Source: Bacteroidota bacterium
GTDB lineage: Bacteria; Bacteroidota; Ignavibacteria; Ignavibacteriales; Ignavibacteriaceae
Reading direction: 5' to 3'
Length of the DNA: 64,000 nt
Assembly (NCBI GenBank): GCA_020161395.1
Contig: JAIUOE010000005.1
Span: 124,001-188,000 of the forward strand
Part shown: positions 1 through 64,000 of the stretch, one piece after another
Layout of the letters: each line of letters begins with the position of its first letter
Position numbering within the stretch: the stretch's first letter is position 1
Made by a program: the position numbers and the translations under genes
Notes under the pieces: model-generated
Database searches by the model: none
Seen by the model: only the letters and a program-made list of their open reading frames with translations
What the model was told of the DNA's origin: nothing

Positions 1-129
1 TGATGTGTCTGAATTTATCTTCCCCGCAAGAACGACTGTCTTTTTATCATCTGAAGAATTATTGACAAAAGTAAACAGAGTAAGAAATGAGACTATGAAA
101 ACAAACACTATGATTATTATCTTTTTCAT
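1..129 (-). CDS. Secreted or membrane protein, N-terminus only
   Basis: An open frame on the minus strand begins with ATG at 129 and runs off the left edge without a stop, giving 43 residues. It starts MKKIIIIVF, followed by a hydrophobic stretch to about residue 22 and then a polar NNSSDDKK segment. This is the shape of a signal peptide or N-terminal anchor. Too little is present to name a family. The longer frame overlapping it at 59-253 lacks this architecture and was not used. Confidence rests on the signal-like N-terminus and the uninterrupted frame. Confidence 0.55.
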   Translation of the reverse strand, partial: MKKIIIIVFVFIVSFLTLFTFVNNSSDDKKTVVLAGKINSDTS

Positions 130-349
130 TGTTACGGCTCTTGGAATTTAAAATTTCTGATCTGTTATTATAAATGATTTGGAATACTGTACAAACGATC
201 TGAACAGATATTTCAGGAACAGGGAGTTTTAGGTCGCATCTAAATTGAGTCAAGAATTGTTCATTCTCCGTAGCGGAAGTCCGGAATTGCAGGATAAATC
301 TTATTATGGTAAATTTGGTTAATCATTTCCATAAAAATCCAGTACACAA

Positions 350-1081
350 TTGATCAAATTCAAGCAATTAACCAAAAAGTTCGGCTCTTTCACAGCCGTG
401 AATTCCATCGACCTCCACATAAAAAAGGGGTCTCTTTTCGGATTCCTGGGACCAAACGGAGCGGGTAAATCAACTTCAATTAAGATGCTCACCGGTATAT
501 ACTCTCTGACCGAAGGTGATATTGAAGTTAAAGGAATTAGCATTCTTAAAGATGCACAAGCGATAAAGCTCATCACAGGTTATATTCCCGATCAGCCATT
601 TCTTTATGACAGGCTTACCGGTCTGGAATTTCTTTATTTCTGCGGGGGGCTTTACAATCTCGATAAAAAGAGTGTGAAATCAAGAATCGATGAAATGATT
701 GATACTCTTAAACTTGGCGACTGGCTCAACAAACGAACCGAAGAATACTCACAAGGAATGAAACAGCGAGTGGCGATTGCATCCGCTTTCCTTCACCACC
801 CCGAACTGATAATTCTCGATGAACCTATGGTCGGTCTCGATCCGCAGTCGGCTGTGTTGGTGAAACAATTTTTGAAACGGAAATCAGAAGAAGGGATTAC
901 TGTTTTTATGTCGACCCACAGCCTCAATGTAGTGGAAGAAATCTGCACTGATGTCGGCATTATCAACAAAGGAAAAATAATCTTTTCGGGCGGGCTTGAA
1001 GAACTCCTTTCCATGAAAAAAGAGTTGAGCCACAACTTTGAAACTCTGTTTATTGAACTGACAAGCGAGACTGAAAATTAG
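350..1081 (+). CDS. ABC transporter ATP-binding protein
   Basis: ATPase subunit of an ABC exporter, 243 residues. All nucleotide-binding motifs are present: Walker A GPNGAGKST (about 34-42), Q-loop Gln82, signature SQGMKQR (about 134-140), Walker B LIILDEP (about 153-159) and the switch His190 in STH. The start is TTG at 350; an in-frame stop lies at 332-334 and no ATG is available, so TTG is the only reasonable start. The permease ATG directly follows the TAG stop, so the two are co-transcribed and probably translationally coupled. The domain resembles drug or antibiotic-type exporter ATPases; the substrate cannot be told from sequence. Confidence 0.93.
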   Translation: MIKFKQLTKKFGSFTAVNSIDLHIKKGSLFGFLGPNGAGKSTSIKMLTGIYSLTEGDIEVKGISILKDAQAIKLITGYIPDQPFLYDRLTGLEFLYFCGGLYNLDKKSVKSRIDEMIDTLKLGDWLNKRTEEYSQGMKQRVAIASAFLHHPELIILDEPMVGLDPQSAVLVKQFLKRKSEEGITVFMSTHSLNVVEEICTDVGIINKGKIIFSGGLEELLSMKKELSHNFETLFIELTSETEN

Positions 1082-2767
1082 ATGACCCAAATTCTCCATA
1101 TCATCTGGTTTAAGATACTAGCCTTCATGAAGCCGGAGATGGATTTTTCAGCGCGCGGACTGGTAAAAAGTGTCGGGAGCACGCTCGTTTATGCTGGTTT
1201 TGCAGCGGGAGCATATATTTTTGCCATAAGGGCACTCGATTTCCTGCTGATAGAGCAACGAATAGGGCTTTTTCTGCTTCACCGGTTTATCTCGATAATT
1301 TTATTCATATTCTTCCTTTCTGTGAATGTTGGCAACATTGTTGTTTCATACTCCACTCTTTTCAGATCTCCCGAAGTGGCATTTCTCCTGACAAAACCGG
1401 TAAATCCCATCCGGATTTTCGTTATTAAGTTCTTTGATAATTTTTTCTATTCCTCCGGAACCCTTATAATGGTGATGGTGGCACTTCTGACCGGATTTAC
1501 ACTCTACTTCAAAGTAAATGTTCTCCATGCAGTGTTCCTGTTCCTTTTTAATTTTCTTCCTTTTATGCTGTCGGCGGGACTTCTTGGTGTGCTCCTCCTG
1601 TTGGTTTTGATAAATACAGCTCTGAAGTTTGGATTTAAGCGAGTTGTAGCTGTCCTCGGTTTGGGCTATATTGGTATAATTGTTCTCTTTTTTCAGGTAT
1701 CATCGCCCATCGATACGGTCGCCGGTGTGATGAAATTTTTTCCGAATGTCGATGGCTATTTTGCTTCCCTGATTCCTCCCTATATCCGTTTTCTTCCAAG
1801 CAACTGGCTGGCTGAAGCGATGTTCTGGACAGTGAAAGGAGATATTTCAGCAGCATTTCCATACTATCTTCTGCAGGTTTCCCTCTCATTTTTTCTGTTG
1901 ATTGTGGTTACTCTAATCGGGAAGGCAACATTTCTTGATACCTGGCACAAGTCGATCGATTTCAGAGAAAACAGGGAAACAAAGGTGAGCAAGCCCCCGA
2001 TATTTGCATTCAGGAATACCTCGTTTTTGAAAAATGCCTTTTCAGAGGTGATTTATAAAAGAGAGTTTCACCTTTTTCTACGGGAACCAGCTCAGGTGAT
2101 ACACTTTTCAGTCCTTTTGTTTCTGATCATTATCTTTGTTGCGAGCCTATCAGGTATCTCGATGCTCGCTTCAAACAGGTTCCTGTTGTTGACAACCATT
2201 TTTATGGCTGTATATCTGTTTAATGTGTTTTTTATCGTCACGCTTGCTCTCAGGTATGTTTTTCCTCTCATAAGCCTCGAAGGAAATGTAGTCTGGAAGA
2301 TTAAATCTGCTCCCGTAAGTACTCGGAAACTGTTAAGAAAAAGGTTGATGATTCCCTTGACCATCATTTTGATTCTCTCACAGATGATGTCTCTTTTTAT
2401 TGTTTGGAGATTTTCACCTTCGCTCGTGCTCCCGATGGCGATCATCTCTTTTTCATCCTCGTGGTTTCTTGTAATGATGAGCTTTGGAATGGGAGGACTG
2501 TTTATCAACCTGAAAGAGAAAAACCCCGTGAGACTTTCATCGTCCCAAGGGGCTTCAATTTCTTTTTTGTTCAGTATGATCTATCTTGTGCTACTGATTG
2601 TTGCTCTTTATGTACCGCTTTCACAGTTTTTCAACAACTTTCTGCGTAACAGGATTATTGATGCTTCAGCTTTATACACCACTTCCCTGCTCGTTTTCCT
2701 GGTCTCCATAGCTTTCGGCTGGTTCTTTTACAGAATCGGCATCAAGTCATTGGAGAAAGATGTATAA
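1082..2767 (+). CDS. ABC exporter permease
   Basis: Integral membrane protein of 561 residues with roughly a dozen hydrophobic segments spread over the whole length (for example about 30-50, 64-85, 110-140, 145-175 and 180-200, with two C-terminal blocks after about 340). It begins at the base after the ATPase stop, so it is the membrane half of the same exporter. Its size and all-helical make-up fit the putative ABC exporter permease type with two fused membrane halves. A soluble stretch around residues 285-330 separates the halves. No substrate-specific motif is visible. Confidence 0.85.
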   Translation: MTQILHIIWFKILAFMKPEMDFSARGLVKSVGSTLVYAGFAAGAYIFAIRALDFLLIEQRIGLFLLHRFISIILFIFFLSVNVGNIVVSYSTLFRSPEVAFLLTKPVNPIRIFVIKFFDNFFYSSGTLIMVMVALLTGFTLYFKVNVLHAVFLFLFNFLPFMLSAGLLGVLLLLVLINTALKFGFKRVVAVLGLGYIGIIVLFFQVSSPIDTVAGVMKFFPNVDGYFASLIPPYIRFLPSNWLAEAMFWTVKGDISAAFPYYLLQVSLSFFLLIVVTLIGKATFLDTWHKSIDFRENRETKVSKPPIFAFRNTSFLKNAFSEVIYKREFHLFLREPAQVIHFSVLLFLIIIFVASLSGISMLASNRFLLLTTIFMAVYLFNVFFIVTLALRYVFPLISLEGNVVWKIKSAPVSTRKLLRKRLMIPLTIILILSQMMSLFIVWRFSPSLVLPMAIISFSSSWFLVMMSFGMGGLFINLKEKNPVRLSSSQGASISFLFSMIYLVLLIVALYVPLSQFFNNFLRNRIIDASALYTTSLLVFLVSIAFGWFFYRIGIKSLEKDV

Positions 2768-2869
2768 CTCTTTTTTAAGTTTAAATTCGTTCATACCGAA
2801 ATATAACAATTTACAACACGATTTTATAGCACAGTTTTAGCACTGTTAAAACAGGAGACGGCTGCAAAT

Positions 2870-3520
2870 TTACGCTGAACAATCACAGTCATCAGATAAA
2901 ATCAAGTACCATTTTTTATCGATTTTTGCAAAATAGAATCTCTTTTGTATCCACTTGTCCACCAGAATGACAACTTTCATCACCTGTGCGTTCTTGTATT
3001 TCGCAGGGAGTGAATATGCCACACCTTTTTCTTTTTCATGATCCCAGTACTGTGGAAATTTACTGTTCTTAAAGTAATAAACGCCGTTTTTATCTTTTGA
3101 CTCGTCACATTGACCGTTTTTCGGCATTTTATTGTAGAATTTTAATCCTGTAATATTGTTCTTTTCCCAACCGGTTTCCTGTGGCATCATAATTCCGTAG
3201 TTGTTTTCACGCTCGAGAACGCAGAATGCTCCCGGATTTGTAGCCCGTGCGAATCCGACAACAGGATGAAAAAAGTTTGTAACTGCCTTGTCATTGTTGT
3301 AGAGCAGCATATTGAAATTGTTATTGTACCAGGTTTGCTCCAGAAAATATTTCAGAAATTTCGGGAAATCCGACTGATTACGAAGTTTATCGTTCGATAC
3401 CTGCGATTTGCTTGTAGTATCCGCCGTTGTCTCTTTCTGTTTTCCTTGTGCTGTTACGGTTACTGTGATTAACAGACTGAAACACAGGACAGTAAGCAGG
3501 GATGATTTTATTCTTTTCAT
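2870..3520 (-). CDS. Secreted protein of unknown function
   Basis: A 216-residue protein with a clear signal peptide (basic KRIK, hydrophobic core to about residue 22, then TAQG). The mature part starts with a polar Lys/Thr/Ser linker and continues as a compact domain with many aromatic residues, ending near a Cys pair (DDCDCSA). I do not recognise the family. It lies 34 bp downstream of the next minus-strand secreted protein and may share its transcript. Export to the periplasm or outer membrane is inferred from the signal peptide only. Confidence 0.7.
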   Translation of the reverse strand: MKRIKSSLLTVLCFSLLITVTVTAQGKQKETTADTTSKSQVSNDKLRNQSDFPKFLKYFLEQTWYNNNFNMLLYNNDKAVTNFFHPVVGFARATNPGAFCVLERENNYGIMMPQETGWEKNNITGLKFYNKMPKNGQCDESKDKNGVYYFKNSKFPQYWDHEKEKGVAYSLPAKYKNAQVMKVVILVDKWIQKRFYFAKIDKKWYLILSDDCDCSA

Positions 3521-3554
3521 TTTTTGGTTCCGTTTATCTTATTTTTGGAATTAG

Positions 3555-4391
3555 CTATTTATCGTATCTGACCACAGTTCTGACAGTTTTTGTGATCTTT
3601 GTGTCTTTTTGTTCAGCACCAATCTCACCTTCATGATTGTTGAAAATTATCTCTTTTAAAAGTTCATTTTCATACAAAAACGAAGTTATCTCTGTAGTCC
3701 CGCCTTGATACAGTTTCATTTCGACCAATCGTTCACTCGAATCGTACAAATTGTCCAACCCCACATTATGAGAATAGACATTGTTAATTCTTCCATATTT
3801 ATCGCCTGAAGTCGACATTAAACTAACCGAGTCTTTCGCAATATATTTACCATCTTCATATGAAATTTTAACCGACTGATCTTCGCCAAATCTGATTGCA
3901 ACTTCAATAAGTTGTCCGTTTGCATACTTGTAATCGTAATTGACTTTATCTTCATTTTCTCCAAATTGAAGATTTGTTATTTTCCCCAAGCCATCTCTTT
4001 TAATGACGAGAGAATTTACCTCTCCTTCTTTTGCACCTGTAAGGAGACCCGCTTCATAATTATATGCGGTTGTGAGTCTTACTGCGTTCTCTGCTCCTGG
4101 AAACGGGGAAGTGTAAACTACGGACATCAGCTTTCCATCTGAATCATAGTTAAATGTGGTTGAGTCGAAAGGAAGTGGAATTTGATCAGTGAATGGATTT
4201 ATGTCATATGAAACATATGTTTCTTTTTTTATACCATTCTTTTTGATTGCGGTTTGCCAGACAGGGAGGAATTTATCTCTGATATTGTTTGAATATTGAA
4301 GATAAGCCAGAACATTTTCAGGAATAAAATCCTGAGCACTGGTATTGATGAATAATCCCAACAGTACAGCTATCAAATACTTTTTAAACAT
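3555..4391 (-). CDS. Secreted YD-repeat-like protein, paralog 1
   Basis: A 278-residue exported protein with a signal peptide ending near NTSAQ. The body has repeated short beta motifs of the type 'F.YD.DGKL..V.Y' and 'I.Y.DGKYI', reminiscent of YD/RHS-type repeats but without an RHS core. It is clearly related to the gene at 6914-7753: both share the 'SQDFI' start of the mature protein, an 'IR.K..P....AIK..G' block, the DSTxxxYDxxGxLxSxV block and a TxTV.R.YR/YDK-like end. The two paralogs flank nrfHA. Function is unknown; the architecture suggests a periplasmic or surface role. Confidence 0.75.
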   Translation of the reverse strand: MFKKYLIAVLLGLFINTSAQDFIPENVLAYLQYSNNIRDKFLPVWQTAIKKNGIKKETYVSYDINPFTDQIPLPFDSTTFNYDSDGKLMSVVYTSPFPGAENAVRLTTAYNYEAGLLTGAKEGEVNSLVIKRDGLGKITNLQFGENEDKVNYDYKYANGQLIEVAIRFGEDQSVKISYEDGKYIAKDSVSLMSTSGDKYGRINNVYSHNVGLDNLYDSSERLVEMKLYQGGTTEITSFLYENELLKEIIFNNHEGEIGAEQKDTKITKTVRTVVRYDK

Positions 4392-4469
4392 TACGATTCC
4401 TCAGAATTAATAGAATTATAAATGTAACTTAATAAATGGAATCGCAAGAAACACGAAACAACATGAAAT

Positions 4470-4503
4470 AAAAAAAAGGTCGCCACCCTCTCGAATGACG
4501 ACC
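4470..4503 (-). terminator. Rho-independent terminator of nrfHA
   Basis: A GGTCG...CGACC hairpin (one mismatched pair inside an 8-bp stem) is followed on the minus strand by a run of eight U. It lies about 50 nt after the nrfA stop codon. An octamer array separates the stop codon from the hairpin. Confidence 0.75.
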
Positions 4504-4509
4504 TAAAAA

Positions 4510-4549
4510 TTATTGCATTATTGGATTATTGCATTACTGCATTATCACA
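4510..4549. repeat. 8-bp tandem array (TTATTGCA-type), 5 units
   Basis: Five head-to-tail octamers: TTATTGCA, TTATTGGA, TTATTGCA, TTACTGCA and TTATCACA. The array abuts the nrfA stop codon and precedes its terminator. Related arrays occur at 33466-33505, 38581-38612 and 62818-62897. Confidence 0.8.
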
Positions 4550-6034
4550 TCAGTAGGCGTATAAAAATCCCTGTCTTTTGCGGGCTTCCTCATCCCACTG
4601 CTTGGCTACAGTTTTCAGGAATTCCTCTTTGTCAGCCATCATGGCTTTTAGATCGAATCCAAGAATCGACTGCGCTTTCGCCTTTGTGGAAAAGTCAGGG
4701 AGCACTACAGGATAAGTTTTCCCGTGCTTAATCAGAATGATAGCGAGTTCCTTTCGTGCTTCTTCAGCTTTAGCAAGAGATGTTCCAACAACACGAAGTG
4801 CTTCAACGGGAGCATGGAAACCAAGTCCGTTTGCAGCAGCCACCCAATCCCATCTCCATTGAGCATGACGGATGAGCTTTAGTGCGGGCTTCATTTCTTC
4901 TGGAGTGGCACCGGCATCCCATGCGGCTTTAGCTTCAAGATGAGCTGATGCTATCGCCTTTTCTGCGATTCTTCTGAGTTCTTCCACTCTGTCCTGTCTG
5001 TCATACACATCCTGAATCAGTTTATCTGCTTCTTCACGGTGGCAAACCTGGCATGAATTTGCCACATTTGCGAGAGGACTTTGAATATGGTGATCAGTGT
5101 ACTTTACACCACCTTCGGACTTGTACGGCATGTGGCAATCGGAGCACGATACGCCTCTTTTTGCGTGGATGCCGGTCATGAAAAGTTCAAAATCAGGGTG
5201 CTGGGCTTTGAGCATCGGAGCTTTTGAAAGCTTGTGCTCCCAATCTTTGTAGTCCATTTTATCATAATATGCTTCCATCGAATCAGCACTGAAACCGTTA
5301 TCCCAGGGGAAGGTCAGGTATTTTCCGTCACCTTTGAAATAATATTCCACATGGCATTGTGCACAAACGAGTGATCTCATTTCCTGTCGTGAAGCTTTTG
5401 TGATATCTTTGCCTCTTCTTTGATATGCTTCCACGAGAGCAGGTCTGGTGATACGAAGATTCATGCTCTTGGGATCATGACAGTCCTGACATCCGATCGG
5501 ATTCACTATTTCCGCTCCTTTGTCTTTCCACTTTCCTTTATAAAAGTCGGTAGCCCCAACTTTATTCATAACTCTCGGCACATCGGTACTCTTGCAGCTC
5601 CAGCAGGTGGCAGGTTGTGGACTCTCTTTCACACCACCGGTTCTTAGAGTCAGGCGGATATCCCTGATTGCATGTCCATGGCCTCTTCCCTGCTTGTAGT
5701 CTTTCGCAAAGGCGTAACCTGCCCACATTATCACCAGTTCGGGGTATTTTTCAAGATAATCTATTTCTTTCGATCCTCCATGCTTGCTCGCAAAACTGGT
5801 ATCGAGTGTTTTCATGTAGGTTTCATATTCACGGGGATAGTTCTCTCCCCATACTTCATTTCTTGGTTCCCAGTCTGCGATTGGTTTAACAGCCTGAAGT
5901 GTGAAGCTTTCGGCTCTCCTCTCGACAATGGTTGAGGCAAAAAGGCCGAGTATAAATACAACTGCAACCGTACCAAGGAAGATTACCCAACCCAGCCACG
6001 GTTTTTCTTTTAATAATTCGGAAACAGGTTTCAT
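4550..6034 (-). CDS. nrfA: Cytochrome c nitrite reductase, catalytic subunit (pentahaem)
   Basis: Reduces nitrite to ammonium with six electrons in the periplasm. The 494-residue protein shows the diagnostic CxxCK catalytic haem site CWSCK (about 144-148) and four CxxCH sites: CQDCH (182-186), CAQCH (224-228), CSDCH (297-301) and CQVCH (328-332). The Gln/His region around HAKRGVSCSDC is typical of NrfA. An uncleaved-looking N-terminal hydrophobic segment (about 14-34) would hold it at the membrane. Its start codon directly follows the nrfH stop, so the pair forms the NrfHA complex that draws electrons from the quinol pool. This indicates respiratory ammonification or nitrite detoxification. 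Identification is secure. Confidence 0.97.
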   Translation of the reverse strand: MKPVSELLKEKPWLGWVIFLGTVAVVFILGLFASTIVERRAESFTLQAVKPIADWEPRNEVWGENYPREYETYMKTLDTSFASKHGGSKEIDYLEKYPELVIMWAGYAFAKDYKQGRGHGHAIRDIRLTLRTGGVKESPQPATCWSCKSTDVPRVMNKVGATDFYKGKWKDKGAEIVNPIGCQDCHDPKSMNLRITRPALVEAYQRRGKDITKASRQEMRSLVCAQCHVEYYFKGDGKYLTFPWDNGFSADSMEAYYDKMDYKDWEHKLSKAPMLKAQHPDFELFMTGIHAKRGVSCSDCHMPYKSEGGVKYTDHHIQSPLANVANSCQVCHREEADKLIQDVYDRQDRVEELRRIAEKAIASAHLEAKAAWDAGATPEEMKPALKLIRHAQWRWDWVAAANGLGFHAPVEALRVVGTSLAKAEEARKELAIILIKHGKTYPVVLPDFSTKAKAQSILGFDLKAMMADKEEFLKTVAKQWDEEARKRQGFLYAY

Positions 6035-6643
6035 TTAGTCCTCTGGTTTCTGGTTTGAAGTGTTGGTTTTAAGCCACTCAGGTACAACGGGAGTAAGTCC
6101 GGGTACTTTTGCATCGGGAGTGGATGACAGGGAATTTACTCTTCCGTGCGGCACATCTCTGTGACAGTCCCAGCAGTAAACTCCTTCCATATCAATGGAT
6201 CTGTTCCCGGCAGCATATCCCCTGTTCGAAATTGGATGTATAGTGTTGTCATGACACCTGATACAATTCGCCTGTACAGCCTGTTTTCCGGCATCTTTTA
6301 TCTTGATCACTTGCGGCTCAAGCCTGAATGTGAACATAAAAGAGTGCCTTAGACCATCCTGGGCTTTGAACATGTATTTGGAGATGATGTTGTCGTGGGG
6401 AACATGACAGTCGTTACAGACGGTTACCCGTCCGTGGCTGCCCTTCTCCCATGTGGCGTAGTAAGAGTTCATTACATGGCAGTTGATACATGCTTCGGGT
6501 TTGTCTGAAGCGTAGGAAAGTGCATTCGAAATGTAAAGGACATGAAAGCCCAGTCCAAAGAAGATGCCAAGCGTAACGATAACAGGAAAACGCCAGTTCG
6601 GGGGTGGAATCAGTAGATTGAGTAACTTTTTTATTACTCTCAT
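6035..6643 (-). CDS. nrfH: Cytochrome c nitrite reductase, quinol-oxidising tetrahaem subunit
   Basis: NapC/NirT-family membrane cytochrome that oxidises quinol and passes electrons to NrfA. The 202-residue protein has one N-terminal membrane helix (about 17-38) and four CxxCH haem sites: CINCH, CNDCH, CIRCH and CWDCH. The spacing and the 'MNSYYATWEKGSHG' block match NrfH. It is the first gene of the operon and abuts nrfA. About 270 bp of AT-rich upstream sequence should hold the promoter; I could not identify a convincing FNR-type site there. Confidence 0.95.
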   Translation of the reverse strand: MRVIKKLLNLLIPPPNWRFPVIVTLGIFFGLGFHVLYISNALSYASDKPEACINCHVMNSYYATWEKGSHGRVTVCNDCHVPHDNIISKYMFKAQDGLRHSFMFTFRLEPQVIKIKDAGKQAVQANCIRCHDNTIHPISNRGYAAGNRSIDMEGVYCWDCHRDVPHGRVNSLSSTPDAKVPGLTPVVPEWLKTNTSNQKPED

Positions 6644-6839
6644 TCCGTTCTTTCCGGTTTGTTAGTTAAATCAGATTTTTAATTCTGCTTAAATCAAAAC
6701 TACAAAAACCAGCAATTGTATGCAAGAAAATTCTTTCGAAATATACAATTTATTTTAGAAATGTAAAGTATTATTTTCAGGATTTTTTCAAAAACTGTCC
6801 GGAACTGGTATAATTCGGACGAAACCGGTGGATATAATT

Positions 6840-6870
6840 AAAAGCTGCCCCGTTTCAGAAGGCAGCTTTT
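6840..6870 (-). terminator. Terminator, U-run on both sides
   Basis: A 10-bp stem AAAAGCTGCC / GGCAGCTTTT with an 11-nt loop. It lies about 45 nt after the stop of the minus-strand gene at 6914-7753, so it most likely terminates that transcript and insulates nrfHA from it. Confidence 0.8.
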
Positions 6871-6913
6871 AAAAATATTAAGATAAACGAGGAGTGCCGG
6901 AGTTGGAAGTCTG

Positions 6914-7753
6914 TTATTTACCGTCCCGGTAAATTCTGTAAACAGTTGTCGTTATTACCTGAGCCAAGGATTCGTCCACATAACTGCCATCGGTTTTTTG
7001 CAACTGTGTCATTAATCCATCCTTGTAGTCGACAACTATCTTGGTACTAAAGCCTTCGCCTCCACCGTCGGACATGCTCCACCTGTCTCTCGTGTCATAG
7101 AGAAGGGCTACACCTGCTTCGTGCCAGCGGACATCCCATGCCCTGCCGTACTCATCGTATTTCCCTTCGTAGCGGTCCATTATCTGCCCGGTCTTTTTTG
7201 CATCTATGAAGTAGTTACCTTCTTTATAAATTTTCCCGACTTTTTGAAGCGCACCTTTTTTATAGGTATAAACGATGTTATCTGCTTTGGTGATCTTACC
7301 GTTTTTGTCTCTGGTGAAGGTACGGATGGTCTTTTTATCCCCTTTAATCTTAACCAGATCTCCTTTTTTGTCATATTCAAAGAAAAGGGAAGAGGATTTG
7401 GTTTTGTTCGATTTCACTCTGTCGTTCACAACAATCGAGACAAGTCTTCCTTCTTTATCGTATTCACAAACAGTGCTGTCGAGGAGATTTTCCTTCTTTT
7501 CATTATCGACAGAAGAAGTTACATGAATTTCCATCATTACCCCCTGCTCCTTGATGGCATTACGATAATATGGCATCAGTTTTTCCCTGATTACGGGATC
7601 AAGCCTGAAATCCGTGATTTTTGTATCATTATATGTACGGACTGCTTCAAAGTCCAATTGCGAATACGGTTCCGTCAGGATAAAATCCTGCGAAAATATT
7701 TTGAATGTGCTGAGAACAAAAAATGTTGCAATTAACAAGAAGTGCCTTCTCAT
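6914..7753 (-). CDS. Secreted YD-repeat-like protein, paralog 2
   Basis: A 279-residue exported protein with a signal peptide ending near FKIFSQ. The mature region contains repeated 'YDKEGRLVS', 'YDKKGDLVKI', 'TRDKNGKITK' and 'YDEYGRAWDV' motifs, typical of YD-like beta repeats. It is a paralog of the gene at 3555-4391, with matching block order and C-terminal end. It has its own terminator at 6840-6870, so it is a separate transcription unit from nrfHA. Function unknown. Its placement beside nrfHA may be only a local duplication split by the operon. Confidence 0.75.
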   Translation of the reverse strand: MRRHFLLIATFFVLSTFKIFSQDFILTEPYSQLDFEAVRTYNDTKITDFRLDPVIREKLMPYYRNAIKEQGVMMEIHVTSSVDNEKKENLLDSTVCEYDKEGRLVSIVVNDRVKSNKTKSSSLFFEYDKKGDLVKIKGDKKTIRTFTRDKNGKITKADNIVYTYKKGALQKVGKIYKEGNYFIDAKKTGQIMDRYEGKYDEYGRAWDVRWHEAGVALLYDTRDRWSMSDGGGEGFSTKIVVDYKDGLMTQLQKTDGSYVDESLAQVITTTVYRIYRDGK

Positions 7754-7832
7754 ATTGCTCCTTTCGATTAGAAGTGATTTTTGGTATTAAATAATGAACA
7801 TCGATAGTAACCAATTAATTTAACGAAGAGTT

Positions 7833-8441
7833 CTAAATCGAAGGCTTCGCAACCAAAGCTCTGAATTCCGATATGCAGACATCCTGCCATCTTTCCCCGG
7901 GTTTAACTCCTCTGCAGATGATTTTCACAGAAGAAGTCAACACTTCCGGAAATTCAATGGTTTGCATACCATCATATACTCTCAGATTGATCTCTCTTCT
8001 GGTCCCATCGGAAAATTCCAGTGTCGCTTCAGTCAAAATGGCATTTTGGTAGTAAAGGTCTCCAAAATATTCGCCCCCGTTTGAATAATTGGGATAGTGT
8101 GCACCGTTTAGAATTTTTATCCCTCTCAACTTTTGTGGCTGACCAAAACGATATTCTATCCATTGACCTGGTCGACTGTCCTCAGGACTCCACCATGAAA
8201 ATTCGTTACCATCGAATGATTTTTCAGCCGGGTAGCTGAAACCGTAACTTGCGGGAAGTGTGGAACTGACATTTGCCCCGACGGGTACAATATCAACCGG
8301 CTGCTCCCCGGTTGCTGAGTCTTTTGCTTCAGACCCCTTCACCGGAAATCCCCCTTTCATAAAAAACAGAAGGAGCACTGTCACCAGTAAAAAAATGGTG
8401 ATCGAAAGAAGAATTATAATAGTCTGGTTTTTCTTTGCCAT
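7833..8441 (-). CDS. Membrane-anchored NADase-type glycan-binding-like (discoidin-like) protein
   Basis: I place the start at ATG 8441 (MAKKNQTI...), giving about 202 residues; the open frame extends to 8582, but the upstream part is unlike protein and precedes the membrane anchor. A hydrophobic helix (about residues 7-27) is followed by a linker and a beta-sandwich-like domain. That domain has the pattern 'S.LP....YS.E.SFDGN...WWSPED..PGQWIEYRF' and 'G I.I.NG..P', close to the NADase-type glycan-binding or F5/8C-like domain. Likely held at the inner membrane with the domain outside. Ligand unknown. Confidence 0.7.
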   Translation of the reverse strand: MAKKNQTIIILLSITIFLLVTVLLLFFMKGGFPVKGSEAKDSATGEQPVDIVPVGANVSSTLPASYGFSYPAEKSFDGNEFSWWSPEDSRPGQWIEYRFGQPQKLRGIKILNGAHYPNYSNGGEYFGDLYYQNAILTEATLEFSDGTRREINLRVYDGMQTIEFPEVLTSSVKIICRGVKPGERWQDVCISEFRALVAKPSI

Positions 8442-8544
8442 TTCAAGCTCACAAATAATGTGTCGGTTCTTTCTGCTAAATATAGCAAATTGTGGGATTA
8501 TAGTCCATACCCCCACCGGTTTTATTGTGTATTGTAATTGCACA

Positions 8545-8651
8545 ATAGAAATGGCACTGCCTCGACTTGATAGAAATGACACTCAACTTGAAAATTTTCC
8601 ACCATAACCGGAAATTCGACCATAAATTTGGAAAATTTTCTACAATAATCG
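8545..8651. repeat. Tandem and spaced direct repeats, possible relict insertion-sequence end
   Basis: Two adjacent imperfect repeats start ATAGAAATGRCACT and end RACTTG (8545-8569 and 8570-8590). A second pair, GAAAATTTTCYACMATAAYCG, occurs at 8590-8610 and 8631-8651. Multiple short subterminal repeats of this kind are seen at ends of IS21-like elements. No transposase is nearby, so the assignment is tentative. The rest of the 8442-8854 gap is AT-rich; in front of 8855 is a short open stretch without a start codon. Confidence 0.35.
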
Positions 8652-8854
8652 CATTTTTTTAGATTTTTTTCTACAGTAAATTGGTTTTGCTGAAAGGAAG
8701 CTGCTTATTGAATATCCTTTTTTTATTATTGATTTCTTTTTAAAGTTTCGGAATCGGTGAGTTGCAAATTTTAGGAGGAGATTGTATTTGGCAATTAGCG
8801 AGCAGTGGCGAGTCTGTATTTAAAATCGAACTACTTATATAGTGCGGACGCTTT

Positions 8855-8993
8855 ATGAATCCAAGAGTTGCATCGGTAAAGACCTTGGAAGGTGATAAAC
8901 TCCTTCTGACATTCACTAAAGGTGAACAACGGATATTCGATATGGCTCCCTATCTGGAGATAGGAATTTTCAAAGAGCTAAAAGAAATTTCGA
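8855..8993 (+). pseudogene. DUF2442 protein, 3'-truncated
   Basis: The first 46 residues match the start of DUF2442 proteins (MNPRV.SVK...D.KLLLTF..GE.RIFD..PYLE.GIFKELK). After about position 8993 the frame runs into the antisense of the neighbouring DUF2779 gene and loses all similarity. The remaining half of the domain is missing, so this is a gene fragment created by a rearrangement whose junction lies close to 8994-9003. DUF2442 proteins are often found in mobile or toxin-antitoxin-like contexts. Confidence 0.7.
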
Positions 8994-9003
8994 ACTCGGG
9001 CAA

Positions 9004-10578
9004 TCACCTAAATCGCATACCCGCTTTATCCATCAACCCTTCAACCAGCATTACCATAGCCATGGTATCAAGTTCACAATAACGGAGAAGACCATCCCTG
9101 AGTTGCTCCCGAAGTGTATCCGAGATTTCGGAATACTGCAGCAACCCGTATGCCGTCATCGCTGCGCCACCATCTTTTACCTCATCAAAACCCCCGAAAT
9201 ACTTATCCAGCATTTCGTCATCATAATCCGTAAAGAGTTTGGGAAGCGTTCTGTATGGATCGTTATTTTTTTCAGAATTAATCCAAATATGACTCTCAAA
9301 ATTTAAACTGTGGATTTCCAGTCCCCTGCCGTAGATCGGTTTACTGTATTTCTCCCTCAGATACCCGGAATTATTAATAATCGCGGGTAGAATTTGCTTT
9401 ATTGAATTGCTGCCTTTTGCGGTTGGCGGGTAGTAATATTTGATGATTATTTGGAACAAATCTATCATGTTCCGGATACCTTCCACTTTCTCCTTCCCGT
9501 CTTTATAATTGGTGATCGATCTTATGAATTCCTGCAATTCAGTTTTGTCACCGGGTGCGTCCTGGTCAGACTCGAGTTGATCATAAATAATTTTAAGATA
9601 GGTGTTTTCGTGATTGTGATAACGGAATATCGAACCATTATCAACTTCAAGCTGCCTTTTTAATTCCCTTACAAAATCATAGTTCGGAAAAACTCCCTTT
9701 TCAAAAGAGATATATTCGCCTGAATGTTTAACACTGCCATCTTTTTGAATCGTGTGGTGTGAAAATTGAAATGCAATTCCTTCGTAAGGATGCCTGTTTT
9801 TATTAAAGGGAATTGCCGGAGCAGAAGTTTCAAAATCGATCATGTGAAGCGGGTAAGTCCAGGTTAAAGCCTCGTTTTTGAAACCTTCACTGTCAAAATA
9901 GCTTTCCTTAGTACCGGATTTTACGCGATTAACCTGTTGCATTCTCCTTTGAAAGGGAGTCAATCCGGTAGAATCACTTCTATCATTTTTGGGAGCAATA
10001 TCCGGTTCTTTAATTTCTTTAATCAAGTGGATATTCTTTTTCAATAGTTCTGCGACTATGCTTTTTCCACCTGCCAAACCACCCCAAAGTTCTGTAACCG
10101 GGTCATTTTTTCGTAATTCTTCCCCAAGCTTTGTGTGATGATCCCAGCATTCATGAAATCCGCTTTGAAATTCACCCAGCCCTGAAGAATCATTTTTAAA
10201 CTGGCAGCTTTTACATTCAGTACTGAGTGGAACAAATATCCTTTCATCATTGGAATAGATATCTGCGGCAAAATTAACAAAATCACGAAAACCCAAACCA
10301 TCATCGTAATTTGTCGGGAATTTGAAATCATTAATTATTCTATCCACTTCAGAACTTACATCAATGATTTTTAAGATTGAAGTGTCGAGGTCACTCCTGC
10401 TGATTCCGGGTTTTATGATAACTTCTTTGTTTCCGGAATCGTTTTTCAAAACTGTGAACAACTGATTCATTCCGTCAACGGAACAGATTTTACTTTTATC
10501 AACGAGTATTAAATGAGGAACAATGGTGTAGTTATGTAGTAAATCAGAATTGGAGAGAACGAAGTATTGAAAAGCCAC
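9004..10578 (-). CDS. DUF2779 protein, 5'-truncated (probable pseudogene)
   Basis: A 524-residue frame with a GTG start. The C-terminal half carries the DUF2779 pattern with DnaQ-like nuclease features: 'HMIDFETSAPAIP', 'IFRYHNHENT' and 'RYCELDTMAMV' give the acidic residues expected of a 3'-5' exonuclease fold. 'CKSCQFK' in the middle suggests a metal-binding Cys cluster. Family-like sequence continues upstream of the GTG (KSEWVSYLYDVAFQYF, to about 10610) before a stop at 10651-10653. The first roughly 150-200 residues normal for the family are absent. It therefore looks like a decaying fragment, although the nuclease-like core is intact and could still be made. Confidence 0.7.
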   Translation of the reverse strand: MAFQYFVLSNSDLLHNYTIVPHLILVDKSKICSVDGMNQLFTVLKNDSGNKEVIIKPGISRSDLDTSILKIIDVSSEVDRIINDFKFPTNYDDGLGFRDFVNFAADIYSNDERIFVPLSTECKSCQFKNDSSGLGEFQSGFHECWDHHTKLGEELRKNDPVTELWGGLAGGKSIVAELLKKNIHLIKEIKEPDIAPKNDRSDSTGLTPFQRRMQQVNRVKSGTKESYFDSEGFKNEALTWTYPLHMIDFETSAPAIPFNKNRHPYEGIAFQFSHHTIQKDGSVKHSGEYISFEKGVFPNYDFVRELKRQLEVDNGSIFRYHNHENTYLKIIYDQLESDQDAPGDKTELQEFIRSITNYKDGKEKVEGIRNMIDLFQIIIKYYYPPTAKGSNSIKQILPAIINNSGYLREKYSKPIYGRGLEIHSLNFESHIWINSEKNNDPYRTLPKLFTDYDDEMLDKYFGGFDEVKDGGAAMTAYGLLQYSEISDTLREQLRDGLLRYCELDTMAMVMLVEGLMDKAGMRFR

Positions 10579-10650
10579 ATCATAAAGATAGGAGACCCAT
10601 TCAGATTTGATGTAAATCCGAAATCTTAGAAGATTATTTGAACTAAATAT

Positions 10651-10679
10651 TTAGGGGCATTCCAAAAATGCCCCTTTTT
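10651..10679 (+). terminator. Orphan terminator hairpin
   Basis: GGGGCAT / ATGCCCC stem followed by five T on the plus strand. No plus-strand gene precedes it apart from the DUF2442 fragment, whose missing 3' part it may once have served. It sits exactly where the DUF2779 frame is cut off. Confidence 0.65.
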
Positions 10680-10777
10680 CAAATCATTCTATCGTTTTAT
10701 TCAGCAACGGCTGACTTGCTCAAAAAGATTCTCCCTAAGTAAAACGCTGAAAAACATAATTACTGAAGAGTGAATTC

Positions 10778-11449
10778 CTACCATCCAATCTTTTTAAGTT
10801 TCGCATTAAAAATTTCAATATACGAACTATAGATGCTGATTGGGCCATCACCGTACTCATTTCTTGAGTCCTTTAAATCGATTTCAAAGATACCTTTATT
10901 ACTATCATTGGCATTTTTGTTGAATTCGTTCAATGTCTCTTTAGGTAATTCAAAGAACACCGTTACCCCAGCCGATTTTTTACCCAAGAATACATTTTTT
11001 GCGCGACAAGTGATTTTCGTATCAGTTGTGTCCACTACTACGAATTCAATCGGTAGTTCCATTATTTTGAAATCTTTTTTCTCAAAGTGAATAATAAATG
11101 GATAATCGATCAAGAAATTACCATCCTTTTTGACAAGCGTAATTTTCGTATAATTTTCAATTTTATTTGGAGTGTCAGTTCTGATAACCACAAACGCGGT
11201 ATCATTGGTTGAATTGAATTCTGGATCTATGAAATAAGTTTGAAGAGGTAGGTTATTGGGCTGTTGAACAAAGATTTGATAAAAATATTTAAATGAAAAG
11301 TCGGGATTATTAAAATAATTCCTTAATTCACTTGTGTCCTTAGCAGATGATATCGCTTTTGATAGGTCATCTACAGTTGGTGTTTTCATGGTTTTACTAC
11401 AACCTGCGAAAAAGACGATAATAGGTTATAAAACTAAAAGTTTTTTCAT
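10778..11449 (-). pseudogene. Lipoprotein with a nonsense codon in the signal peptide
   Basis: Reading from ATG 11449, preceded by a strong AAAGGAG site, gives MKKLLVL, then TAA at 11428-11426, then in the same frame PIIVFFAGCSKT. That is a normal lipoprotein signal peptide with an FAGC lipobox interrupted by one stop codon (TTA to TAA would explain it). The downstream 203-residue frame from the internal ATG at 11389 would make a cytoplasmic protein with no ribosome site of its own. The mature domain (mixed alpha/beta, 'FKIMELPIEFVVVDTTD', 'GKKSAGVTVFFELP') is not a family I recognise. A sequencing error is the main alternative. Confidence 0.75.
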
Positions 11450-11466
11450 AATACTACTACTCCTTT

Positions 11467-12080
11467 AATGATGACTAATATTGTGTATGGTTAATGGAAA
11501 AACCAAATCTTTCTGATCCTTTGTATTATATATAGACTTTCTTGTTTGCCAGTTTTTATCTCATTTCTATTTAGCATTGAAAAAAAAAGTTGACTAATAC
11601 AACAAGTACCCTCAATGAATCTAAGATTTAATTTGTATCATCACAAAATTAGTAAAAATCGTTGACCTAAAAAATCTTTTTCTTTTAAATTATTTCAGTG
11701 CAAAATAGAAGGTAAACATTAAATTATTTAATCAAAATCACTCCATCAAATTTTAATTTGATTCAAGCGTATTGGATCGTTTGTCATGACATGGTGGATT
11801 TTTGCACTTGAACACAAAGTTGAAACATTAGTACAAAAATTACAATAAAAGTTACAATTTCCACCATTTAAATTACCACTTCTCCCAGAATTATCCTAAA
11901 ATTATTTTATTTTTTATAACAAATTATTTTAAAGAATGGCTTTACCAAATTCAATTCATAGATCTACTAAATAAATTAATAAATCTACTAATTTTATTAG
12001 TATATCAACGAAATCATAAAACTGTAGAAGAAAATTATTTTATGAATCAATTTAAGCACTTTCAAAAATCCGGAACCCCG
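11467..12080. other. AT-rich non-coding stretch
   Basis: About 600 bp without a credible gene on either strand. It is very AT-rich with many short palindromes such as CTACTAATTTTATTAGTA around 11989-12003. A sequence near 11790-11815 (CATGGTGGATTTTTGCACTTG) loosely resembles the inverse of repeats at 8583-8605, so this may be the far edge of an old insertion. No promoter could be assigned with confidence. Confidence 0.4.
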
Positions 12081-12142
12081 TTTAATGTTAAGGAATCATT
12101 AAGTCTTTGTTTTCATAAATTTAACAATTCCGTAACATTAAA
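12081..12142. repeat. Inverted repeat before the orphan gene
   Basis: TTTAATGTTAAGGAA (12081-12095) and TTCCGTAACATTAAA (12128-12142) are complementary at 14 of 15 positions with a 32-nt loop. The right arm is followed by AGGGATTTTTTCG. The hairpin ends about 80 nt before the preferred start at 12224, so it may be an attenuator, a terminator-like element or a protein-binding palindrome. Confidence 0.6.
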
Positions 12143-12223
12143 AGGGATTTTTTCGTGGCACGCATCTTATTTTTAAAACAGTCAAATTTGAAATTACTAC
12201 CCGCAAAAACGGAAGGAACAGCG

Positions 12224-13231
12224 ATGAAAATCGAATACCAAAATTTCGAAAATTCTATTTTTGAAAAGCTTTGCAACACAGAAAGAAGTCAGGCATTAAT
12301 CATAGTAAACTGGCTTGGAGCGCCGGAGGAAAGCTTGTTGAAGTTGCTCAAAAGACATCTTAAAGTTGTTGATCTTTCGAAGAAGATTATAAATTATCTT
12401 ATTCCCGGTCAAAAAATCAAATCTCCTCACAATGCAGCAAGGGCAAGATTTGACCCCAGCAATACCCGCAAAATATTCTATACTTCCACTTCACACCTGC
12501 CGTTTATTTCGTTGACCAGACTGGTGGATTTTTTCAACACTTTAAGTTTTGACGCCGATGATATTAACATTGTATTTTTGTTGAAAAAGTTTGAAGAAAC
12601 TGTTACAGAGAATCACGACAATAAAGTCAAAAATATAAACTGTTATTCGGATATAAGCATACTGGAGAATCACTCTCATTCTACCCATGAACTGTATAAT
12701 TTTATGCATGAACCGCACAATTATTTCTCTCTTCACGGATACAGACTCAATGCCAATAATGCTGACATGATAATTTGCTGCAACACATTGATGACAATCG
12801 CTAAAGAATCAAAAAACGGAAATTTCCGGGTTTCCAAAACTGCAAGATACCCGGTAATACCATTAAGGAGACCTAAGCACTCTTACCCGAATAAAGAATT
12901 ATTTGATATACTCTCAGTTTTAGCCAAAATTGTAACCCCCTTTTCGTATGAGAACAAATTTTACTCAGATGAAAAGCATCTACGAAGCTCGAAAGAATTC
13001 AGGGATATTATTGGTGATTACGAAAAACTTTACGCGAAATCAACTGCAATGATGGATGAAAACGAGATGTGGATATTCAGAACCGGGGAGGAGCAGATGC
13101 AACTGGATCAGGCAGTATGGAAAGAGAGGATCAAAGTTCAAAAATATCTGTTTGATTTGGTGAACTTGTTCCCTCTCCTGGAGTCAGATGAGGAGGCACC
13201 CCTAACTGTTTTCAAGATGTACGACTGGTAA
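12224..13231 (+). CDS. Orphan protein of unknown function
   Basis: I choose ATG 12224 (MKIEYQNFENSIF) because GGAAGGA lies 7-12 nt upstream; the frame is open from a GTG at 12155, but that start lacks a ribosome site. The product is 335 residues, cytoplasmic, rich in Asn, Lys, His and Phe, with no signal peptide or membrane segment. A His-rich central part (about 150-180: 'ENHSHSTHELYNFMHEPHNYFSLHGY') stands out and could bind metal. The C-terminal third is helical with a charged segment. I recognise no domain. It sits alone between decayed genes and the hipBST module, convergent with hipT, behind a large inverted repeat. It is probably accessory DNA. Confidence 0.65.
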   Translation: MKIEYQNFENSIFEKLCNTERSQALIIVNWLGAPEESLLKLLKRHLKVVDLSKKIINYLIPGQKIKSPHNAARARFDPSNTRKIFYTSTSHLPFISLTRLVDFFNTLSFDADDINIVFLLKKFEETVTENHDNKVKNINCYSDISILENHSHSTHELYNFMHEPHNYFSLHGYRLNANNADMIICCNTLMTIAKESKNGNFRVSKTARYPVIPLRRPKHSYPNKELFDILSVLAKIVTPFSYENKFYSDEKHLRSSKEFRDIIGDYEKLYAKSTAMMDENEMWIFRTGEEQMQLDQAVWKERIKVQKYLFDLVNLFPLLESDEEAPLTVFKMYDW

Positions 13232-13255
13232 AATAAAATTAATGACCTTAAAACA

Positions 13256-14203
13256 TCAGCTAAAAACTTTTTGCATCTGACCTAAAATTATTTTACGATA
13301 AGACTCCTTATCCGTTTCATTCAGGAAACTTTTTTCGATTATATCAGAGAATTTACTTTGCAATCCGGCAAATCTATCATGGATTTTGTGAACTATATTT
13401 CGGTCGATACTCAATGAATCTGCAAATGACATGAAATCCTTAAGTTTCAAATTACTTTTCTTTCCGTTCAGTGTCAAGGCGCGATCTTCGGGATCATCGG
13501 TTATTATTAATTTTGTATTTACAAGATCATAAGCAGGTGAGAGTGATATTTCATTGTTTACTGATCTAAGCAGTGAAAAATTCTTTAGGTGCATATCAGC
13601 ATTCCCGGTGAGAAATGAGAACAGAGTCAACTCATAAAATGAGACGAGATCGTTTCCCGGAAAGTCTGAATATTTTGTAATAATTTTCCCGATTTTCTCG
13701 TACGATCCTTTATATTTTCTCGCCGTCAACACTTCCGTAAGTTGTGCCATATCCTCCAGGCAGAGTTTGATTCCGTTTTGCCTGTCAAATCGTTTGGAAA
13801 TATATGCAAACTCTCCTGATTTTAGAGGAATCAAAGAGTGTCTGGCTGTCTTAATCCCTGCGACCTCTGCCAAATGCATTGTTAAATCTTCATTTTGAGG
13901 CAAATCATGATATTTCTCAAATGGCGGCTTAAAAATATAACTTCCCCAGAGCCCGACTACTGTCAACCTTAATCTATTCTTACCAATTCTTTCTGTTTCA
14001 AGCGACATTTTTGGTTGAACACCGGTTACCGAGAGGTTTTTCCCCAGATATTTAAGAGCCAATTCTTCAATATCTCCAAGATTAAAGTCAATCTCAGGAG
14101 GAAATTTTGAATCAAAAATCTCTTTACTGCATTTCGGGTGGTAGATTAATTCCGGTTCAAGCACCGGTTCATAACAGAATAAACACTTACGATTATTGGT
14201 CAT
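13256..14203 (-). CDS. hipT: HipT-like Ser/Thr kinase toxin
   Basis: Kinase subunit of a three-gene HipBST module. The frame is open from 14215, but ATG 14203 (MTNNRKCLF) has GAGGTG 5-7 nt upstream, giving 315 residues. An N-terminal C-x2-C...H-x2-C cluster (CLFC...YHPKC) is usual for stand-alone HipT proteins. 'LSVTGVQPKMS' is the Ser/Thr-containing Gly-rich loop, the site of autophosphorylation in the family. 'YISKRFDR' follows, then the catalytic loop 'GNADMHLKN' and the metal site 'SPAYD'. All key kinase residues are present, so it looks active. Known HipA/HipT proteins phosphorylate aminoacyl-tRNA synthetases; the target here is not known. It overlaps hipS by 11 nt. Confidence 0.9.
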   Translation of the reverse strand: MTNNRKCLFCYEPVLEPELIYHPKCSKEIFDSKFPPEIDFNLGDIEELALKYLGKNLSVTGVQPKMSLETERIGKNRLRLTVVGLWGSYIFKPPFEKYHDLPQNEDLTMHLAEVAGIKTARHSLIPLKSGEFAYISKRFDRQNGIKLCLEDMAQLTEVLTARKYKGSYEKIGKIITKYSDFPGNDLVSFYELTLFSFLTGNADMHLKNFSLLRSVNNEISLSPAYDLVNTKLIITDDPEDRALTLNGKKSNLKLKDFMSFADSLSIDRNIVHKIHDRFAGLQSKFSDIIEKSFLNETDKESYRKIILGQMQKVFS

Positions 14204-14528
14204 CAGGCACCTCATCGGGAATTATACTTACGGCACCAATGCAATCCCTGCAACACAACAGAAGAAGACTCATCCTGTCTGCCTGATCAATTTTCCAATT
14301 ATGGGATACCAGGTCCAACAACCATCCCTCCGGAATCAATCCGTCAAAAAACGGGAACAGAATATTGCTTTTGTAAGTTTTCTCCGTGAGTGGAAGCGTC
14401 AGACTTACCGGCAGTGACTCCTTCGATTGAAGATATGCGTTGTCATATTTAAAAAAGTATCCTTCTTCGCTCTCTTCTATCATTCCTGCAAAAATCTCCC
14501 GAAAATAAACCTTGCCCCGTTTAATCAT
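14193..14528 (-). CDS. hipS: HipS-like protein (stand-alone HipA N-terminal subdomain)
   Basis: A 111-residue protein equal to the N-terminal subdomain of HipA: 'GKVYFREIFAGMIEES..GYFFKYD', 'LPVSLTLPLTEKTY', 'LFPFFDGLIPEGWLLDLV' and 'DCIGAVSII'. Start ATG 14528 follows AGAGG by 8 nt and overlaps the end of hipB by 8 nt (ATGATTAA); its own end overlaps hipT. In characterised HipBST modules this small protein, not HipB, neutralises the kinase. That role is inferred here from the same gene order and the split of the HipA protein. Confidence 0.88.
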   Translation of the reverse strand: MIKRGKVYFREIFAGMIEESEEGYFFKYDNAYLQSKESLPVSLTLPLTEKTYKSNILFPFFDGLIPEGWLLDLVSHNWKIDQADRMSLLLLCCRDCIGAVSIIPDEVPDDQ

Positions 14529-14742
14529 TTGAATCACCTCTTATGATCTTTGCGGGACGCAGTTCATGTCCAAAAAGATAAAGCACTTTGTTCACTTTAT
14601 CCATTTGGAGAGATTTCTTTCCCTGTTCCAACTCTCGCAGAAAACGCAAACCAACGCCTGCTCTCATGGCGAGCTCTACCTGGGTATAACCAAGGTACTT
14701 TCGTTTTTTCTTCACAAATTCAGGAAGACTTTCAGTCGACAT
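14521..14742 (-). CDS. hipB: HipB-like XRE-family DNA-binding protein
   Basis: A 73-residue protein with one helix-turn-helix: 'VKKKRKYLGYTQVELAMRAGVGLRFLRELEQGKKSLQMDKVNKVL' is the XRE/HipB pattern. It is the first gene of the hipB-hipS-hipT order and overlaps hipS. It should bind the three repeats upstream (14771-14869) and autoregulate the operon. Start ATG 14742 is preceded by GGAA at a usable distance. Confidence 0.9.
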   Translation of the reverse strand: MSTESLPEFVKKKRKYLGYTQVELAMRAGVGLRFLRELEQGKKSLQMDKVNKVLYLFGHELRPAKIIRGDSND

Positions 14743-14770
14743 ATATATTCCAAATTACTTGTCCGTAAAA

Positions 14771-14869
14771 TATACCTTTTCGGGTATAAATGCAACAATT
14801 AATTTATTTTTATACCTGTGCGGGTGTAATTTTTCCCTGAAGGTAGCTATTTATACCCGAGCGGGGGTA
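14771..14869. promoter_or_regulatory. Three HipB-type operator repeats between hipBST and the ADP-ribosylglycohydrolase
   Basis: Three 18-bp palindromes of type TATACC-N5-GGGTATA lie at 14771-14788, 14811-14828 and 14852-14869, with starts 40-41 bp apart (about four helical turns). They sit just upstream of hipB on one side and 144 bp before the divergent gene at 15014 on the other. They are very likely the binding sites of HipB and could control both directions. Confidence 0.8.
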
Positions 14870-15013
14870 GAAATGAAAAATCTTCGTCCCGACATCTTTT
14901 TTTGGATCATTTTCAAGAAAAAAAATGGATAATCTATGGTTTATCGTTTGTTTATAAGAGTAAATATGCTACTTTTTGAAAAATGATATATATAATTTTT
15001 TGGAGGCTGGAAC

Positions 15014-15841
15014 ATGTTGTCTGAACTATCAACTCTTCAACAGAAATGCCGCGAGAAAGACATCAAACTATTTGGTGCCATCTCCGGTGATGTAATCGGA
15101 TCAGATTATGAGTTTGCCGGGATAAAATATTACGATTTTAATCTTTTCCCCCCAAATTCCAACTACACGGACGATTCAGTCCTCACTATAGCAACAGCAA
15201 GTAAACTAATTCTCTCAAGCGACTATTCGACTGAATACCGCAACTTCGGAGCAAAATACCCAAACCCCAAAGGGGCTTATGGTAACAATTTCAGGATGTG
15301 GTTACGAAACCCTGACGCGGTGCCATTAACCAGCTTTGGAAATGGCTCGGCAATGAGGGTGAGTCCGGTGGGGTATGCCTTCAAGACAATCGAAGAAACT
15401 CTCCTTGAAGCAAAGAGAAGCGCCGAAGTTTCCCATGCTCATCCCGAAGGAATTAAAGGAGCACAAGCTACCGCTGCCGCTGTTTTTCTTGCAAGAACCG
15501 GGAGTTCAAAAGAGATTATCAAGGAGTTTATCTCTACCACCTTTCAGTATGATTTGGAGAGAACCTGTGACGAAATACGCCCGAAATACCGATTTGACCC
15601 CTCATGTCAAGGTACGGTCCCCGAATCAATTATTGCATTCCTCGAAAGTAAAGATTTTGAGGATGCCATCCGCCTCACTATCTCCCTCGGAGGAGATTCC
15701 GATACGATGGGAGCTATAACAGGTGCAATTGCGGAGGCGTTCTACGGTGAAGTGCCCCAGTCAATCAAAAGGAAAGTAGTTGAATTGCTTCCTCTCGAAT
15801 TTCTTGATATTATTCTGAAATTTAATACGAAATTCATGTAG
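15014..15841 (+). CDS. ADP-ribosylglycohydrolase (ARH/DraG family)
   Basis: Removes ADP-ribose from modified proteins, nucleic acids or small molecules. The 275-residue protein starts at ATG 15014 with GGAGG 7 nt upstream. The binuclear Mg site is complete: 'GAISGDVIGS' (21-30), 'YTDDS' (51-55: Thr52, Asp53, Asp54) and 'GGDSDTMGAITGAIAEAFYG' (226-245: Asp228, Asp230, Thr231). 'GNGSAMRVSP' and 'SHAHPEGIKGA' also match the family. It is divergent from hipBST across the operator cluster. It could reverse a modification made by a mobile toxin or by phage; this is inference. Confidence 0.92.
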   Translation: MLSELSTLQQKCREKDIKLFGAISGDVIGSDYEFAGIKYYDFNLFPPNSNYTDDSVLTIATASKLILSSDYSTEYRNFGAKYPNPKGAYGNNFRMWLRNPDAVPLTSFGNGSAMRVSPVGYAFKTIEETLLEAKRSAEVSHAHPEGIKGAQATAAAVFLARTGSSKEIIKEFISTTFQYDLERTCDEIRPKYRFDPSCQGTVPESIIAFLESKDFEDAIRLTISLGGDSDTMGAITGAIAEAFYGEVPQSIKRKVVELLPLEFLDIILKFNTKFM

Positions 15842-15959
15842 ATTTTCCCATTTCAAAATAATTTTACATTCATTAAGACAGATAAACATGATCTTCCTGT
15901 TTTGAATAATTGAAGCGATGGTCTCCGAGTAGTGTTAAAGTTCAGAAGAAAGTGTAATT

Positions 15960-16107
15960 TCATACTGGAAAAGTATCCTTCTTCACGCTTTTCCATAATT
16001 CGCAAAGACTATGGATGACATAACATTCCATATTACTCATTTATAAAATTTACCTTTTCGGGTATAGATGAAAACAAGAAATTTATTTTTATACCCGAGC
16101 TGGTATA
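15960..16107 (-). pseudogene. Decayed second hip copy (hipS fragment plus operators)
   Basis: Between about 15967 and 16000 the minus strand encodes 'IMEKREEGYF', matching 'GMIEESEEGYF' of hipS, and the DNA match GTATCCTTCTTC is shared with 14459-14470. It is followed directly by a copy of the hipB upstream region, including operator repeats at 16049-16066 and 16090-16107 spaced 41 bp, as in the intact locus. hipB and most of hipS are deleted. The rest of the 15842-16216 gap shows nothing else. Confidence 0.7.
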
Positions 16108-16216
16108 GAATCTCCCAAATCTTTTACCTGTATCCTTCACTCCTGTTAAATCGATTTGCTTATCTCAATCCAAATATTTAAGTTTCAACTCAATATTAAT
16201 TATTTGCAGGCAAGAG

Positions 16217-18091
16217 ATGAAAAAGTTGATAGCAGCAATATTTATTGCATCAACAGTACTGGCACAAGCCCCTTGGCAGGATCCGGGGTTAAAGATAGAG
16301 TACGCCCTTTCACACAATAATTCCACTTCAATCTTCTACCGTGACTACACTTCCACAACGAATAACAACGACCTCGTTTTCGAAAACAAACTGTACCGAA
16401 AGAATATTAATTCAGGCGAAGAAACACTTCTTTTTAGCAGCAAAACGGTTTATTCAGGTACAAATCTTCTCTCAAAAGTGGATGCGGAATTTCTCTCATT
16501 TTCATCGGAGCATCCCGACAGCTTTTATATAGCAGGACAAATTTCAAGTGATTCCACGGGAGCATTTGTAAAAGGGAAGGAAATTAATGTATTCCATCCA
16601 AACAAAATAATTGAGTTCTTCTTTGCCTCAAAACAGACTCCTGGAAAATTTTATGTGAAAATCGATGGTGCTTACAAAGTTTCGTATGATTACTGCAAGA
16701 CCTTTCAGATTCTCCACCAGGTTGAGCGATTCATCTGCATCTCCCCTTTCAATGACAACGAAGTAATTGCCTGGAATTCGGGTGGTATTGTCCGGTCAAT
16801 TGACGGAGGAATCAATTATACAGCTCTTTATCAGCCGACATGGTCGTATGATTCTGTATCAGTATCTTATACTCGTGACAGTTCATTCCTGTTACTAACC
16901 TCCCGCTCTATTTATGACTGGATGAACGAAATAAAGTATTCAACGCAGGCAGGAAGTGCCGGAACATTCAATTCGGCACTTAATAATTTTTTTGGAACTA
17001 TGCATGTAATTCCTTATAAATCCCCTTCTGACAGCATTTATTTTTATAGAGCAGATACGCTTTTCAGCAAAAAACTGGGAGCACCGGTTTTATCAGGGCA
17101 AAAGGTGTCAAATATATTTGATACCAGAATTACGGGCTCATCTGCGATAACAGGATCGACCGATCTGTTCATTTCAACCACCAATAAGATATTCAAAAAA
17201 ACAGGAAATGTCTATGAAGAAGTGAAATGGATTACCACTCCATTGCCAGAACCTGATTTTTACCCGTTGCACATAGGTGATTTTTGGGTATACAAGGTGA
17301 CAGGCTGGTGGGCTGATACTTTTTGGTATCCCATTGACTATACAACCGTCACTCGTGTGATGAGAGATACCCTTGTACCGGGCTGGGGCAAGTTTTTTGT
17401 TTCTGACAGATTTAATTCAAATCCCAATTTCCCAAAGCTCGAGATGAAGAAAGATAACGGGAAAATATACGAATTAATAAAGTGGGGATCGGATACAACC
17501 CACAATATATTATTGACTGAAGACAATTCACTTCTAGAGGGAGATGTGTCCGATATGAGTGTTTTAGGATCCGGGAATATCTACTGCCGGGTTTCAGATA
17601 TCAGTTACAAAGAACATTTTGGTAAAATGCGTGCCACCAGAGAACTTGACATATATTCTTTATATTGGTATCTGGTGAGATCGGTTGATGGTGTTGGGAT
17701 TGTGGAGGCAAGGTCTTCATTTGATTTCGGAGAAGAGATTTTCAAATTGACGGGTGCTTATGTAAATGGAGTGGTATATGGTGACACTACAACAACCGAC
17801 ATTGTGGATGAGGAACAAACACCACAAACATTCAAGGTAAGCCAAAACTTCCCGAACCCGTTTAATGGCAGTACAAAAATCAGTTTTTCACTTCCCGCAT
17901 CCGGGGAAGTGGTGGTAAGAATATTCAATATCCTTGGACAGGAAGTGATGAGGATAAATCCCGGAAACCTACCGGCGGGCAAAAATGAAGTTTCACTCAC
18001 CATGCCGGCACAATTCAATTCCGGAGTTTATCTTTGCCGTTTGGAATTCGGAGATAAAGCGGAGACCAGGAAGATTATTTATTTGAAGTAA
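16217..18091 (+). CDS. Secreted protein with C-terminal sorting domain
   Basis: A 624-residue exported protein. A signal peptide (about 1-18, ending LAQA) is followed by a long beta-rich region that resembles a beta-propeller with exo-alpha-sialidase/BNR-like strands ('SIDGGINY', 'YKVSYDYCKTFQIL'). The C-terminal about 85 residues form the sorting domain: 'SQNFPNPFNGSTKISFSLP', 'VRIFNILGQEV', 'GVYLCRLEFG' and a terminal KIIYLK. This domain type directs proteins to the cell surface through the type IX route in related phyla. The two leftover hip operators lie 110-168 bp upstream and may affect its expression. Confidence 0.85.
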   Translation: MKKLIAAIFIASTVLAQAPWQDPGLKIEYALSHNNSTSIFYRDYTSTTNNNDLVFENKLYRKNINSGEETLLFSSKTVYSGTNLLSKVDAEFLSFSSEHPDSFYIAGQISSDSTGAFVKGKEINVFHPNKIIEFFFASKQTPGKFYVKIDGAYKVSYDYCKTFQILHQVERFICISPFNDNEVIAWNSGGIVRSIDGGINYTALYQPTWSYDSVSVSYTRDSSFLLLTSRSIYDWMNEIKYSTQAGSAGTFNSALNNFFGTMHVIPYKSPSDSIYFYRADTLFSKKLGAPVLSGQKVSNIFDTRITGSSAITGSTDLFISTTNKIFKKTGNVYEEVKWITTPLPEPDFYPLHIGDFWVYKVTGWWADTFWYPIDYTTVTRVMRDTLVPGWGKFFVSDRFNSNPNFPKLEMKKDNGKIYELIKWGSDTTHNILLTEDNSLLEGDVSDMSVLGSGNIYCRVSDISYKEHFGKMRATRELDIYSLYWYLVRSVDGVGIVEARSSFDFGEEIFKLTGAYVNGVVYGDTTTTDIVDEEQTPQTFKVSQNFPNPFNGSTKISFSLPASGEVVVRIFNILGQEVMRINPGNLPAGKNEVSLTMPAQFNSGVYLCRLEFGDKAETRKIIYLK

Positions 18092-18137
18092 CCGGTATAA
18101 AGGATTTTCAAGCTAATATACAAAGTTTGCCGGCGAA

Positions 18138-18326
18138 TTAGTGCTCAATATCCGATACTGCATTCTTTTTTTGATTCAAGCTTTTTTCCTTGTTCACATG
18201 CTCCAATTTTTTAGCTCTTTCAGCCCAAAACATAATCTCTTCTTCCAAAGTCAATTTTGCTAACTTTTTTTGCAAAATTCTGGCTCCTTTTCTTTTCATT
18301 TCAACACAATCGAATGGCTTATCCAT
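18138..18326 (-). CDS. Small antitoxin-like partner of the PIN protein
   Basis: A 62-residue charged protein: 'FDCVEMKRKGARILQKKLAKLTLEEEIMFWAERAKKL'. This pattern is common in small proteins encoded next to PIN-domain toxins. It starts at ATG 18326, with GGAGG 9 nt upstream, and overlaps the end of the PIN gene by 8 nt (ATGGATAA), which couples their translation. The gene order is toxin first, antitoxin second. The antitoxin role is inferred from this pairing. Confidence 0.75.
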   Translation of the reverse strand: MDKPFDCVEMKRKGARILQKKLAKLTLEEEIMFWAERAKKLEHVNKEKSLNQKKNAVSDIEH

Positions 18327-18777
18327 AGTTTATCACCTCCAATGGAGAATAAATGGCTATCGGTTGATAACCATTTACCAGATTAATTGAATTGTATAAT
18401 GGAATTTTATCAAAATGAACGATATGCTTAAAATTCCAACTGAGAATTACAGGACAATTATTAACAGTAGCGATTGCAACATGGAGAGCATCGTTGGAGC
18501 TTTTTTTCGTAACAACATTTGCCTTCAAATAACATTCACGAAGTCTGATTGCATTTTCGTCAACACCAATAATAACTACATCCTGATAGATTTCTTTGAA
18601 AAATTCTCGAACCATCTCCGGAGCAGCTGTCAACTCCTCTTCAACAAGATCAGAGATAACTATTTGGAATCGACCATCCTCAACTTGATTAAAAAACTTT
18701 TTTGTTGGATTCGAAAATTCTGAATCGAACACTCCACCGATAATGGATGTGTCCACATAGACTTTTATTTTTTTCAT
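18319..18777 (-). CDS. PIN-domain ribonuclease toxin
   Basis: A 152-residue PIN-domain protein. The metal-binding acidic residues are visible: Asp9 in 'VYVDTSIIGG', Glu47/Glu48 in 'DLVEEELT' and Asp96 in 'SSNDALHVA', with Asn115 in 'SWNFKHIV'. PIN toxins of this type cleave RNA. The overlapping downstream gene encodes the likely antitoxin. The pair stands alone between a secreted-protein gene and the iron-uptake operon. Confidence 0.88.
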   Translation of the reverse strand: MKKIKVYVDTSIIGGVFDSEFSNPTKKFFNQVEDGRFQIVISDLVEEELTAAPEMVREFFKEIYQDVVIIGVDENAIRLRECYLKANVVTKKSSNDALHVAIATVNNCPVILSWNFKHIVHFDKIPLYNSINLVNGYQPIAIYSPLEVINYG

Positions 18778-18866
18778 AAATGCAAAAGTTTAATTGGAAA
18801 ATTTAGCAAATTATAATTTAAAATAACGCTTATCCTTTTAGAAATAAGAAGAACTGTTTTCTACCT

Positions 18867-20267
18867 TTACATCCTCCATATGGTAGCGATAACAAATGTG
18901 ACAACAAGCCCCAATACTACAGGCATGAAGGTGGAAAAGATTGTCCATTTTACAGAGCCCGTTTCTTTATATATGGTGTAAATTGTCGTTGAGCATGGAT
19001 TGTGCAACAGAGAAAAAAGCATGAGATTAATTCCCGTGAGCATAGTCCATCCGCCGTGCTGGAGAAGAGCTGCCGTCTGAACTTCGTCAAGATCAAACAT
19101 AACACCGGCTCCTGCACCGGCACCGGCAATTTTTGCTGACATTACGGTGAGCATCAGAATTGTCGGGATTACAATCTCATTCGCCGGAATGGCAATTATG
19201 TAAGCGAGAAAAATGACTCCGTTCAATCCAAAGAAGATCGCAACAGGATCTGCATACTTGATGAAATGCTCTGCAATCGAGAGATCACCAATATGAATGT
19301 TTGCGACGAGCCAGATAACCAGTCCGGCGGGAACGGCAAACACAATAGCCCGCCACAACACAAAAAGTGTCCTGTCGATTAGTGAAGTGTAAAGTGTCTG
19401 CAATATTCGTGGTGGTCTGTATGGTGGCAGTTCCAGACTGAAAGTGGAGACTTCCCCTTTCAAAAATGTTTTAGAGAGTGACCAGGAAACAAGCAGGCTT
19501 AAAAATATCCCAAGCAAAGCCACAAAAACAACCGCACCGGCTGATGCTATTCCGGCAAGCCAGGGAGGTGCCACCGTCCCGATAAATATTGATGCAATGA
19601 GTATCTGAGTGGGCCACCTGCCATTGCAGAGTGAAAAATTGTTTGTGATAATTGCAATCAGTCTCTCCCGGGGCGAATCAATGATTCTTGTTGCCACCAC
19701 TCCGGCAGCATTACAACCAAATCCCATGCTCATGGTAAGTGCCTGTTTACCGTGTGCTCCCGCCCGCCTGAAAATTGAATCAAGATTAAAAGCCACCCGT
19801 GGAAGGTATCCAAAATCCTCAAGGAGTGTAAACAACGGGAAAAACACCATCATTGGCGGGAGCATTACGCTTATAACCCATGCTCCTGCAAGATATGCTC
19901 CGTCGACAACTGCTCCCGAAAGCCACCACGGTGCTCCGGCATTCATAAACAGTTCCTTTAACCAGGGATGACCCCACTCAACCAAAAGGGTTGCTAGCCA
20001 GCCCGACGGGTAGTTTGCCCCGACAATGGTAATCCAAAATACCAGAGCAAGCATCAAGAGCATCAGGGGAAAACCAAATATCCTGCTGGTAACAAGTTTA
20101 TCTATTGTTGTATCGAGCCTGAAAGCTTTTTTTGAGTCACCAAATTTTACTGCTCCTCCGGCTATTGAAGCCGCCTCGGAATAGATTGACTCGACGAGGC
20201 TGTCGTGAAAATTTTCACCTCTCTCGATTCTTAAATTTCTTGCTGTTTCCAGAATTTCTTTTTTCAT
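18867..20267 (-). CDS. feoB: FeoB membrane permease part (split FeoB)
   Basis: Ferrous iron permease half of a split FeoB, 466 residues with about 8-10 membrane helices. Two Gate (nucleoside-recognition type) regions are present, the first with the conserved 'GFGCNAAGV' (about 182-190), whose Cys is needed for Fe2+ transport, and the second around '[18 protein letters not shown]'. The first about 60 residues continue the helical part that normally follows the G domain in one-piece FeoB. The G-domain gene ends 57 bp upstream. The split arrangement is known in Bacteroidota and Chlorobi relatives. Confidence 0.93.
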
Positions 20268-20324
20268 ATCTCTAAAATCTTGTGTTCAATACTGTATGGA
20301 ATCTTCCAAACCAATTAAAATTTT

Positions 20325-21092
20325 TCATCTGTAAAGTTCTGCAAATTCATCATTTTCTATTGCGTCGATAATTCTTTGATCCCCTTCAAGAAGGCGGATG
20401 GCTACCCATCTTGCATTGGGAAGGTCAGGGTATTCTTTTTTTATTTTACTCGTCAATTCAGTTACTGCCGAGGAAATCTCGGGTGAGAGAGAAGAAACTT
20501 TTCGGGGTTTACAAATAAAATCCCCTTTTGCCACCTGATTAATATAAGAAAGAAGTGCAGGTATGCCCTCTCCCTGTCGTGCGGAGGCGGGAACCACCGG
20601 GATTCCCAGATCCCGTGACAAACTTCTTATATCGACTTCAATACCGTTTCTTTTTGCTTCATCCATTAAGTTAACACACAAAACCGCTTTATCAGTAATC
20701 TCGAGTACCTGTAAAACAAGATTGAGATTCCTTTCGATTCTTGTGGCGTCAGCAACAATCACCGTTACATCAGGTTTTCCAAAAAGGATAAAATCGCGGG
20801 CAATCTCCTCATCAGTACTGGTCGAGAGGAGCGAATAGGTACCGGGAAGATCGACTATTTTATATCTGCTCCCGTCATACTCAAATGCTCCCTCTGCCCG
20901 TGCCACAGTTTTACCGGGCCAGTTCCCGGTGTGTTGCCGTAATCCTGTCAGGGAGTTGAAAACCGTGCTTTTCCCTGTGTTTGGATTTCCCGCGAGGGCA
21001 ACTGCAAAATTGAACTTGTCAAGATTGAGTCCAAGCCTTTTTAATGTGGCATTTTGATTTACCGGACAGATTTCACATGCATCGCCACTCAT
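20325..21092 (-). CDS. feoB: FeoB GTPase part (split FeoB)
   Basis: Cytoplasmic GTPase half of FeoB, 255 residues. Motifs: G1 GNPNTGKS (35-42), 'GNWPGKTV' after switch I, G3 DLPG (81-84), G4 NLMD (141-144) and G5-like '[10 protein letters not shown]'. A helical GDI-like region follows to the end. An extra N-terminal 'CEICP' Cys pair (Cys6, Cys9) precedes the G domain and could bind metal. Starts 2 bp after the FeoA-fusion stop codon. Works with the permease downstream in Fe2+ uptake. Confidence 0.94.
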
Positions 21093-21094
21093 CT

Positions 21095-22111
21095 TTAAGC
21101 AACCTTTCTTACATTTTTCACAAAAATCAGTCTTGCCTGTTCCAGTCTCAATGCCGCAACCGCACCGCGTACCCTGTAAGCAACGGGGTCACCCGATGCA
21201 CTCGACATTTCGTATATAATAGTGCTTCCGGGAACAAATCCCAGATCCATCAACCGTCTCCGCTGCTGCCCTCTCAACAATTTTGAGACCTTGTAAATCT
21301 CACACTCATAACCTTTTTTTAGCTTGTCGAGAGTAACGAGTTCAAGAGGTTCACTTTCCGACTCCGGGATTTCTATAATCGTCACATTGGAAGTGAGGAG
21401 ACGCGTGAAGATTTTTTCCTCGCCATCAGCTACAAAAACAGTTTTTCCGTTCTCATTTTCCAGAACCCTGATTGTCAAACCCGGATAGACATTTTCAGCA
21501 ATTATCTGGTTGTAGACCTCCTGTGGTTCATCCTCAATATGCGTAACTTTGGCAAATGTGTTTCCTGCTGAATCCCTTAGTAAAATCCCTTTTCTCGGTG
21601 GCACAAATCCCTCTTTGTCAGGAATCGGATCGCCATCCGGATCATAGAGTGGATTGCCAAGTCGGGAGGCAAGCCGGTCAGCTTCCTCCTCGGAAATTTG
21701 ATGCTCACGGGCTTCCGCTTCCCTGTGCCATTCAATGCTCGGGGTACCTGTTTTGTCCGCAAGATAACTCTCCCAAAGTCTGTGGATTCGAATGACCTTC
21801 AGGGCGTAGCTTCTTCCTGTATCAGTCAGTTCTATTTTTTCATCCTTCACCGAAATAAGTCCGGAGGATTCGAGTTGCTCCCTGAGCTCATTCGATTTTT
21901 TTCTTCCTGTCCCAAGTGCTCCACCAATGCTTTCACAGGAACCGTTCCCCTTTTTCGACTCGCAGTCGTAGAGATGCTTCAGTGCATTCTCAAGAAGTTC
22001 CTTCTCGATGAATGCTTTTTGCCTTTTCGACCTGAAAAGATTTGCCAGTCCGGGAATCATTAACATTACTGCTCCCGACACTAAAAAAGATATTTCATGG
22101 ATCATTTTCAT
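21095..22111 (-). CDS. Membrane-anchored DtxR-like/FeoA fusion protein
   Basis: A 338-residue fusion. A hydrophobic N-terminus (about 5-25) comes first, then a DtxR-type winged-helix region ('[39 protein letters not shown]' region, about 58-100). Next is a DtxR-like metal/dimer region with '[10 protein letters not shown]' and '[11 protein letters not shown]', and last a FeoA SH3-like domain (about 258-338: '[16 protein letters not shown]', '[15 protein letters not shown]'). It overlaps the regulator upstream by 4 nt and lies directly before feoB. It may act as the FeoA partner of FeoB that also senses metal. A membrane-tethered DtxR-like protein is unusual. Confidence 0.85.
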
Positions 22112-22782
22112 TCTTCATCCTCCACCGGTACAAGGAAGAGATTCCCTGCCACCTTTTCACTAAGACTGTGTGTAACATTCCCGATTATGACAACAGTTGA
22201 GTTGTCGAATGCAAGTCTGGATTTTACTGTAATTTCCTTATTTAGACAAAGGCCGATCCCCGAAAAATAATCCATTAACTCAGAGGAACTGTCAATCACC
22301 CTGACAAGTTTATAAATTTTGCCTGCTTCACAGGAATGAAGCGGGACAACGGCAGGCACTTCGGGCATGTTGCCTTCTCTGTCAGGTATCGGTTCACCAT
22401 GAGGATCAAACTGAGGATGTCCCAGATATCCATCGAGTTTCTCAATAAGAAAGTCAGAAGTGGAGTGCTCCAAAAGTTCTGCTTCGGCATGTACCTCGCT
22501 CCAGGTAAGCCCCAGGATATCCCTAAGAAACAGCTCCCAGATCCGGTGCCGCCGAATGATGTTCAGGGCTTCTTTCCTTCCCTCATCTGTGAGGGACATG
22601 CCCCGGTATTTCTCATAGTTCAGGTATCCCTGCTCTGAGAGTCTTTGCACCATTTCGCTGGTTGCCGCCTTGGATACATCGAGGCGGCTCGCAATCTCTG
22701 CAGTCGAAACTGCGTTACCATCACTTCCGGTTGAAATCTGGTAGATGGCTTTTAGATAATCTTGTTTTGATATTGTTGGCAT
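22108..22782 (-). CDS. DtxR/MntR-family metal-dependent regulator
   Basis: A 224-residue repressor with an N-terminal winged helix ('VSTAEIASRLDVSKAATSEMVQRLSEQGYLNYEKYRGMSLTDEG'). The metal-binding/dimer domain includes His79, Glu102, Glu105 and His106, and a FeoA-like SH3 domain follows at the C-terminus. Asp8 is present, but position 11 is Lys rather than the Glu of MntR, so iron is more likely than manganese as effector, fitting the operon. First gene of the iron operon; a DtxR-like box lies 27 bp upstream, consistent with autoregulation. Confidence 0.9.
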   Translation of the reverse strand: MPTISKQDYLKAIYQISTGSDGNAVSTAEIASRLDVSKAATSEMVQRLSEQGYLNYEKYRGMSLTDEGRKEALNIIRRHRIWELFLRDILGLTWSEVHAEAELLEHSTSDFLIEKLDGYLGHPQFDPHGEPIPDREGNMPEVPAVVPLHSCEAGKIYKLVRVIDSSSELMDYFSGIGLCLNKEITVKSRLAFDNSTVVIIGNVTHSLSEKVAGNLFLVPVEDEE

Positions 22783-22808
22783 AAATAAAGATAAATTGTT
22801 ATTTAAAT

Positions 22809-22822
22809 TTAGGCATTCCTAA
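22809..22822. promoter_or_regulatory. DtxR-like iron box
   Basis: Palindrome TTAGG-CATT-CCTAA in the 110-bp space between the divergent iron operon and the small membrane protein gene at 22893. Its half-sites match the TTAGG/CCTAA core of DtxR/IdeR-type operators. It can act on both promoters. Confidence 0.7.
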
Positions 22823-22892
22823 CTTTATTTGCAAGGTAAATTAAAAGACTTGCAGTATTTATTTTGAATAATTTAATTGCTATTTTTCAGTT

Positions 22893-23249
22893 ATGAAATT
22901 TACTCTCTTTACTTTCCTGCTTGCACTGATTGGAGCCACTTTAGTTGGTGGTCTGATCGGTTATCTTTTCAGAAAATTTTTTATCAAAGAAGATAATCAA
23001 AACCGGAGTGCTGAAGAGGGTATTCAGGCATCGATAGAATATTTCAAGAAGAAAGAAGCCATACGGTGGAGGGGTTCGCTCATTTTATTGCTTTCTGTCG
23101 GCTTTGCTCTGATAGCTCAACCGGTTGCCTGCAAAATCGGAATCAATCTGAATCCTTTCAACCTGTCGCCTGACCATCAATTTTTCATGCTTGTCACAGG
23201 TGGTGTTTTGATATTGACCGGACTTTTGTATCTCGCTAAAAACAGATAA
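22893..23249 (+). CDS. Small membrane protein of unknown function
   Basis: A 118-residue protein with three hydrophobic helices (about 4-26, 60-78 and 94-114) separated by a charged loop (about 28-58). Family not recognised. Divergent from the iron operon and possibly controlled by the shared DtxR-like box, so a link with metal homeostasis is possible but unproven. Followed 26 bp later by an outer membrane protein gene that may be co-transcribed. Confidence 0.65.
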   Translation: MKFTLFTFLLALIGATLVGGLIGYLFRKFFIKEDNQNRSAEEGIQASIEYFKKKEAIRWRGSLILLLSVGFALIAQPVACKIGINLNPFNLSPDHQFFMLVTGGVLILTGLLYLAKNR

Positions 23250-23275
23250 TTTTAATTGTCAGAACTGGAAAAAAC

Positions 23276-23845
23276 TTGAATAAATATCTCATCCGGCTGG
23301 TTTTTCTCACTTTCTTTTTATTGATAGTAAATTCCACTTTAAATGCACAATTTATTAAGCTTCATAAAGCCGGTGCCGGAGCGGGACTTGGCGTGCTGAA
23401 AGGGAACACACCCGAGGAATTTGGTTATTCCGCTCAAGCATCTGTGGATTTCAAACTGTGGTTTTCTGAAAAATATTATTTCAGAACTGCGGCTTTTTAT
23501 GCAAGGAAGTTTTCGATTTTGCTGCCTGAGGACAGATTCGGCAGGAACTATCCCTTTGTACAAGGTTTTTCGCTAAAATTCATGGGAGAGCAACTGGTAA
23601 CAACACACATTTCCATCGAAGGTGGAGGCGGGCTGGCTGTTATAAATGACCGCTCATTTCCGGAGGTCAATTCCTGGTCTTTCGGAAGCGGAATTTCCTT
23701 CCATACAGTCTTCTATTTTTTTGATAAAACCGTGGAATCGAAAGGGTGGTCTCTACATGCAGGTGTGGAATGGAACATCGGATTTTTTAATACAGTCCCC
23801 GAGTTGAATACCATTCAGGCGCAGTTGCATTATAATTTTAATTAG
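23276..23845 (+). CDS. Outer membrane beta-barrel-like protein
   Basis: A 189-residue exported protein starting at TTG 23276 (GGAA upstream; no in-frame ATG fits the signal peptide). The signal peptide ends near LNAQF. The mature part alternates hydrophobic and polar residues with aromatic ends ('YYFRTAAFYARKFSI', 'HAGVEWNIGFF', terminal 'QAQLHYNFN'), as in small outer membrane beta-barrels. The terminal Phe/Asn follows the aromatic C-end rule loosely. Convergent with the SpoIIE gene next door, overlapping by 8 nt. Confidence 0.7.
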   Translation: MNKYLIRLVFLTFFLLIVNSTLNAQFIKLHKAGAGAGLGVLKGNTPEEFGYSAQASVDFKLWFSEKYYFRTAAFYARKFSILLPEDRFGRNYPFVQGFSLKFMGEQLVTTHISIEGGGGLAVINDRSFPEVNSWSFGSGISFHTVFYFFDKTVESKGWSLHAGVEWNIGFFNTVPELNTIQAQLHYNFN

Positions 23846-26384
23846 GTTGCTTTACCCTCACAATTAAAGCTGTTTCATCATCATAAGGTTCCCTTTCACC
23901 TCTGAAACTTATGAGTTCTGATGATATCCTGTTATACTGTTCTTCCGGGCAAAGGTGATTTGTAGCAGAGAAAATTTCCTTCAGCCTGTCGTCTCCGAAA
24001 AGTTCGTTTTTATTGTTCATCATTTCGGTTATACCATCCGAGAAAAGTAATATTGAAGTGTTGGGGTGCAATTCTATGCGAACCTCTTCAAGGTGCTGAT
24101 CGAAAAGCTCGCCTCTGTCCAGACCGACCGCCAGACCTTTCGGCTGTAAAAATTTCGTGGTTCCGTTATGTGAAATCAGAACAGGAGTATGTCCTGCCCT
24201 GCAGACCCTCAGGCAGTTCAAACTTGTATCAAGCCCGATAAGAGTCATGGTGATAAACCAGTTCTTGCCGAGAGAATCGTAAATCTTTTTGTTCAGCTCC
24301 TTAAGGATTTCGGCAGGGGTTCTGTCCACAGTGCAAAGCATCCTTAGCATCGCCTGCACTCGGGTCATGTGAATCGCTGCCGGGAGCCCTTTACCGCTGA
24401 CATCACCAATCACCAGAAAGAACCGTGAGTCAGAGACCTTGATGATATCAAAGTAATCACCGCCAATGTGAGAAGCAGGTATCATCCTGCCGAACATTTC
24501 AATGTTGTCACGAACAGGGAAAGATGCGGGGAGAAGTGACTCCTGAATACTTTTTGCAACATCTATATCCCTCTCGAGCTGGGCTTTCTTTGTCTCTTCG
24601 AGATAAAGTCGTGCATTTTCAACCGACACCGCAATCTGGGAGGCAACAGAACTGATCGACTCAATATCTTTCTCCGCAAAAGGATTGCCGTTATATTTTT
24701 CACCAAAAGCTATAAAACCAATCAATCGCCTGCTTACCTTTAGAGGAATAATAAGGACATAATGCTCCTCCCTGAACCAGGTTCTGTCTTCCTTGTTAAA
24801 GATGCTGAATGATTCGCCTGTTATTCTCTTCTTCTTTCCCTCATCCAGATAAATTTTATACTTGAGTTCAAAATCTGCGAGTTGTGTGGAAAGCGTTTCT
24901 CTTGTTTCACTGTTTCCAAACTCTGTGGCGAGGTGGAATGAATCGTTGCTTGTTAGATAGACAGACATTTTTCTTACGAGAATCAGGTCACGGAATGTAT
25001 CTCTGACCGATCTGAGAATGTTTTCAAGTCCTACAATATTTGCAAGTTCCTCACCGTAACTCAACAGTATCTGATTGTTAAAATACTGATCAGGGAAGAA
25101 CCGTTTCGTGATAAACAAATGGAATTTATCTTTGGTCCTTTGAAAGACGAGGGCAAAAATTACAAAACTGAGGACTGCGACAAAGTTTTTATACTCCTCT
25201 CCAAAAATGGTACCCGCTCCCTGACCGAAACCGTAAATCGAGAGAAAATAGATGACTGCAATACTGATAGATACACTTCCGTAAAGAATCGAATTTTTTA
25301 CGACGATGCTGACATCCATCAACTGATATTTGAAGATAGCAACCGCAAATGCAATTGGTATCAGGGTCAGAGTGAGAAGTACTACATAAAATTCAGGATT
25401 ATTGTAAAAAATAAGAGCATTTCTTGGAGCAAAGAAAAAGAGCCCGAGTACGCTGAAGAAACCCAAAGCGTACACAGCCGTCAACCAGCGGAGTGGCACA
25501 CCTTCCTTTTTCTTCCAGTATCTTATGCTGCTGACAATCAGACTGATCAACCCGAAAAGGAGTGAAAATACATTTAACAGATTTACAATTCCCTCCGGAT
25601 TTATATAAGACATTCGATATTCGGGATCATTCAGTCTCATATGAGTCAGATAGATTGCTATCAAACTGGGTATTATAAAAAACGAATATAGTATATAGAG
25701 AGAATACTTGTACTTAAGCAACACGCTTTTATGCGGAAACACAAGGAAAAAATGAACAAAGATTCCGGCTGTGGCACAACTTATTATCAACCAGGGATAA
25801 TAATACAAAACCGGGACCGAAAAATTGGGATTCAGGTAGAGCAGATGATCTATAAATGCCCCCCTGCTGGCATATATTGTCCCAAATACACCGATAAGAT
25901 AAAACAGAGTTTGAACAAGTCCGTAAGGGTTGGAAAAGATTACAAGATAACCTACCATCAGCCAGACAAAATAGAAAATTGCATAATAGAGATCGGGATA
26001 ACTGATAAGTTTTTTCACGAACACCTTGGTCGTAAAAACCTTGTCACCCCTTTTTATCGTATATTCAGCGTATTGTCCGTAGTCCAGCTTATTAAGAATC
26101 TGTTGAGCGTTGTAAGTATCGTAAACAGGTTGTCCGTTAAGCTTCAGAAGTACATCCTCGTTCTTGATACCTGCGAGGTCAACAACACCTCCGGGCTTCA
26201 CATCCCTGATATAGATCACCCAGTTACCGTTTTTCCCTTTACCGGCATACCACAGGCATTCATCGTTGGAGGTGGTGTTCACAAAAATTAGTTGATAAAT
26301 ACTCAACAGACCAAGCAGGGCAACCAGCAGGGTTGCAGCATTTATTATAAACTTTCGTTCAAAAAAGAGGCTGTTTATCTTCAC
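23838..26384 (-). CDS. Membrane PDZ-GAF-SpoIIE phosphatase (RsbU/RsbP-like)
   Basis: Sensor phosphatase of 848 residues. Order: one N-terminal helix (about 12-32), a PDZ-like domain (about 45-115: 'VKPGGVVDLAGIKNEDVLLKLNGQPV'), about eight membrane helices (130-400), a GAF domain (about 440-600) and a PP2C/SpoIIE domain (about 625-845). The SpoIIE domain has 'GGDYFDII', 'IGDVSGKGLPAAI', 'AGHTPVL' and 'FSDGITE'. Such enzymes dephosphorylate STAS anti-anti-sigma proteins. The extracytoplasmic PDZ suggests it senses a peptide or envelope signal. It is the last gene of the partner-switching operon and overlaps the gene before it by 4 nt. Confidence 0.9.
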   Translation of the reverse strand: MKINSLFFERKFIINAATLLVALLGLLSIYQLIFVNTTSNDECLWYAGKGKNGNWVIYIRDVKPGGVVDLAGIKNEDVLLKLNGQPVYDTYNAQQILNKLDYGQYAEYTIKRGDKVFTTKVFVKKLISYPDLYYAIFYFVWLMVGYLVIFSNPYGLVQTLFYLIGVFGTIYASRGAFIDHLLYLNPNFSVPVLYYYPWLIISCATAGIFVHFFLVFPHKSVLLKYKYSLYILYSFFIIPSLIAIYLTHMRLNDPEYRMSYINPEGIVNLLNVFSLLFGLISLIVSSIRYWKKKEGVPLRWLTAVYALGFFSVLGLFFFAPRNALIFYNNPEFYVVLLTLTLIPIAFAVAIFKYQLMDVSIVVKNSILYGSVSISIAVIYFLSIYGFGQGAGTIFGEEYKNFVAVLSFVIFALVFQRTKDKFHLFITKRFFPDQYFNNQILLSYGEELANIVGLENILRSVRDTFRDLILVRKMSVYLTSNDSFHLATEFGNSETRETLSTQLADFELKYKIYLDEGKKKRITGESFSIFNKEDRTWFREEHYVLIIPLKVSRRLIGFIAFGEKYNGNPFAEKDIESISSVASQIAVSVENARLYLEETKKAQLERDIDVAKSIQESLLPASFPVRDNIEMFGRMIPASHIGGDYFDIIKVSDSRFFLVIGDVSGKGLPAAIHMTRVQAMLRMLCTVDRTPAEILKELNKKIYDSLGKNWFITMTLIGLDTSLNCLRVCRAGHTPVLISHNGTTKFLQPKGLAVGLDRGELFDQHLEEVRIELHPNTSILLFSDGITEMMNNKNELFGDDRLKEIFSATNHLCPEEQYNRISSELISFRGEREPYDDETALIVRVKQPN

Positions 26385-28060
26385 TTCTTTTTTACCTTTA
26401 TCACTATAATGGTGATATCATCAGACTGAAAGGCACCGTTTGCAAAGTCATAGACCGAATGACGAATCCTGTCGAGGATCTCAACCGCGGGAAGTGCAGC
26501 AGACTCCCTGACCAGCAATTCGAGAGTTTCATCGCTGAATTCCTCATCCTCCGGGCTCTTCGCTTCCGTAACCCCGTCTGTAAACAAAACTAAAAGATCG
26601 TCTTCGTGAAGCTGAATCGTCTCGGTGAGATACGGGGTAAAAGTCGGCATGACACCAAGAATGATACCTCCCTTGTCGAGATAGGTTATCTCGCCGCCTC
26701 TGACAAGAAGCGGGGGATTGTGACCGGCATTCACATACGAAAACTCCAGATTACTGTTATCGAGGATCCCCCAAAAGAATGTAATAAATTTTCCGTCGGA
26801 GGTATTGTCCGCCACCAGATTATTTATCGTGCCTGTGGCATCATCGATGGCAACATTCTGGGTACAAATCGATTTCAAAAACGCCTGCAGATTTGCCATC
26901 AGAAGTGCGGCAGGAACTCCCTTCCCTGATACATCCCCGATTGCAACAAAATATTTATGCTGATCCTTTTTAATTATATCATAATAATCGCCACCGACCT
27001 GTTTTGAAGATATCGATGTGGCTGCAATCTCAAATGCCGGCATGGATGGAATCTCTTTAGGCAAAAGATTTTTTTGGATGTCTTTTGCGAGCTCAAGCTC
27101 TTCTTCAAGTTTTTGCTTTTCAAGTGCTTCCCGGAAAAGTCTTTTGTTCTCCAAAGATATTATTGCAAGACTGCCAATAGAGTAGATAAATTCTATGTCA
27201 GTTTCGAGAAACAACTGCTGGTTCGCCCTTTTACCGAGCAGGATAAGCCCCTTTGCTTCATTTTGAATCTTCATCGGGACAACAATCTCAACTTTGAGTG
27301 ATGCCAGGTCAGGATGAAGTTTATCTATTTCGTCACCGAGGTAGTGGGTGTCGATACTTTTAAGAGCGAGTGAATCTGCGATATCCTTCAATTTCCCCTT
27401 GGAAATGGTGGAATCAAGTATTTTCGCCTTCCTCTCTTCAAAAATAATTATGGCATAAACGGAGGAGAGAAAATGCCCGAGAAGAGAGTAGGCAAGAAGC
27501 TTGCTGATGCGTGACTCCTCGGTAAGAAGTCCAAATTCCTTGCCGAGTTCAAATAGTGAACTGAGTCTGTTAATCCTCGAATCGAGGTTACGGTTCACCT
27601 GTTTAAGTTCTGTTATGTTAAGTGAATTTTCTATTGCTGTGGCGGCAATGTTCAGGATTGTTCTTATAAAATCAATTTCATCGCTATTATAAGGCTGTTT
27701 GGTAATCTTTTCGCCTAATGCGATGTAGCCAAGCTCTTTCCGCGAGGAAGAGATTTTCTCGACCACTGAAACACCGAGTTTTGAGAAGTACCCATCCTCA
27801 ACGAGTCGATCTGAGAACCGGTGGCCTGCGGAATTAAATTCCTCCACCAGCAGATGTGAAATTCCTTTTGCGGTTTTTATCTGCGCTGTTCCGTTTTCTT
27901 CGATAAGCACAAAACCTTTGGTCGTCAGGAATTTGCCAAGACAACTGAAAAGAAGGTTGTTCAGCGTAAAATCGAGATCAAGACTCGAGTTCACTATCCG
28001 GCTGAACTCCACAAGAGCAGAGAGATTTCGCTGGAGTTTAAGTGTTTCAGTATCGGGCAT
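26381..28060 (-). CDS. GAF-GAF-SpoIIE phosphatase (RsbU-like)
   Basis: Soluble phosphatase of 559 residues with two GAF-like sensor domains (about 12-150 and 178-310), a coiled-coil linker (about 310-335) and a C-terminal PP2C/SpoIIE domain (about 345-557). The last has 'GGDYYDII', 'IGDVSGKGVPAALLM', 'AGHNPPLLVRGG' and 'FTDGVTEA'. No membrane helix, so it reads a cytoplasmic signal. It lies 2 bp after the kinase gene and overlaps the following phosphatase gene. Predicted substrate: the phosphorylated STAS protein of this operon. Confidence 0.9.
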   Translation of the reverse strand: MPDTETLKLQRNLSALVEFSRIVNSSLDLDFTLNNLLFSCLGKFLTTKGFVLIEENGTAQIKTAKGISHLLVEEFNSAGHRFSDRLVEDGYFSKLGVSVVEKISSSRKELGYIALGEKITKQPYNSDEIDFIRTILNIAATAIENSLNITELKQVNRNLDSRINRLSSLFELGKEFGLLTEESRISKLLAYSLLGHFLSSVYAIIIFEERKAKILDSTISKGKLKDIADSLALKSIDTHYLGDEIDKLHPDLASLKVEIVVPMKIQNEAKGLILLGKRANQQLFLETDIEFIYSIGSLAIISLENKRLFREALEKQKLEEELELAKDIQKNLLPKEIPSMPAFEIAATSISSKQVGGDYYDIIKKDQHKYFVAIGDVSGKGVPAALLMANLQAFLKSICTQNVAIDDATGTINNLVADNTSDGKFITFFWGILDNSNLEFSYVNAGHNPPLLVRGGEITYLDKGGIILGVMPTFTPYLTETIQLHEDDLLVLFTDGVTEAKSPEDEEFSDETLELLVRESAALPAVEILDRIRHSVYDFANGAFQSDDITIIVIKVKKK

Positions 28061-28062
28061 CT

Positions 28063-28494
28063 TTAAAAAATCTTCTTCTTTAGAACAAGTTTATTGTACT
28101 CACCGGTCACCGAGAAATAATCGACTTCATCCATCAATATTTTCATAAGATGGATTCCGAGACCGCCCCGCTTTTTCTCCTTAAGATATGCAACCATATC
28201 AGGATACTTCACCGAGGAGGGGTTAAATCCCGTTCCGTGGTCGGTAAGAATTATCGTGCATTCGTTTTCATCACAGATGAAGGTAACCACAATTTCACCT
28301 TCCGGGCTGTTTTTGTACGCATGCCTGATAATATTTGAAGATGCTTCATCAACTGCAAGAATTAACTTGTCAACGACATCCTTGCTGATACTGAAATGCC
28401 GTGCGGAATTACCCACGAACTCCCGAATCAGCGCAAGGTTTTCGGTGCTGCTCTTAACTCTCAACTCCAGGTTGTTAGCATTGTTGTTATTCAC
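28063..28494 (-). CDS. RsbW-like anti-sigma serine kinase
   Basis: GHKL-type serine kinase of 143 residues. The N box 'DEASSNIIRHAY' (49-60), G1 box 'DHGTGF' (85-90) and G2 'RGGLGIHLMK' (109-118) show a complete ATP site. In partner switching it phosphorylates the STAS protein and, when free, binds a sigma factor or another target. It follows the STAS gene by 5 bp. No general-stress sigma factor is encoded in the operon, so its partner may be elsewhere or may not be a sigma factor. Confidence 0.9.
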   Translation of the reverse strand: MNNNNANNLELRVKSSTENLALIREFVGNSARHFSISKDVVDKLILAVDEASSNIIRHAYKNSPEGEIVVTFICDENECTIILTDHGTGFNPSSVKYPDMVAYLKEKKRGGLGIHLMKILMDEVDYFSVTGEYNKLVLKKKIF

Positions 28495-28499
28495 TTTGG

Positions 28500-28856
28500 T
28501 CAGGCACCTTGTTGTTTAAATTTTGTGAGAGCCCCGTCGACATCAGGAAGAATATCGTAGAGAAGGGGGAATCCCAAAAGATCAAAAATACTGTAAACTG
28601 TGGGTTTCATGTTGGCGAGTTTAATGTCGCCTCCATTCTCGCGCATAGTCTCAATGTAAGCCATAAATACACCGAGCCCGGCGCTTGAAATATATTCAAG
28701 GTCCTGAAAATTGACAACCACTTTATACTTGCTTTTGTCAATCAGTCCGGTGAACGCCGATTCCAATTCAGGCGCCGTATGAGCGTCAAGATAACCGGTG
28801 AGTTCAATAATACTGCACTCACTTGCCTCTTTTAAATTGGTTTTAAATTCTGCCAT
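28500..28856 (-). CDS. STAS-domain anti-anti-sigma protein (RsbV-like)
   Basis: A 118-residue single STAS domain. The phosphorylation site region 'EYISSAGLGVFM' has Ser57/Ser58, the expected target of the RsbW-like kinase and of the SpoIIE phosphatases. Its first base overlaps the stop codon of the preceding phosphatase gene (TAATG), so translation is coupled. It forms the switch between the kinase and its target. Confidence 0.92.
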   Translation of the reverse strand: MAEFKTNLKEASECSIIELTGYLDAHTAPELESAFTGLIDKSKYKVVVNFQDLEYISSAGLGVFMAYIETMRENGGDIKLANMKPTVYSIFDLLGFPLLYDILPDVDGALTKFKQQGA

Positions 28857-30913
28857 TATTGTTTCTCCGTTTTAATTCTTTTCAGGATCACAAGTGTAAT
28901 ATCATCATGCTGTGGTTTTGATCCTGCAAATTCAGTTAAATCTTTTACTATCCGGGAAGCGAGATTGTTCACACTTCCGTTATTCTCTGATAGAACAAGA
29001 GATTTTAGCCTCTCTGTTCCGAAATCTTTCATAATTTCATTTTTCATTTCATTAACCCCGTCGGTGAAGAGAACGATCTGCTCTCCCTCGCTCAGGACGA
29101 AACACTCTTCAACAAGTTTTTCCTCGAAAAGCCCCGTAAAATTCATTCCAAGACCAAAACCCTGAGGAACTCTCTCCGTGATACCGGTGTCCGATTTGTG
29201 CAATACAGGACAATGCCCTGCCCTCGCAATTGTAAACTCCCCTGTTTCCGGATTGAAAATTCCGTAAACAGCGGTGATAAACACCCTTCTGTCCAGAACT
29301 TTCTGTAAAACTTTGTTTGCCTCCACCAGAATCTCTTTGGGAGTAAATTTCATCGTTGCAAAAGATTCGAGTATCCCTTTTAGTTCTGCCATCACAAAAG
29401 CTGCCGAAATCCCTTTCCCCGAAACATCCGCAATTACAAATCCTGTCATTCCGTTTGGAAGTGAAAAGAAATCATAATAGTCACCCCCAACTTCGAATGC
29501 CGGTATAAAAACAGCGGCTATTTCGTAACCCTTTATTACCGGAAGTGAAGCCGGAAGAATCTTTTGCTGCATCTCCCTTGCAACATCGAATTCTTTTTCC
29601 AGTCTTTCTTTTTCGATTGACTCCTGTAGCAGATATGAGTTCTCGATCGCGACCGATGCATAATCTGCAAAAGTCTGAATTATGTTTCTCTCCTCATCGT
29701 CATACTCGACTGCATCTTTTTTCAGCAGAATGAGCATTCCGTGTGTCCTCGAATATGAAATCATCGGCACTACATACACGAAAGAATATTGCTCATCAGT
29801 CATTTCGCTACGGTAAAACTCCTTCAGGTCGAGCATCAGGATCCTTTTTACCGTGGTCAAATCATGTTTTGAGGTGAGGAAAGCAGTCACTTTCTCCGCC
29901 GTCACAAATCCTGTTCCCTTTATTCCTTCGGTGCGGTTTTTATCACCAAAAAGGAAAAGCCACGAAGCATTCGCGCCTGAAACATCCAGTGCCAGATCTG
30001 AAATGGTATCGGATAACTCCTTCGCATCAAAAACCTGGTTTATCAGTTTACTGAAATACTGAAGTGACGATATCTCCTTTGTCCGCCTGTCAAACGCTTC
30101 CGCTGTAGGAAGGTGGAACAAAGTAGTAAAAAATAAAACGCCAAAATAAATTATTCCATAAACGGTTATTAGATTATTGAAACGGTAAAAAGCATGTGAA
30201 AAACCGGAGAGTAAATTGTTGAATCCCGACTGGTCAGAAGACACCGAAAGATAAATTATCAACAATGCTATCATCATAACCGAGATCAGAAGCAACTGCC
30301 TCTTCTGTCTTTTCTTCAAAAAAGCAATCCATGAAATCTTTAAACTGTTCATGAACATCAAAATTGTGGCAACCACATAGAATGTAATCTGGATGAACTC
30401 GTAATCTGTAAACCTCTTCTCGGAAGTGAACGAAGTGGCAACCGTCAGTGCGATAAAAATCAGCATCGCATTGAAATAGATATTCAGGTTTTTGCTTTGT
30501 TTCAGAAAGAAAAGGTGCCTGAATATCACGAGTGATGCCACTGATATAATTATAGTTGTGGTATGCAGAATCAAAACGAGCGGCAACACATCCAGCCCGA
30601 TCAGTTTTTCATAAGAGACTGATGCTATGGGGAATAAACTGTCGATGGAATTGTAAAGAAGTTTAAGAAAAATACCGATGAAAGTAAGAACAAGGAGCGC
30701 CGTAACTAACCAGGTGGGTGCTGCCTTGTAAGACGAAGTCAACTTAATCGATTCGGATATGAGCACAAAAAGTATGGCAACAGATCCAAACTCCAACAGG
30801 AGTACCGTCCCAAAACTGTCTCCGGAGATGAAGAAAGTTCTGAAAATGCTGAGTACTACAAATCCGATAACTCCGGGAAGTAAAAACCGGTTGAACAGTG
30901 GTGGTATCTGCAA
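28856..30913 (-). CDS. Membrane GAF-SpoIIE phosphatase (RsbU-like)
   Basis: First gene of the partner-switching operon, 685 residues. About eight membrane helices occupy the first 260 residues, then a GAF domain (about 275-420), a coiled-coil linker (about 425-445) and a PP2C/SpoIIE domain (about 450-682). The SpoIIE domain has 'GGDYYDFF', 'IADVSGKGISAAFVM', 'AGHCPVL' and 'FTDGVNEM'. Catalytic Asp residues are present. It probably feeds a membrane signal into the STAS switch encoded downstream. Confidence 0.9.
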   Translation of the reverse strand: MQIPPLFNRFLLPGVIGFVVLSIFRTFFISGDSFGTVLLLEFGSVAILFVLISESIKLTSSYKAAPTWLVTALLVLTFIGIFLKLLYNSIDSLFPIASVSYEKLIGLDVLPLVLILHTTTIIISVASLVIFRHLFFLKQSKNLNIYFNAMLIFIALTVATSFTSEKRFTDYEFIQITFYVVATILMFMNSLKISWIAFLKKRQKRQLLLISVMMIALLIIYLSVSSDQSGFNNLLSGFSHAFYRFNNLITVYGIIYFGVLFFTTLFHLPTAEAFDRRTKEISSLQYFSKLINQVFDAKELSDTISDLALDVSGANASWLFLFGDKNRTEGIKGTGFVTAEKVTAFLTSKHDLTTVKRILMLDLKEFYRSEMTDEQYSFVYVVPMISYSRTHGMLILLKKDAVEYDDEERNIIQTFADYASVAIENSYLLQESIEKERLEKEFDVAREMQQKILPASLPVIKGYEIAAVFIPAFEVGGDYYDFFSLPNGMTGFVIADVSGKGISAAFVMAELKGILESFATMKFTPKEILVEANKVLQKVLDRRVFITAVYGIFNPETGEFTIARAGHCPVLHKSDTGITERVPQGFGLGMNFTGLFEEKLVEECFVLSEGEQIVLFTDGVNEMKNEIMKDFGTERLKSLVLSENNGSVNNLASRIVKDLTEFAGSKPQHDDITLVILKRIKTEKQ

Positions 30914-31003
30914 AGAATGCTCTTACATAATTTTCTGGTAATTGGTAAATAAATTACCAAAAAAGCCCGTCTCTGCAAAATATTGAGTGATGAACGGCAA
31001 TGT

Positions 31004-31061
31004 TTAGTTATGAATTATGAGTTTTTAGTTATTAGTGAACCCACTCATAATTCATAACTAA
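31004..31061. repeat. Long inverted repeat after the anti-sigma gene
   Basis: TTAGTTATGAATTATGAGT (31004-31022) is exactly complementary to 31043-31061, giving a 19-bp stem with a 20-nt loop. The arms are built from reiterated words (AGTTATGA, ATTATGAG, TTTTTAGT), so a shifted pairing (ATGAGTTTTTAGTTAT with ATAACTAAAAACTCAT) is also possible. It lies just after the stop codon at 31072 and may end that transcript, although no long U-run follows. Confidence 0.75.
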
Positions 31062-31071
31062 AAACTCATAA

Positions 31072-32655
31072 CTAAATAACGACTGCCTTCTTCTCTTTTT
31101 TTGGTTTAGGTTTAAGCTGTTTCATTTCGTCGCGGAACTTGTCCATTTCTTCACGGAATTTATTCATCTCTTCCTGGAACTGTTTCATGTTTCCGTCGAA
31201 ATTTTTGAACGGGAAATTGAAATTGAAAGTGGAATCTTTTCCTTTGAATTTGAAGATCATCAAAGAGTCGAGATTGCCGAGTCCTTTTAAGTCTTCCAGT
31301 TTTTCAATTCCCTCCGGAACAAGTATTTTGAAACCGGCACTGTCTTTACCGGGGAAATGCATATCGAAATTGAAGCCCTTTGAAGTATCAAACTTGAATT
31401 CAAAGATGTTTCCGGAACCCGGCACACCCATCGAATCGAGCTTGAACTTAAATCCGAATGGTTCTCCCGGTTTTGAGCCTTCAAAATTGAAACGGAGGTC
31501 GAGGTTTTTCATGCTCAGATCGACGAGTGAATCCAGGCGTTTGAGTACCATGATATCGGGAGTGGCAGCTTCAAAAGCACCTTCCGGTATATCAAACTTC
31601 AGGAAGTTGGTATCAATGAACACCTTGAATTTAGTGGATTTCGAGGAATCACCGTTTTTCCCGTAATACCCGCCAAATTTGTGTTTTCCAGTGTTAAAGT
31701 TTTCAGTTTTGTTAGCGAAGATTGCTGTTTTGTTGGCAACCGGGATGTTAAATTTCGGATCCTTTGTGTTCACCTTAATCGATGCGATAAACACGGTATC
31801 AGGATTGATACAGACATAATCGTCTGCATTTTCAGCAAAGTCAATATCCGAGAAAGCAGGCATCGATTCAAGGAAGGCAGCCGGCATCACCTTTGCGAGT
31901 GCCTGGTTTTCCGCTGCGATAGCCATAATCTCAGCCTTTAAGGCTTTATTATAGTTCCACAAATTGGCATTCACCGCTACCGTGTTATTCTCGTTTACCA
32001 GGATGGCTTTTCGAATCTTGCTCTCATATTTCTTCAGGACACCATCCAGCTTGGTTTTCTGCTCTTGATTCAGATTCAGTTTTTCGGTGAATTCTTTCAG
32101 CGAAATCTTTGAGTCGCCTGCCGTCATCTGTCTGATAGCTATCGAAGCACCATCTTTCGATCCGTCAAGGCTGATTACATTCGTTCCCATTGAATCAACC
32201 GGCAACACCTGTGAAAACGCAAAATTAAAGATATCGTCCTTCGAAAGTTCATCCTCCTGGAAATAGGGTCTGAGGTTCTTTGTATAAAACTCCACAATAT
32301 TCCCTTTCTGGTCTTCCACGAGTCTGTCGAGGAATTCAGGACTCACTCTGAAGAAAAACATCAGGACGACAGTAAGTACCGCAAGTGATGCTGCGGGTTT
32401 TACGAACGGCTTCCACTTGGCGGTTTTTTTGTTCTCTGTTTTTATAAATTCGTTTAGTCTTGTATAAAAATAATGGTCCTCAGGAAGTGGCGGCAGTTTC
32501 CGGACAACCTGTTTTATTTTTGCCATTTCCGCATATTTTTCTTTGTATGCAGGGGAATTTTGTACTTTTTCCTTGTAGACAGCCGCCTGATCCTCTCTCA
32601 GTTCATTGTCGATCAATGCGGAAATATTCTCAAAATCTTTATCAAATTGCTTCAT
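31072..32655 (-). CDS. Anti-sigma factor, membrane-spanning with large outer domain
   Basis: A 527-residue protein encoded directly after an ECF sigma gene and overlapping it by 4 nt. The N-terminal about 70 residues ('FENISALIDNELREDQAAVYKEKVQ') resemble the sigma-binding domain of RsiW/RseA-type anti-sigma factors, without a zinc HxxxCxxC motif. One membrane helix follows (about 88-105). The long external part has repeated 'F.F.GK/PGDS..F.F..P' beta-like motifs and ends in a charged coiled coil ('FQEEMNKFREEMDKFRDEMKQL'). It likely holds the sigma factor until envelope stress releases it. Confidence 0.82.
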   Translation of the reverse strand: MKQFDKDFENISALIDNELREDQAAVYKEKVQNSPAYKEKYAEMAKIKQVVRKLPPLPEDHYFYTRLNEFIKTENKKTAKWKPFVKPAASLAVLTVVLMFFFRVSPEFLDRLVEDQKGNIVEFYTKNLRPYFQEDELSKDDIFNFAFSQVLPVDSMGTNVISLDGSKDGASIAIRQMTAGDSKISLKEFTEKLNLNQEQKTKLDGVLKKYESKIRKAILVNENNTVAVNANLWNYNKALKAEIMAIAAENQALAKVMPAAFLESMPAFSDIDFAENADDYVCINPDTVFIASIKVNTKDPKFNIPVANKTAIFANKTENFNTGKHKFGGYYGKNGDSSKSTKFKVFIDTNFLKFDIPEGAFEAATPDIMVLKRLDSLVDLSMKNLDLRFNFEGSKPGEPFGFKFKLDSMGVPGSGNIFEFKFDTSKGFNFDMHFPGKDSAGFKILVPEGIEKLEDLKGLGNLDSLMIFKFKGKDSTFNFNFPFKNFDGNMKQFQEEMNKFREEMDKFRDEMKQLKPKPKKEKKAVVI

Positions 32656-33257
32656 ATTAGTTCCTCGCGCCAGGGTTCTAAAATCTTTTTTAGTGCTTCG
32701 CGTGCTCTGAAAATTCTTGATTTAACTGTGCCGATATCGGTGCCCGTTGTTTCCGAAATCTCCTGATAGCTGAGACCTTCAAAATCCCGAAGGATTAAAG
32801 GCTCACGCAGTTTCTGCGGAAGTTTCGCAACAGCATCCCGTACCATTTCGTTTATATCGAAGTTGTCTTTATACCCTCCGGAATCAGGGAGATTGTCTCC
32901 TTCATCACCATTAAAAGCTGAAAAAATCGACATGATTTTCTGCTTTCTGACATGATCCCGGATCTTGTTGATTGTGATTGTATACAACCATGTGGTAAAC
33001 TGCGACTGAAAACGAAACTGTTTCAGCTTCCTGTAAACAGAAAGAAAAACATCCTGACTGATATCATCGATCGATGATGTGTTGCCAAGATTCAGATAGA
33101 TAAGATTTCTGACTTTCTCTTTGTGTCTGACCACCAGATCCTTAAAAGCCGACTCCTCGCCGTCCTTAAAAGCCTGTATCAGAGCAAAGTCATCTTGCAG
33201 ACTGAATATATTCTGTGCTGGTTGAGGCATATCTTCATTATTTTGTTTTTCGTTCAT
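32652..33257 (-). CDS. ECF RNA polymerase sigma factor (RpoE-like)
   Basis: A 201-residue sigma-70 family ECF factor. Region 2: 'FKDLVVRHKEKVRNLIYLNLGN...IDDISQDVFLSVYRKLKQFRFQSQFTTWLYTITINKIRDHVRK'. Region 4: 'LPQKLREPLILRDFEGLSYQEISETTGTDIGTVKSRIFRAREALKKIL'. It is followed by its anti-sigma gene with a 4-nt overlap. A candidate self-recognised promoter lies just upstream. Confidence 0.94.
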   Translation of the reverse strand: MNEKQNNEDMPQPAQNIFSLQDDFALIQAFKDGEESAFKDLVVRHKEKVRNLIYLNLGNTSSIDDISQDVFLSVYRKLKQFRFQSQFTTWLYTITINKIRDHVRKQKIMSIFSAFNGDEGDNLPDSGGYKDNFDINEMVRDAVAKLPQKLREPLILRDFEGLSYQEISETTGTDIGTVKSRIFRAREALKKILEPWREELI

Positions 33258-33264
33258 AGCTTTT

Positions 33265-33290
33265 GACGAGCTCCTAAAAGTTTAAGTTCC
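33265..33290 (-). promoter_or_regulatory. Candidate ECF-type autoregulatory promoter
   Basis: GGAACTT (33290-33284) and CGTC (33268-33265) are 15 nt apart, matching the -35/-10 pattern of sigma-E-like factors. The predicted transcript would begin almost at the start codon (33257), giving a leaderless message unless a later start is used. The overlap with an AGGAG sequence makes this uncertain. Confidence 0.35.
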
Positions 33291-33411
33291 ACGATTGTTG
33301 AACTTTGTTTTGCAGAGGATGTGCAAAGATAGGAAAAAGAGTTTAAAAGAAGCCACTTGTTTGTGCTGAGTGGCTGATGACCATGACTTGTGACAATATT
33401 CAAAAATAAAT

Positions 33412-33448
33412 AAAAAAAAGAGGCTGCCCGTTTTCACGAACAGCCTCC
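33412..33448 (-). terminator. Terminator of the large adhesin gene
   Basis: GAGGCTG / CAGCCTC stem with a 14-nt loop followed by eight U on the minus strand. It lies about 80 nt after the stop codon at 33527. Confidence 0.85.
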
Positions 33449-33465
33449 AAATTTGAGAGTGTTAC

Positions 33466-33505
33466 TGGATTACTGAATTCTAAAATTACCGCATTCCAAT
33501 TCGCT
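33466..33505. repeat. Degenerate 8-bp tandem array
   Basis: Five octamer steps: TTACTGGA, TTACTGAA, TTCTAAAA, TTACCGCA and TTCCAATT. The same unit family and same position (between stop codon and terminator) as the array at 4510-4549. Confidence 0.55.
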
Positions 33506-33526
33506 CTCCATACACATCATCCATCA

Positions 33527-36500
33527 TTATTTCATCAAAGTCATTTTTTTGGTGATGCTTACATCGTTTCCGGTCAATCTGTAGATATAGATACCTGAAG
33601 GCAGATTTGAAGCGTTGAAATCAAGTGAATGAACACCTGCTGTAAGCTGTTCTGCTGCAAGTTTTGCCACGAGTTCGCCGGTGATGCTGAATACTGACAC
33701 TTCATAGAATCCATCTTTAGGAATACTTACATTGATTCTTGTGGACGGATTGAACGGGTTTGGATAGTTCTGTGAAAGAGAGAACTGTGTTGGAATCTCA
33801 GTCTTCTCTGATTTCACATCTGTAACACCTGAAACAGCCATGTAGATTGATCCGTTTGCTGTTCCTGTGTAGATTTTTCCGGTTCCCATTCCGTCAGGTG
33901 TGCTGCCGTTTGAAACAATAAGGAGTGAGCTTAATCCAAATCCTCCCATACCGATGCTCGACCATGTGTTTCCGTTGTTGGTCGAAGCGAAAACACCACC
34001 TGAATAAGAAGCACCAAATACATTGTCTGCTGCATCTATTCTGAGCTCGTACACATATGTTCCGGGGAAGCTTGTTTTGGTCCAGCTCGTTCCACCGTTG
34101 GTTGAACGGTAAAGTCCGTCACCATAAGTTCCTGCGAAGATGTCACCGTTTGAGTTCGAAGCCATTGCCCAGATGTAGTTGTATCCTACAGTCTGTGATA
34201 CCCAACTGGCTCCATGATCAACTGATTTGAAGACTCCACCATCGAATGTACCGACAAATACTGTGTTGTTGTCTGTTACAGTTATTCCCGTTACAATAAG
34301 GTGTGTTCCAAGTCCTGTATTCGACTGTGTCCATGTAAGTCCACAATTGTTGGAGACATACATTCCCTGTCCCCAGGTTCCTGCGAATACATTTCCAAGA
34401 GCGTCTATCCTGATTGTGCGGACATCTTTGTATTGAAGTGTGCTGAGTGTCCATGCGGTTCCGTTATTGGTTCCAATATAAACACCTGTCACGGTTCCTG
34501 CAAGAAGTGTACCATTAGGATGGGTTTCAATTGCCCATACTGCGCCTGAGTAAACCAGCGGGTTAACATGTACCCAGTTTGGATTGTTGCCGGTTCTCTT
34601 GTAGATATATCCACTTGCAGTACCTGCATAGATATTGCCCTGGTTATCTGATTCGAGACATGTAACAACCTGACCTGAAGGTATGTTACCGATCTGCTGC
34701 CAGTTACCTGATCCGGAGCCACCACCTGTACCGCCACCACTTCCGCCACCATTTGACGGGAAGCTGGCTACTGCAGATGCAGTGTTGTTGGCTGTGTTGA
34801 GATCAGAGATGTTTGAACCTGTGATCGAAGCAACATTCACGATGCTCTGATTGGCAGGGATGTTTCCAAGGAACGGAGCGAGGTTGAACTGTCCACTTCC
34901 TGTCATCGACTTAACAATCGTCTGTCCGGTTATGATACCTGCAGGGAAGTTAAGTGCTGCGAGAGGTGCAAGAACCGATCCTTTTACATCTATTCCCGAG
35001 ATTGTAAGGGAAGTTGCCTGCGGGAAGTTGTAAAGTACATTGTTCATCGCAGTACCGTTAACGAACAATCCACCATGCCAGTTGATTGTTGTTCCTAGGA
35101 TGTTGACCACTACTGCTGAACCGTTTGGTACATTTATTTCGAATGTATGGGCTGCATTAAGATCACTGCCGTTAACTGTAAACACATTAAGATAAGGATC
35201 ATTGTGTGTAAGGTTCACAGTACCCCACTGGAAAGTGGTGGTTCCGTTTACTGCATAACCGCTAAGCTGTGTGCTGAGGTTCTCAAGATGAGTCTTTGCA
35301 GCGGCAAAGTCGATTACTGAAGCATCATGTCTTAAAGTGCCTTCGTCTATCGAAACAGCCGAAATTGGAAGATTTGTAAGTCCGCCATATGCTACATTAC
35401 CATTGTAAACACGGCCACTTGTGTAGTAGAGATTTCCGCCGACAACCAGAACATCCTCTGCTCCGTTTGAGTTTGGAAGTTTGTCGCCTACACTGTAGTT
35501 TGACAGATTTGCATTTCCGCCAACTGCAAGCTTGCCTTCGGTATCTGCAGACGGCTGAATAATGTTTTCAAGAACAAATACATTGTATGGTTTAGCAGGT
35601 CCAAGATCGATGTTTGCATTGTTCATTGCAGAGCAATCAACTGTTACATCGATTGTAAGAACAGCTGAACTTCCATTTGTAAGAGTTCCGACAGTCCAGT
35701 TTCCTGTACCTGATGTGTAAACTCCCTGTGTAGCAGATGCTGATACATAGAGAAGTCCTGCAGGCAGTATGTCACTGACTGTAATGCTGCCGGCATCGGC
35801 AGGTCCGTTGTTGGTAACAGTGATTGTATAAGTGAGGCTCTCTCCACATGTCAATGTTGAGCTGTTTACTGTTTTTGTAATCTGAAGATCTGCTGCTCCA
35901 TAATAGAGACCTGCATCATTTGAGTTGTCGGTTGTTCCGCCAACAAATGTTTTGCATGCTGTTTTTCCTGTTAAAGGATCAACATCAGAGTCAGCATTGT
36001 CATCTGAACCCTGATTCTGAGGAGAAAATACATAACCTGAAGGAGCTGTAAATTCAACATAGTAATCGCCTGCAGGGATGTTGTTGAAGTGATACAGTCC
36101 GTTTGCATCGGTGGTTGTTGTGGAAACAAGAACTCCGAGGCAGTTATATAATTTAACTGTAACATTTGGAATACCTGCTTCGCCGTTGTCCTGTACACCG
36201 TCTTTGTCGATGTCATTCCATACTTTGTCACCAATTGATACAGGTGCAGGTGGTGTTGCATAAAAACCGGCATCAACTGTGATGTTGTTCTGTCCGGCGA
36301 CCAGTGTATAGTTACCGGTCTTTCCGGTCGTAACATCTGCATCTGAATCTTTTGTGTCATCCGATCCGGCATCTTTTGGTGATGCTGTGTAACCTGATGG
36401 CTTTGTGAATTCAACGAAGTATGTTCCGGCTGAAAGATTGGTAAAGCTGTAGTTGCCGTTTGCATCTGTGGTTGTTGTGCCGACAAGTACATTTGCTGAG

Positions 36501-37216
36501 GTGTAAAGTTTTACTGTTACATTTGCGATTCCTGCTTCGCCGTTATCCTGAATACCATTCTGGTTTGCATCATTCCATACTTTGTCACCGAGTGATGCCG
36601 GTGCTGGTGGTGTAGTCGGGCATGTAAGGAAATTTTGATTAACTGTACCGTTATCAAAGTTTTCATTTATCGAAGTTGCGGCATCGTTGATTTGAGAAAA
36701 TGTGTAAGGAGAGCTTCCGCCACCAATCTTGGTGTTGGCAATTACCAGGAACTCACTGACAGTTTTTCCTGCGAAAGTACCCGTCGTGATAACGAGATCT
36801 TTTAGCTTCAAAGGATTGGTTCCAAGGTATCCGGCTTCATCATATTTTACATTAAGAAGAAGCGCCATTACCTGTCCGCCAAGAACCCCTGCGGAAGTTG
36901 AGGTTGGATTGCTGTAATTCGCATTAAACGCTGCAGAGGTTCCACCTTGAGGCAGGAAATCTTTTACTGCTGACGCACTTGTAAACGAGGCAGTAAAATT
37001 GCCGCCCATTACTGCGCCCGATGGAAAAACTGCATTGAAGTATGCATCTCGTATTCCACCCGGGGTGCTGTTGGAAGGACTTCCCCATCCGCCCTGTGTA
37101 TAGGTCTTGAATCCATTCAGATTGCACGATCCCTGGGCTTGAAGATTCCCAACAGAAACGAAAGTAAACAGGATCACGAGGATCGCGCTGTTTATCAATG
37201 TTTTCGCTGTTTTCAT
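33527..37216 (-). CDS. Large surface adhesin-like protein with SdrD-B, DUF11 and choice-of-anchor A domains
   Basis: A 1229-residue exported protein. Order: signal peptide (to about 28), an N-terminal domain (29-205), two SdrD-B-like domains (about 210-320 and 322-438: 'GDKVWNDANQNGIQDNGEAG', 'GSDDTKDSDAD'), and a DUF11 domain (from about 442: 'ITKTVNSSTLTCGESLTYTITVTNNGPADAG'). A choice-of-anchor A domain (about 545-795) sits inside the DUF11 unit. After it comes the last DUF11 strand ('NVASITGSNISDLNTANNTAS'), a Gly-rich linker, a BNR/sortilin-like beta-propeller (about 850-1140), and the C-terminal sorting domain ('SQNYPNPFNPSTRINVSIP' to KKMTLMK). A surface or matrix protein. Its own terminator follows. 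Confidence 0.88.
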   Translation of the reverse strand: MKTAKTLINSAILVILFTFVSVGNLQAQGSCNLNGFKTYTQGGWGSPSNSTPGGIRDAYFNAVFPSGAVMGGNFTASFTSASAVKDFLPQGGTSAAFNANYSNPTSTSAGVLGGQVMALLLNVKYDEAGYLGTNPLKLKDLVITTGTFAGKTVSEFLVIANTKIGGGSSPYTFSQINDAATSINENFDNGTVNQNFLTCPTTPPAPASLGDKVWNDANQNGIQDNGEAGIANVTVKLYTSANVLVGTTTTDANGNYSFTNLSAGTYFVEFTKPSGYTASPKDAGSDDTKDSDADVTTGKTGNYTLVAGQNNITVDAGFYATPPAPVSIGDKVWNDIDKDGVQDNGEAGIPNVTVKLYNCLGVLVSTTTTDANGLYHFNNIPAGDYYVEFTAPSGYVFSPQNQGSDDNADSDVDPLTGKTACKTFVGGTTDNSNDAGLYYGAADLQITKTVNSSTLTCGESLTYTITVTNNGPADAGSITVSDILPAGLLYVSASATQGVYTSGTGNWTVGTLTNGSSAVLTIDVTVDCSAMNNANIDLGPAKPYNVFVLENIIQPSADTEGKLAVGGNANLSNYSVGDKLPNSNGAEDVLVVGGNLYYTSGRVYNGNVAYGGLTNLPISAVSIDEGTLRHDASVIDFAAAKTHLENLSTQLSGYAVNGTTTFQWGTVNLTHNDPYLNVFTVNGSDLNAAHTFEINVPNGSAVVVNILGTTINWHGGLFVNGTAMNNVLYNFPQATSLTISGIDVKGSVLAPLAALNFPAGIITGQTIVKSMTGSGQFNLAPFLGNIPANQSIVNVASITGSNISDLNTANNTASAVASFPSNGGGSGGGTGGGSGSGNWQQIGNIPSGQVVTCLESDNQGNIYAGTASGYIYKRTGNNPNWVHVNPLVYSGAVWAIETHPNGTLLAGTVTGVYIGTNNGTAWTLSTLQYKDVRTIRIDALGNVFAGTWGQGMYVSNNCGLTWTQSNTGLGTHLIVTGITVTDNNTVFVGTFDGGVFKSVDHGASWVSQTVGYNYIWAMASNSNGDIFAGTYGDGLYRSTNGGTSWTKTSFPGTYVYELRIDAADNVFGASYSGGVFASTNNGNTWSSIGMGGFGLSSLLIVSNGSTPDGMGTGKIYTGTANGSIYMAVSGVTDVKSEKTEIPTQFSLSQNYPNPFNPSTRINVSIPKDGFYEVSVFSITGELVAKLAAEQLTAGVHSLDFNASNLPSGIYIYRLTGNDVSITKKMTLMK

Positions 37217-37396
37217 GTTATAGTCCGGTTAATTAGTTATTTGAAAAATCTGACTATTAACATCAATAACCATGCCAACAATTATTTTCTTTGTTTTTAG
37301 CCCGTAATAAGCATTTTTTAAGGGGTTTCAGACTGAAAAGAGGGATAAGGGATGCCGGAAGATTCCGAGGGGAATCTTTAAGATTTGACTGGACAG

Positions 37397-37415
37397 TGTC
37401 TCATTTTGAGTCACA
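37397..37415. promoter_or_regulatory. Palindrome TGTCTCATTTTGAGTCACA upstream of the adhesin gene
   Basis: An imperfect palindrome with TGTCTCA/TGAGTCACA arms, 181 bp upstream of the adhesin start. Related sites TTCTCATTATGATACA (37537-37552), TTCTCATAATTCTACA (38411-38426) and TTCTCATAATGAGACA (38441-38456) suggest a shared regulator, possibly an enhancer-binding type. The rest of the 37217-37622 gap holds only this, the next site and a terminator. Confidence 0.45.
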
Positions 37416-37551
37416 ATAATATTGCATTCTGCGAAGAGTGTAATTAGTGCACAATTCCATCGCGTAATGTTGCATATTCAACACAGAAAAGGGTTTTCTC
37501 ATTTGAAGACGACAGGTTATGTGAAAAAGCCGTGGATTCTCATTATGATAC

Positions 37552-37587
37552 AAAAAAAAAGGCTCCCCGTTTTCAGGAGGAGCCTTT
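37552..37587 (-). terminator. Terminator of the small membrane protein gene
   Basis: AGGCTCC / GGAGCCT stem with about a 13-nt loop, followed on the minus strand by about nine U. It lies 36 nt after the stop codon at 37623. Confidence 0.85.
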
Positions 37588-37622
37588 GATTCGATTATTT
37601 GGAATCCCGAATATTTTTTCTT

Positions 37623-38039
37623 TTATGACCAGTTGGTATTTATGTCCGGTCTGTCAACAACTCGCTGTGACTGTCTCTCAAATGTATAATTTACAACCTT
37701 GTAGCGGGTGAGCTGTGCTGGTTTTGGAGCAGGTCTCGTTGAACTGATTTTTACCGTTTTCGAAGTAATTTTGGGTGGTTCAGCCCTGCCGACTGTCAGA
37801 GCTGAAACAGATGGTTCTCCAAATGTATGCGGCTGAATCTGCGTGGAAATCTGATAATCCTCTTCGATTATGACCGGTGACTCTCTGTAGGGGACCTGAA
37901 CTTTTACCCGTTCCAAATAAACGGGTGTTGACTTCCCTCTCATCTTGTATGCTACAAAACTGCCAAGAGCAAATACAAATATTACCACAAATGTTCCTTG
38001 TGCAATCAGTATCGTTACATCTGCTAAATTCATCGACAT
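37623..38039 (-). CDS. Small single-helix membrane protein of unknown function
   Basis: A 138-residue protein with one membrane helix (about 8-32), then a basic juxtamembrane segment and a long polar, Pro/Ser/Thr-rich tail. There is no Cys and no recognised domain. Two in-frame starts are possible (M1 and M3, six bases apart). It has its own terminator and a long upstream gap with paired palindromes, so it is a single-gene unit, perhaps under dedicated regulation. Confidence 0.6.
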   Translation of the reverse strand: MSMNLADVTILIAQGTFVVIFVFALGSFVAYKMRGKSTPVYLERVKVQVPYRESPVIIEEDYQISTQIQPHTFGEPSVSALTVGRAEPPKITSKTVKISSTRPAPKPAQLTRYKVVNYTFERQSQRVVDRPDINTNWS

Positions 38040-38410
38040 GGTTTCCGTATAAAAGCTGTTATCTGATCAGTATCTGCCGCGGGATTCTCAGTCTCCACAC
38101 CGGGTGAAAAGCACATATCTCTTGGAGATCGTTATGCCATTCGGCAAACACTTTCTATTAAATGCATCTCTATACTTACAAGTTTCGTGCCAACTCGATT
38201 TTGCCCAAAAACCATTTCTTTTTCAGACAGTCTAAAATTGCAATAAAGGTCAAAATCAGAAGAAAAAGCCATTTCTATTTTTCAGATATAACAAATTTTA
38301 ACCATAAGCAACTGTACCATTTAAATACAGTTTTTTCAGAAAATGAGGTAGATATTATTTTTTCGGGGGCAGGGCAGTAAATTTCCTGCGTTTTTGGTGT
38401 GAATTGCGGT

Positions 38411-38456
38411 TTCTCATAATTCTACAGGGAATATCTGCGATTCTCATAATGAGACA
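38411..38456. promoter_or_regulatory. Pair of TTCTCATAAT sites exactly 30 bp apart
   Basis: TTCTCATAATTCTACA (38411) and TTCTCATAATGAGACA (38441) start 30 bp apart, about three helical turns, as expected for cooperative regulator binding. They lie about 370-420 bp upstream of the small membrane protein gene (37623-38039). Nothing else was seen in the 38040-38541 gap, which is AT-rich. Confidence 0.45.
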
Positions 38457-38541
38457 CAATCCTGGCGGTTAAAAGAAGGTAGCAACAAATAGTACTAAAA
38501 GAGAATTATTAAGGAGATTTCTGACAGATGTACAATCTTTA

Positions 38542-38576
38542 CAAAAAAAAGGTCGTCATCCTCGCGAATGACGACC
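38542..38576 (-). terminator. Terminator of the 660-residue secreted protein gene
   Basis: Perfect GGTCGTCAT / ATGACGACC 9-bp stem with a 7-nt loop and eight U on the minus strand, 30 nt after the stop codon at 38607. It shares the GGTCG...CGACC core with the nrfA terminator at 4470-4503. Confidence 0.9.
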
Positions 38577-38580
38577 GAAA

Positions 38581-38612
38581 ATTCCTGCACTATTGAATTA
38601 TGCAAATTACTG
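38581..38612. repeat. Degenerate 8-bp tandem array
   Basis: Octamer steps related to TTATTGCA (TTCCTGCA, CTATTGAA, TTATGCAA, TTACTGCA) lie between the terminator and the stop codon and reach slightly into the coding end. Same placement as at 4510-4549 and 33466-33505, though less regular here. Confidence 0.45.
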
Positions 38613-40589
38613 CATCAGAACGAGTTTCTTCGTCTGAGAAAATTCACCGGAACTGAGGGTATAAAAGTAGACTCCGGAACTTAGTCCTCGCGCATCAAAA
38701 CTGATTTCATAGTTGCCTGCTTCTCTTACTCCATCAACGAGAGTCGCAACCTCTTCGCCTGTCTCATTGTACACCTTCAGAGAGGTCATCCCTGAAACGG
38801 GTAACGAGAAGCGAATAACAGTTGTCGGATTGAAAGGATTGGGATAGTTTTGACCAAGTTCAAACTGTCCGGGAACAGAAATCACAATTTCATTCAGAAG
38901 CGAATAGATGGTTTCCCTTCCGTCAAAATCGCGTTGAATAAGCCGGTAGTTATATGTCCCGGGTGTGAGATTGTTATCGGAAAATCTGTATTCCACAGGC
39001 TTGGTTGAAGTTCCGGCACCCTGAATTTCGGCTGCTTTTATCCAGGAACCGGACGCGGATTTTCTCTCAAGAGTAAATCCGGCGTTGTTCGTTTCAGTAG
39101 CTGTCGACCATTCGAGGGTAACTGAATTTCCGGAGATTACAGAAGAAAAGCTGGTGAGTTCCACAGGTACGATAACATTACCAAGAGTACCGTTTGTATT
39201 TATTTTTTGTCCGTAAATGCCATTTCCAACTCTTTTGTCAGTCCAAAAAGCGAGACCTGCATCGGAAATATCTTTCACTATCTGCAGTCGTCCCTTGTCA
39301 GACACAAGCGAGGAGAGGGGCAGTGTGCTTCCCCATGCGTTTGTACCGCTGGAGTTGATCATCAGACCCTGGACAGTGTTGCTGAGTCCGGCTGAATTTC
39401 CGACATTATAAACAATATACGCCGAGTTGGAGATTGCTGCAAGATCATATCCGACAATATTGGCTGTGCCTGTCATCGCCCTAAGGGTGATGCCATCATC
39501 GGTAAACTGTCTTACCCCTGAAGCATTAAACTTCTGTACCGCGAGTCCGTCCTGATTCTGGTCGGAATTTGTAAATCTCCAAAAAGCCATAACTTCATCT
39601 GAGCCGGTAAGTTTTGCCGCCACAGGGTTCCATTTATGAATTCCGGAAGTGGTGGCACATTCCGCTCCATTTGCCGGGAAAGCAAGGGTTCCATCAGATT
39701 TCACCCTCTGCACCCACGCACTTTGAAGATTTATCGAGTTCCGGTCGTCATGCCATGCGACTATCACACCATTGGCGCCATCAGATTCTGAATATTGTGC
39801 TGTAAATGCCATTACCTTTCCAAGGCTTTGCACCCAGACTCCACCGGTACCCCACTGTGCCACACCGGAAGAATTAAACTTCTGTGCAGCGAGCTTAACT
39901 GTTTGTGCCGGGAAATTTCCGGTTGTCACCTTGTGTGAAACTATTACAGATCCGTTATCAGATGGTACTATTTTCGGGAAATTATACCCCTCTGTTGCGG
40001 ACCCGTAGATGAGAGGAGTTGCTCCCCATTGTTTTGCACCGGTGGCATCAAGTTTTTGCATGTACACTTTATAGGGATTTACTGCATAAATCCAGGCTAC
40101 AACCACATTTCCATCGGAAGTTACAGCAACTGTGGGATTGGCTTCGTATCCTGTTCCCGATGAGAGAGCCACCCCGTTAGCTCCCCACAAAAATTGCCCG
40201 GCTGGAGAAATCTTGTATGCAAAAACATCGAGATCCCCCGATCTTATGTCAGTGAAAACAACAATCGCATTGCTCTGAGCGTCACATGTTAGATCGTAAT
40301 CCACCAAAGATGAATTTTGTGGATTATTGGAAATAAGCAGACCCTGTGAGCCCCAAAGTTTTACTCCCTCGGGGTTGAGCCGTTGCATGTAAACTGCATA
40401 ACTCCCGCCTCTGCTGTCAAACCATGAAATGTAGGTGCTGCCATCGGGGCAACTGACAGATTTGGGCAAGTCCTGCTCACCTGTTGTGTCGGCAATCATC
40501 AGGTTGACAGTCGGGTCTGATGACCACTGTGCCAGACCCGAAAATGACAATGCAGCGAAAAACAGAATAAAAAGCAGATATCTTTTCAT
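38607..40589 (-). CDS. Secreted repeat protein with C-terminal sorting domain
   Basis: A 660-residue exported protein. A signal peptide ends at about residue 20 (SGLAQW). The body repeats a unit of the type 'VQKLNASGVKQWG..G..L' with 'AW.D.R', as in proteins with many 'W-G-x-x-G' beta strands. A fibronectin-like domain follows (about 490-570: 'VELTSFSSVISGNSVTLEWSTATETNNAGF'), then the sorting domain 'LGQNYPNPFNPTTVIRFSLP' to KKLVLMQ. A surface-exposed role is expected. It is a paralog of the gene at 40670-42091, which lacks the last two domains. Confidence 0.85.
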   Translation of the reverse strand: MKRYLLFILFFAALSFSGLAQWSSDPTVNLMIADTTGEQDLPKSVSCPDGSTYISWFDSRGGSYAVYMQRLNPEGVKLWGSQGLLISNNPQNSSLVDYDLTCDAQSNAIVVFTDIRSGDLDVFAYKISPAGQFLWGANGVALSSGTGYEANPTVAVTSDGNVVVAWIYAVNPYKVYMQKLDATGAKQWGATPLIYGSATEGYNFPKIVPSDNGSVIVSHKVTTGNFPAQTVKLAAQKFNSSGVAQWGTGGVWVQSLGKVMAFTAQYSESDGANGVIVAWHDDRNSINLQSAWVQRVKSDGTLAFPANGAECATTSGIHKWNPVAAKLTGSDEVMAFWRFTNSDQNQDGLAVQKFNASGVRQFTDDGITLRAMTGTANIVGYDLAAISNSAYIVYNVGNSAGLSNTVQGLMINSSGTNAWGSTLPLSSLVSDKGRLQIVKDISDAGLAFWTDKRVGNGIYGQKINTNGTLGNVIVPVELTSFSSVISGNSVTLEWSTATETNNAGFTLERKSASGSWIKAAEIQGAGTSTKPVEYRFSDNNLTPGTYNYRLIQRDFDGRETIYSLLNEIVISVPGQFELGQNYPNPFNPTTVIRFSLPVSGMTSLKVYNETGEEVATLVDGVREAGNYEISFDARGLSSGVYFYTLSSGEFSQTKKLVLMQ

Positions 40590-40669
40590 CGCGGACTCCT
40601 TTTCCGGTTAATTAAATGTGATGTAACTATTAAATTCACTCAATGGTGTTTGAAACGATTGGATCGTTA

Positions 40670-42091
40670 TTATTTTCCTTTTGAGTTTTTCTCCGTAACT
40701 TTTTGACCATAAACGAGGTCTTTTCCTGTCCTTTTGTCACTCCAGACTACAATCGCAGAATTCGATTTATCAAGATCTGCACCAATTCTGCTCCTTTCTG
40801 ATTCGACCGATGATACATCAAATATCCCGCTTGAATTTTTAAGTCCCGATGAAGGAAGTGTAATCCCCTTGATGGTGGATTTGAACCCGGTAAAATCGGA
40901 ACTTATGTAGAAAAGGGATGCCGATTTCGCAGTTCCAACCACATCAAAATGACTGTAACGGGCTATTCCGATTTTTTCAATTTCCACACCGTCATCGCCC
41001 CACAGCTTTTTTCCCTTGGAATCGAATTTTTGTGCGTAAATACCCTCTTCTGACTGGCTGGCATTAGCCATCTTCCAAAAAACGATAATTTCATTGGTTG
41101 CAGAGAGTCGGCATGCTACAGAATTATACTTGTTAAATCCCTTCTTTGAAGAGAATTCCGCACCATCTGCAGGAAATGCAAAAGTTCCGTTCGGGTTTAT
41201 TCTCTGAACCCATCCGCTCTGTATGTTCGTCAGGTTACGGTCATCATACCAGGAAACTATCGCTCCGTTTGCACCGTCACTCGCAACAAATGGACTGCTA
41301 AATTTCATCGCATAACCAATTGACTGAACGGGGACACCTCCTTTTTTCCATTCAATGCTTCCTTTTGCATTAATTTTCTGAGCAAAAAACCGGATTGACT
41401 GCCCCGGAAATTTCCCGGTGGAAACAGAATGTACCATAATGACGGAGCCTTTGTCGGATGGAACGAGTAACGGGGTCAGATAGCCCTCCTCATTATTACC
41501 GCTTCCGTAGACGACCGGTTTGTCACCCCACAACACTTTACCATCTGCTGATATCATCTGCATGGCAATCTTGTCAACTTCATCTGATGCATTCCAGGCG
41601 ATTACAAATTTGCCTTCTGTTGTTGCTGCGATCGAAGGGTTAGTCGCTGATCCACTCCCGGAAAGCAGAAGCAGTCCGTCAGCACCCCAGACAAATTTCC
41701 CCGCCGGTGATATCATATAGGCAACGGTAGCCATGGATCCGGTCCTGACATCGACGAAAGCAACTACTGCATTATTATTTTTATCTGTAATCAAAGAATA
41801 ATCAACAAGATATGTGTTTTGCGGATGTGCTGAAATGAGAAGACCTCCTTCACCCCACTGTTTTTTACCTGCAGCATCCAGCCTTTGCATGTAAAGCTTG
41901 TATCCGCCATTCCCGTTTGCAAACCAGGAGATGTAGCTGCCACCGTCCGGGCTTGTCGCCACTTTGGGCAAGTCCTGTGACATGGTGGTATCGCCAATTC
42001 TGAAATTCTTTGCAGGGTCAGCACTCCACTGGGCAAATGAAGTGATCGAAATAAAAATTAGAAATAAAACGAGTTGAAAAAGACGATGCAT
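40670..42091 (-). CDS. Secreted repeat protein, paralog without sorting domain
   Basis: A 473-residue exported protein closely related to the N-terminal about 460 residues of the downstream gene (38607-40589): same 'QWS.DP..N..I.DTT..QDLPK', 'GGSYISWF', 'GL.YMQRLD..G.K.WG' and 'SDKRTG...YGQK' blocks. It ends after 'VYGQKVTEKNSKGK' with no fibronectin-like domain and no sorting domain, so it may stay in the periplasm or be released. Eighty bp separate it from its paralog, suggesting one transcript and a tandem duplication. Confidence 0.82.
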   Translation of the reverse strand: MHRLFQLVLFLIFISITSFAQWSADPAKNFRIGDTTMSQDLPKVATSPDGGSYISWFANGNGGYKLYMQRLDAAGKKQWGEGGLLISAHPQNTYLVDYSLITDKNNNAVVAFVDVRTGSMATVAYMISPAGKFVWGADGLLLLSGSGSATNPSIAATTEGKFVIAWNASDEVDKIAMQMISADGKVLWGDKPVVYGSGNNEEGYLTPLLVPSDKGSVIMVHSVSTGKFPGQSIRFFAQKINAKGSIEWKKGGVPVQSIGYAMKFSSPFVASDGANGAIVSWYDDRNLTNIQSGWVQRINPNGTFAFPADGAEFSSKKGFNKYNSVACRLSATNEIIVFWKMANASQSEEGIYAQKFDSKGKKLWGDDGVEIEKIGIARYSHFDVVGTAKSASLFYISSDFTGFKSTIKGITLPSSGLKNSSGIFDVSSVESERSRIGADLDKSNSAIVVWSDKRTGKDLVYGQKVTEKNSKGK

Positions 42092-42336
42092 TCCGTTTTC
42101 CTAAATATTGTGGCTATTAAATGTTAATTACAATTGCAATCGGCAAATTATCATAAAAATAAATAAAATAAAAGCAATTCCTGCTCAGTTTACTATTTTT
42201 TCTGTCAAAATTAAAATTATTTAATCACCCTTTTCGATAAATTTTAAAAAATTATTCTTTATATTTTAGTTCTGTAAAAATGTAATTAATCATTCAAAAG
42301 CTTAAAAAATCAAAGAACCAAGAAACAGGAGTTTCT

Positions 42337-42672
42337 ATGAAAATGAAAGTAACTGAACGGTATGAAGCCATCGTCATTGAACTTAAGGGCAATGTCCTTG
42401 GCGGTCCCGAAGCTAATGAGTACAGCGATACCATCAAAAAATTCCTCTCCGAAGGGAAAAAGAATATCGTTGTTGATCTCGGAGAAGTAAAATTTATGAA
42501 TTCATCCGGTCTAGGCATGCTTATCGCAGGTTTGACCACGGTGAATAAAGAGAATGGTAAACTTAAACTCGCCAATGTTGAAGAAAAAATCCACAGCCTC
42601 TTGGTAATTACCAAGCTGGTTACAATTTTTGAAAGCTATCCTTCTGTTGAAGACGCACTGGCAAGTTTCTAA
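42337..42672 (+). CDS. STAS-domain anti-anti-sigma protein
   Basis: A 111-residue single STAS domain with the phosphorylation region 'KFMNSSGLGMLIAGL' (Ser56/Ser57). Start ATG with CAGGAG upstream. It is the second STAS gene of the window, 11.5 kb from the kinase-phosphatase operon, and lies 18 bp before purA. It may be a second substrate of the same RsbW-like kinase and SpoIIE phosphatases, or of others elsewhere. The 245-bp gap upstream is AT-rich and must hold the divergent promoters. Confidence 0.9.
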   Translation: MKMKVTERYEAIVIELKGNVLGGPEANEYSDTIKKFLSEGKKNIVVDLGEVKFMNSSGLGMLIAGLTTVNKENGKLKLANVEEKIHSLLVITKLVTIFESYPSVEDALASF

Positions 42673-43959
<1,287 letters not shown>

Positions 43960-44048
43960 CAATCTGACGATATTTATTTACATTTTCTTCTTCGTCTTTA
44001 TCCGTTAATTTGGCAGTTCCAATTTATACAATTTCCCGGAGAGAGACT

Positions 44049-45272
44049 GTGAAAATGTCGGGCGGTCCGGCTACCGCAAATATCAAAATGGCTCTTATTT
44101 TTGCTGCCCTGCTTATTGCTGCCGGTACTCTTTACTATACCCATACAATCGTTCAAAAACTTCAGGCAAGAGAAAGGCAGATAGTGCAGCTCTATGCCAA
44201 TACTCTGGAGTATATTGCGAACTCCGAAGACAATACCGATCTGACCTTCCTGCTTGAAAATATTATTCAACCGATCGATTTCGAAGTTATTCTCTCCGAT
44301 GCGAAGGACAATGTCGATATGTCGGGGGCACAGAATTTTCGTAATGTAAAGATGGATTCCACCCTCTCCAAAGAGAAACTTCAAAAATTCTTCAGGGACA
44401 AAATAATTTCGATGGATGATGCCAATTCCCCCATCCTCGTAAAACATGTAATGGGAACCGACACTCTCGTCCTGAACAAAATTCATTTTGGTGAATCAAC
44501 TCTCGTAACCCAGCTCCGGTTCTTCCCCTATGTGCAGATGCTGATTGCATTCCTCTTCATAATTACTGCATATATTGGATTCAGCCAGATAAAAAGGAGC
44601 GAACAGAGCAACATCTGGGTGGGTATGGCTAAGGAAACTGCCCATCAGTTCGGTACCCCACTTACAAGTTTGATGGGGTGGATTGAACTGTTAAAATTGA
44701 ATTACAGCGATCCCGACAAGGTGCTCGACACAGCAGAGGAGATCAACAATGATGTCCATAAATTGAGCAGAATAACGAACAGATTCTCAAAGATCGGTTC
44801 GAAAGCAGAACTTAAAAAGGAAAATGTCAAAGACAGCCTTACTGAAATTTACGAGTATTTCAGCAGACGACTTCCACGGCTCGGTAAGAAAGTTGATCTG
44901 GTTCTACAGGGTGATGACAAGGCGGAAGCTTTTATAAACAAGGAACTTTTTGGCTGGGTTATCGAAAATCTTATCAAAAATGCACTCGACGCAATCGACC
45001 ACTCCACCGGCAGAATTGTTGTGAATGTGGTGCAGGTGAAAAACAAAATCGAAATTGATGTGACTGATAACGGGAAGGGTATCGACCTGAAGAGAAGAAA
45101 AGATGTATTCAGACCGGGTTACAGCACAAAAACCCGTGGATGGGGACTCGGCTTAAGCCTCTCAAAAAGAATTATTGAGGAGTATCATGCCGGAAAAATT
45201 TTCGTCTCAAATTCAATTCCGGGTGAAGGGACAACATTCAAGATTATCCTGAATAAAGCGGGGAATTCCTAA
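44049..45272 (+). CDS. Membrane sensor histidine kinase
   Basis: A 407-residue kinase. I place the start at GTG 44049 because GGAGAG lies 4-9 nt before it; ATG 44055 is the close alternative and the TTG at 44010 lacks a site. Two membrane helices (about 13-30 and 160-179) bracket an extracytoplasmic sensor domain. The H-box is 'AKETAHQFGTPLTSLMGW' with phospho-acceptor His199. N-box 'ENLIKNALDAID', G1 'DNGKGID', F 'FRPGYSTK' and G2 'GWGLGLSLSKRI' follow. No response regulator is adjacent. Its stop codon overlaps that of the convergent hybrid kinase. Confidence 0.9.
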   Translation: MKMSGGPATANIKMALIFAALLIAAGTLYYTHTIVQKLQARERQIVQLYANTLEYIANSEDNTDLTFLLENIIQPIDFEVILSDAKDNVDMSGAQNFRNVKMDSTLSKEKLQKFFRDKIISMDDANSPILVKHVMGTDTLVLNKIHFGESTLVTQLRFFPYVQMLIAFLFIITAYIGFSQIKRSEQSNIWVGMAKETAHQFGTPLTSLMGWIELLKLNYSDPDKVLDTAEEINNDVHKLSRITNRFSKIGSKAELKKENVKDSLTEIYEYFSRRLPRLGKKVDLVLQGDDKAEAFINKELFGWVIENLIKNALDAIDHSTGRIVVNVVQVKNKIEIDVTDNGKGIDLKRRKDVFRPGYSTKTRGWGLGLSLSKRIIEEYHAGKIFVSNSIPGEGTTFKIILNKAGNS

Positions 45273-48200
45273 TCCTTCATCAGTTCATTGATGCGGGATA
45301 TAAAATCATCCCTCTTGAATGGCTTCTCGACGAAACACTGGAATCCTGACTCGAGAAACCTCTGTTGATCTCCGGGGAGTGAAAACGCTGTAATTGCAAC
45401 CAGCGGGGTCTTCTGATAGACCTCCATCTCCCTGACGATGTGTGCAATTTCCACACCGCTCATACCACCAGGAAGATTGATATCAAGGATCAATATGTCA
45501 AATTTGTCTTCGCTTAGCAACTCCAGAGCTTCTTCACCGGTATGTGCTACTGTAATGTCATAACTCTTTAGGAGGTACATCTTCATTAGGTTGGCACAGA
45601 CAGCATCATCTTCGACGATAAGAATCTTTTTCTTGTCCGGATTATCACTTTCCTCATCCTCGCCTGTCACTTCATTCTCTGAAATAAAACCAATTTCAAA
45701 TATCGAACCGGAACCAAACTGACTCTCAACTGTAAGTTCACCAGCCATCAACTCCACATACTTGCGGGCAATGGTAAGCCCAAGACCTGCTCCCTCATAT
45801 TTTCTTCCGTTGCCCTCACTTACCTGTCTGAAAGGTTCAAATATCTGCTCTTTCATTTCGTCAGGAATACCTATACCTGAGTCGACAACTTTCAGGAATG
45901 CAGTTTTTTGTTTCCCGCTCCCCGAAATACCGGTAACCACCTTGACAAATCCTGTATCAGTATATTTGATGGCATTGTTCACGAGATTTCGCAACACCTG
46001 CGACAGAAGTTTCTCATCCAGCAAAGCCAGCGGTGCCACATCGCTAAGTTCAATCTCATACCTCAACCTCTTTAACTTCGCTGCTTCCTCAAATTCCCTG
46101 AAAATTTTCTGCGCCAGCGAGTTCAGATCGTGAACAGAAAAGAGAGTGTCTGTCTTGTCGGATTCAAGATTGGAGAGGTCAAGGAGCGAATTTAATGTGT
46201 CGCGAAGTCTCTCGCCTCCATTAACTATTGATGAAAGCATCTCCTTGTTCCCCTCATCTTCCACTTCATCCATCAGAATCTCTGCGTAACCCATAATATT
46301 TATAAGTGGTGTACGCAATTCGTGACTCATGTTTGCGAGGAAAATACTTTTCAACCTGTTCATCGTCTCGGCTCTTTGCCGTGCATCATTCAATTCTGAT
46401 TCACGCCGTTTGATGTCTGTTATATCTCTGAATATTGCAAGGAGAAGCATCTCACCGTCGTCATATTCCATGAACCGGCTCAGGATGTTTACCCAGATCT
46501 TGTCACCATTCTTCAAGTGAAGTAACGATTCCTGATAATTGGGTATCGACCTCGCTGCAAATTTCGCTTTGTATCTCTCTCGTGCATTTTGATATGCAGA
46601 CTCATCCAGATAATCGGTAAATATTTTCCCGGTCATATCAGCCTTTGACAAACCAAACAGCTTGCAATAGGCTTCATTTACCATCACGAGCTTCCCTTCG
46701 GCATCTGTGAGCCTCATCGGATCGAGAGAGTGTTCCCACAATGTATGGAATCTCTTCTCCCGCTGTGTCAAATCCTGTTCCATTTGTCGTTCCACAGTGA
46801 TATCATTTTTGATCGCCAGATATCCTGTTATAATACCCAAATGATCTTTGATCGGAGAGAGAGATGCAGATTCCCAGTAAAGTTCACCATTCTTCTTCTT
46901 GTTGTGGAAAACTCCCTTCCACCCCTCACCTGTGGAAATGGTTTCCCACATGGTTTTATACTCATCCGGCGGTGTTTCGCCTGATTTTAATACTCTTGGG
47001 TTTTTCCCCTTCACTTCCTCAAAACTGTAACCCGTTATTTTCTCAAATTGCGGATTGACATACTTGATATTGCCTTTGGGATCGGTAATAACTATCGATG
47101 CAGTATTTTGCTGGACTGCAAGCAATAAATATCTGTTTTCAAGGTCGGCAGCATTCTTGGAAACGACACTTTTTATCGACTCGCAGAAGAGTGTAAAATG
47201 ATCCAGATCCCCTTCATCATAATCAGTCTGAGAAACCACTCCAATGGCTATTTCAGGGTACTTCATCTCAAGTGCTGGATATCCAATGAAGTGATTAGTG
47301 TTGGAGCCGTCCGAGCCGTAGATCTCCTTTATTCTCATAAATGGTATGTCGGAATTAAACAGTTCCGACCACTCGATTGCGATCTGACTCGTTGTAAATT
47401 CATCGTACCTGAATGCACTGCTCAGCAATATCTCATCTTTGTAATGGGCGACCAGCACTTCTCCTTCATCGAAGAAAAAGGCTATGCTCTCTTTCGCTTC
47501 AGTTACTGCCTTCGCTTCTTCTGCAATTTCACCGAGAAACTCAAGGTTGTTTCCGGAGAGACTCTCTTTTAACCTTAACAACGACTCCAGTCTGAGTCTG
47601 TTTAACTTTCTCGTCCTTTCGGATTTCTTCTGGGTTGTTACATCACGAATGAGACAGATAAGCGATCTTTTTTTGTTTATTACCACTTTACTCAAGGTGA
47701 GTTCAAGGTACGCCCTTGTATTTCCGGGTTTGCCAAAACTGACTGAACCCGTAAATATTTCACCCGCGTTTACTTTGTCAAAAAGTCTTTTCTCTTCCTC
47801 TTTATTCAACTTCAGGAGTTGAAGGAAATTATAATTCGCATTTTCCCCCGCTCCAATCAGTCCGGCAGCCACCAGATTATATTCGATTATCCTGAACGAA
47901 TTGGGATCGAGAACGAGTATCCCTTCAGGTGAATGGTCAAAAAGATAACGGTATCTCTCCTCCGCAGAGCGGGCTGCGGTCTCTATCTGATGCTTTTCGG
48001 TGATGTTCTCCATTGAACAATAAAAACTGATTTCAAACTCGGAATTTTTTCTCATTTTGAAATGAACAATGATTTTCTCTCCGGCAGAATTCAAAAATTC
48101 CAGTATGTCTTCCAGTTCATCCTTCCCTGAAGCAAGGAAGCGGTCAAATCTTTCGGCAGAGTCTTCCGTGAGCAAATCAGTTATTTTTTTATTCTTGTTA

Positions 48201-49198
48201 CACTCCCCTTTATCGTTGAACATTTTGCAAAATTCTTCGTTACAGTCGATAATTTTTCCGCTGCTGTCGAGAATAATATATGGAACCGGAGCATTTTCGA
48301 AGATTGCCTTAAGTTTTTTCCTCCCGTCCTCAACCAGCCTGAGTCCCCTTTTCTGCTGGTTTAAAGACACCAAAATAAACAATGAGATCGATGCGATTAC
48401 AGAAGCATAAAGATTCATATCAAGTATGGTTGTCTTCAACTCCTCTTCCCTGTACCTGAACAATCCCTCATTCTCCAGCAGGTTTGCTACAAGAAGGAGA
48501 AAAAATCCCAAAAGGACATAAAAATTTGTGCGGGTTCTGAATCTGAAGAGCGACCATATTATCCCCGGCATGGCGAGATATTTAAACAAAAATTCCCGCT
48601 GATCGCTCATTTGGGTCTGAGCAAATATTGCAATTCCGAGGATATAAAGCGCGAGAAGAAATCCCTCTGCCAGCTTTCTGTTCGGAACTTTTGCGATTTG
48701 AAGGCTGATACCTGTCTTTGCAAACACAAAAAAGACGGGAGTAAGATAAAGCAGGCAGACCCACTCGGCAGTAGCCCATACCTTAATCACTTCAATGGAA
48801 CTGGCCGTCTGGTTGGTAAGCAGACTTATGGATATTGCACCCAGAGTTGCCGCCATAAGACTCTTGACAAATCCGCTGATTATGAAATAGAGTATCTCAA
48901 AAGTGTCTTCGAACTGTAACAGATTTGGACTGACGCGAAGCAGGAACTCATACTGCAGAAAGGTAGTGCCTATGTTGGCAACAGAAAACAGAAACGACAG
49001 CAATAATCCGCTGCCATCGTACATATTGAGAAGAGTATGTGGTATTACCGCCAATATATAGACCAGGGGATGATCTTTACGGTCAAAATAATATAAAGCT
49101 GCAAGTAAAAGTGCACTTGCGGGCCAGAACGGAGCTACCTGCTCTACACCAAGATGAATCTCCACTCCGATTGCCACTAATATGGCATAGAGCAACAT
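45269..49198 (-). CDS. MASE1-PAS-GAF hybrid histidine kinase with receiver domain
   Basis: A 1309-residue hybrid kinase. Order: MASE1-like membrane sensor ('FWPASALLLAAL', about eight helices, 1-290), PAS (about 297-405), PAS (420-530), GAF-like (545-690), PAS (700-815), PAS (825-940), HisKA with 'FLANMSHELRTPLINIMGY' (about 965-983), HATPase ('VNNAIKYTDTGFVKV', 'DSGIGIPDEM', 'GAGLGLTIARK'), and a receiver domain (about 1190-1309) with phospho-acceptor Asp in 'DILILDINLPGG'. The reading frame stays open upstream of ATG 49198, and GGAGG lies 7 nt before an in-frame CTG at 49237, so translation might start there and add 13 residues. Confidence 0.9.
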   Translation of the reverse strand: MLLYAILVAIGVEIHLGVEQVAPFWPASALLLAALYYFDRKDHPLVYILAVIPHTLLNMYDGSGLLLSFLFSVANIGTTFLQYEFLLRVSPNLLQFEDTFEILYFIISGFVKSLMAATLGAISISLLTNQTASSIEVIKVWATAEWVCLLYLTPVFFVFAKTGISLQIAKVPNRKLAEGFLLALYILGIAIFAQTQMSDQREFLFKYLAMPGIIWSLFRFRTRTNFYVLLGFFLLLVANLLENEGLFRYREEELKTTILDMNLYASVIASISLFILVSLNQQKRGLRLVEDGRKKLKAIFENAPVPYIILDSSGKIIDCNEEFCKMFNDKGECNKNKKITDLLTEDSAERFDRFLASGKDELEDILEFLNSAGEKIIVHFKMRKNSEFEISFYCSMENITEKHQIETAARSAEERYRYLFDHSPEGILVLDPNSFRIIEYNLVAAGLIGAGENANYNFLQLLKLNKEEEKRLFDKVNAGEIFTGSVSFGKPGNTRAYLELTLSKVVINKKRSLICLIRDVTTQKKSERTRKLNRLRLESLLRLKESLSGNNLEFLGEIAEEAKAVTEAKESIAFFFDEGEVLVAHYKDEILLSSAFRYDEFTTSQIAIEWSELFNSDIPFMRIKEIYGSDGSNTNHFIGYPALEMKYPEIAIGVVSQTDYDEGDLDHFTLFCESIKSVVSKNAADLENRYLLLAVQQNTASIVITDPKGNIKYVNPQFEKITGYSFEEVKGKNPRVLKSGETPPDEYKTMWETISTGEGWKGVFHNKKKNGELYWESASLSPIKDHLGIITGYLAIKNDITVERQMEQDLTQREKRFHTLWEHSLDPMRLTDAEGKLVMVNEAYCKLFGLSKADMTGKIFTDYLDESAYQNARERYKAKFAARSIPNYQESLLHLKNGDKIWVNILSRFMEYDDGEMLLLAIFRDITDIKRRESELNDARQRAETMNRLKSIFLANMSHELRTPLINIMGYAEILMDEVEDEGNKEMLSSIVNGGERLRDTLNSLLDLSNLESDKTDTLFSVHDLNSLAQKIFREFEEAAKLKRLRYEIELSDVAPLALLDEKLLSQVLRNLVNNAIKYTDTGFVKVVTGISGSGKQKTAFLKVVDSGIGIPDEMKEQIFEPFRQVSEGNGRKYEGAGLGLTIARKYVELMAGELTVESQFGSGSIFEIGFISENEVTGEDEESDNPDKKKILIVEDDAVCANLMKMYLLKSYDITVAHTGEEALELLSEDKFDILILDINLPGGMSGVEIAHIVREMEVYQKTPLVAITAFSLPGDQQRFLESGFQCFVEKPFKRDDFISRINELMKD

Positions 49199-49459
49199 GA
49201 AGATTGCCGGTTTTAATATCTTGTTTTTCGCGTACAGTGCAGAACCTCCGGGAAGCTATCCTTCCCTCTGATATGGCTTCTAAAAAAAAATAATACCTTT
49301 TAACTAAAATAGTAATTTTTCTTACTAATTTTCTTTAAATAGTACATTAATTACTTTTCTTATTAATTATTTTTAATAATCTGTTTGTATTACTAACTTA
49401 ATATTTGCGGGTGTTTTCGGGTGTGAGGACGGTCATCCGGCTTTCATGCTGCCGGCAGG

Positions 49460-50362
49460 CTATATTCGCTTTCTAAGAAATGTTGAAACCGGCACATCGA
49501 ACGGCTGCGAAGTGTCAATCAAATTGTAGTCGATTCCACTGTTCAAGCAACCTGACTTGATTTTGGTGGTAAACGACTCGAATGCTTCTTTGTATGCCTT
49601 TGCAATTTGCTGTGGTTGCGTGGAAATTTCCGAACCGGTTTCCATATCCTTGAATATGGCATCCTTTGTAAATGCAAAACTTCTTTCAAGGGGATCAACA
49701 ATTTGAAAAACCACTACTCTGCTCTTCGAGATGGTCAGTTTTTTTATCGCTTCCAATATGTTATCAGGGTCTTCGAACAAATCTGAAATTACAATAATCA
49801 ACCCTCTCCGGGTAATTTTATCGGCAATTCCCGCCACAGACGCCGCCGTGTCAGATATGCCGGACCCTTCGGCTGTGGATAACGCTTTCATTATCTCGTC
49901 AAGATAAATCCGGGTTGCTTTTGGAGGGAGTACTTTTTCTATTTTGTTACTGTAAAGGTACAGACCTGCAGCATCGTTTTGTTTGATCAGCATATATGCC
50001 AAAACAGAGGCAAGAATCTTCCCGTATTCAAGTTTTGAAATGTTGCCTTCAGAAGCAAATCTCATCGATCCGCTGGTATCAAGAAGAATATGAGCTTTGA
50101 GATTTGTCTCTTCTTCGTATTGCTTTATGAAATAACGGTCGGTCTTGCCATAGATCTTCCAGTCAACATCTTTCAGGGAATCGCCCTGAATGTAGGGTCT
50201 GTGCTGGGAAAATTCGATACTAAAACCGTGATAGGGGCTTCTGTGCAAACCAAGCATGAAGCCCTCTACCACAAATTTTGTTTTTATGTCTAAAGAGGCG
50301 AGCTTTGAAATAACCGCCGGATCAAGATATTTTCTGTGATCCTCGTTCCCTTTCAACGGCAT
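49460..50362 (-). CDS. DUF58 / von Willebrand A-like protein
   Basis: A 300-residue DUF58 protein. The family block 'FSQHRPYIQGDSLKDVDWKIYGKTDRYFIKQYEEE' (about 52-86) precedes a vWA-like fold with the MIDAS motif 'LLDTSGSMRF' (93-102). Such proteins are usually encoded beside MoxR AAA+ ATPases and vWA/TPR membrane proteins in aerotolerance-type operons. Here no MoxR gene is present; a TPR lipoprotein gene lies 19 bp upstream. The 260-bp gap upstream of the hybrid kinase holds nothing recognised. Confidence 0.88.
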   Translation of the reverse strand: MPLKGNEDHRKYLDPAVISKLASLDIKTKFVVEGFMLGLHRSPYHGFSIEFSQHRPYIQGDSLKDVDWKIYGKTDRYFIKQYEEETNLKAHILLDTSGSMRFASEGNISKLEYGKILASVLAYMLIKQNDAAGLYLYSNKIEKVLPPKATRIYLDEIMKALSTAEGSGISDTAASVAGIADKITRRGLIIVISDLFEDPDNILEAIKKLTISKSRVVVFQIVDPLERSFAFTKDAIFKDMETGSEISTQPQQIAKAYKEAFESFTTKIKSGCLNSGIDYNLIDTSQPFDVPVSTFLRKRI

Positions 50363-50381
50363 CTAATTGCCAGTTGCCGGC

Positions 50382-50921
50382 TTATGGATGAGCAACTTCT
50401 TTGTTGCCGTCCTTGGCTTTTTTGTCCTGCTCTTTAAGTTTTTCATTCAGGAGTTCTTCGGGGGTCTTGCCCAAAGTTGCCATGTCATCTTTCGCAATCT
50501 TTGCAAGTTCGTGATCCGGAAAATTCTTGATCAGTAAATTATAATTCTCTGTTGCATTCTTGATATCATTCAACTCGTTGCCGTATATAAATCCGGAATT
50601 GAAAAGAGCTATCGGTGCATAGGGTGATTTAGGGAATTTCTCGAAAACCTTCTTGTAGTTCTCAACCGCAGAAAGCTTATCCTTTGATGTCTCTGCTACT
50701 TCAGGCATGCGATACAGGTTTCCAAGATTAAAATACGCAACTACAAGGCTGTCGCTTTCAGGCATCTCTTTTATCATGGTCTCGTAAACCTTGATTGCAT
50801 CCTTGAATTTTTTGCCCTCAATTAATTTTTTTGCTTCATCAAGGTATGTCTGTGGATTCTTTCCGCAACCTGCAAACAACAATACCACTAACAAGGCTGA
50901 AATAAACGATAATTTTTTCAT
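50382..50921 (-). CDS. TPR lipoprotein
   Basis: A 179-residue lipoprotein (lipobox LFAGC, Cys19) with tetratricopeptide-like helices: 'AKKLIEGKKFKDAIKVYETMIKEMPESD', 'VAYFNLGNLYRM' and 'AVENYKKVFEKFPKSPYAPIALFNSGFIY'. The size and TPR spacing resemble YbgF/BamD-type tol-pal or secretion-associated adaptor proteins. The C-terminal end is charged and Lys-rich. Probably anchored in a membrane facing the periplasm, with a scaffolding role. In one unit with the DUF58 gene downstream. Confidence 0.85.
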   Translation of the reverse strand: MKKLSFISALLVVLLFAGCGKNPQTYLDEAKKLIEGKKFKDAIKVYETMIKEMPESDSLVVAYFNLGNLYRMPEVAETSKDKLSAVENYKKVFEKFPKSPYAPIALFNSGFIYGNELNDIKNATENYNLLIKNFPDHELAKIAKDDMATLGKTPEELLNEKLKEQDKKAKDGNKEVAHP

Positions 50922-51016
50922 TCTGTTCTCTATTTTTCACAACATATTTATAAATAATTCAGCCGTAAATCTAATCACCACGCTCCTCAAAAAAAAGATG
51001 AATTTTGATGGACGAA

Positions 51017-51190
51017 GGATGAATAGTAAAGGTTGAATTGCGAGGGATGAATAGTGAAGGTTGAATTGCGAGGGATGAATAGTGAAGGTTGAATTGCGAG
51101 GGATGAATAGCGAATATTTGTTTTCAGCCTTCAGCCTTCTTCTCTCAGCCCTCTACATTCAGCCTTCAGCCTTCTCCTTTCAGCCTTCTG
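51017..51190. repeat. 28-bp tandem repeat followed by a CAGCCTT-rich tract
   Basis: A 28-bp unit beginning GGATGAATAGTGAAGG is repeated at 51017, 51045 and 51073, with a partial copy at 51101. It is followed by about 65 bp of TTCAGCC-type heptamers on the same strand, complementary to the GAAGG/TTGAA words of the first part. The element lies just after the stop codon of the phosphatase gene at 51193 and before the TPR gene. Confidence 0.85.
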
Positions 51191-51192
51191 CC

Positions 51193-52101
51193 CTATCTAA
51201 AGAAGAAGTTATAGGAGAAATACCCGAGAACAAACACAAGCAATATTGTTGTCAGATAAAGGAACCAGATAAAAATATTTTCATATTTTCTCGGTTTATG
51301 GACGGGATTCTTGTCAACATAACCTAAAGGAAGGTTACTGCATCCGGAAATTTCAATCAGTTGAATTGTTATATTATCCTTGCCTCCGTTGGAATTCGCG
51401 GTATCGACAAGAATCTGGGCTGCCTTTTCAATGTTGTTTTTCTTGAGGATTGTTTTGATATCCCTCCCGGAGACCTCACCGGTTAGTCCGTCTGTACAAA
51501 GCAACACCCTGTCACCATTATACAGCTTGATAAAATCAGATACTTCAGCGGTTGCTGCTGCACGGGGTCCAAGAGCCTTGGTGATTATATGTTTCTGCTC
51601 GTGATTTGCAGCTTTGGAAGCCTTTATCTTTTTGCGGTCAACGAGTGACTGGACAAGGGAGTGGTCTTTTGTCACAGGAAAAAGCTTCCTGTTTCTGTAA
51701 AGATAAATTCTGCTGTCACCCAAATGTGCAAGGGTAAGTTTGTCATCCATTATCAAGGCAGCAACGGCAGTCGAACCCATCCCTTCATATTCAGGGCGCT
51801 CCAATGCTATCTGCCTTATTTTTGTGTTTGCTCTCGCGAAAGCAGCCTGCAACTCCTTGTAAGGTGTGTAATACTCTGTCACACTGTCAAAATGCTCAAG
51901 AATGGTATCCACTGCTGTCTTCGAGGCAAGCTCACCTCCGGCAGAACCACCCATACCGTCGCATACCACAAACAGGAAACCAAACTCACCTGAAAGGTAG
52001 CCGAAATAGTCTTCGTTTCGCTCTCTTTCTTTTCCTGGATCTGTTATCGCTACGGTTTCAACCTGAACATCAATGCGTTCCCGGTCTAATTTCTTGGTCA
52101 T
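51193..52101 (-). CDS. PP2C-type Ser/Thr phosphatase with C-terminal membrane anchor
   Basis: A 302-residue PPM phosphatase of the Stp/PrpC type. Metal-binding motifs: 'ERNEDYF' (28-34), 'VVCDGMGGSAGGELAS' (46-60), 'LAHLGDSRIYLYR' and 'GKDNITIQLIE'. The catalytic domain ends near residue 250 and a membrane helix follows (about 275-298). It would remove phosphate from Ser/Thr-kinase targets. No Hanks-type kinase is encoded in the window. Different from the SpoIIE phosphatases at 23.8-30.9 kb in lacking sensor domains. Confidence 0.92.
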   Translation of the reverse strand: MTKKLDRERIDVQVETVAITDPGKERERNEDYFGYLSGEFGFLFVVCDGMGGSAGGELASKTAVDTILEHFDSVTEYYTPYKELQAAFARANTKIRQIALERPEYEGMGSTAVAALIMDDKLTLAHLGDSRIYLYRNRKLFPVTKDHSLVQSLVDRKKIKASKAANHEQKHIITKALGPRAAATAEVSDFIKLYNGDRVLLCTDGLTGEVSGRDIKTILKKNNIEKAAQILVDTANSNGGKDNITIQLIEISGCSNLPLGYVDKNPVHKPRKYENIFIWFLYLTTILLVFVLGYFSYNFFFR

Positions 52102-52313
52102 ATTAAAAGTTCAGATTTTTGCACATAAGTTTCTGTATTTATCACCGCAAATTATGAAAAAAATTTTTACATTGATGTGATATTTAAACAGAAATTTGAA
52201 ATTTGCGATGGAATATCTTAAATTTGAAATTACTTCTGTACGAAAAGCGAAATCTGCTTTTTAATGGTCTTACTTTTGCACAAATTAAAGATGTAAAACG
52301 GAGTTTTGCTCAT

Positions 52314-53267
52314 ATGTCCCGATCATCATTATTTACTGCCCTCCTTTTGGGCATAATGTCGGTCATAACGCCTGCTCAAAAAAGTGATTCGACGAAAGTA
52401 ACCTATCCGCCGGGTTTTACGGTCGATTCACTCTCGGGTCCGGTCCCTGAGCTTATTTCCACTTCACCGGCAATTCCCCGTGACCTCTTCACAGTCGTCC
52501 TTCATTCAACCACAACTGAAGCTGAGGCAAAAGGGAACGCCAAAGCATGGGCAAGCAAAGGTCTGACTGTTAAAATTTTTGATGATCCGGCTTTCAAAAA
52601 GACTAAATTTAAAGTAACAACAGGTTTTTTCAAAAAGAGACTCGATGCCGAACTTCTAAAGCGGGAACTGATCAAGAAATATAAAAACAGGAAATTCTGG
52701 GTCAGACAGGTCGATAATCTGATGAAGGAGTTGACCTTCAATCCCCCCGTTGTAAAAAAAGCGCCGGCAGGTAACCTGCCGGGTGGTAAAGATAATATCT
52801 CAATCTCCCGACTGGATGATGCATCACTCTCCGGATTGCTTCTTACCGCCACTTCACTGATGATTTATGGACTGGACGGAAGTGAAGAGGGCATTGGTTC
52901 TCTCGCCAAAGACAACACTCCGTTCATACATGCCCAATTTTCAGGGGGAAGTGTAACCGCGGTTTCCTTGCAGATGGTTTTCCCAAAAGGGATGGCTCCC
53001 TATAAAAGATTTTTCTTCTCGTTCCGCCCCGTAAAAAACTATAATCCTGCTAAAGCCCCTGTCCTGATTACCATGCCCGACCGTGACAGGATGATGAAAA
53101 TCAAAAAGTTTATCGACACTGACCCCTCAACAAACAGTGAGGACAAAAAAAAGCTGACCACAGCTTTAAACTCGGTCAGCAGACAACTCGTTTTCAATAA
53201 ACTGAGAATTTATCTCTCCAAAACCGACAGTAAATGGTACTTCTGCGGCTTTGAAGAGATAAAGTAA
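52314..53267 (+). CDS. Exported SPOR-like domain protein
   Basis: I choose ATG 52314 because it begins a typical signal peptide (MSRSSLFTALLLGIMS...) with CGGAG upstream; the frame is open from 52203, but the extra 37 residues are unlike a leader. About 317 residues. After a short linker comes a SPOR-like segment (about 60-120: 'FTVVLHSTTTEAEAKGNAKAWASKGLTVKIFDD', 'RKFWVRQV') known to bind denuded peptidoglycan. The rest, with 'ISRLDDASLSGLLLTATSLMIYG', is not a family I recognise. Probably periplasmic and linked to cell-wall binding. Confidence 0.7.
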   Translation: MSRSSLFTALLLGIMSVITPAQKSDSTKVTYPPGFTVDSLSGPVPELISTSPAIPRDLFTVVLHSTTTEAEAKGNAKAWASKGLTVKIFDDPAFKKTKFKVTTGFFKKRLDAELLKRELIKKYKNRKFWVRQVDNLMKELTFNPPVVKKAPAGNLPGGKDNISISRLDDASLSGLLLTATSLMIYGLDGSEEGIGSLAKDNTPFIHAQFSGGSVTAVSLQMVFPKGMAPYKRFFFSFRPVKNYNPAKAPVLITMPDRDRMMKIKKFIDTDPSTNSEDKKKLTTALNSVSRQLVFNKLRIYLSKTDSKWYFCGFEEIK

Positions 53268-53268
53268 C

Positions 53269-54042
53269 TCAGAACTTTAGCTTCCTCATACTGATGTGAC
53301 ACAAGGCGAAGTCATATTTTACGGGGTCATCAGAATCGAATTCCCTGAGACGGTCTGTGATTTCTGCCGCTGTCTTCCATGATGAATCATTTCTCTTCGT
53401 GAGTCCGAGTTCCTTGCTGATTCTTGCGATGTGTAAATCGAGCGGAATTATCAGATTCTCTTTCCCAATCTCTTTCCAGAAGCCGAAATCGAGTTCGTCC
53501 TCCCGAACCATCCACCTTAAGAACAAGTTCATTCGCTTGCAGGCACTTCCTCTGTCAGGTTCAGGAAAGAAATGGCGAAATCCTCTCGTCAGTCTTCCCG
53601 ACTTCTCTGCAAAATCAATAAACGAACTGCTGAAGTGCTGAATTCCCTCTTTCAGGCTGCCATTCCCGTTAAATCCCTCCATAAACAGAGGTTTTAACCC
53701 CGTTCCGCCATATTTTGAAATAAAATGCTGAATTCCCAGCAGAAGTGTTGCGACATCCTGTGACGAATAAAACCTGTAATAAAATCCCTCGACTCTCTCC
53801 TCAAGATGCACCGAATCCTTTAACACAACAGCCGGAGAATCATCCAGAAGTTCAAGCAACCGGTTTACATTTTTAATGATTTGATCGACCGAACCATACG
53901 CGAATTTCGCGGCAAAAAAAGCGGCGAGCTCAATGTCCTGAGGTGAAGTAAACCGGTGGGGAATCTCCAGCGGGTCGGGCGAGAGCCTATCCCGCCCGAA
54001 TGCTTTATAATGAAATTCAAGTCTTTCTTTAAGGTTCGACAA
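53269..54042 (-). CDS. TIGR02757 family protein
   Basis: A 257-residue protein matching the TIGR02757 (DUF2400) pattern: 'DPLEIPHRFTSPQDIELAAFFAAKFAYGSVDQIIKNVNRLL', 'YYRFYSSQDVATLLLGI', 'CKRMNLFLRWMVREDELDFGFW' and 'LIIPLDLHIARISKELGLTKR'. The helical pattern with a conserved Asp in 'PLDLHIAR' resembles a HhH-GPD DNA glycosylase fold. The molecular function is not established. Convergent with the SPOR-domain gene, one base apart. Confidence 0.88.
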   Translation of the reverse strand: MSNLKERLEFHYKAFGRDRLSPDPLEIPHRFTSPQDIELAAFFAAKFAYGSVDQIIKNVNRLLELLDDSPAVVLKDSVHLEERVEGFYYRFYSSQDVATLLLGIQHFISKYGGTGLKPLFMEGFNGNGSLKEGIQHFSSSFIDFAEKSGRLTRGFRHFFPEPDRGSACKRMNLFLRWMVREDELDFGFWKEIGKENLIIPLDLHIARISKELGLTKRNDSSWKTAAEITDRLREFDSDDPVKYDFALCHISMRKLKF

Positions 54043-54047
54043 TTTGC

Positions 54048-54656
54048 TTACAGATATTTATTTAACAGAGTTTTAAATTTATTGAGATCGAATGCCGGCG
54101 TAACATCGAGCTTGCCTGAATAAAGATTGCAATGTTTTACTATTCCTTTATATGCAAGATACGAAGGCGAATATTCAAAACTGTCCTGTACCGATGGTTT
54201 TATATCAAAAAAACAGCAAAGATCAGCACAAAGTTTTGCAGTTGCTTCATATTGAGCTTCAGTAAATCCGGCAAAGTATCGAAACCCCCGCCATGTGGAT
54301 TTAAAGTCAGAGACTTCACCCGTATATTCCTGCCAGCCCGAGCCCGCATTCCAATGAAATTTGCCGTTGATCTCCTTCAGATAGCCTTCATTTGCTATCT
54401 CAATTCCAATGTTGCGGGCATCGTATGCCGATCCGTTTCCGGTGTGATATGCCCAGTAACAGGCAGGGAAAAGTTCGATTACCTCACCCCCTTTATCGAT
54501 TGCAAAAGCCGTGGCAATAGCTCCTTTCTGCAAATTCCACCAGTCACCAACCCCCGCCGCAGAAGAAGACGCCGTCCCGTGAAGGACAATCTGTGACTTC
54601 GGATATACTTCCCTTATGAATTCCCCTTCGTTCAGGTGTTTTATTTTTCGTTTCAT
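54048..54656 (-). CDS. N-acetylmuramoyl-L-alanine amidase (endolysin-type)
   Basis: A 202-residue type-2 amidase that cuts the lactyl-peptide bond of peptidoglycan. 'IVLHGTASSS' holds the first zinc His, 'ARNIGIEIANEGYL' is a family block, and 'GIVKHCNLYSGKLDVTP' holds the second zinc His. The ligand-bearing end 'SGKLDVTPAFD' is close to the usual GKxDPGxxFD. No signal peptide, as in phage endolysins that need a holin. It is the last gene of the phage-derived cluster, overlapping the spanin-like gene by 4 nt. Confidence 0.9.
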   Translation of the reverse strand: MKRKIKHLNEGEFIREVYPKSQIVLHGTASSSAAGVGDWWNLQKGAIATAFAIDKGGEVIELFPACYWAYHTGNGSAYDARNIGIEIANEGYLKEINGKFHWNAGSGWQEYTGEVSDFKSTWRGFRYFAGFTEAQYEATAKLCADLCCFFDIKPSVQDSFEYSPSYLAYKGIVKHCNLYSGKLDVTPAFDLNKFKTLLNKYL

Positions 54657-55177
54657 AAGCCTATCATTACCCCCATTCCTATGAATATGTCTGTTTGTTT
54701 ATTAAGTATCCCGTACCCCGGGGCTATCACCAAGCCGAAATGGAGCCATTTGCTTAGAATATCCGGCTCCACTTCGATGTAAACAGTTTCCACCTCTCTC
54801 ACCTTTCTTTCTTTGAGTCTCGCATCTATCTCAAAAAAAGATTCTGCGTCAAGGGGAGAAGGTGACCTGTATCTTATCCCAAGCGAAAGTGATGAATCAA
54901 ACATCACGGTATCCAGCGAGGCGGTGAAGACGGGAGCACGGTTTTCCATACTCGTCGTATCGCTTGAAACAACGAATACTTCCACTGTATCCACGGTAAA
55001 AACCGGCTTTACCTTCTCAATTGTCTGATATTTGATTGAGTAAACAGTATCCCTGACTACACTTTTTTCAATAATCCGTACTCCCGTATGCGTGCTCCCG
55101 GTGTTGTTTCGTGCCACGAACCAGAAGATCAATGCTCCCAAAACGACACAAACTGCAACTGCTGTCCACCTATTCAA
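54653..55177 (-). CDS. Spanin-like single-helix protein
   Basis: I choose the TTG at 55177 (LNRWTAVAV), preceded by GGGGAGAG 7 nt upstream, because it overlaps the end of the holin gene by only 8 nt; the longer frame to 55267 lies within the holin gene. About 174 residues: one membrane helix (about 5-23) and a long external part with beta-like repeats and a charged segment ('EIDARLKERKVREVETVYIE'). Position between holin and amidase suggests an inner-membrane spanin. The sequence itself is not diagnostic. Confidence 0.55.
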   Translation of the reverse strand: MNRWTAVAVCVVLGALIFWFVARNNTGSTHTGVRIIEKSVVRDTVYSIKYQTIEKVKPVFTVDTVEVFVVSSDTTSMENRAPVFTASLDTVMFDSSLSLGIRYRSPSPLDAESFFEIDARLKERKVREVETVYIEVEPDILSKWLHFGLVIAPGYGILNKQTDIFIGMGVMIGL

Positions 55178-55469
55178 TCTTTTTCTCTCCCCGGATATAC
55201 TCGAAAATCCGCTTAATTGTGTATTCACCAATATAAGTATAAAACAGAATGCTGAATGACGCCACAAGGAGAATCGACAAAACCGAAGTCGTTATCTCCC
55301 CGGTTGAAACATCACCCAGCAGGGTGACAACGGAAGCTGTAACTACCAGCATCCACCTTTTTCTGATATAACCTCTTGCAATCATGTATGCAGCTTCAGT
55401 GATGATACTGGTTATCGCACCATACAGTGCCAGATACCAGACACCAAGAAGACCAAATAATATTTCCAT
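55170..55469 (-). CDS. Holin-like protein
   Basis: A 99-residue membrane protein with three hydrophobic helices (about 5-28, 40-56 and 60-83) and a charged C-terminus (RIFEYIRGEKKIE). Size, topology and position directly before the spanin-like and amidase genes fit a holin that lets the endolysin cross the inner membrane. There is no strong family motif, so this rests mainly on context. Confidence 0.65.
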   Translation of the reverse strand: MEILFGLLGVWYLALYGAITSIITEAAYMIARGYIRKRWMLVVTASVVTLLGDVSTGEITTSVLSILLVASFSILFYTYIGEYTIKRIFEYIRGEKKIE

Positions 55470-55480
55470 CGATTCCTCCC

Positions 55481-56191
55481 CTATTTTCTTGATCCAAAGA
55501 TCAGATTATTTAATTCGTCAGATGCACCAAGAGCAAGCCCGCCGCCCGTGATTCCGAGAAGACTCCCAAGGATTGATCCAATTACACCACCAATACCCGT
55601 CTTTCCCTCTTCAAAAGCGAGTTTTTTGAGATCAAGTTCATCTTTTAACATTCTGTTTCTGTCACCCGACAGTTTCAGATTCCCCAACAGAGAAAACAAA
55701 TCACGCTCTGACTGCCGGTCACTCGCTCCAAGAGATGCCGATACCGATTCAATTCCGAGCAGTTTGTTTATTGCATCTTTTCGACTCTCCTCGTCAAGGG
55801 CAGCAATTTTGGTCACCAGCGAATTTTTGGCATCCGATTCGCTCTCATAGATTTTATTCATGGTGTTTGCCGCCACCCCTGATTTGTTTAGCCCTGCCTC
55901 AACCAGAGATTTTTTCAATTCGTCGATCGCTCCACCTCTCGATTTCTCCAGCTCCCTGATTCCAAGAGCTCTTTGTTCGGCTAGAGCCTTGCTCCCCGAA
56001 GAGACTTCATCACTTAGAGTCTTTTTTATCCCGGAAATGCTGCTGTTATAGTTTCCGGCGATTCCGCTGTTTCCGAACATCCCTTTTATTGATTCTGCCG
56101 AAACACTCCCCGGGAAAACACTCCCCAAAGCCGATCTCAACAGTTCTTCCATTATGTAGTTATAGGTGTCGCCACCTGATGCTCCGGGCAT
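55481..56191 (-). CDS. Phage-type helical protein with C-terminal hydrophobic segment (possible ejection protein)
   Basis: A 236-residue protein dominated by a long helical, coiled-coil region (about 60-195; 'EQRALGIRELEKSRGGAIDELKKSLVEAGLNKSG'), followed by a Gly-rich hydrophobic stretch ('GIGGVIGSILGSLLGITGGGLALGA', about 198-222). This arrangement is seen in internal or tail-needle proteins of short-tailed phages that enter the membrane during DNA delivery. Its place between the nozzle gene and the lysis genes supports a virion or ejection role. No family name can be given. Confidence 0.6.
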   Translation of the reverse strand: MPGASGGDTYNYIMEELLRSALGSVFPGSVSAESIKGMFGNSGIAGNYNSSISGIKKTLSDEVSSGSKALAEQRALGIRELEKSRGGAIDELKKSLVEAGLNKSGVAANTMNKIYESESDAKNSLVTKIAALDEESRKDAINKLLGIESVSASLGASDRQSERDLFSLLGNLKLSGDRNRMLKDELDLKKLAFEEGKTGIGGVIGSILGSLLGITGGGLALGASDELNNLIFGSRK

Positions 56192-56199
56192 ATTCCCTC

Positions 56200-56496
56200 C
56201 TAATTTATTTTAACCCATTTGCTTTTAACTAAAATATATTCACTTGTCTCTCCGCCGGATTCATGTAAAATTCTGGTGTACTCCGGAATTGCTTCCGGAT
56301 TCGGGAGCACCGAAGTTATGTATGGTATTGATGCCACCTGTAACTTCTCTCCCCCCGTAAACAGAAAAAGTATTTTAATCCCCTCCCGTTTCAAAAGAAA
56401 AAAGGTCCCGTCATCGAGACTGCCGTTTTCAGGCAACCGGTCACCATGTGCTACAGCCGGTGCAAACCAGTTACGCATCTCTTGAACATTCGTCAT
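56200..56496 (-). CDS. Small protein of the phage cluster, unknown function
   Basis: A 98-residue acidic to neutral protein without signal peptide: 'MTNVQEMRNWFAPAVAHGDRLPENG' region, then beta-like segments ending 'YILVKSKWVKIN'. It overlaps the end of the nozzle gene by 4 nt and precedes the helical protein by 8 bp, so it belongs to the same transcript and is probably a minor virion component. No recognised domain. Confidence 0.6.
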   Translation of the reverse strand: MTNVQEMRNWFAPAVAHGDRLPENGSLDDGTFFLLKREGIKILFLFTGGEKLQVASIPYITSVLPNPEAIPEYTRILHESGGETSEYILVKSKWVKIN

Positions 56497-57170
56497 GCCC
56501 TGATCCTCCTGGTTTCAAGTTTTATCATCCGTAAAATTTTTAACCCTGTTCCCTTTATTTTTACCGCAATTCTCCGGCAAAACTCCCCTGTCCCTGTCAT
56601 TTGTGAAACAGGGATAATTTTGATCGACTCCGACTCCTCTGTTACTGGATATCCGACAGTCAGCTCACCTGAGTCGTTTTGAAGTGTAATCTCCACTTCA
56701 CCAGGGAGTGACTCATAATATACTCTCAACTTTCTCGCCCTCATTAGATCGTAACCTTGATATGAAAATGCCCTGCCTGTCAGCTCAACTTCCACCTCTG
56801 TATCCAATTCTCCGATGTTATCAGTTGACAAAAGAGAAGACCTGTACTCACAGATTGTGCCACTTTTCCATGCAAGAAGCAGTTCTTCGGCACCACCTGA
56901 GAAAGTCGATACTCCCTTCAGACCCGAATGAGTAAATTTGTACCAGGAACCTGTCTTCTCATCATAAATGAGCAGCATTGACGAACCATTCTTCATTTTC
57001 AGAGGAAAACAGCACCACCCCCTCTCTGATAACCAGGCAGGCGGATAGAATGATTCAACCTGTGACCATGTTTTAAGCAGCAACTCACCCGGAGCAGTAA
57101 TCTCTCCTCCACTGTATCTCCTGATACTGCCATTGGAAAAAAACCAGATCCCGCTCCCCGTTCGAAGCAC
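56493..57170 (-). CDS. C-terminal part of nozzle-like tail protein (frameshifted)
   Basis: A 225-residue frame that is the continuation of the gene at 57275-58720 in the -1 frame. The frame is open far upstream of its first start codon and encodes 'FLPENVISLPQGSNAG' and 'DDVDGILIFTGTSISKLY' back to about 57360, joining smoothly to the upstream protein. The segment has beta-propeller-like strands ('WFFSNGSIRRYSGG', 'LIYDEKTGSWYKFTHSG') expected at the C-terminal end of such nozzle proteins. Taken as one gene (56493-58720), the product is about 742 residues. It is not likely to be made alone, since no ribosome site precedes its first ATG-type start. Confidence 0.7.
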   Translation of the reverse strand: MLRTGSGIWFFSNGSIRRYSGGEITAPGELLLKTWSQVESFYPPAWLSERGWCCFPLKMKNGSSMLLIYDEKTGSWYKFTHSGLKGVSTFSGGAEELLLAWKSGTICEYRSSLLSTDNIGELDTEVEVELTGRAFSYQGYDLMRARKLRVYYESLPGEVEITLQNDSGELTVGYPVTEESESIKIIPVSQMTGTGEFCRRIAVKIKGTGLKILRMIKLETRRIRA

Positions 57171-57274
57171 CGAATTTCTGTCCCCGACGCCGGTCCGGTT
57201 TTCCAGGGTTACAATCCGCCAGGTAACGGGATCACCGGTAGTATATAATTTACTGATTGAGGTGCCGGTGAAGA

Positions 57275-58720
57275 TTAAGATGCCATCAACATCATCGTAT
57301 ATGGAGATGATCCCGGCATTGCTCCCCTGCGGAAGCGAGATGACATTCTCCGGTAAAAATGAGAAAAATTCCCGGGTTCGGAAAAAGCTATCGTGGATGG
57401 GAAATCGGTAATTTTTACACTGTTGTCAAATGTTTCGAAACCAAGACCGTCATCACCGAGAGTATCTGTGAATGCAATCTGGTTAAGTGTCAGTTTTACA
57501 GGATGTCTGAAGAAGGTGCTCCCGTCCTTTTTTGTTCTGTAGAGCCTTTTCTCAACTATTCTTGTGGATTCTGCAGAAGGAAGAAACGGGATGTAATTCA
57601 GAGTTATTGCTGCCATGTTCTCAAACTCCTCACCCGGAGTAAGAATTGATGGTGTCTCGATGTGCCGGCTTGCAGTCCCGTTCGCATCCATATAAACAAT
57701 GCGATATCTGTATTCCGAAGCATTCCAAATTTCTCCTCCTGTTATCACACCCGAGCCTGAAAATATCCTGATGCCTGCACCGTCATTTGAAAAAGGAGGC
57801 TCAAAGAAGTTGATTTCCTGCATTCTGATATTCCCGGTGAATAACCTCCCTTTATTAAAGCAGTATGACAGACCTGCAGGAAGGGATGTAAATTTTGCGA
57901 TCCGCCACGATGAAAGTTCATCATCATGCGACTTGTCGGTATAATCCGACTCATCAGGCGGCAGTACCGCGAGTTCGTAATAAATGAAGGGTGAACTCGA
58001 GAGTGAAGATGCAGTGACAGCCTTCGTCCTGAAAAGCTTTTTTCTTACCACCCTTGGATCGGAAGGAACAGGTAAATTGCTGATCTCTACTCTGTTGGCT
58101 GTGCCTGAAAATCCAGTCGAACCGGTTGTATGCGACCTGTAAGCAGTAAAAGGCTGCGAGGGGGAAGAGAAATCCCCCTCTCCGGACTCGTAAACCAGTA
58201 CATAGTTATACCATCCCTGGGGAATGCTCCCGCCTGTATCATGCTGAACAACAACAACGGGAGTATCACCCGAAATTAGGGGTTGTTCGATTCCCGGGGA
58301 TGTCACTTCTTCAAAATCCGTTCCCCCCGCAACCCTGTTCGAGAAACCGCTGAATATCAGGGATCTCCCTCCACCTGTGTCCAGTGCTCCGTAGTATTCT
58401 GAATGCTCCAGTCCTGTACAAACCTCAACCCACGATTCGGTCCCATCTTTTGAAACATAAAGTTTCCCTCCGGCAATCGCTGCAAGAAACTCCCCACCGG
58501 AAACCGTTCTCAATGAGAAGAGGCCTGAGATTTCGGAAGAAAGGGAAGGGAGGGAGGAATTTCTCCAACTCCCCCTCCGCACAGGAACTCCCCCCGAACC
58601 TGCATCATCCAGTACCAGATTTATCATCTCCTGCACTTCACCTTCGCCAAGCAACAGGGGATCCGGCAACTCGTTTATTCTCTTCACTGCTCCCGCCATT
58701 ATCCATGTGTCCATTGTCAA
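57275..58720 (-). CDS. N-terminal part of nozzle-like tail protein (frameshifted)
   Basis: A 481-residue frame beginning 'GAVKRINELPDPLLLGEGEVQEMINLVLDDAGSGGVPVRRGSWR', the usual opening of short-tailed-phage nozzle or stabilisation proteins (N-terminal strand, 'dP..L..GE..E..N...D..G....R.G'). The rest is beta-rich with repeated 'RVVRKKLFRTK' and 'RIVEKRLYRTK' units. The last about 25 residues (after 'EPGNFSHF') are out of frame; reading on in the -1 frame restores a sensible protein. The break lies in one of two T5 runs at 57355-57359 and 57364-57368. Confidence 0.75.
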   Translation of the reverse strand: MTMDTWIMAGAVKRINELPDPLLLGEGEVQEMINLVLDDAGSGGVPVRRGSWRNSSLPSLSSEISGLFSLRTVSGGEFLAAIAGGKLYVSKDGTESWVEVCTGLEHSEYYGALDTGGGRSLIFSGFSNRVAGGTDFEEVTSPGIEQPLISGDTPVVVVQHDTGGSIPQGWYNYVLVYESGEGDFSSPSQPFTAYRSHTTGSTGFSGTANRVEISNLPVPSDPRVVRKKLFRTKAVTASSLSSSPFIYYELAVLPPDESDYTDKSHDDELSSWRIAKFTSLPAGLSYCFNKGRLFTGNIRMQEINFFEPPFSNDGAGIRIFSGSGVITGGEIWNASEYRYRIVYMDANGTASRHIETPSILTPGEEFENMAAITLNYIPFLPSAESTRIVEKRLYRTKKDGSTFFRHPVKLTLNQIAFTDTLGDDGLGFETFDNSVKITDFPSTIAFSEPGNFSHFYRRMSSRFRRGAMPGSSPYTMMLMAS

Positions 58721-59442
58721 TAACCCATATTGTATCTGATATTTTCCGGAAGACCTCTGGTGTTCTCCTTTGCGAGCCTTCCGCGTTCACCCTGCTTCTC
58801 GAGAAATTTTTGATATGCTGCCGAAATCTCACTCTGAATCTGTTTGGTTTTTACCTGCTTTGCTTCAAGATTCCCCAAAATTCCGTCGATCTCCGCTACC
58901 GCTTTCTTGATAACATATTCCTCAAACTCCATCGGTATCGAGGTTTCATCATTGTCATTGACGAGATCCGCTGCAGCTTTGTAATAATAAGCCACAAGTG
59001 AGTTAACCTCCACGGGTGCAACAAGTACCTGATTTGCGAGTCGCATGAAAACCGCTGACCCTGTGGTCGGTGACAGCCAGGTGTTGTCGATCTGCTCTTT
59101 GAATCTCTCCAGATCCACTTCAAATGCCAGACCGTGCGCCACTCCGTCACTGCACTCAATAAAGATAATCGATCTGGGACTCTCCAGCATCTGCGGGAAA
59201 TTCTCTTCATTCAGTGTAACCGAAACAACAGGCTTGCCAACAAAGGTTGTCGAACGGATACTTTCGCTCAAAACAACTCTCGTCTCCCATTTCTTCATCC
59301 CAAGTCCGTTCAACTCTGTCTGTATCGACCTTTGTGCAAGATTAATAATTCTGTTCAGTCTGTTAACAGGAAACAAAGGATTCCCCTGCACATTCGCATC
59401 TATAACGATCTGATCCCTTAGTTCTGCCAGTGTTGATGCCAT
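58717..59442 (-). CDS. Phage head-tail adaptor-like protein 2
   Basis: A 241-residue protein opening 'LAELRDQIVIDANVQGNPLFPVNRLNRIINLAQRSIQTELN', the helical pattern of head-tail adaptor proteins. A beta-rich middle follows, then a C-terminal helix-rich segment ('FEEYVIKKAVAEIDGILGNLEAKQVKTKQIQSEISAAYQKFLEKQ'). It overlaps the nozzle gene by 4 nt. With the preceding gene it may represent two adaptor layers between head and nozzle. Confidence 0.7.
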   Translation of the reverse strand: MASTLAELRDQIVIDANVQGNPLFPVNRLNRIINLAQRSIQTELNGLGMKKWETRVVLSESIRSTTFVGKPVVSVTLNEENFPQMLESPRSIIFIECSDGVAHGLAFEVDLERFKEQIDNTWLSPTTGSAVFMRLANQVLVAPVEVNSLVAYYYKAAADLVNDNDETSIPMEFEEYVIKKAVAEIDGILGNLEAKQVKTKQIQSEISAAYQKFLEKQGERGRLAKENTRGLPENIRYNMGY

Positions 59443-59453
59443 TTTCCCCTCCT

Positions 59454-60080
59454 TTATAATTGTGATAACATTTCAATTTTGTTGGTAAACATTCCAAAAA
59501 AACCGGCGGCTTCTTCATTCTGTTTATCCTTTTCGAGCAGAAGTGCTGCGGCATACGAGATAATTGCTCCTGACGCATTATCGGGCAATTCGCTGTTTTG
59601 CACCTCTGATATTCTGTTTGCCTTCCTGAGATAATTTATTACCACCCTGCCGTTTACCAGAGGAAGTTCGAAGACCAGTTTACCTCCCCTCAGGAAGGCA
59701 TACAGGTTTGCTCCATCCGGTTTCAGGAAACGGTTGTGCTCCCGTGCATATCTTGCCATGGAAGTGCTCCGGATCATGCAAGGCTTCAATAATGCTCCCG
59801 ATGTGGGAGCACATTTTACCGAGAGAAGATACATAAAACCTGACGGGAGAGCGATATCAGCCGCAGTAACCGGCTCGATTGTCTGCTCCGTTTCAAGCGG
59901 CGTAAGAAGGAGGGGGAGCTCTCCTTCCACTCCCCCCTCAGCAAAGACAAACAGACAGTAGTTCACCACTTCATCCTGACCGTCATTCAAGGCATCCAAT
60001 ACCTCGGCATCACTCCAGAAACCTGCCTCCCTTTCATCCAGAAGCGATCTTACTCTCGTGACCATCTCTGCAGTTGTCAT
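59454..60080 (-). CDS. Phage head-tail adaptor-like protein 1
   Basis: A 208-residue protein opening 'TTAEMVTRVRSLLDEREAGFWSDAEVLDALNDGQDEVVNYCL', the typical start of phage connector or adaptor proteins (short helix, 'LLDE....WSD.E.L..LN..Q.E'). The middle is beta-like and the C-terminus helical ('ASGAIISYAAALLLEKDKQNEEAAGFFGMFTNKIEML'). It follows a small gene by a 4-nt overlap and precedes the second adaptor-like gene by 11 bp. Confidence 0.75.
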   Translation of the reverse strand: MTTAEMVTRVRSLLDEREAGFWSDAEVLDALNDGQDEVVNYCLFVFAEGGVEGELPLLLTPLETEQTIEPVTAADIALPSGFMYLLSVKCAPTSGALLKPCMIRSTSMARYAREHNRFLKPDGANLYAFLRGGKLVFELPLVNGRVVINYLRKANRISEVQNSELPDNASGAIISYAAALLLEKDKQNEEAAGFFGMFTNKIEMLSQL

Positions 60081-60325
60081 TTTTTCTTCCCCCTCTCACC
60101 GGTTTTCCCCGTTGCTCCCCCTTCCGTCTCTTTCCCTGTGACCTGTTCAACCCTGACTTCCCCTGTCTCGTGATAATCCCTCCCAAAAGCCACAGACCCT
60201 TTAAGAGCAGCTATCGCGTCTTCATCATCCGTGAAGTATACTCCCGTAACCCCCTCGGGAACGAATGAAAACTTCTTCCCTGCCAGCGTTATCGAGTATC
60301 TCCTGTATTTACTTACGAATTTCAT
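60077..60325 (-). CDS. Small protein of the phage structural cluster
   Basis: I choose ATG 60325 (MKFVSKYRRYSI) because AAGGAG lies 8 nt upstream; the frame extends 18 bp further. About 82 residues: a compact beta-like N-terminus ('YRRYSITLAGKKFSFVPEGVTGVYFTDDEDAIAALKGS') of a type often found between capsid and adaptor genes, then a Gly/Lys/Glu-rich low-complexity tail. Minor head component is a reasonable guess. Confidence 0.65.
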   Translation of the reverse strand: MKFVSKYRRYSITLAGKKFSFVPEGVTGVYFTDDEDAIAALKGSVAFGRDYHETGEVRVEQVTGKETEGGATGKTGERGKKK

Positions 60326-60349
60326 TTCCGTTTCTCCTTTCATTTTTTT

Positions 60350-60515
60350 GAGATATGAGAGACCTGAGAGACTTGAGAAACTTGAGAAACTTAAGAGACT
60401 CGAGTGACTTCAGTACCAAATTTCTCAGGTACTCAAGTTCTCTGGTACTCAGGTACTCAAGCTCTCAAGTTCTCAGGTTCTCAAGTTCTCAGGTTCTCAA
60501 GTTCTCGAGTCTCTC
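60350..60515. repeat. Reiterated-octamer hairpin between capsid and small protein genes
   Basis: Read on the minus (coding) strand, the stretch is about eleven GAACYTGA-type octamers followed by about five GTYTCTCAA-type nonamers. The two halves are complementary (CTTGAG with CTCAAG), so the whole region can fold into a long, register-variable hairpin. It starts directly after the capsid stop codon and ends just before the next ribosome site. Confidence 0.85.
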
Positions 60516-61712
60516 CTAAACTGCTTTCCTCAGTATCCCGTGGCATTCCTCATTGTGGATTTCGATGCCAAGGTCCATAAGTATCTTTGTGGTTGTTCCA
60601 TCCACACCCGGGGTTTCCACTCCTTCCTCGATACGGAATTTCCTGCTTCCTTTTTTATCGTTTGCCATGAAACGAAGTTTAACCTTGTCGGCATCGATTG
60701 TGAATCCGTAATCAGTGAATTTCCCGTCCATCACAGGATTCCAGATTATATCCACGCTCCCAAAGGGTGTCAGATACTCCCTGACATTCACTCCGTAGAT
60801 TGAAACTGCAGGATTTGGATTCAGTTCATACCTGTTCTTAATGAATTTATTGATTTCAGAAAGCTGACCACTGCCACAAATGTGAATTTTCCTGTTAGAT
60901 CCCTTCTGAAACACTTCTCTCAAATGATCATCGAAGGTATCTTCATCGAGTGACGGTGAATAACTGTTCACATTTGTAAGTATTCGCCCAAGAAAGCCGT
61001 GCCCCCAGGTTGTCCTGTAATTGCCGGCAGTGGCATACCCCTGACCCGGTGCAAAAAGGAAATATCGCTCCGCCTGCAGCTTCATTTCCTCAATTTTCTT
61101 TGCAACCAGTGCAGGATGATCGACTCCGTCCGTATAGTTTTCTCCTGCCTGATGTCTTCCGGTGGTGGCAACACTTTCGCTGAAAATGTTCAGATAGTTG
61201 AATTTCTCCACTTCTTTTACACTTACAGCAGTTCTTACACCTGAATATTCCGAATTGCGGCTGCCGATAATTTTCAGATACATCCCTTCAGTCTGAAGTG
61301 ACGAAAGATTAGAGCTGCCATCGATGTGGGTGAGAACTGCCTGATTCGTCGACTTCGATGAGACAAAAGCCATCTGGTCTGTTTCTTCGATGAGTACTAT
61401 ATCATCAAGATTGAAGATCGACAGCGAATTGCAGTTTGATGTATTCAATGTGATTGTTGCCGGTGTACCCAGGGCAGAAATGGTTGTTTTGTTTGTCGTC
61501 TGGTGCGGGAAAAGTTCACTCTCGAACCAGGAGAATTTTGCGAACGGACTCCTTACTTCCTTCGATTTACGCCCCGAGAACCAAAGGAACTGAAGCAGCG
61601 GTGTCTGATATGGTTTTAATAAATAAAGTATCTTCTCTACATCAGGTACTGCGTTGGCAGCATTCATTGTTGATGAAGATACCACACCTGAGTTGATTGA
61701 CTCGTAAGCCAT
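60516..61712 (-). CDS. Phage major capsid protein (HK97 fold, DUF5309/SU10-like)
   Basis: A 398-residue protein in the family of DUF5309/SU10-type major capsid proteins: 'MNAANAVPDVEKILYLLKPYQTPLLQFLWFSG', 'SPFAKFSWFESELFPHQTT', a beta-rich 'ATITLNTSNCNSLSIFNLDDIVLI' domain, 'EKIEEMKLQAERYFLFAPG' helix region, 'LREVFQKGSNRKIHICGSG', 'INKFIKNRYELNP' and a 'FGSVDIIWNPVMDG' strand. The C-terminal 'ETPGVDGTTTKILMDLGIEIHNEECHGIL' is also typical. Preceded 10 bp upstream by a scaffold-like gene. The capsid appears intact. Confidence 0.85.
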   Translation of the reverse strand: MAYESINSGVVSSSTMNAANAVPDVEKILYLLKPYQTPLLQFLWFSGRKSKEVRSPFAKFSWFESELFPHQTTNKTTISALGTPATITLNTSNCNSLSIFNLDDIVLIEETDQMAFVSSKSTNQAVLTHIDGSSNLSSLQTEGMYLKIIGSRNSEYSGVRTAVSVKEVEKFNYLNIFSESVATTGRHQAGENYTDGVDHPALVAKKIEEMKLQAERYFLFAPGQGYATAGNYRTTWGHGFLGRILTNVNSYSPSLDEDTFDDHLREVFQKGSNRKIHICGSGQLSEINKFIKNRYELNPNPAVSIYGVNVREYLTPFGSVDIIWNPVMDGKFTDYGFTIDADKVKLRFMANDKKGSRKFRIEEGVETPGVDGTTTKILMDLGIEIHNEECHGILRKAV

Positions 61713-61722
61713 GTTTCCCTCT

Positions 61723-62130
61723 CTAATTAGTGATTTGATTAATTATGCTTTTCAATAAACGGCTGTTGCCTGCCAGCGAGTGCCTTCCCGAACTCCCAGT
61801 CTCCATCGGAGGGCGCAGCCTCTCCGCCCTCTTCAATGTTTCCTTCACTTTTTTGATGACCGTCTCCCCTTCCTCTTTTTTCCTCCTCTCAAGGTCGGCA
61901 AGATTTTCCTTGTGCTCCCTGAACTTTTTTAACTGATGAGCAAACACTGCAGGATCGACTGACACCACTTCAAAATACCCCGGGTATTCCCTGTCCCACT
62001 CGGGTATCAATTCGGAAGCATCCGGTGATCCTAGTGTCTCGCTTATCCCCCGCTTTATCTCATCAGCCTTCCCCGCAGCGGCAGCAGCGATGAGCTCACT
62101 GAACAAATTTTTTAACTCTTCCTCGTTCAT
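61723..62130 (-). CDS. Scaffold-like protein of the phage cluster
   Basis: About 135 residues from ATG 62130 (MNEEELKNLF), with GAAGG 5 nt upstream; a TTG at 62142 is the longer option. The protein is highly charged and helical ('VFAHQLKKFREHKENLADLERRKKEEGETVIKKVKETLKRAERLRPP'), with an acidic N-terminus and a basic C-terminus, as in capsid scaffolding proteins. Its place directly before the major capsid gene supports this. It is the first gene of the cluster; only 158 bp separate it from the divergent thioredoxin-like gene, so the promoter lies there. Confidence 0.65.
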   Translation of the reverse strand: MNEEELKNLFSELIAAAAAGKADEIKRGISETLGSPDASELIPEWDREYPGYFEVVSVDPAVFAHQLKKFREHKENLADLERRKKEEGETVIKKVKETLKRAERLRPPMETGSSGRHSLAGNSRLLKSIINQITN

Positions 62131-62288
62131 ATTTACCTTCAAAATTTACGATGCAAATTTAGGAAGTGCCGCCCGCCCTCTCAATATTAAAGATTTACAC
62201 ATCTATTGTTACTACAAATCATCAAAACTCTTTATCTTATGATCTTTTTTTCATAAATTAACATGATGAATTAAAAAATTGGTGATTT

Positions 62289-62792
62289 ATGTGCAGCAGT
62301 AAATGGACATGCTATTTTAAGTACTTCCTGCTCCTCGCAGCTTTCCTTGGAATGTCTGTTTTCGCTCAGGCAGGAAAAGTTGAACGGGAGAAGTTCGACC
62401 CGACGCGTAATCCCGTCGAAGATCTGAAATCTGCAGTAAAACAGGCAACCGAACAGAATAAAAGAATCCTGCTTGATGTGGGCGGCGAATGGTGCATCTG
62501 GTGCCACCGTATTGATGAATTCGTGGAAACGAATGATGATATTAAAAAGGCATTCCACGATGCTTTTGTGGTTCTTAAAGTAAATTTCAGCCCTGAAAAT
62601 AAAAATGAGGCTTTTCTCTCTGCTTACCCGAAGATTGAGGGTTATCCCCATTTCTTTGTTCTGGAAGGTGACGGCAGTCTCCTCCACTCCCAGAATACAG
62701 GTGACCTCGAGGAAGGTAAATCGTATTCCAAAACCAAATTTCTTGAGTTCATCACCGCTTACAAAAAAACCGGCACCAAAACTCAACAGTAA
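62289..62792 (+). CDS. Exported thioredoxin-like protein
   Basis: A 167-residue protein with a signal peptide (to about residue 27, FAQA) and a thioredoxin fold: 'NKRILLDVGGEWCIWCHRIDEFVETN' with the active-site CIWC (Cys69, Cys72), then 'VVLKVNFSPENKNEAFLSAYPKIEGYPHFFVLEGDG' containing the cis-Pro region 'GYPHF'. It resembles thioredoxin_7/DsbD-gamma-type domains, so a periplasmic disulfide or reductant-linked role is likely. Start ATG 62289. Divergent from the phage-derived cluster. Confidence 0.88.
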   Translation: MCSSKWTCYFKYFLLLAAFLGMSVFAQAGKVEREKFDPTRNPVEDLKSAVKQATEQNKRILLDVGGEWCIWCHRIDEFVETNDDIKKAFHDAFVVLKVNFSPENKNEAFLSAYPKIEGYPHFFVLEGDGSLLHSQNTGDLEEGKSYSKTKFLEFITAYKKTGTKTQQ

Positions 62793-62817
62793 ACCAACCG
62801 GTCATTGCCTTAATGAT

Positions 62818-62897
62818 TACCGGATTATTGGATTACTGCATTATTGGATTATTGGATTATTGGATTACTGCATTATTGGATTATTGCATTATTGAAT
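62818..62897. repeat. 8-bp tandem array (TTATTGGA-type), 10 units
   Basis: Ten uninterrupted octamers: TTACCGGA, then TTATTGGA in five units, TTACTGCA in two, TTATTGCA and TTATTGAA. It is the longest of the octamer arrays, lies 25 bp after the thioredoxin-like gene stop codon, and is not a CRISPR array (no spacers). Confidence 0.9.
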
Positions 62898-62929
62898 TAA
62901 AACTCTTTTTCCATCAAAATTAAAGCGTC

Positions 62930-64000
62930 TTGAGTCTGTTTAGAAACTATAAAAGAGAATTCGAAGAACTTCTTCAAAAGTATGAAGACCTCCTTGAAAA
63001 ACATGAGGACCTCGTAGCTGCCAATGGAGAAATAGAACGGTTATCGAATGATCTTGATTCTAAAAATGTTGAACTCGCCGATCTGACCAGAAAAGTAAAT
63101 GACCTCAGAAATGAGGAATCCGACCTCTCCATCCTCGTTTACACAAAAAGAAGCGAACTCCAGAAAACAGAAGAAAATCACCGCCAGCTTTCCGGTGACC
63201 TCGAGTCAAAGTCGAAACTTATTGGTGAACTTGAGACTGAAATAACTGAAAAAAAGAAGGAAACGGAGATATTTTCGAAGGAACTGATTACACTTCTTTC
63301 TAAAGTTGAATCCGCAAGAGTGGAGTTTGAAGAGTACGATGAGGGCCTTAAACTGATAAGAGAGGAAGAGTCCGGTAAAAAAGAAAATATTATCAGACTT
63401 CAGCAGGAACTCGAAGAACTTAAGTATAACAAGGAAAAATACTCCAACCTTGAAATTCTGCGCGTAAGGTACGATGAAGTTTACGACAAAGTGCAGGACA
63501 TTCTCAAGGAAAGAGCAGAACTCGAATTTGAACTCCGTGACCTGGAGCAGATCAAGAAAAAACTGATCGAAGATATCAATAAAATGCGCAACGAAATGTT
63601 GCAACAACGGGCTGCCTTCGAACAAAATGTTGTTCAGGAAAGAATTTCCATCGAGCGGGAACTGATGCGAATGAAATCAGACCTCGACGATGCAATCAAA
63701 CAAAGGCAGGAGCAGCTTGCCCACCTCGATCGTGAATTCTCTGAAGCAAAAATCAGATATTCCAAAATATCGGCTGCAGCAGATCAGGTTATTGAAGAAC
63801 TGCAGGAAAACGAGAAAAAACTCGAGATGATAAAAATCGAGAGGGCTAACCTGAATGATGAAGCAACCGCTCTCTCGAAAAAGGTGGAAACCCTGCTGAG
63901 TAAAGCCTCCGCACTCGACGCTGAAGTTCAGTTGCTAACCAGACAGGTTGACCGCCTGAACGAAGAACGGCAAATTACTTCCGGACTTCTCGAACAAATC
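62930..64000 (+). CDS. Long coiled-coil protein, C-terminus beyond the window
   Basis: An uninterrupted 357-codon frame from TTG 62930 (an in-frame TAA at 62921-62923 rules out an earlier start; no ATG is near) to the window edge. The product is almost wholly coiled coil, dense in Glu, Lys, Leu and Arg with heptad patterns ('EELLQKYEDLLEKHEDLV', 'RAELEFELRDLEQIKKKLIEDINKMRNE', 'RQEQLAHLDREFSEAKIRYSKI'). No signal peptide. It resembles SMC-like or cytoskeletal coiled-coil proteins, but without a head domain in view a function cannot be given. Confidence 0.85.
   Translation, partial: MSLFRNYKREFEELLQKYEDLLEKHEDLVAANGEIERLSNDLDSKNVELADLTRKVNDLRNEESDLSILVYTKRSELQKTEENHRQLSGDLESKSKLIGELETEITEKKKETEIFSKELITLLSKVESARVEFEEYDEGLKLIREEESGKKENIIRLQQELEELKYNKEKYSNLEILRVRYDEVYDKVQDILKERAELEFELRDLEQIKKKLIEDINKMRNEMLQQRAAFEQNVVQERISIERELMRMKSDLDDAIKQRQEQLAHLDREFSEAKIRYSKISAAADQVIEELQENEKKLEMIKIERANLNDEATALSKKVETLLSKASALDAEVQLLTRQVDRLNEERQITSGLLEQI

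Follow-up and report, generated by a model that had tools for sequence, protein, structure and literature searches.

Evidence for a decayed second hipBST locus whose predicted operators remain upstream of a surface-protein gene in an Ignavibacteriaceae bacterium

Introduction

In HipBST members elsewhere, HipT is reported to phosphorylate tryptophanyl-tRNA synthetase and HipS to neutralise HipT. The HipBST toxin-antitoxin (TA) system was described in PMC6581861. In Legionella, its operators are three 18-nt inverted repeats with six-nt arms, evenly spaced with 53-bp gaps, the first of which overlaps the promoter, and they are bound by HipB in gel shifts (PMC10653801). The only other place in L. 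pneumophila where the operator motif was found is ahead of a duplicated pentapartite system (PMC10653801). For E. coli K-12, an action of HipB at the relA, eutH and fadH promoters has been reported (Lin et al., 2013, cited in PMC3920263). In the body of literature that we searched, no report on orphan operators of antitoxins was found.

Here, we analysed a stretch of 64,000 nucleotides from an Ignavibacteriaceae genome (the window), which carries an intact hipBST locus and, ahead of a gene for a secreted protein, two further operator-like repeats (Table 1).

Results

The intact hipBST locus and its operator array

The region 13256-14742 encodes a split HipA, with HipS as the N-terminal subdomain and HipT as the kinase core, preceded by the helix-turn-helix protein HipB, and the genes overlap in the order hipB-hipS-hipT. 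Both this order and the HTH, Couple_hipA and HipA_C proteins are as in the HipBST systems of E. coli O127:H6 and Legionella pneumophila. Upstream of hipB, we found regularly spaced 18-bp inverted repeats, one of which overlaps the predicted promoter, an arrangement shared with Legionella. However, the repeat is TATACC-N6-GGTATA here, and the three sites lie 40 and 41 bp apart from start to start, whereas the Legionella operators are separated by 53-bp gaps.

Two to four copies of the same repeat precede hipB in 19 other genomes of the order, and the footprint upstream of the resulting 20 hipB genes has a spacing of nearly always 40-41 bp. The -33/-7 spacer of a promoter-like pair, TTG-N19-21-TAnnTTTG, contains an operator in 13 of these 20 upstream regions (4.6% expected by chance), and the recognition-helix region of HipB, GVGLRF[LIV]R[ED], is nearly invariant among 21 homologs. 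Judged from these sequences, the predicted HipBST operator array is conserved across this bacterial order, which points to a DNA-binding code of HipBST systems beyond Legionella. For Bacteroidetes, the -7 element is described as TAnnTTTG, and we infer that this form is in use in the related lineage studied here.

Table 1. Features of the intact hipBST locus, the putative relic and the surface-protein gene (positions in the window)
Feature	Position	Strand	Evidence or remark
Intact hipT (HipA_C)	13256..14215	-	Pfam
Intact hipS (Couple_hipA)	14193..14537	-	Pfam
Intact hipB (HTH_3)	14521..14742	-	Pfam; G003 ortholog 95% identical
Native operator 1	14771..14788		within hipB promoter spacer; matrix score 25.6
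Native operator 2	14811..14828		matrix score 21.9
Native operator 3	14852..14869		matrix score 18.9
ADP-ribosylglycohydrolase-like gene, between native and orphan operator clusters	15014..15841	+	PF03747, E 2.4e-31
hipS remnant, codons ~18-33, no open frame	15955..16001	-	aligns to 14438-14485
ATTC deletion junction; 236 bp (hipB and hipS 5' end) gone	15998..16001		offsets, shared ATTC
hipB start remnant (about 7 codons) and leader	16002..16048	-	aligns to 14722-14770
Orphan HipB operator 1 (predicted), TTTACCTTTTCGGGTATA	16049..16066		matrix score 19.9, rank 4 in window
Orphan HipB operator 2 (predicted), TATACCCGAGCTGGTATA, perfect arms	16090..16107		matrix score 22.5, rank 2 in window
Predicted surface-gene promoter TTTG, N20, TAAGTTTC	16155..16186	+	consensus match, conserved in G003
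Secreted protein, Por_Secre_tail sorting domain, 624 aa	16217..18091	+	Pfam E 1.7e-8; G003 ortholog 93% identical

The relic of a second locus

The original prediction was of a second hip locus that had decayed and left orphan operators before the surface-protein gene, and this part was borne out by collinear alignments over hipS, the hipB start, the leader and the operators. Positions 15955-16005 align with intact hipS at 14438-14485 (p ~1e-6 against dinucleotide shuffles), so that the similarity to the intact locus is significant beyond the repeats; the same piece is also seen as repeat D4 (85% over 33 nt). It had been taken for the start of hipS, which holds in so far as it derives from early hipS, but it covers codons ~18-33 and not the very first codons. 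The operator side, 16020-16116, aligns with the leader and operators of intact hipB (p ~3e-9), and the two sides jointly reach p ~4e-10, both again against dinucleotide shuffles. A short hipB start is kept at 16002-16021 (alignment of 16002-16045, p ~1e-3).

The offset between relic and intact locus is 1516 on the left side and 1280 on the right, which indicates a 236-bp deletion in the relic. The junction falls at an ATTC microhomology that is present in both hipS (14482-14485) and hipB (14718-14721). A deletion between two ATTC copies took out the 5' end of hipS along with most of hipB, and what was left of the second locus decayed, apart from two operators with their leader. No open reading frame is left in the relic, only short hipS and hipB pieces, and with functional hipB, hipS and hipT genes lacking, 15955-16116 was classified as a pseudogene relic. 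No homology to the rest of hipS or hipT was detected in 15842-15954 (p 0.67), nor did local alignment show any rightwards of 16116, while an alignment there that took the native operator 3 flank as its anchor was borderline (p ~0.03). These alignments strongly support the interpretation of 15955-16116 as what is left of a second hipBST locus after decay.

A recent tandem duplication of the present hip locus is not favoured, since outside the operator cores the relic differs from the intact locus at 29 of 90 positions and is at least as divergent as the intact copies of the two species are from each other (24 of 91). The other hip locus of this genome, at C5:254089, was rejected as the source of the relic; its HipB is divergent (32%) and no TATACC-type sites lie nearby. 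This divergent locus, at about 4012-4901 of L145 (G000:C5:250000-258000), has a HipT match that covers residues 142-306 only and thus looks truncated, too.

Predicted binding of HipB to the orphan operators

Both operator repeats were recovered as predicted, 41 bp apart from start to start, as in the native array, and 109-168 bp ahead of the start codon at 16217. A weight matrix was built from 52 operator sites of other species, with this genome and the congener G003 left out. The five best matches in the 64-kb window were the three native and the two orphan sites, beyond which the score fell to 7.8, and the orphan scores lie within the native range. This ranking far above the rest, together with the conserved recognition helix, makes it likely that HipB from the intact locus 1.3 kb away can still bind the orphan sites much as it would its own operators, and the scores are compatible with HipB binding at the 16217 gene. 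In a whole-genome search for further orphan sites, a perfect site at C1:495338 was dismissed as a chance occurrence; it is unpaired and sits within a coding frame of 680 aa.

A predicted promoter of the surface-protein gene

On the plus strand of 15842-16217, a single promoter-like match was found, that listed in Table 1 (chance ~2.7% per 100 bp); it is a putative promoter by consensus match and lies wholly within a 63-bp leader that is 95% identical in G003. The G003 ortholog has the same promoter-like leader with no operators before it, so the apparent promoter is kept there without them. Moreover, 47 bp separate the end of the orphan operators from the predicted promoter downstream, which they do not overlap, in contrast to the arrangement at hipB. 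For the relic's own promoter, which would read leftwards, no match was found on that strand.

Directly 3' of the surface-protein gene (18113-18859), a PIN-domain gene (18319-18777) and a small partner (18138-18326) form a likely VapBC-type pair. This pair is absent from G003, where its flanks are about 20 bp apart.

A variable island in the congener G003

Window positions 4470-8099 and those from 16154 onwards are collinear in G003 (88-93%), while the stretch between differs. The relic is not present in G003, and since the left edge of the conserved block, 16154, lies 38 bp past the relic end, the relic marks the right-hand end of a variable island. G003 keeps hipB (95%) and three operator-like sites, but a type IIG restriction-modification gene is found where hipS and hipT would be, and the divergent gene is also different. 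In this arrangement (8297-11413 of L143, G003:C1:1756000-1772000), the HipB and its operators stand ahead of the restriction-modification gene, which gives the impression that the antitoxin has turned into, or survived as, a controller of another defence gene. DUF2442-type genes with 71% similar DNA are located at one edge of the island in this genome and at the opposite edge in G003 (window 8707-8988 and L143 5799-6059) and perhaps mark an island rearrangement.

Retention of operators in HipB-free genomes

When only columns with identical bases in the two intact copies are counted, the relic is changed at 2 of 24 operator core positions and at 20 of 67 others (Fisher p 0.028), a test that leans towards constraint since some of the non-core changes may have occurred on the intact lineage. 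A paired-site search of 164 genomes returned pairs in 17, while a reversed control pattern gave no matches, and all loci examined were at intact or decayed hip loci. Among them, G066 (two perfect sites) and G028 and G112 (three sites each) carry operators beside a truncated hipT. Neither hipB nor hipS was found at these three loci, and no HipB relative was detected in the three genomes at E <= 0.001 (best 0.015).

In the HipB-free G028, the cores are conserved alike (2 of 35 against 20 of 63 positions), with the caveats for these controls that HipB-free relics may be younger, that G028 and G112 probably represent one event and that G112 is only about 90% complete. Low core divergence was rejected as proof of selection, since the HipB-free control gave the same pattern. 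As operators can outlive the repressor, their persistence is not evidence of recruitment.

Discussion

We consider it probable that the region is a fossil TA locus with orphan operators that are predicted to be bindable but to have no regulatory effect on the 16217 gene. The absence of an effect is expected because the surface-protein gene, as judged from motif and conservation, seems to be read from a separate promoter that lies downstream of the relic, and because the relic's promoter would have pointed the opposite way and has lost its consensus match. Occupancy of the orphan sites by HipB would then most likely have no regulatory consequence beyond a slight titration of HipB. Against this reading, the lower core change could be explained by selection, and repressors can act from upstream. 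It appears unlikely that HipB on the fossil operators alters the expression of a neighbour in vivo, whether by acting from upstream on the surface-protein gene or via a loop between the clusters on the ADP-ribosylglycohydrolase gene, and thereby turns a dead TA locus into a cis-regulatory element.

The recruitment of HipB at 16049-16107 as a regulator of the surface-protein gene, as originally proposed, is quite unlikely. It would resemble the reported action of E. coli K-12 HipB at non-TA promoters (PMC3920263, citing earlier work), in that HipB-type sites precede genes that have no relation to the TA operon, and two high-scoring sites at native spacing with cores that changed less than their flanks are consistent with it. 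While such recruitment is reasonable in principle given the precedents, the local anatomy speaks against it: the same promoter region is found without operators in G003, the sites lie at least 47 bp upstream of the -33 box, unlike the native geometry, and operators are retained equally in genomes that lack HipB. In contrast to the E. coli case, the sites here are leftovers of a hip locus, located off the predicted promoter, and any regulation is only putative.

It is very doubtful that the orphan and native clusters, 1.28 kb apart, are bridged, or together titrate HipB, and so alter expression of hipBST or of the ADP-ribosylglycohydrolase gene. Operator clusters do flank this gene on both sides, and two sites are added to the three native ones, but the arrangement is not conserved in G003, which has a different divergent gene and no relic. 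The possibility that the similarity arose by chance or reflects an unrelated promoter repeat, without any second hip locus, is practically negligible: although the motif alone occurs once inside a coding sequence, apparently by chance (C1:495338), this explanation is contradicted by the joint collinear alignment and by the native-spacing pairs of the 164-genome search, which the reversed control did not match and which, where examined, lie at intact or decayed hip loci.

The fossil reading gives a concrete picture of the death of a TA locus, in which toxin and antitoxin genes go and the operators stay behind as fossils that are predicted to be bindable, with the same outcome in at least two other lineages of the order. 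In L. pneumophila, by contrast, the motif otherwise occurs only before the duplicated pentapartite system, whereas the orphan pair described here is left over from a decayed copy. Such operator fossils may be raw material for regulatory rewiring, and HipB-free genomes provide the control that separates recruitment from inertia. Another outcome of hip-locus decay is seen at L116 and L125, where, with no detectable hipS or hipT nearby, hipB has been kept together with its operator arrays.

Follow-up and report, generated by a model that had tools for sequence, protein, structure and literature searches.

The window, that is the whole stretch of 64,000 nucleotides of DNA that was analysed, carries on its minus strand, at 53269-62130, a short head cluster of SU10-like type, made up of the capsid, an amidase and two adaptor-like proteins, which is colinear in a sister species, G003, where the capsid is 98% identical. 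The two proteins that follow the capsid match the SU10 adaptor, the scanned proteins include no recognisable portal or terminase, and no relative of the capsid was confirmed in viral contigs; the ensemble could be a prophage, old or domesticated, or a gene-transfer-agent-like cluster. The whole spacer between the stop codon of the capsid gene and the next ORF, 172 bp on the minus strand, is filled by an array of short tandem words (Table 1). The TAG stop (60516-60518) abuts this array: GAGAGACTC comes directly after it, then ten units in perfect 8-nt register. A preliminary description of the region had counted about eleven GAACYTGA octamers, which is close to the ten in register, while exact copies are only six; nine units depart from GAACYTGA by at most one mismatch and the tenth, GTACCAGA, by two. 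The complementary downstream arm that it had described is present indeed, with a step of 9 nt instead of 8. As the arms step by 8 and 9 nt, they would pair with bulges, and the clean sliding of the hairpin in register that had been envisaged is therefore not expected. For the downstream gene, the true start is probably the second ATG, at about 60325, after a GGAG; it is preferred because the first ATG is absent in the sister species.

The spacer had been taken for the only sizeable gap in the structural cluster, which is roughly right, another gap being found at 57171-57274 (or 56997-57274, according to the start codon). Its proposed link to the other arrays of the window through an 8-bp step holds as regards their kind, not as regards their word: the arrays at 4509-4545 and 62815-62899 have a step of 8 with the word ATTATTGG/GC, and that at 51013-51192 a step of 7/14/28. 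In the sister species a counterpart was found for the first of these, the second differs in length and the third displays the same words.

Table 1. Coordinates of the features discussed (positions in the window unless a contig is named)
Feature	Position	Strand	Evidence or remark
Major capsid gene (SU10-type MCP)	60516..61712	-	PF17236 SU10_MCP, E 2.3e-38; phrog_1328 major head protein, E 1.5e-24; ORF
First (GAG, 'F') arm, ten GAACYTGA-type units, 8-nt register	60422..60506	-	Sequence, unit count, TRF
Region between arms (approximate; short loop)	60412..60421	-	RNA fold
Second (CTC, 'R') arm, words CTCAAGTTT/CTCAAGTCT, 9-nt step, pyrimidine-rich	60351..60411	-	Sequence, word positions
A-run (six A) after the hairpin, not a U-tract	60344..60349	-	Sequence; no terminator-like match
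Next gene, 88 aa as listed, no family match	60077..60343	-	ORF, profile searches
Array of same general kind, two arms, 7/14/28-bp step	51013..51192		Directly after stop of 51193-52101 (-)
8-bp array, word GGATTATT	62815..62899		23 bp after stop of 62289-62792 (+)
8-bp array, word ATTATTGC	4509..4545		4 bp after stop of 4550-6034 (-)
Y1 gene with REP/RAYT-like cassette, also in G003	Gene C13:28516-28860; gene with palindromes L012:4350-5540		Many GGCCCC..GGGGTC..TATGGGTAG palindromes on both sides

The hairpin is real and of very low energy. Folding of the minus-strand RNA gave -79.7 kcal/mol; shuffled sequences gave -46.5 +/- 4.3, and not one of 200 folded as well (z -7.6). The plus strand folds with a z of -6.1. 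Premature termination had been among the roles suggested for it, a suggestion that does not stand in its intrinsic form: no U-tract lies beside the hairpin on either strand (the minus strand has an A-run, the plus strand CCTAAA), which rules out an intrinsic (Rho-independent) terminator, and a search for terminator-like sites gave no match in 60344-60515. An Rfam search returned no match across the window. The array may act on mRNA stability or by attenuation. Hairpins are known behind the major capsid genes of phages, the T7 terminator that follows gene 10 being one of them, and the array shares with that terminator its position directly after the capsid gene; it differs in having no U-tract and in carrying the sequence of a host-wide repeat family.

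Relatives of the capsid gene allow us to consider this position in other genomes. The gene was found in six of the 59 genomes searched, one of the six being the present genome, G000, and it occurs twice in G003. A hairpin follows it at five of seven loci, with z -3.3 or lower, and none follows it in G001 and G005 (z -0.4 and +2.0), one of the two hairpin-less loci being in the same genus (L054). A hairpin behind this gene is thus common, without being universal or of a single kind: those of G000, G003 and G002 are word arrays, each with a sequence of its own, and those of G027 and of the second copy of G003 are plain stems, the last-named followed by a T-run (L057). In G005, which belongs to another genus, quite different arrays, made of CGTTGATCGTTGCTCGTT and ACAGGAGACAGGA words, lie downstream of the ORF that follows the capsid (L056).

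The array is not a property of the head cluster. Used as a query against its own 4.07-Mb genome, the 172-bp sequence gave 34 matches, which make up 17 loci when merged within 2 kb, and most of these adjoin ordinary host genes, as far as reading frames show. A family found at 17 loci host-wide rules out a phage-specific element, and the control device for the capsid cluster that had been proposed finds no support in arrays that are spread in this way, one of them within the coding sequence of an oxidoreductase, and that display, as will be seen, no excess of same-site complementarity. Capsid-type arrays are but one part of a wider tandem-word habit of this genome: a tandem-repeat scan (TRF) of 564 kb found 88 arrays, as compared with five in letter-shuffled DNA, the commonest periods of the intergenic ones being 8, 9, 7 and 14 bp, and other words met in the same genome include ATTATTGG, TTCAGCC and AACTCAT. 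The census combined TRF with tolerant voting, a strict word-regex missing real arrays.

Arrays lie preferentially at the 3' ends of genes, in counts that pool all array types and take gene ends from our own simple gene caller. Within the 564 kb, 17 of the 29 arrays in same-direction gaps lie at most 25 bp from the upstream stop, for 8.2 expected (0 of 2000 random placements reached this), and downstream starts exert no such attraction (7 of 29, for 8.3 expected). The sister species behaves alike, with 12 of 22 close to the upstream stop at the same distance (5.8 expected, p 0.0005) and 3 of 22 near the downstream start (5.7 expected). Convergent gaps, with 8.8% of the intergenic bases of G000, hold 11 of its 51 intergenic arrays, and divergent gaps, with 28.7%, hold 11 as well, 24 of the 75 merged arrays being unassigned to a gap as they lie inside ORFs or at edges. 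The first array word often supplies the stop codon, for example TAG AACTTC. At own2 36582 and 182393 (G000:C2:413.6k and 559.4k) there are TAATCCAA/TAATGCAG arrays in which the TAA stop of the gene is one word.

The copy at C9:4121-4246 lies within an oxidoreductase gene (FAD_oxidored, PF12831, E 6.8e-88), in frame, the ORF staying open in three species, G000, G003 and G002. In G003 the array is longer and made of other words, those of family II defined below, and family II words also form the array of G002; G001 has a different insert at this place, and G027 a short loop without any array. The inserted peptides differ between G000 and G003. One would expect a strong termination signal to be hard to bear inside such a gene.

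Comparison with the sister species, which is colinear with positions 18860-64000 of the window at about 91% DNA identity, indicates how quickly these arrays change. In this part, to which the count was limited since the rest of the window is not fully colinear and was left out, all eight indels of at least 8 bp fall in arrays or within about 20 bp of them, and array length does differ between the species, a variation that the preliminary description had proposed to look for. Two families of words were told apart by word content, partly by eye: family I is made of ..CYT-GAG.. words and family II of GAACYTCR words. Family I gave 34 matches in G000, five in G003, three in G002 and none in G001; family II gave 29, 39, 7 and 0 in the same order. 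When 61 genomes from the taxonomic family were searched, three contained family II words, and these three belong to one genus. The hairpin of G003 at the capsid site lies in the same place and is shorter, with GAACCTCG/GAACTTCA words and a second arm that matches them. Sixteen sites of families I and II were compared in this way and 15 resolved, the counterpart of G000:C2:392.3k (own2 15231-15355) being unreadable and left out. At six of the 15, family I in G000 has given place to family II in G003, in the two arms alike. These six are the capsid site, C9:4.1k (within the oxidoreductase gene), C8:37.9k, C9:15.4k, C2:466k and C2:460k; at C2:460k, G003 also has 6.3 kb of other DNA. The family is the same in both species at eight sites, namely five of family II, C1:444k, C2:497k and C2:556k, where the words are mixed, and one site, C13:28k, is without an array in G003. 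As regards MITEs, which have terminal inverted repeats and a target-site duplication, inverted arms are present here, and no clean pair of an occupied and an empty site with such a duplication was met among the sites compared. A 6.3-kb stretch of G003 that is absent from G000 (G003:C2:984776-991103; g32 84776-91103) has a hairpin array on either side, which gives the impression of a segmental duplication or insertion with arrays at its borders.

The order of the arms is fixed. All 28 two-armed sites run from GAG-arm to CTC-arm, none being reversed, among 41 extracted sites (28 of G000 and 13 of G003, some of them orthologous) which also include seven with the CTC-arm only and six with the GAG-arm only, as seen in the extract; the sites were listed by BLAST with a two-armed query, which may favour two-armed sites. 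The reversed order would be expected to pair about equally well, and a fixed order agrees with a two-armed unit that was copied or inherited from a common ancestor. When five switched sites were considered, the arms paired better within than across species at four of them: the capsid-site arms gave -78.5 and -40.8 kcal/mol within species and -38.0 and -23.4 across, and at C2:466k one cross-species pairing (-34.8) is as good as an own one (-33.2). It would be tempting to see there the compensatory evolution of a functional stem. A permutation test, in which each arm of 18 two-armed sites of G000 was matched with its own partner or with the partners of other sites, tells otherwise: same-site arms match at 0.364 for family I (0.382 permuted, p 0.73), at 0.422 for family II (0.470 permuted, p 0.996) and at 0.383 for the pooled families (0.335 permuted, p 0.08). 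The arms of a site thus fit each other no better than they fit arms from other sites of the same family. We therefore reject locus-specific covariation, to which C2:466k was already an exception; belonging to one word family is enough to produce the apparent compensation, and the cross-species agreement is therefore not evidence for selection on the capsid-site stem. Nor is it evidence for recent correction of one arm by the other.

We read the array behind the capsid gene, with a probability of roughly 0.57, as one copy of a dispersed, genus-restricted, fast-evolving and selfish-like family of hairpin-forming tandem-word repeats. In a full copy, a GAG-rich arm made of 8-9-nt words comes first and a rough inverted complement of it second, and copies sit mainly right behind stop codons, as well as in other intergenic gaps. 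The family changes in length by whole words and, over short times, the copy present at a site can be replaced by one of a different word family, both arms together. Copies or tracts would move between sites by conversion or insertion, a mobility that we infer because the arrays are dispersed, share their words and keep their arm order; word families would compete, and the whole would behave as small selfish repeats. At the capsid locus, the transcript would carry a long 3' stem-loop, acting at most as a generic protection of the 3' end or as a mild block to the next gene. One may tentatively go further, with more doubt than belief, and see in the arrays a new class of bacterial mobile hairpin, built only of 8-9-nt words, always with the GAG-arm before the CTC-arm, landing at the 3' ends of genes, to which its first word lends the stop codon, and in which one word family sweeps the genome, overwriting both arms at fixed sites by an undescribed copying mechanism.

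Might the arrays have arisen where they are, slippage lengthening short words and template switching at imperfect inverted repeats bringing each arm back into line with its partner, with no spread from site to site? Indels concentrate in arrays, and the many and varied words of this genome suggest that a general slippage-prone process could make arrays locally; template switching is described as able to generate and preserve hairpins (PMC8794818). Purely local mutation is nonetheless unlikely, as two word families recur at many unlinked loci, with words that seem far more alike than independent origin allows, the arm order is the same in 28 cases out of 28, the arms of a site are no better copies of each other than arms of different sites, and at the capsid site they do not even share their step (8 as opposed to 9).

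A hairpin acting in cis in the RNA and selected at the capsid locus, where it would set the ratio of capsid to downstream expression by stabilising the 3' end or by partial termination, appears to us quite improbable. It would account for the presence of hairpins of unrelated sequence at five of seven homologous loci, one of them with a T-run, for a stem kept in G003 in spite of the change of both arms, and for the place of the array, between co-directional genes and behind a gene that is presumably highly expressed. It leaves aside the two loci that have none, one within the genus, and the arrays of 16 other loci, mostly beside ordinary host genes and once inside an ORF, and it sits poorly with the lack of both a U-tract and an excess of same-site complementarity.

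Movement of non-autonomous elements by a transposase of the RAYT/IS200 (Y1) type, in the manner of REPINs, is very improbable: the genome has three Y1_Tnp genes, one of them in a cassette (C13:28516-28860) flanked in G000 by a family I GAG-arm and CTC-arm on its outer sides, and the 3'-end habit matches that of REPs (PMC3733652), but each of the three genes sits among palindromes of another kind than the arrays, the cassette of G003 is without either array arm, and the arrays lack a GTAG tag and greatly exceed 20-40 bp in length. For the first two of these reasons the arrays are not the neighbouring palindromes of any of the three Y1 genes, mobilisation by the cell's own Y1 transposases is unsupported, and so is, in view of the armless cassette, the insertion of a RAYT cassette into the loop of an existing hairpin at C13; no enzyme could be tied to the arrays, the three Y1 genes of this genome carrying other palindromes. 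Each of the two further Y1_Tnp genes (L188 and L190, on G000:C10) is adjoined by a palindrome family of its own (CCCCCGAAGCGGGG..TTCGTAGA; AGGACAATCGAGACGATTGTC). In L020, palindromes that resemble these stand between two array arms, and in L190 there is a CTC-type stretch downstream of the Y1_Tnp gene.

In its habit the array family resembles REP, RPE and heptamer repeats, and it departs from each in the features that define them. REPs (PMC3733652) are dispersed palindromes found near the 3' ends of upstream ORFs, between convergent genes and sometimes inside genes, and the arrays share their place next to gene 3' ends (17 of 29 and 12 of 22, all array types). A REP or REPIN is a palindrome of 20-40 bp with an unpaired GTAG/CGTC tag, of which there is no trace at array ends, and it flanks a dedicated Y1/RAYT gene, whereas the three Y1 genes here have other palindromes nearby and the outer arms at C13 are absent in G003; arrays, unlike REPs, BIMEs and REPINs, are made of tandem words, measure about 75-260 bp and have fewer copies. 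Rickettsia palindromic elements are palindromic repeats of about 150 bp, some of them in frame in protein genes (PMC10969869), and the oxidoreductase gene provides the only such case met here; a conserved peptide is not found, in contrast, as the inserted peptides differ between the two sister species.

Heptamer repeats (STRR, TAACTGA) have been reported in Beggiatoaceae, Cyanobacteria and Bacteroidetes. They are (PMC4679880), as the arrays are, short tandem words dispersed between genes, at positions that close strains may share, with indels of whole units, some after stops and some in ORFs. Dispersed, mostly intergenic arrays that vary in length between close relatives are what we observe as well. 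The word of capsid-type arrays, however, is 8/9 nt long and not 7, a 7-nt array being found elsewhere in the window (51013-51192), and the arrays have units of 8-9 nt, mostly in two-armed inverted pairs of fixed order, that switch word family between sister species. They lie at gene 3' ends, whereas heptamer repeats lie mostly just upstream of starts (PMC4679880). The palindromic microsatellites or double-hairpin elements of Fusarium mitochondria come from further afield: the excerpts of PMC7218506 at our disposal present them as tandem-repeat palindromes, optional between sister species, with neighbouring indels, and read as mobile. They are mitochondrial, with mononucleotide (A)n/(T)n arms where the arrays have 8-9-nt words, and word-family replacement, which occurs here, is not described for them in those excerpts (PMC7218506). 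In a search of the literature that covered subscription journals thinly, we found no octamer arrays reported to have two arms and to undergo word replacement.

Small dispersed hairpins shape the ends of bacterial genes, and their origin and spread are for the most part unsettled. Two species that stand about 9% apart have here kept the positions while replacing the sequence of both arms, so that the process of replacement is directly testable by comparing strains. It is also worth emphasizing, as a warning, that 'compensatory' changes between species do not prove that an RNA stem is functional: in the present case it is their common word family that makes the two arms agree, and permutation gives no extra locus-specific fit.

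Outside the genus, the exact triple of GAACYTGA was met in 26 stretches, in a collection of 84,980 species and in unrelated phyla, a recurrence that may not exceed chance among tandem octamers. One Acidobacteria genome gave 39 matches to the array, and the examples inspected are tandem arrays of the TTCTCAGG type; were the new class of mobile hairpins real, this recurrence would point to machinery shared across phyla. Within the own phylum, the exact triple is found in one of 395 genomes, the present one, and only at the capsid locus; the reversed word used as a control is found in none of the 395, so the exact-triple test says little and we draw nothing firm from the recurrence of GAACYTGA across phyla.

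Two minor observations may be added. A palindrome core, GCGCCGCGGCGC or a sequence near it, recurs in the loop or arm at L136, at the C8-site of G003 (L148) and in the capsid gap of G002 (L053). At L009:3479-4867 a hint of a Bacteroidota-like lineage comes from a weak match to a T9SS C-terminal sorting domain (PF18962, E 0.004, below the cut-off).
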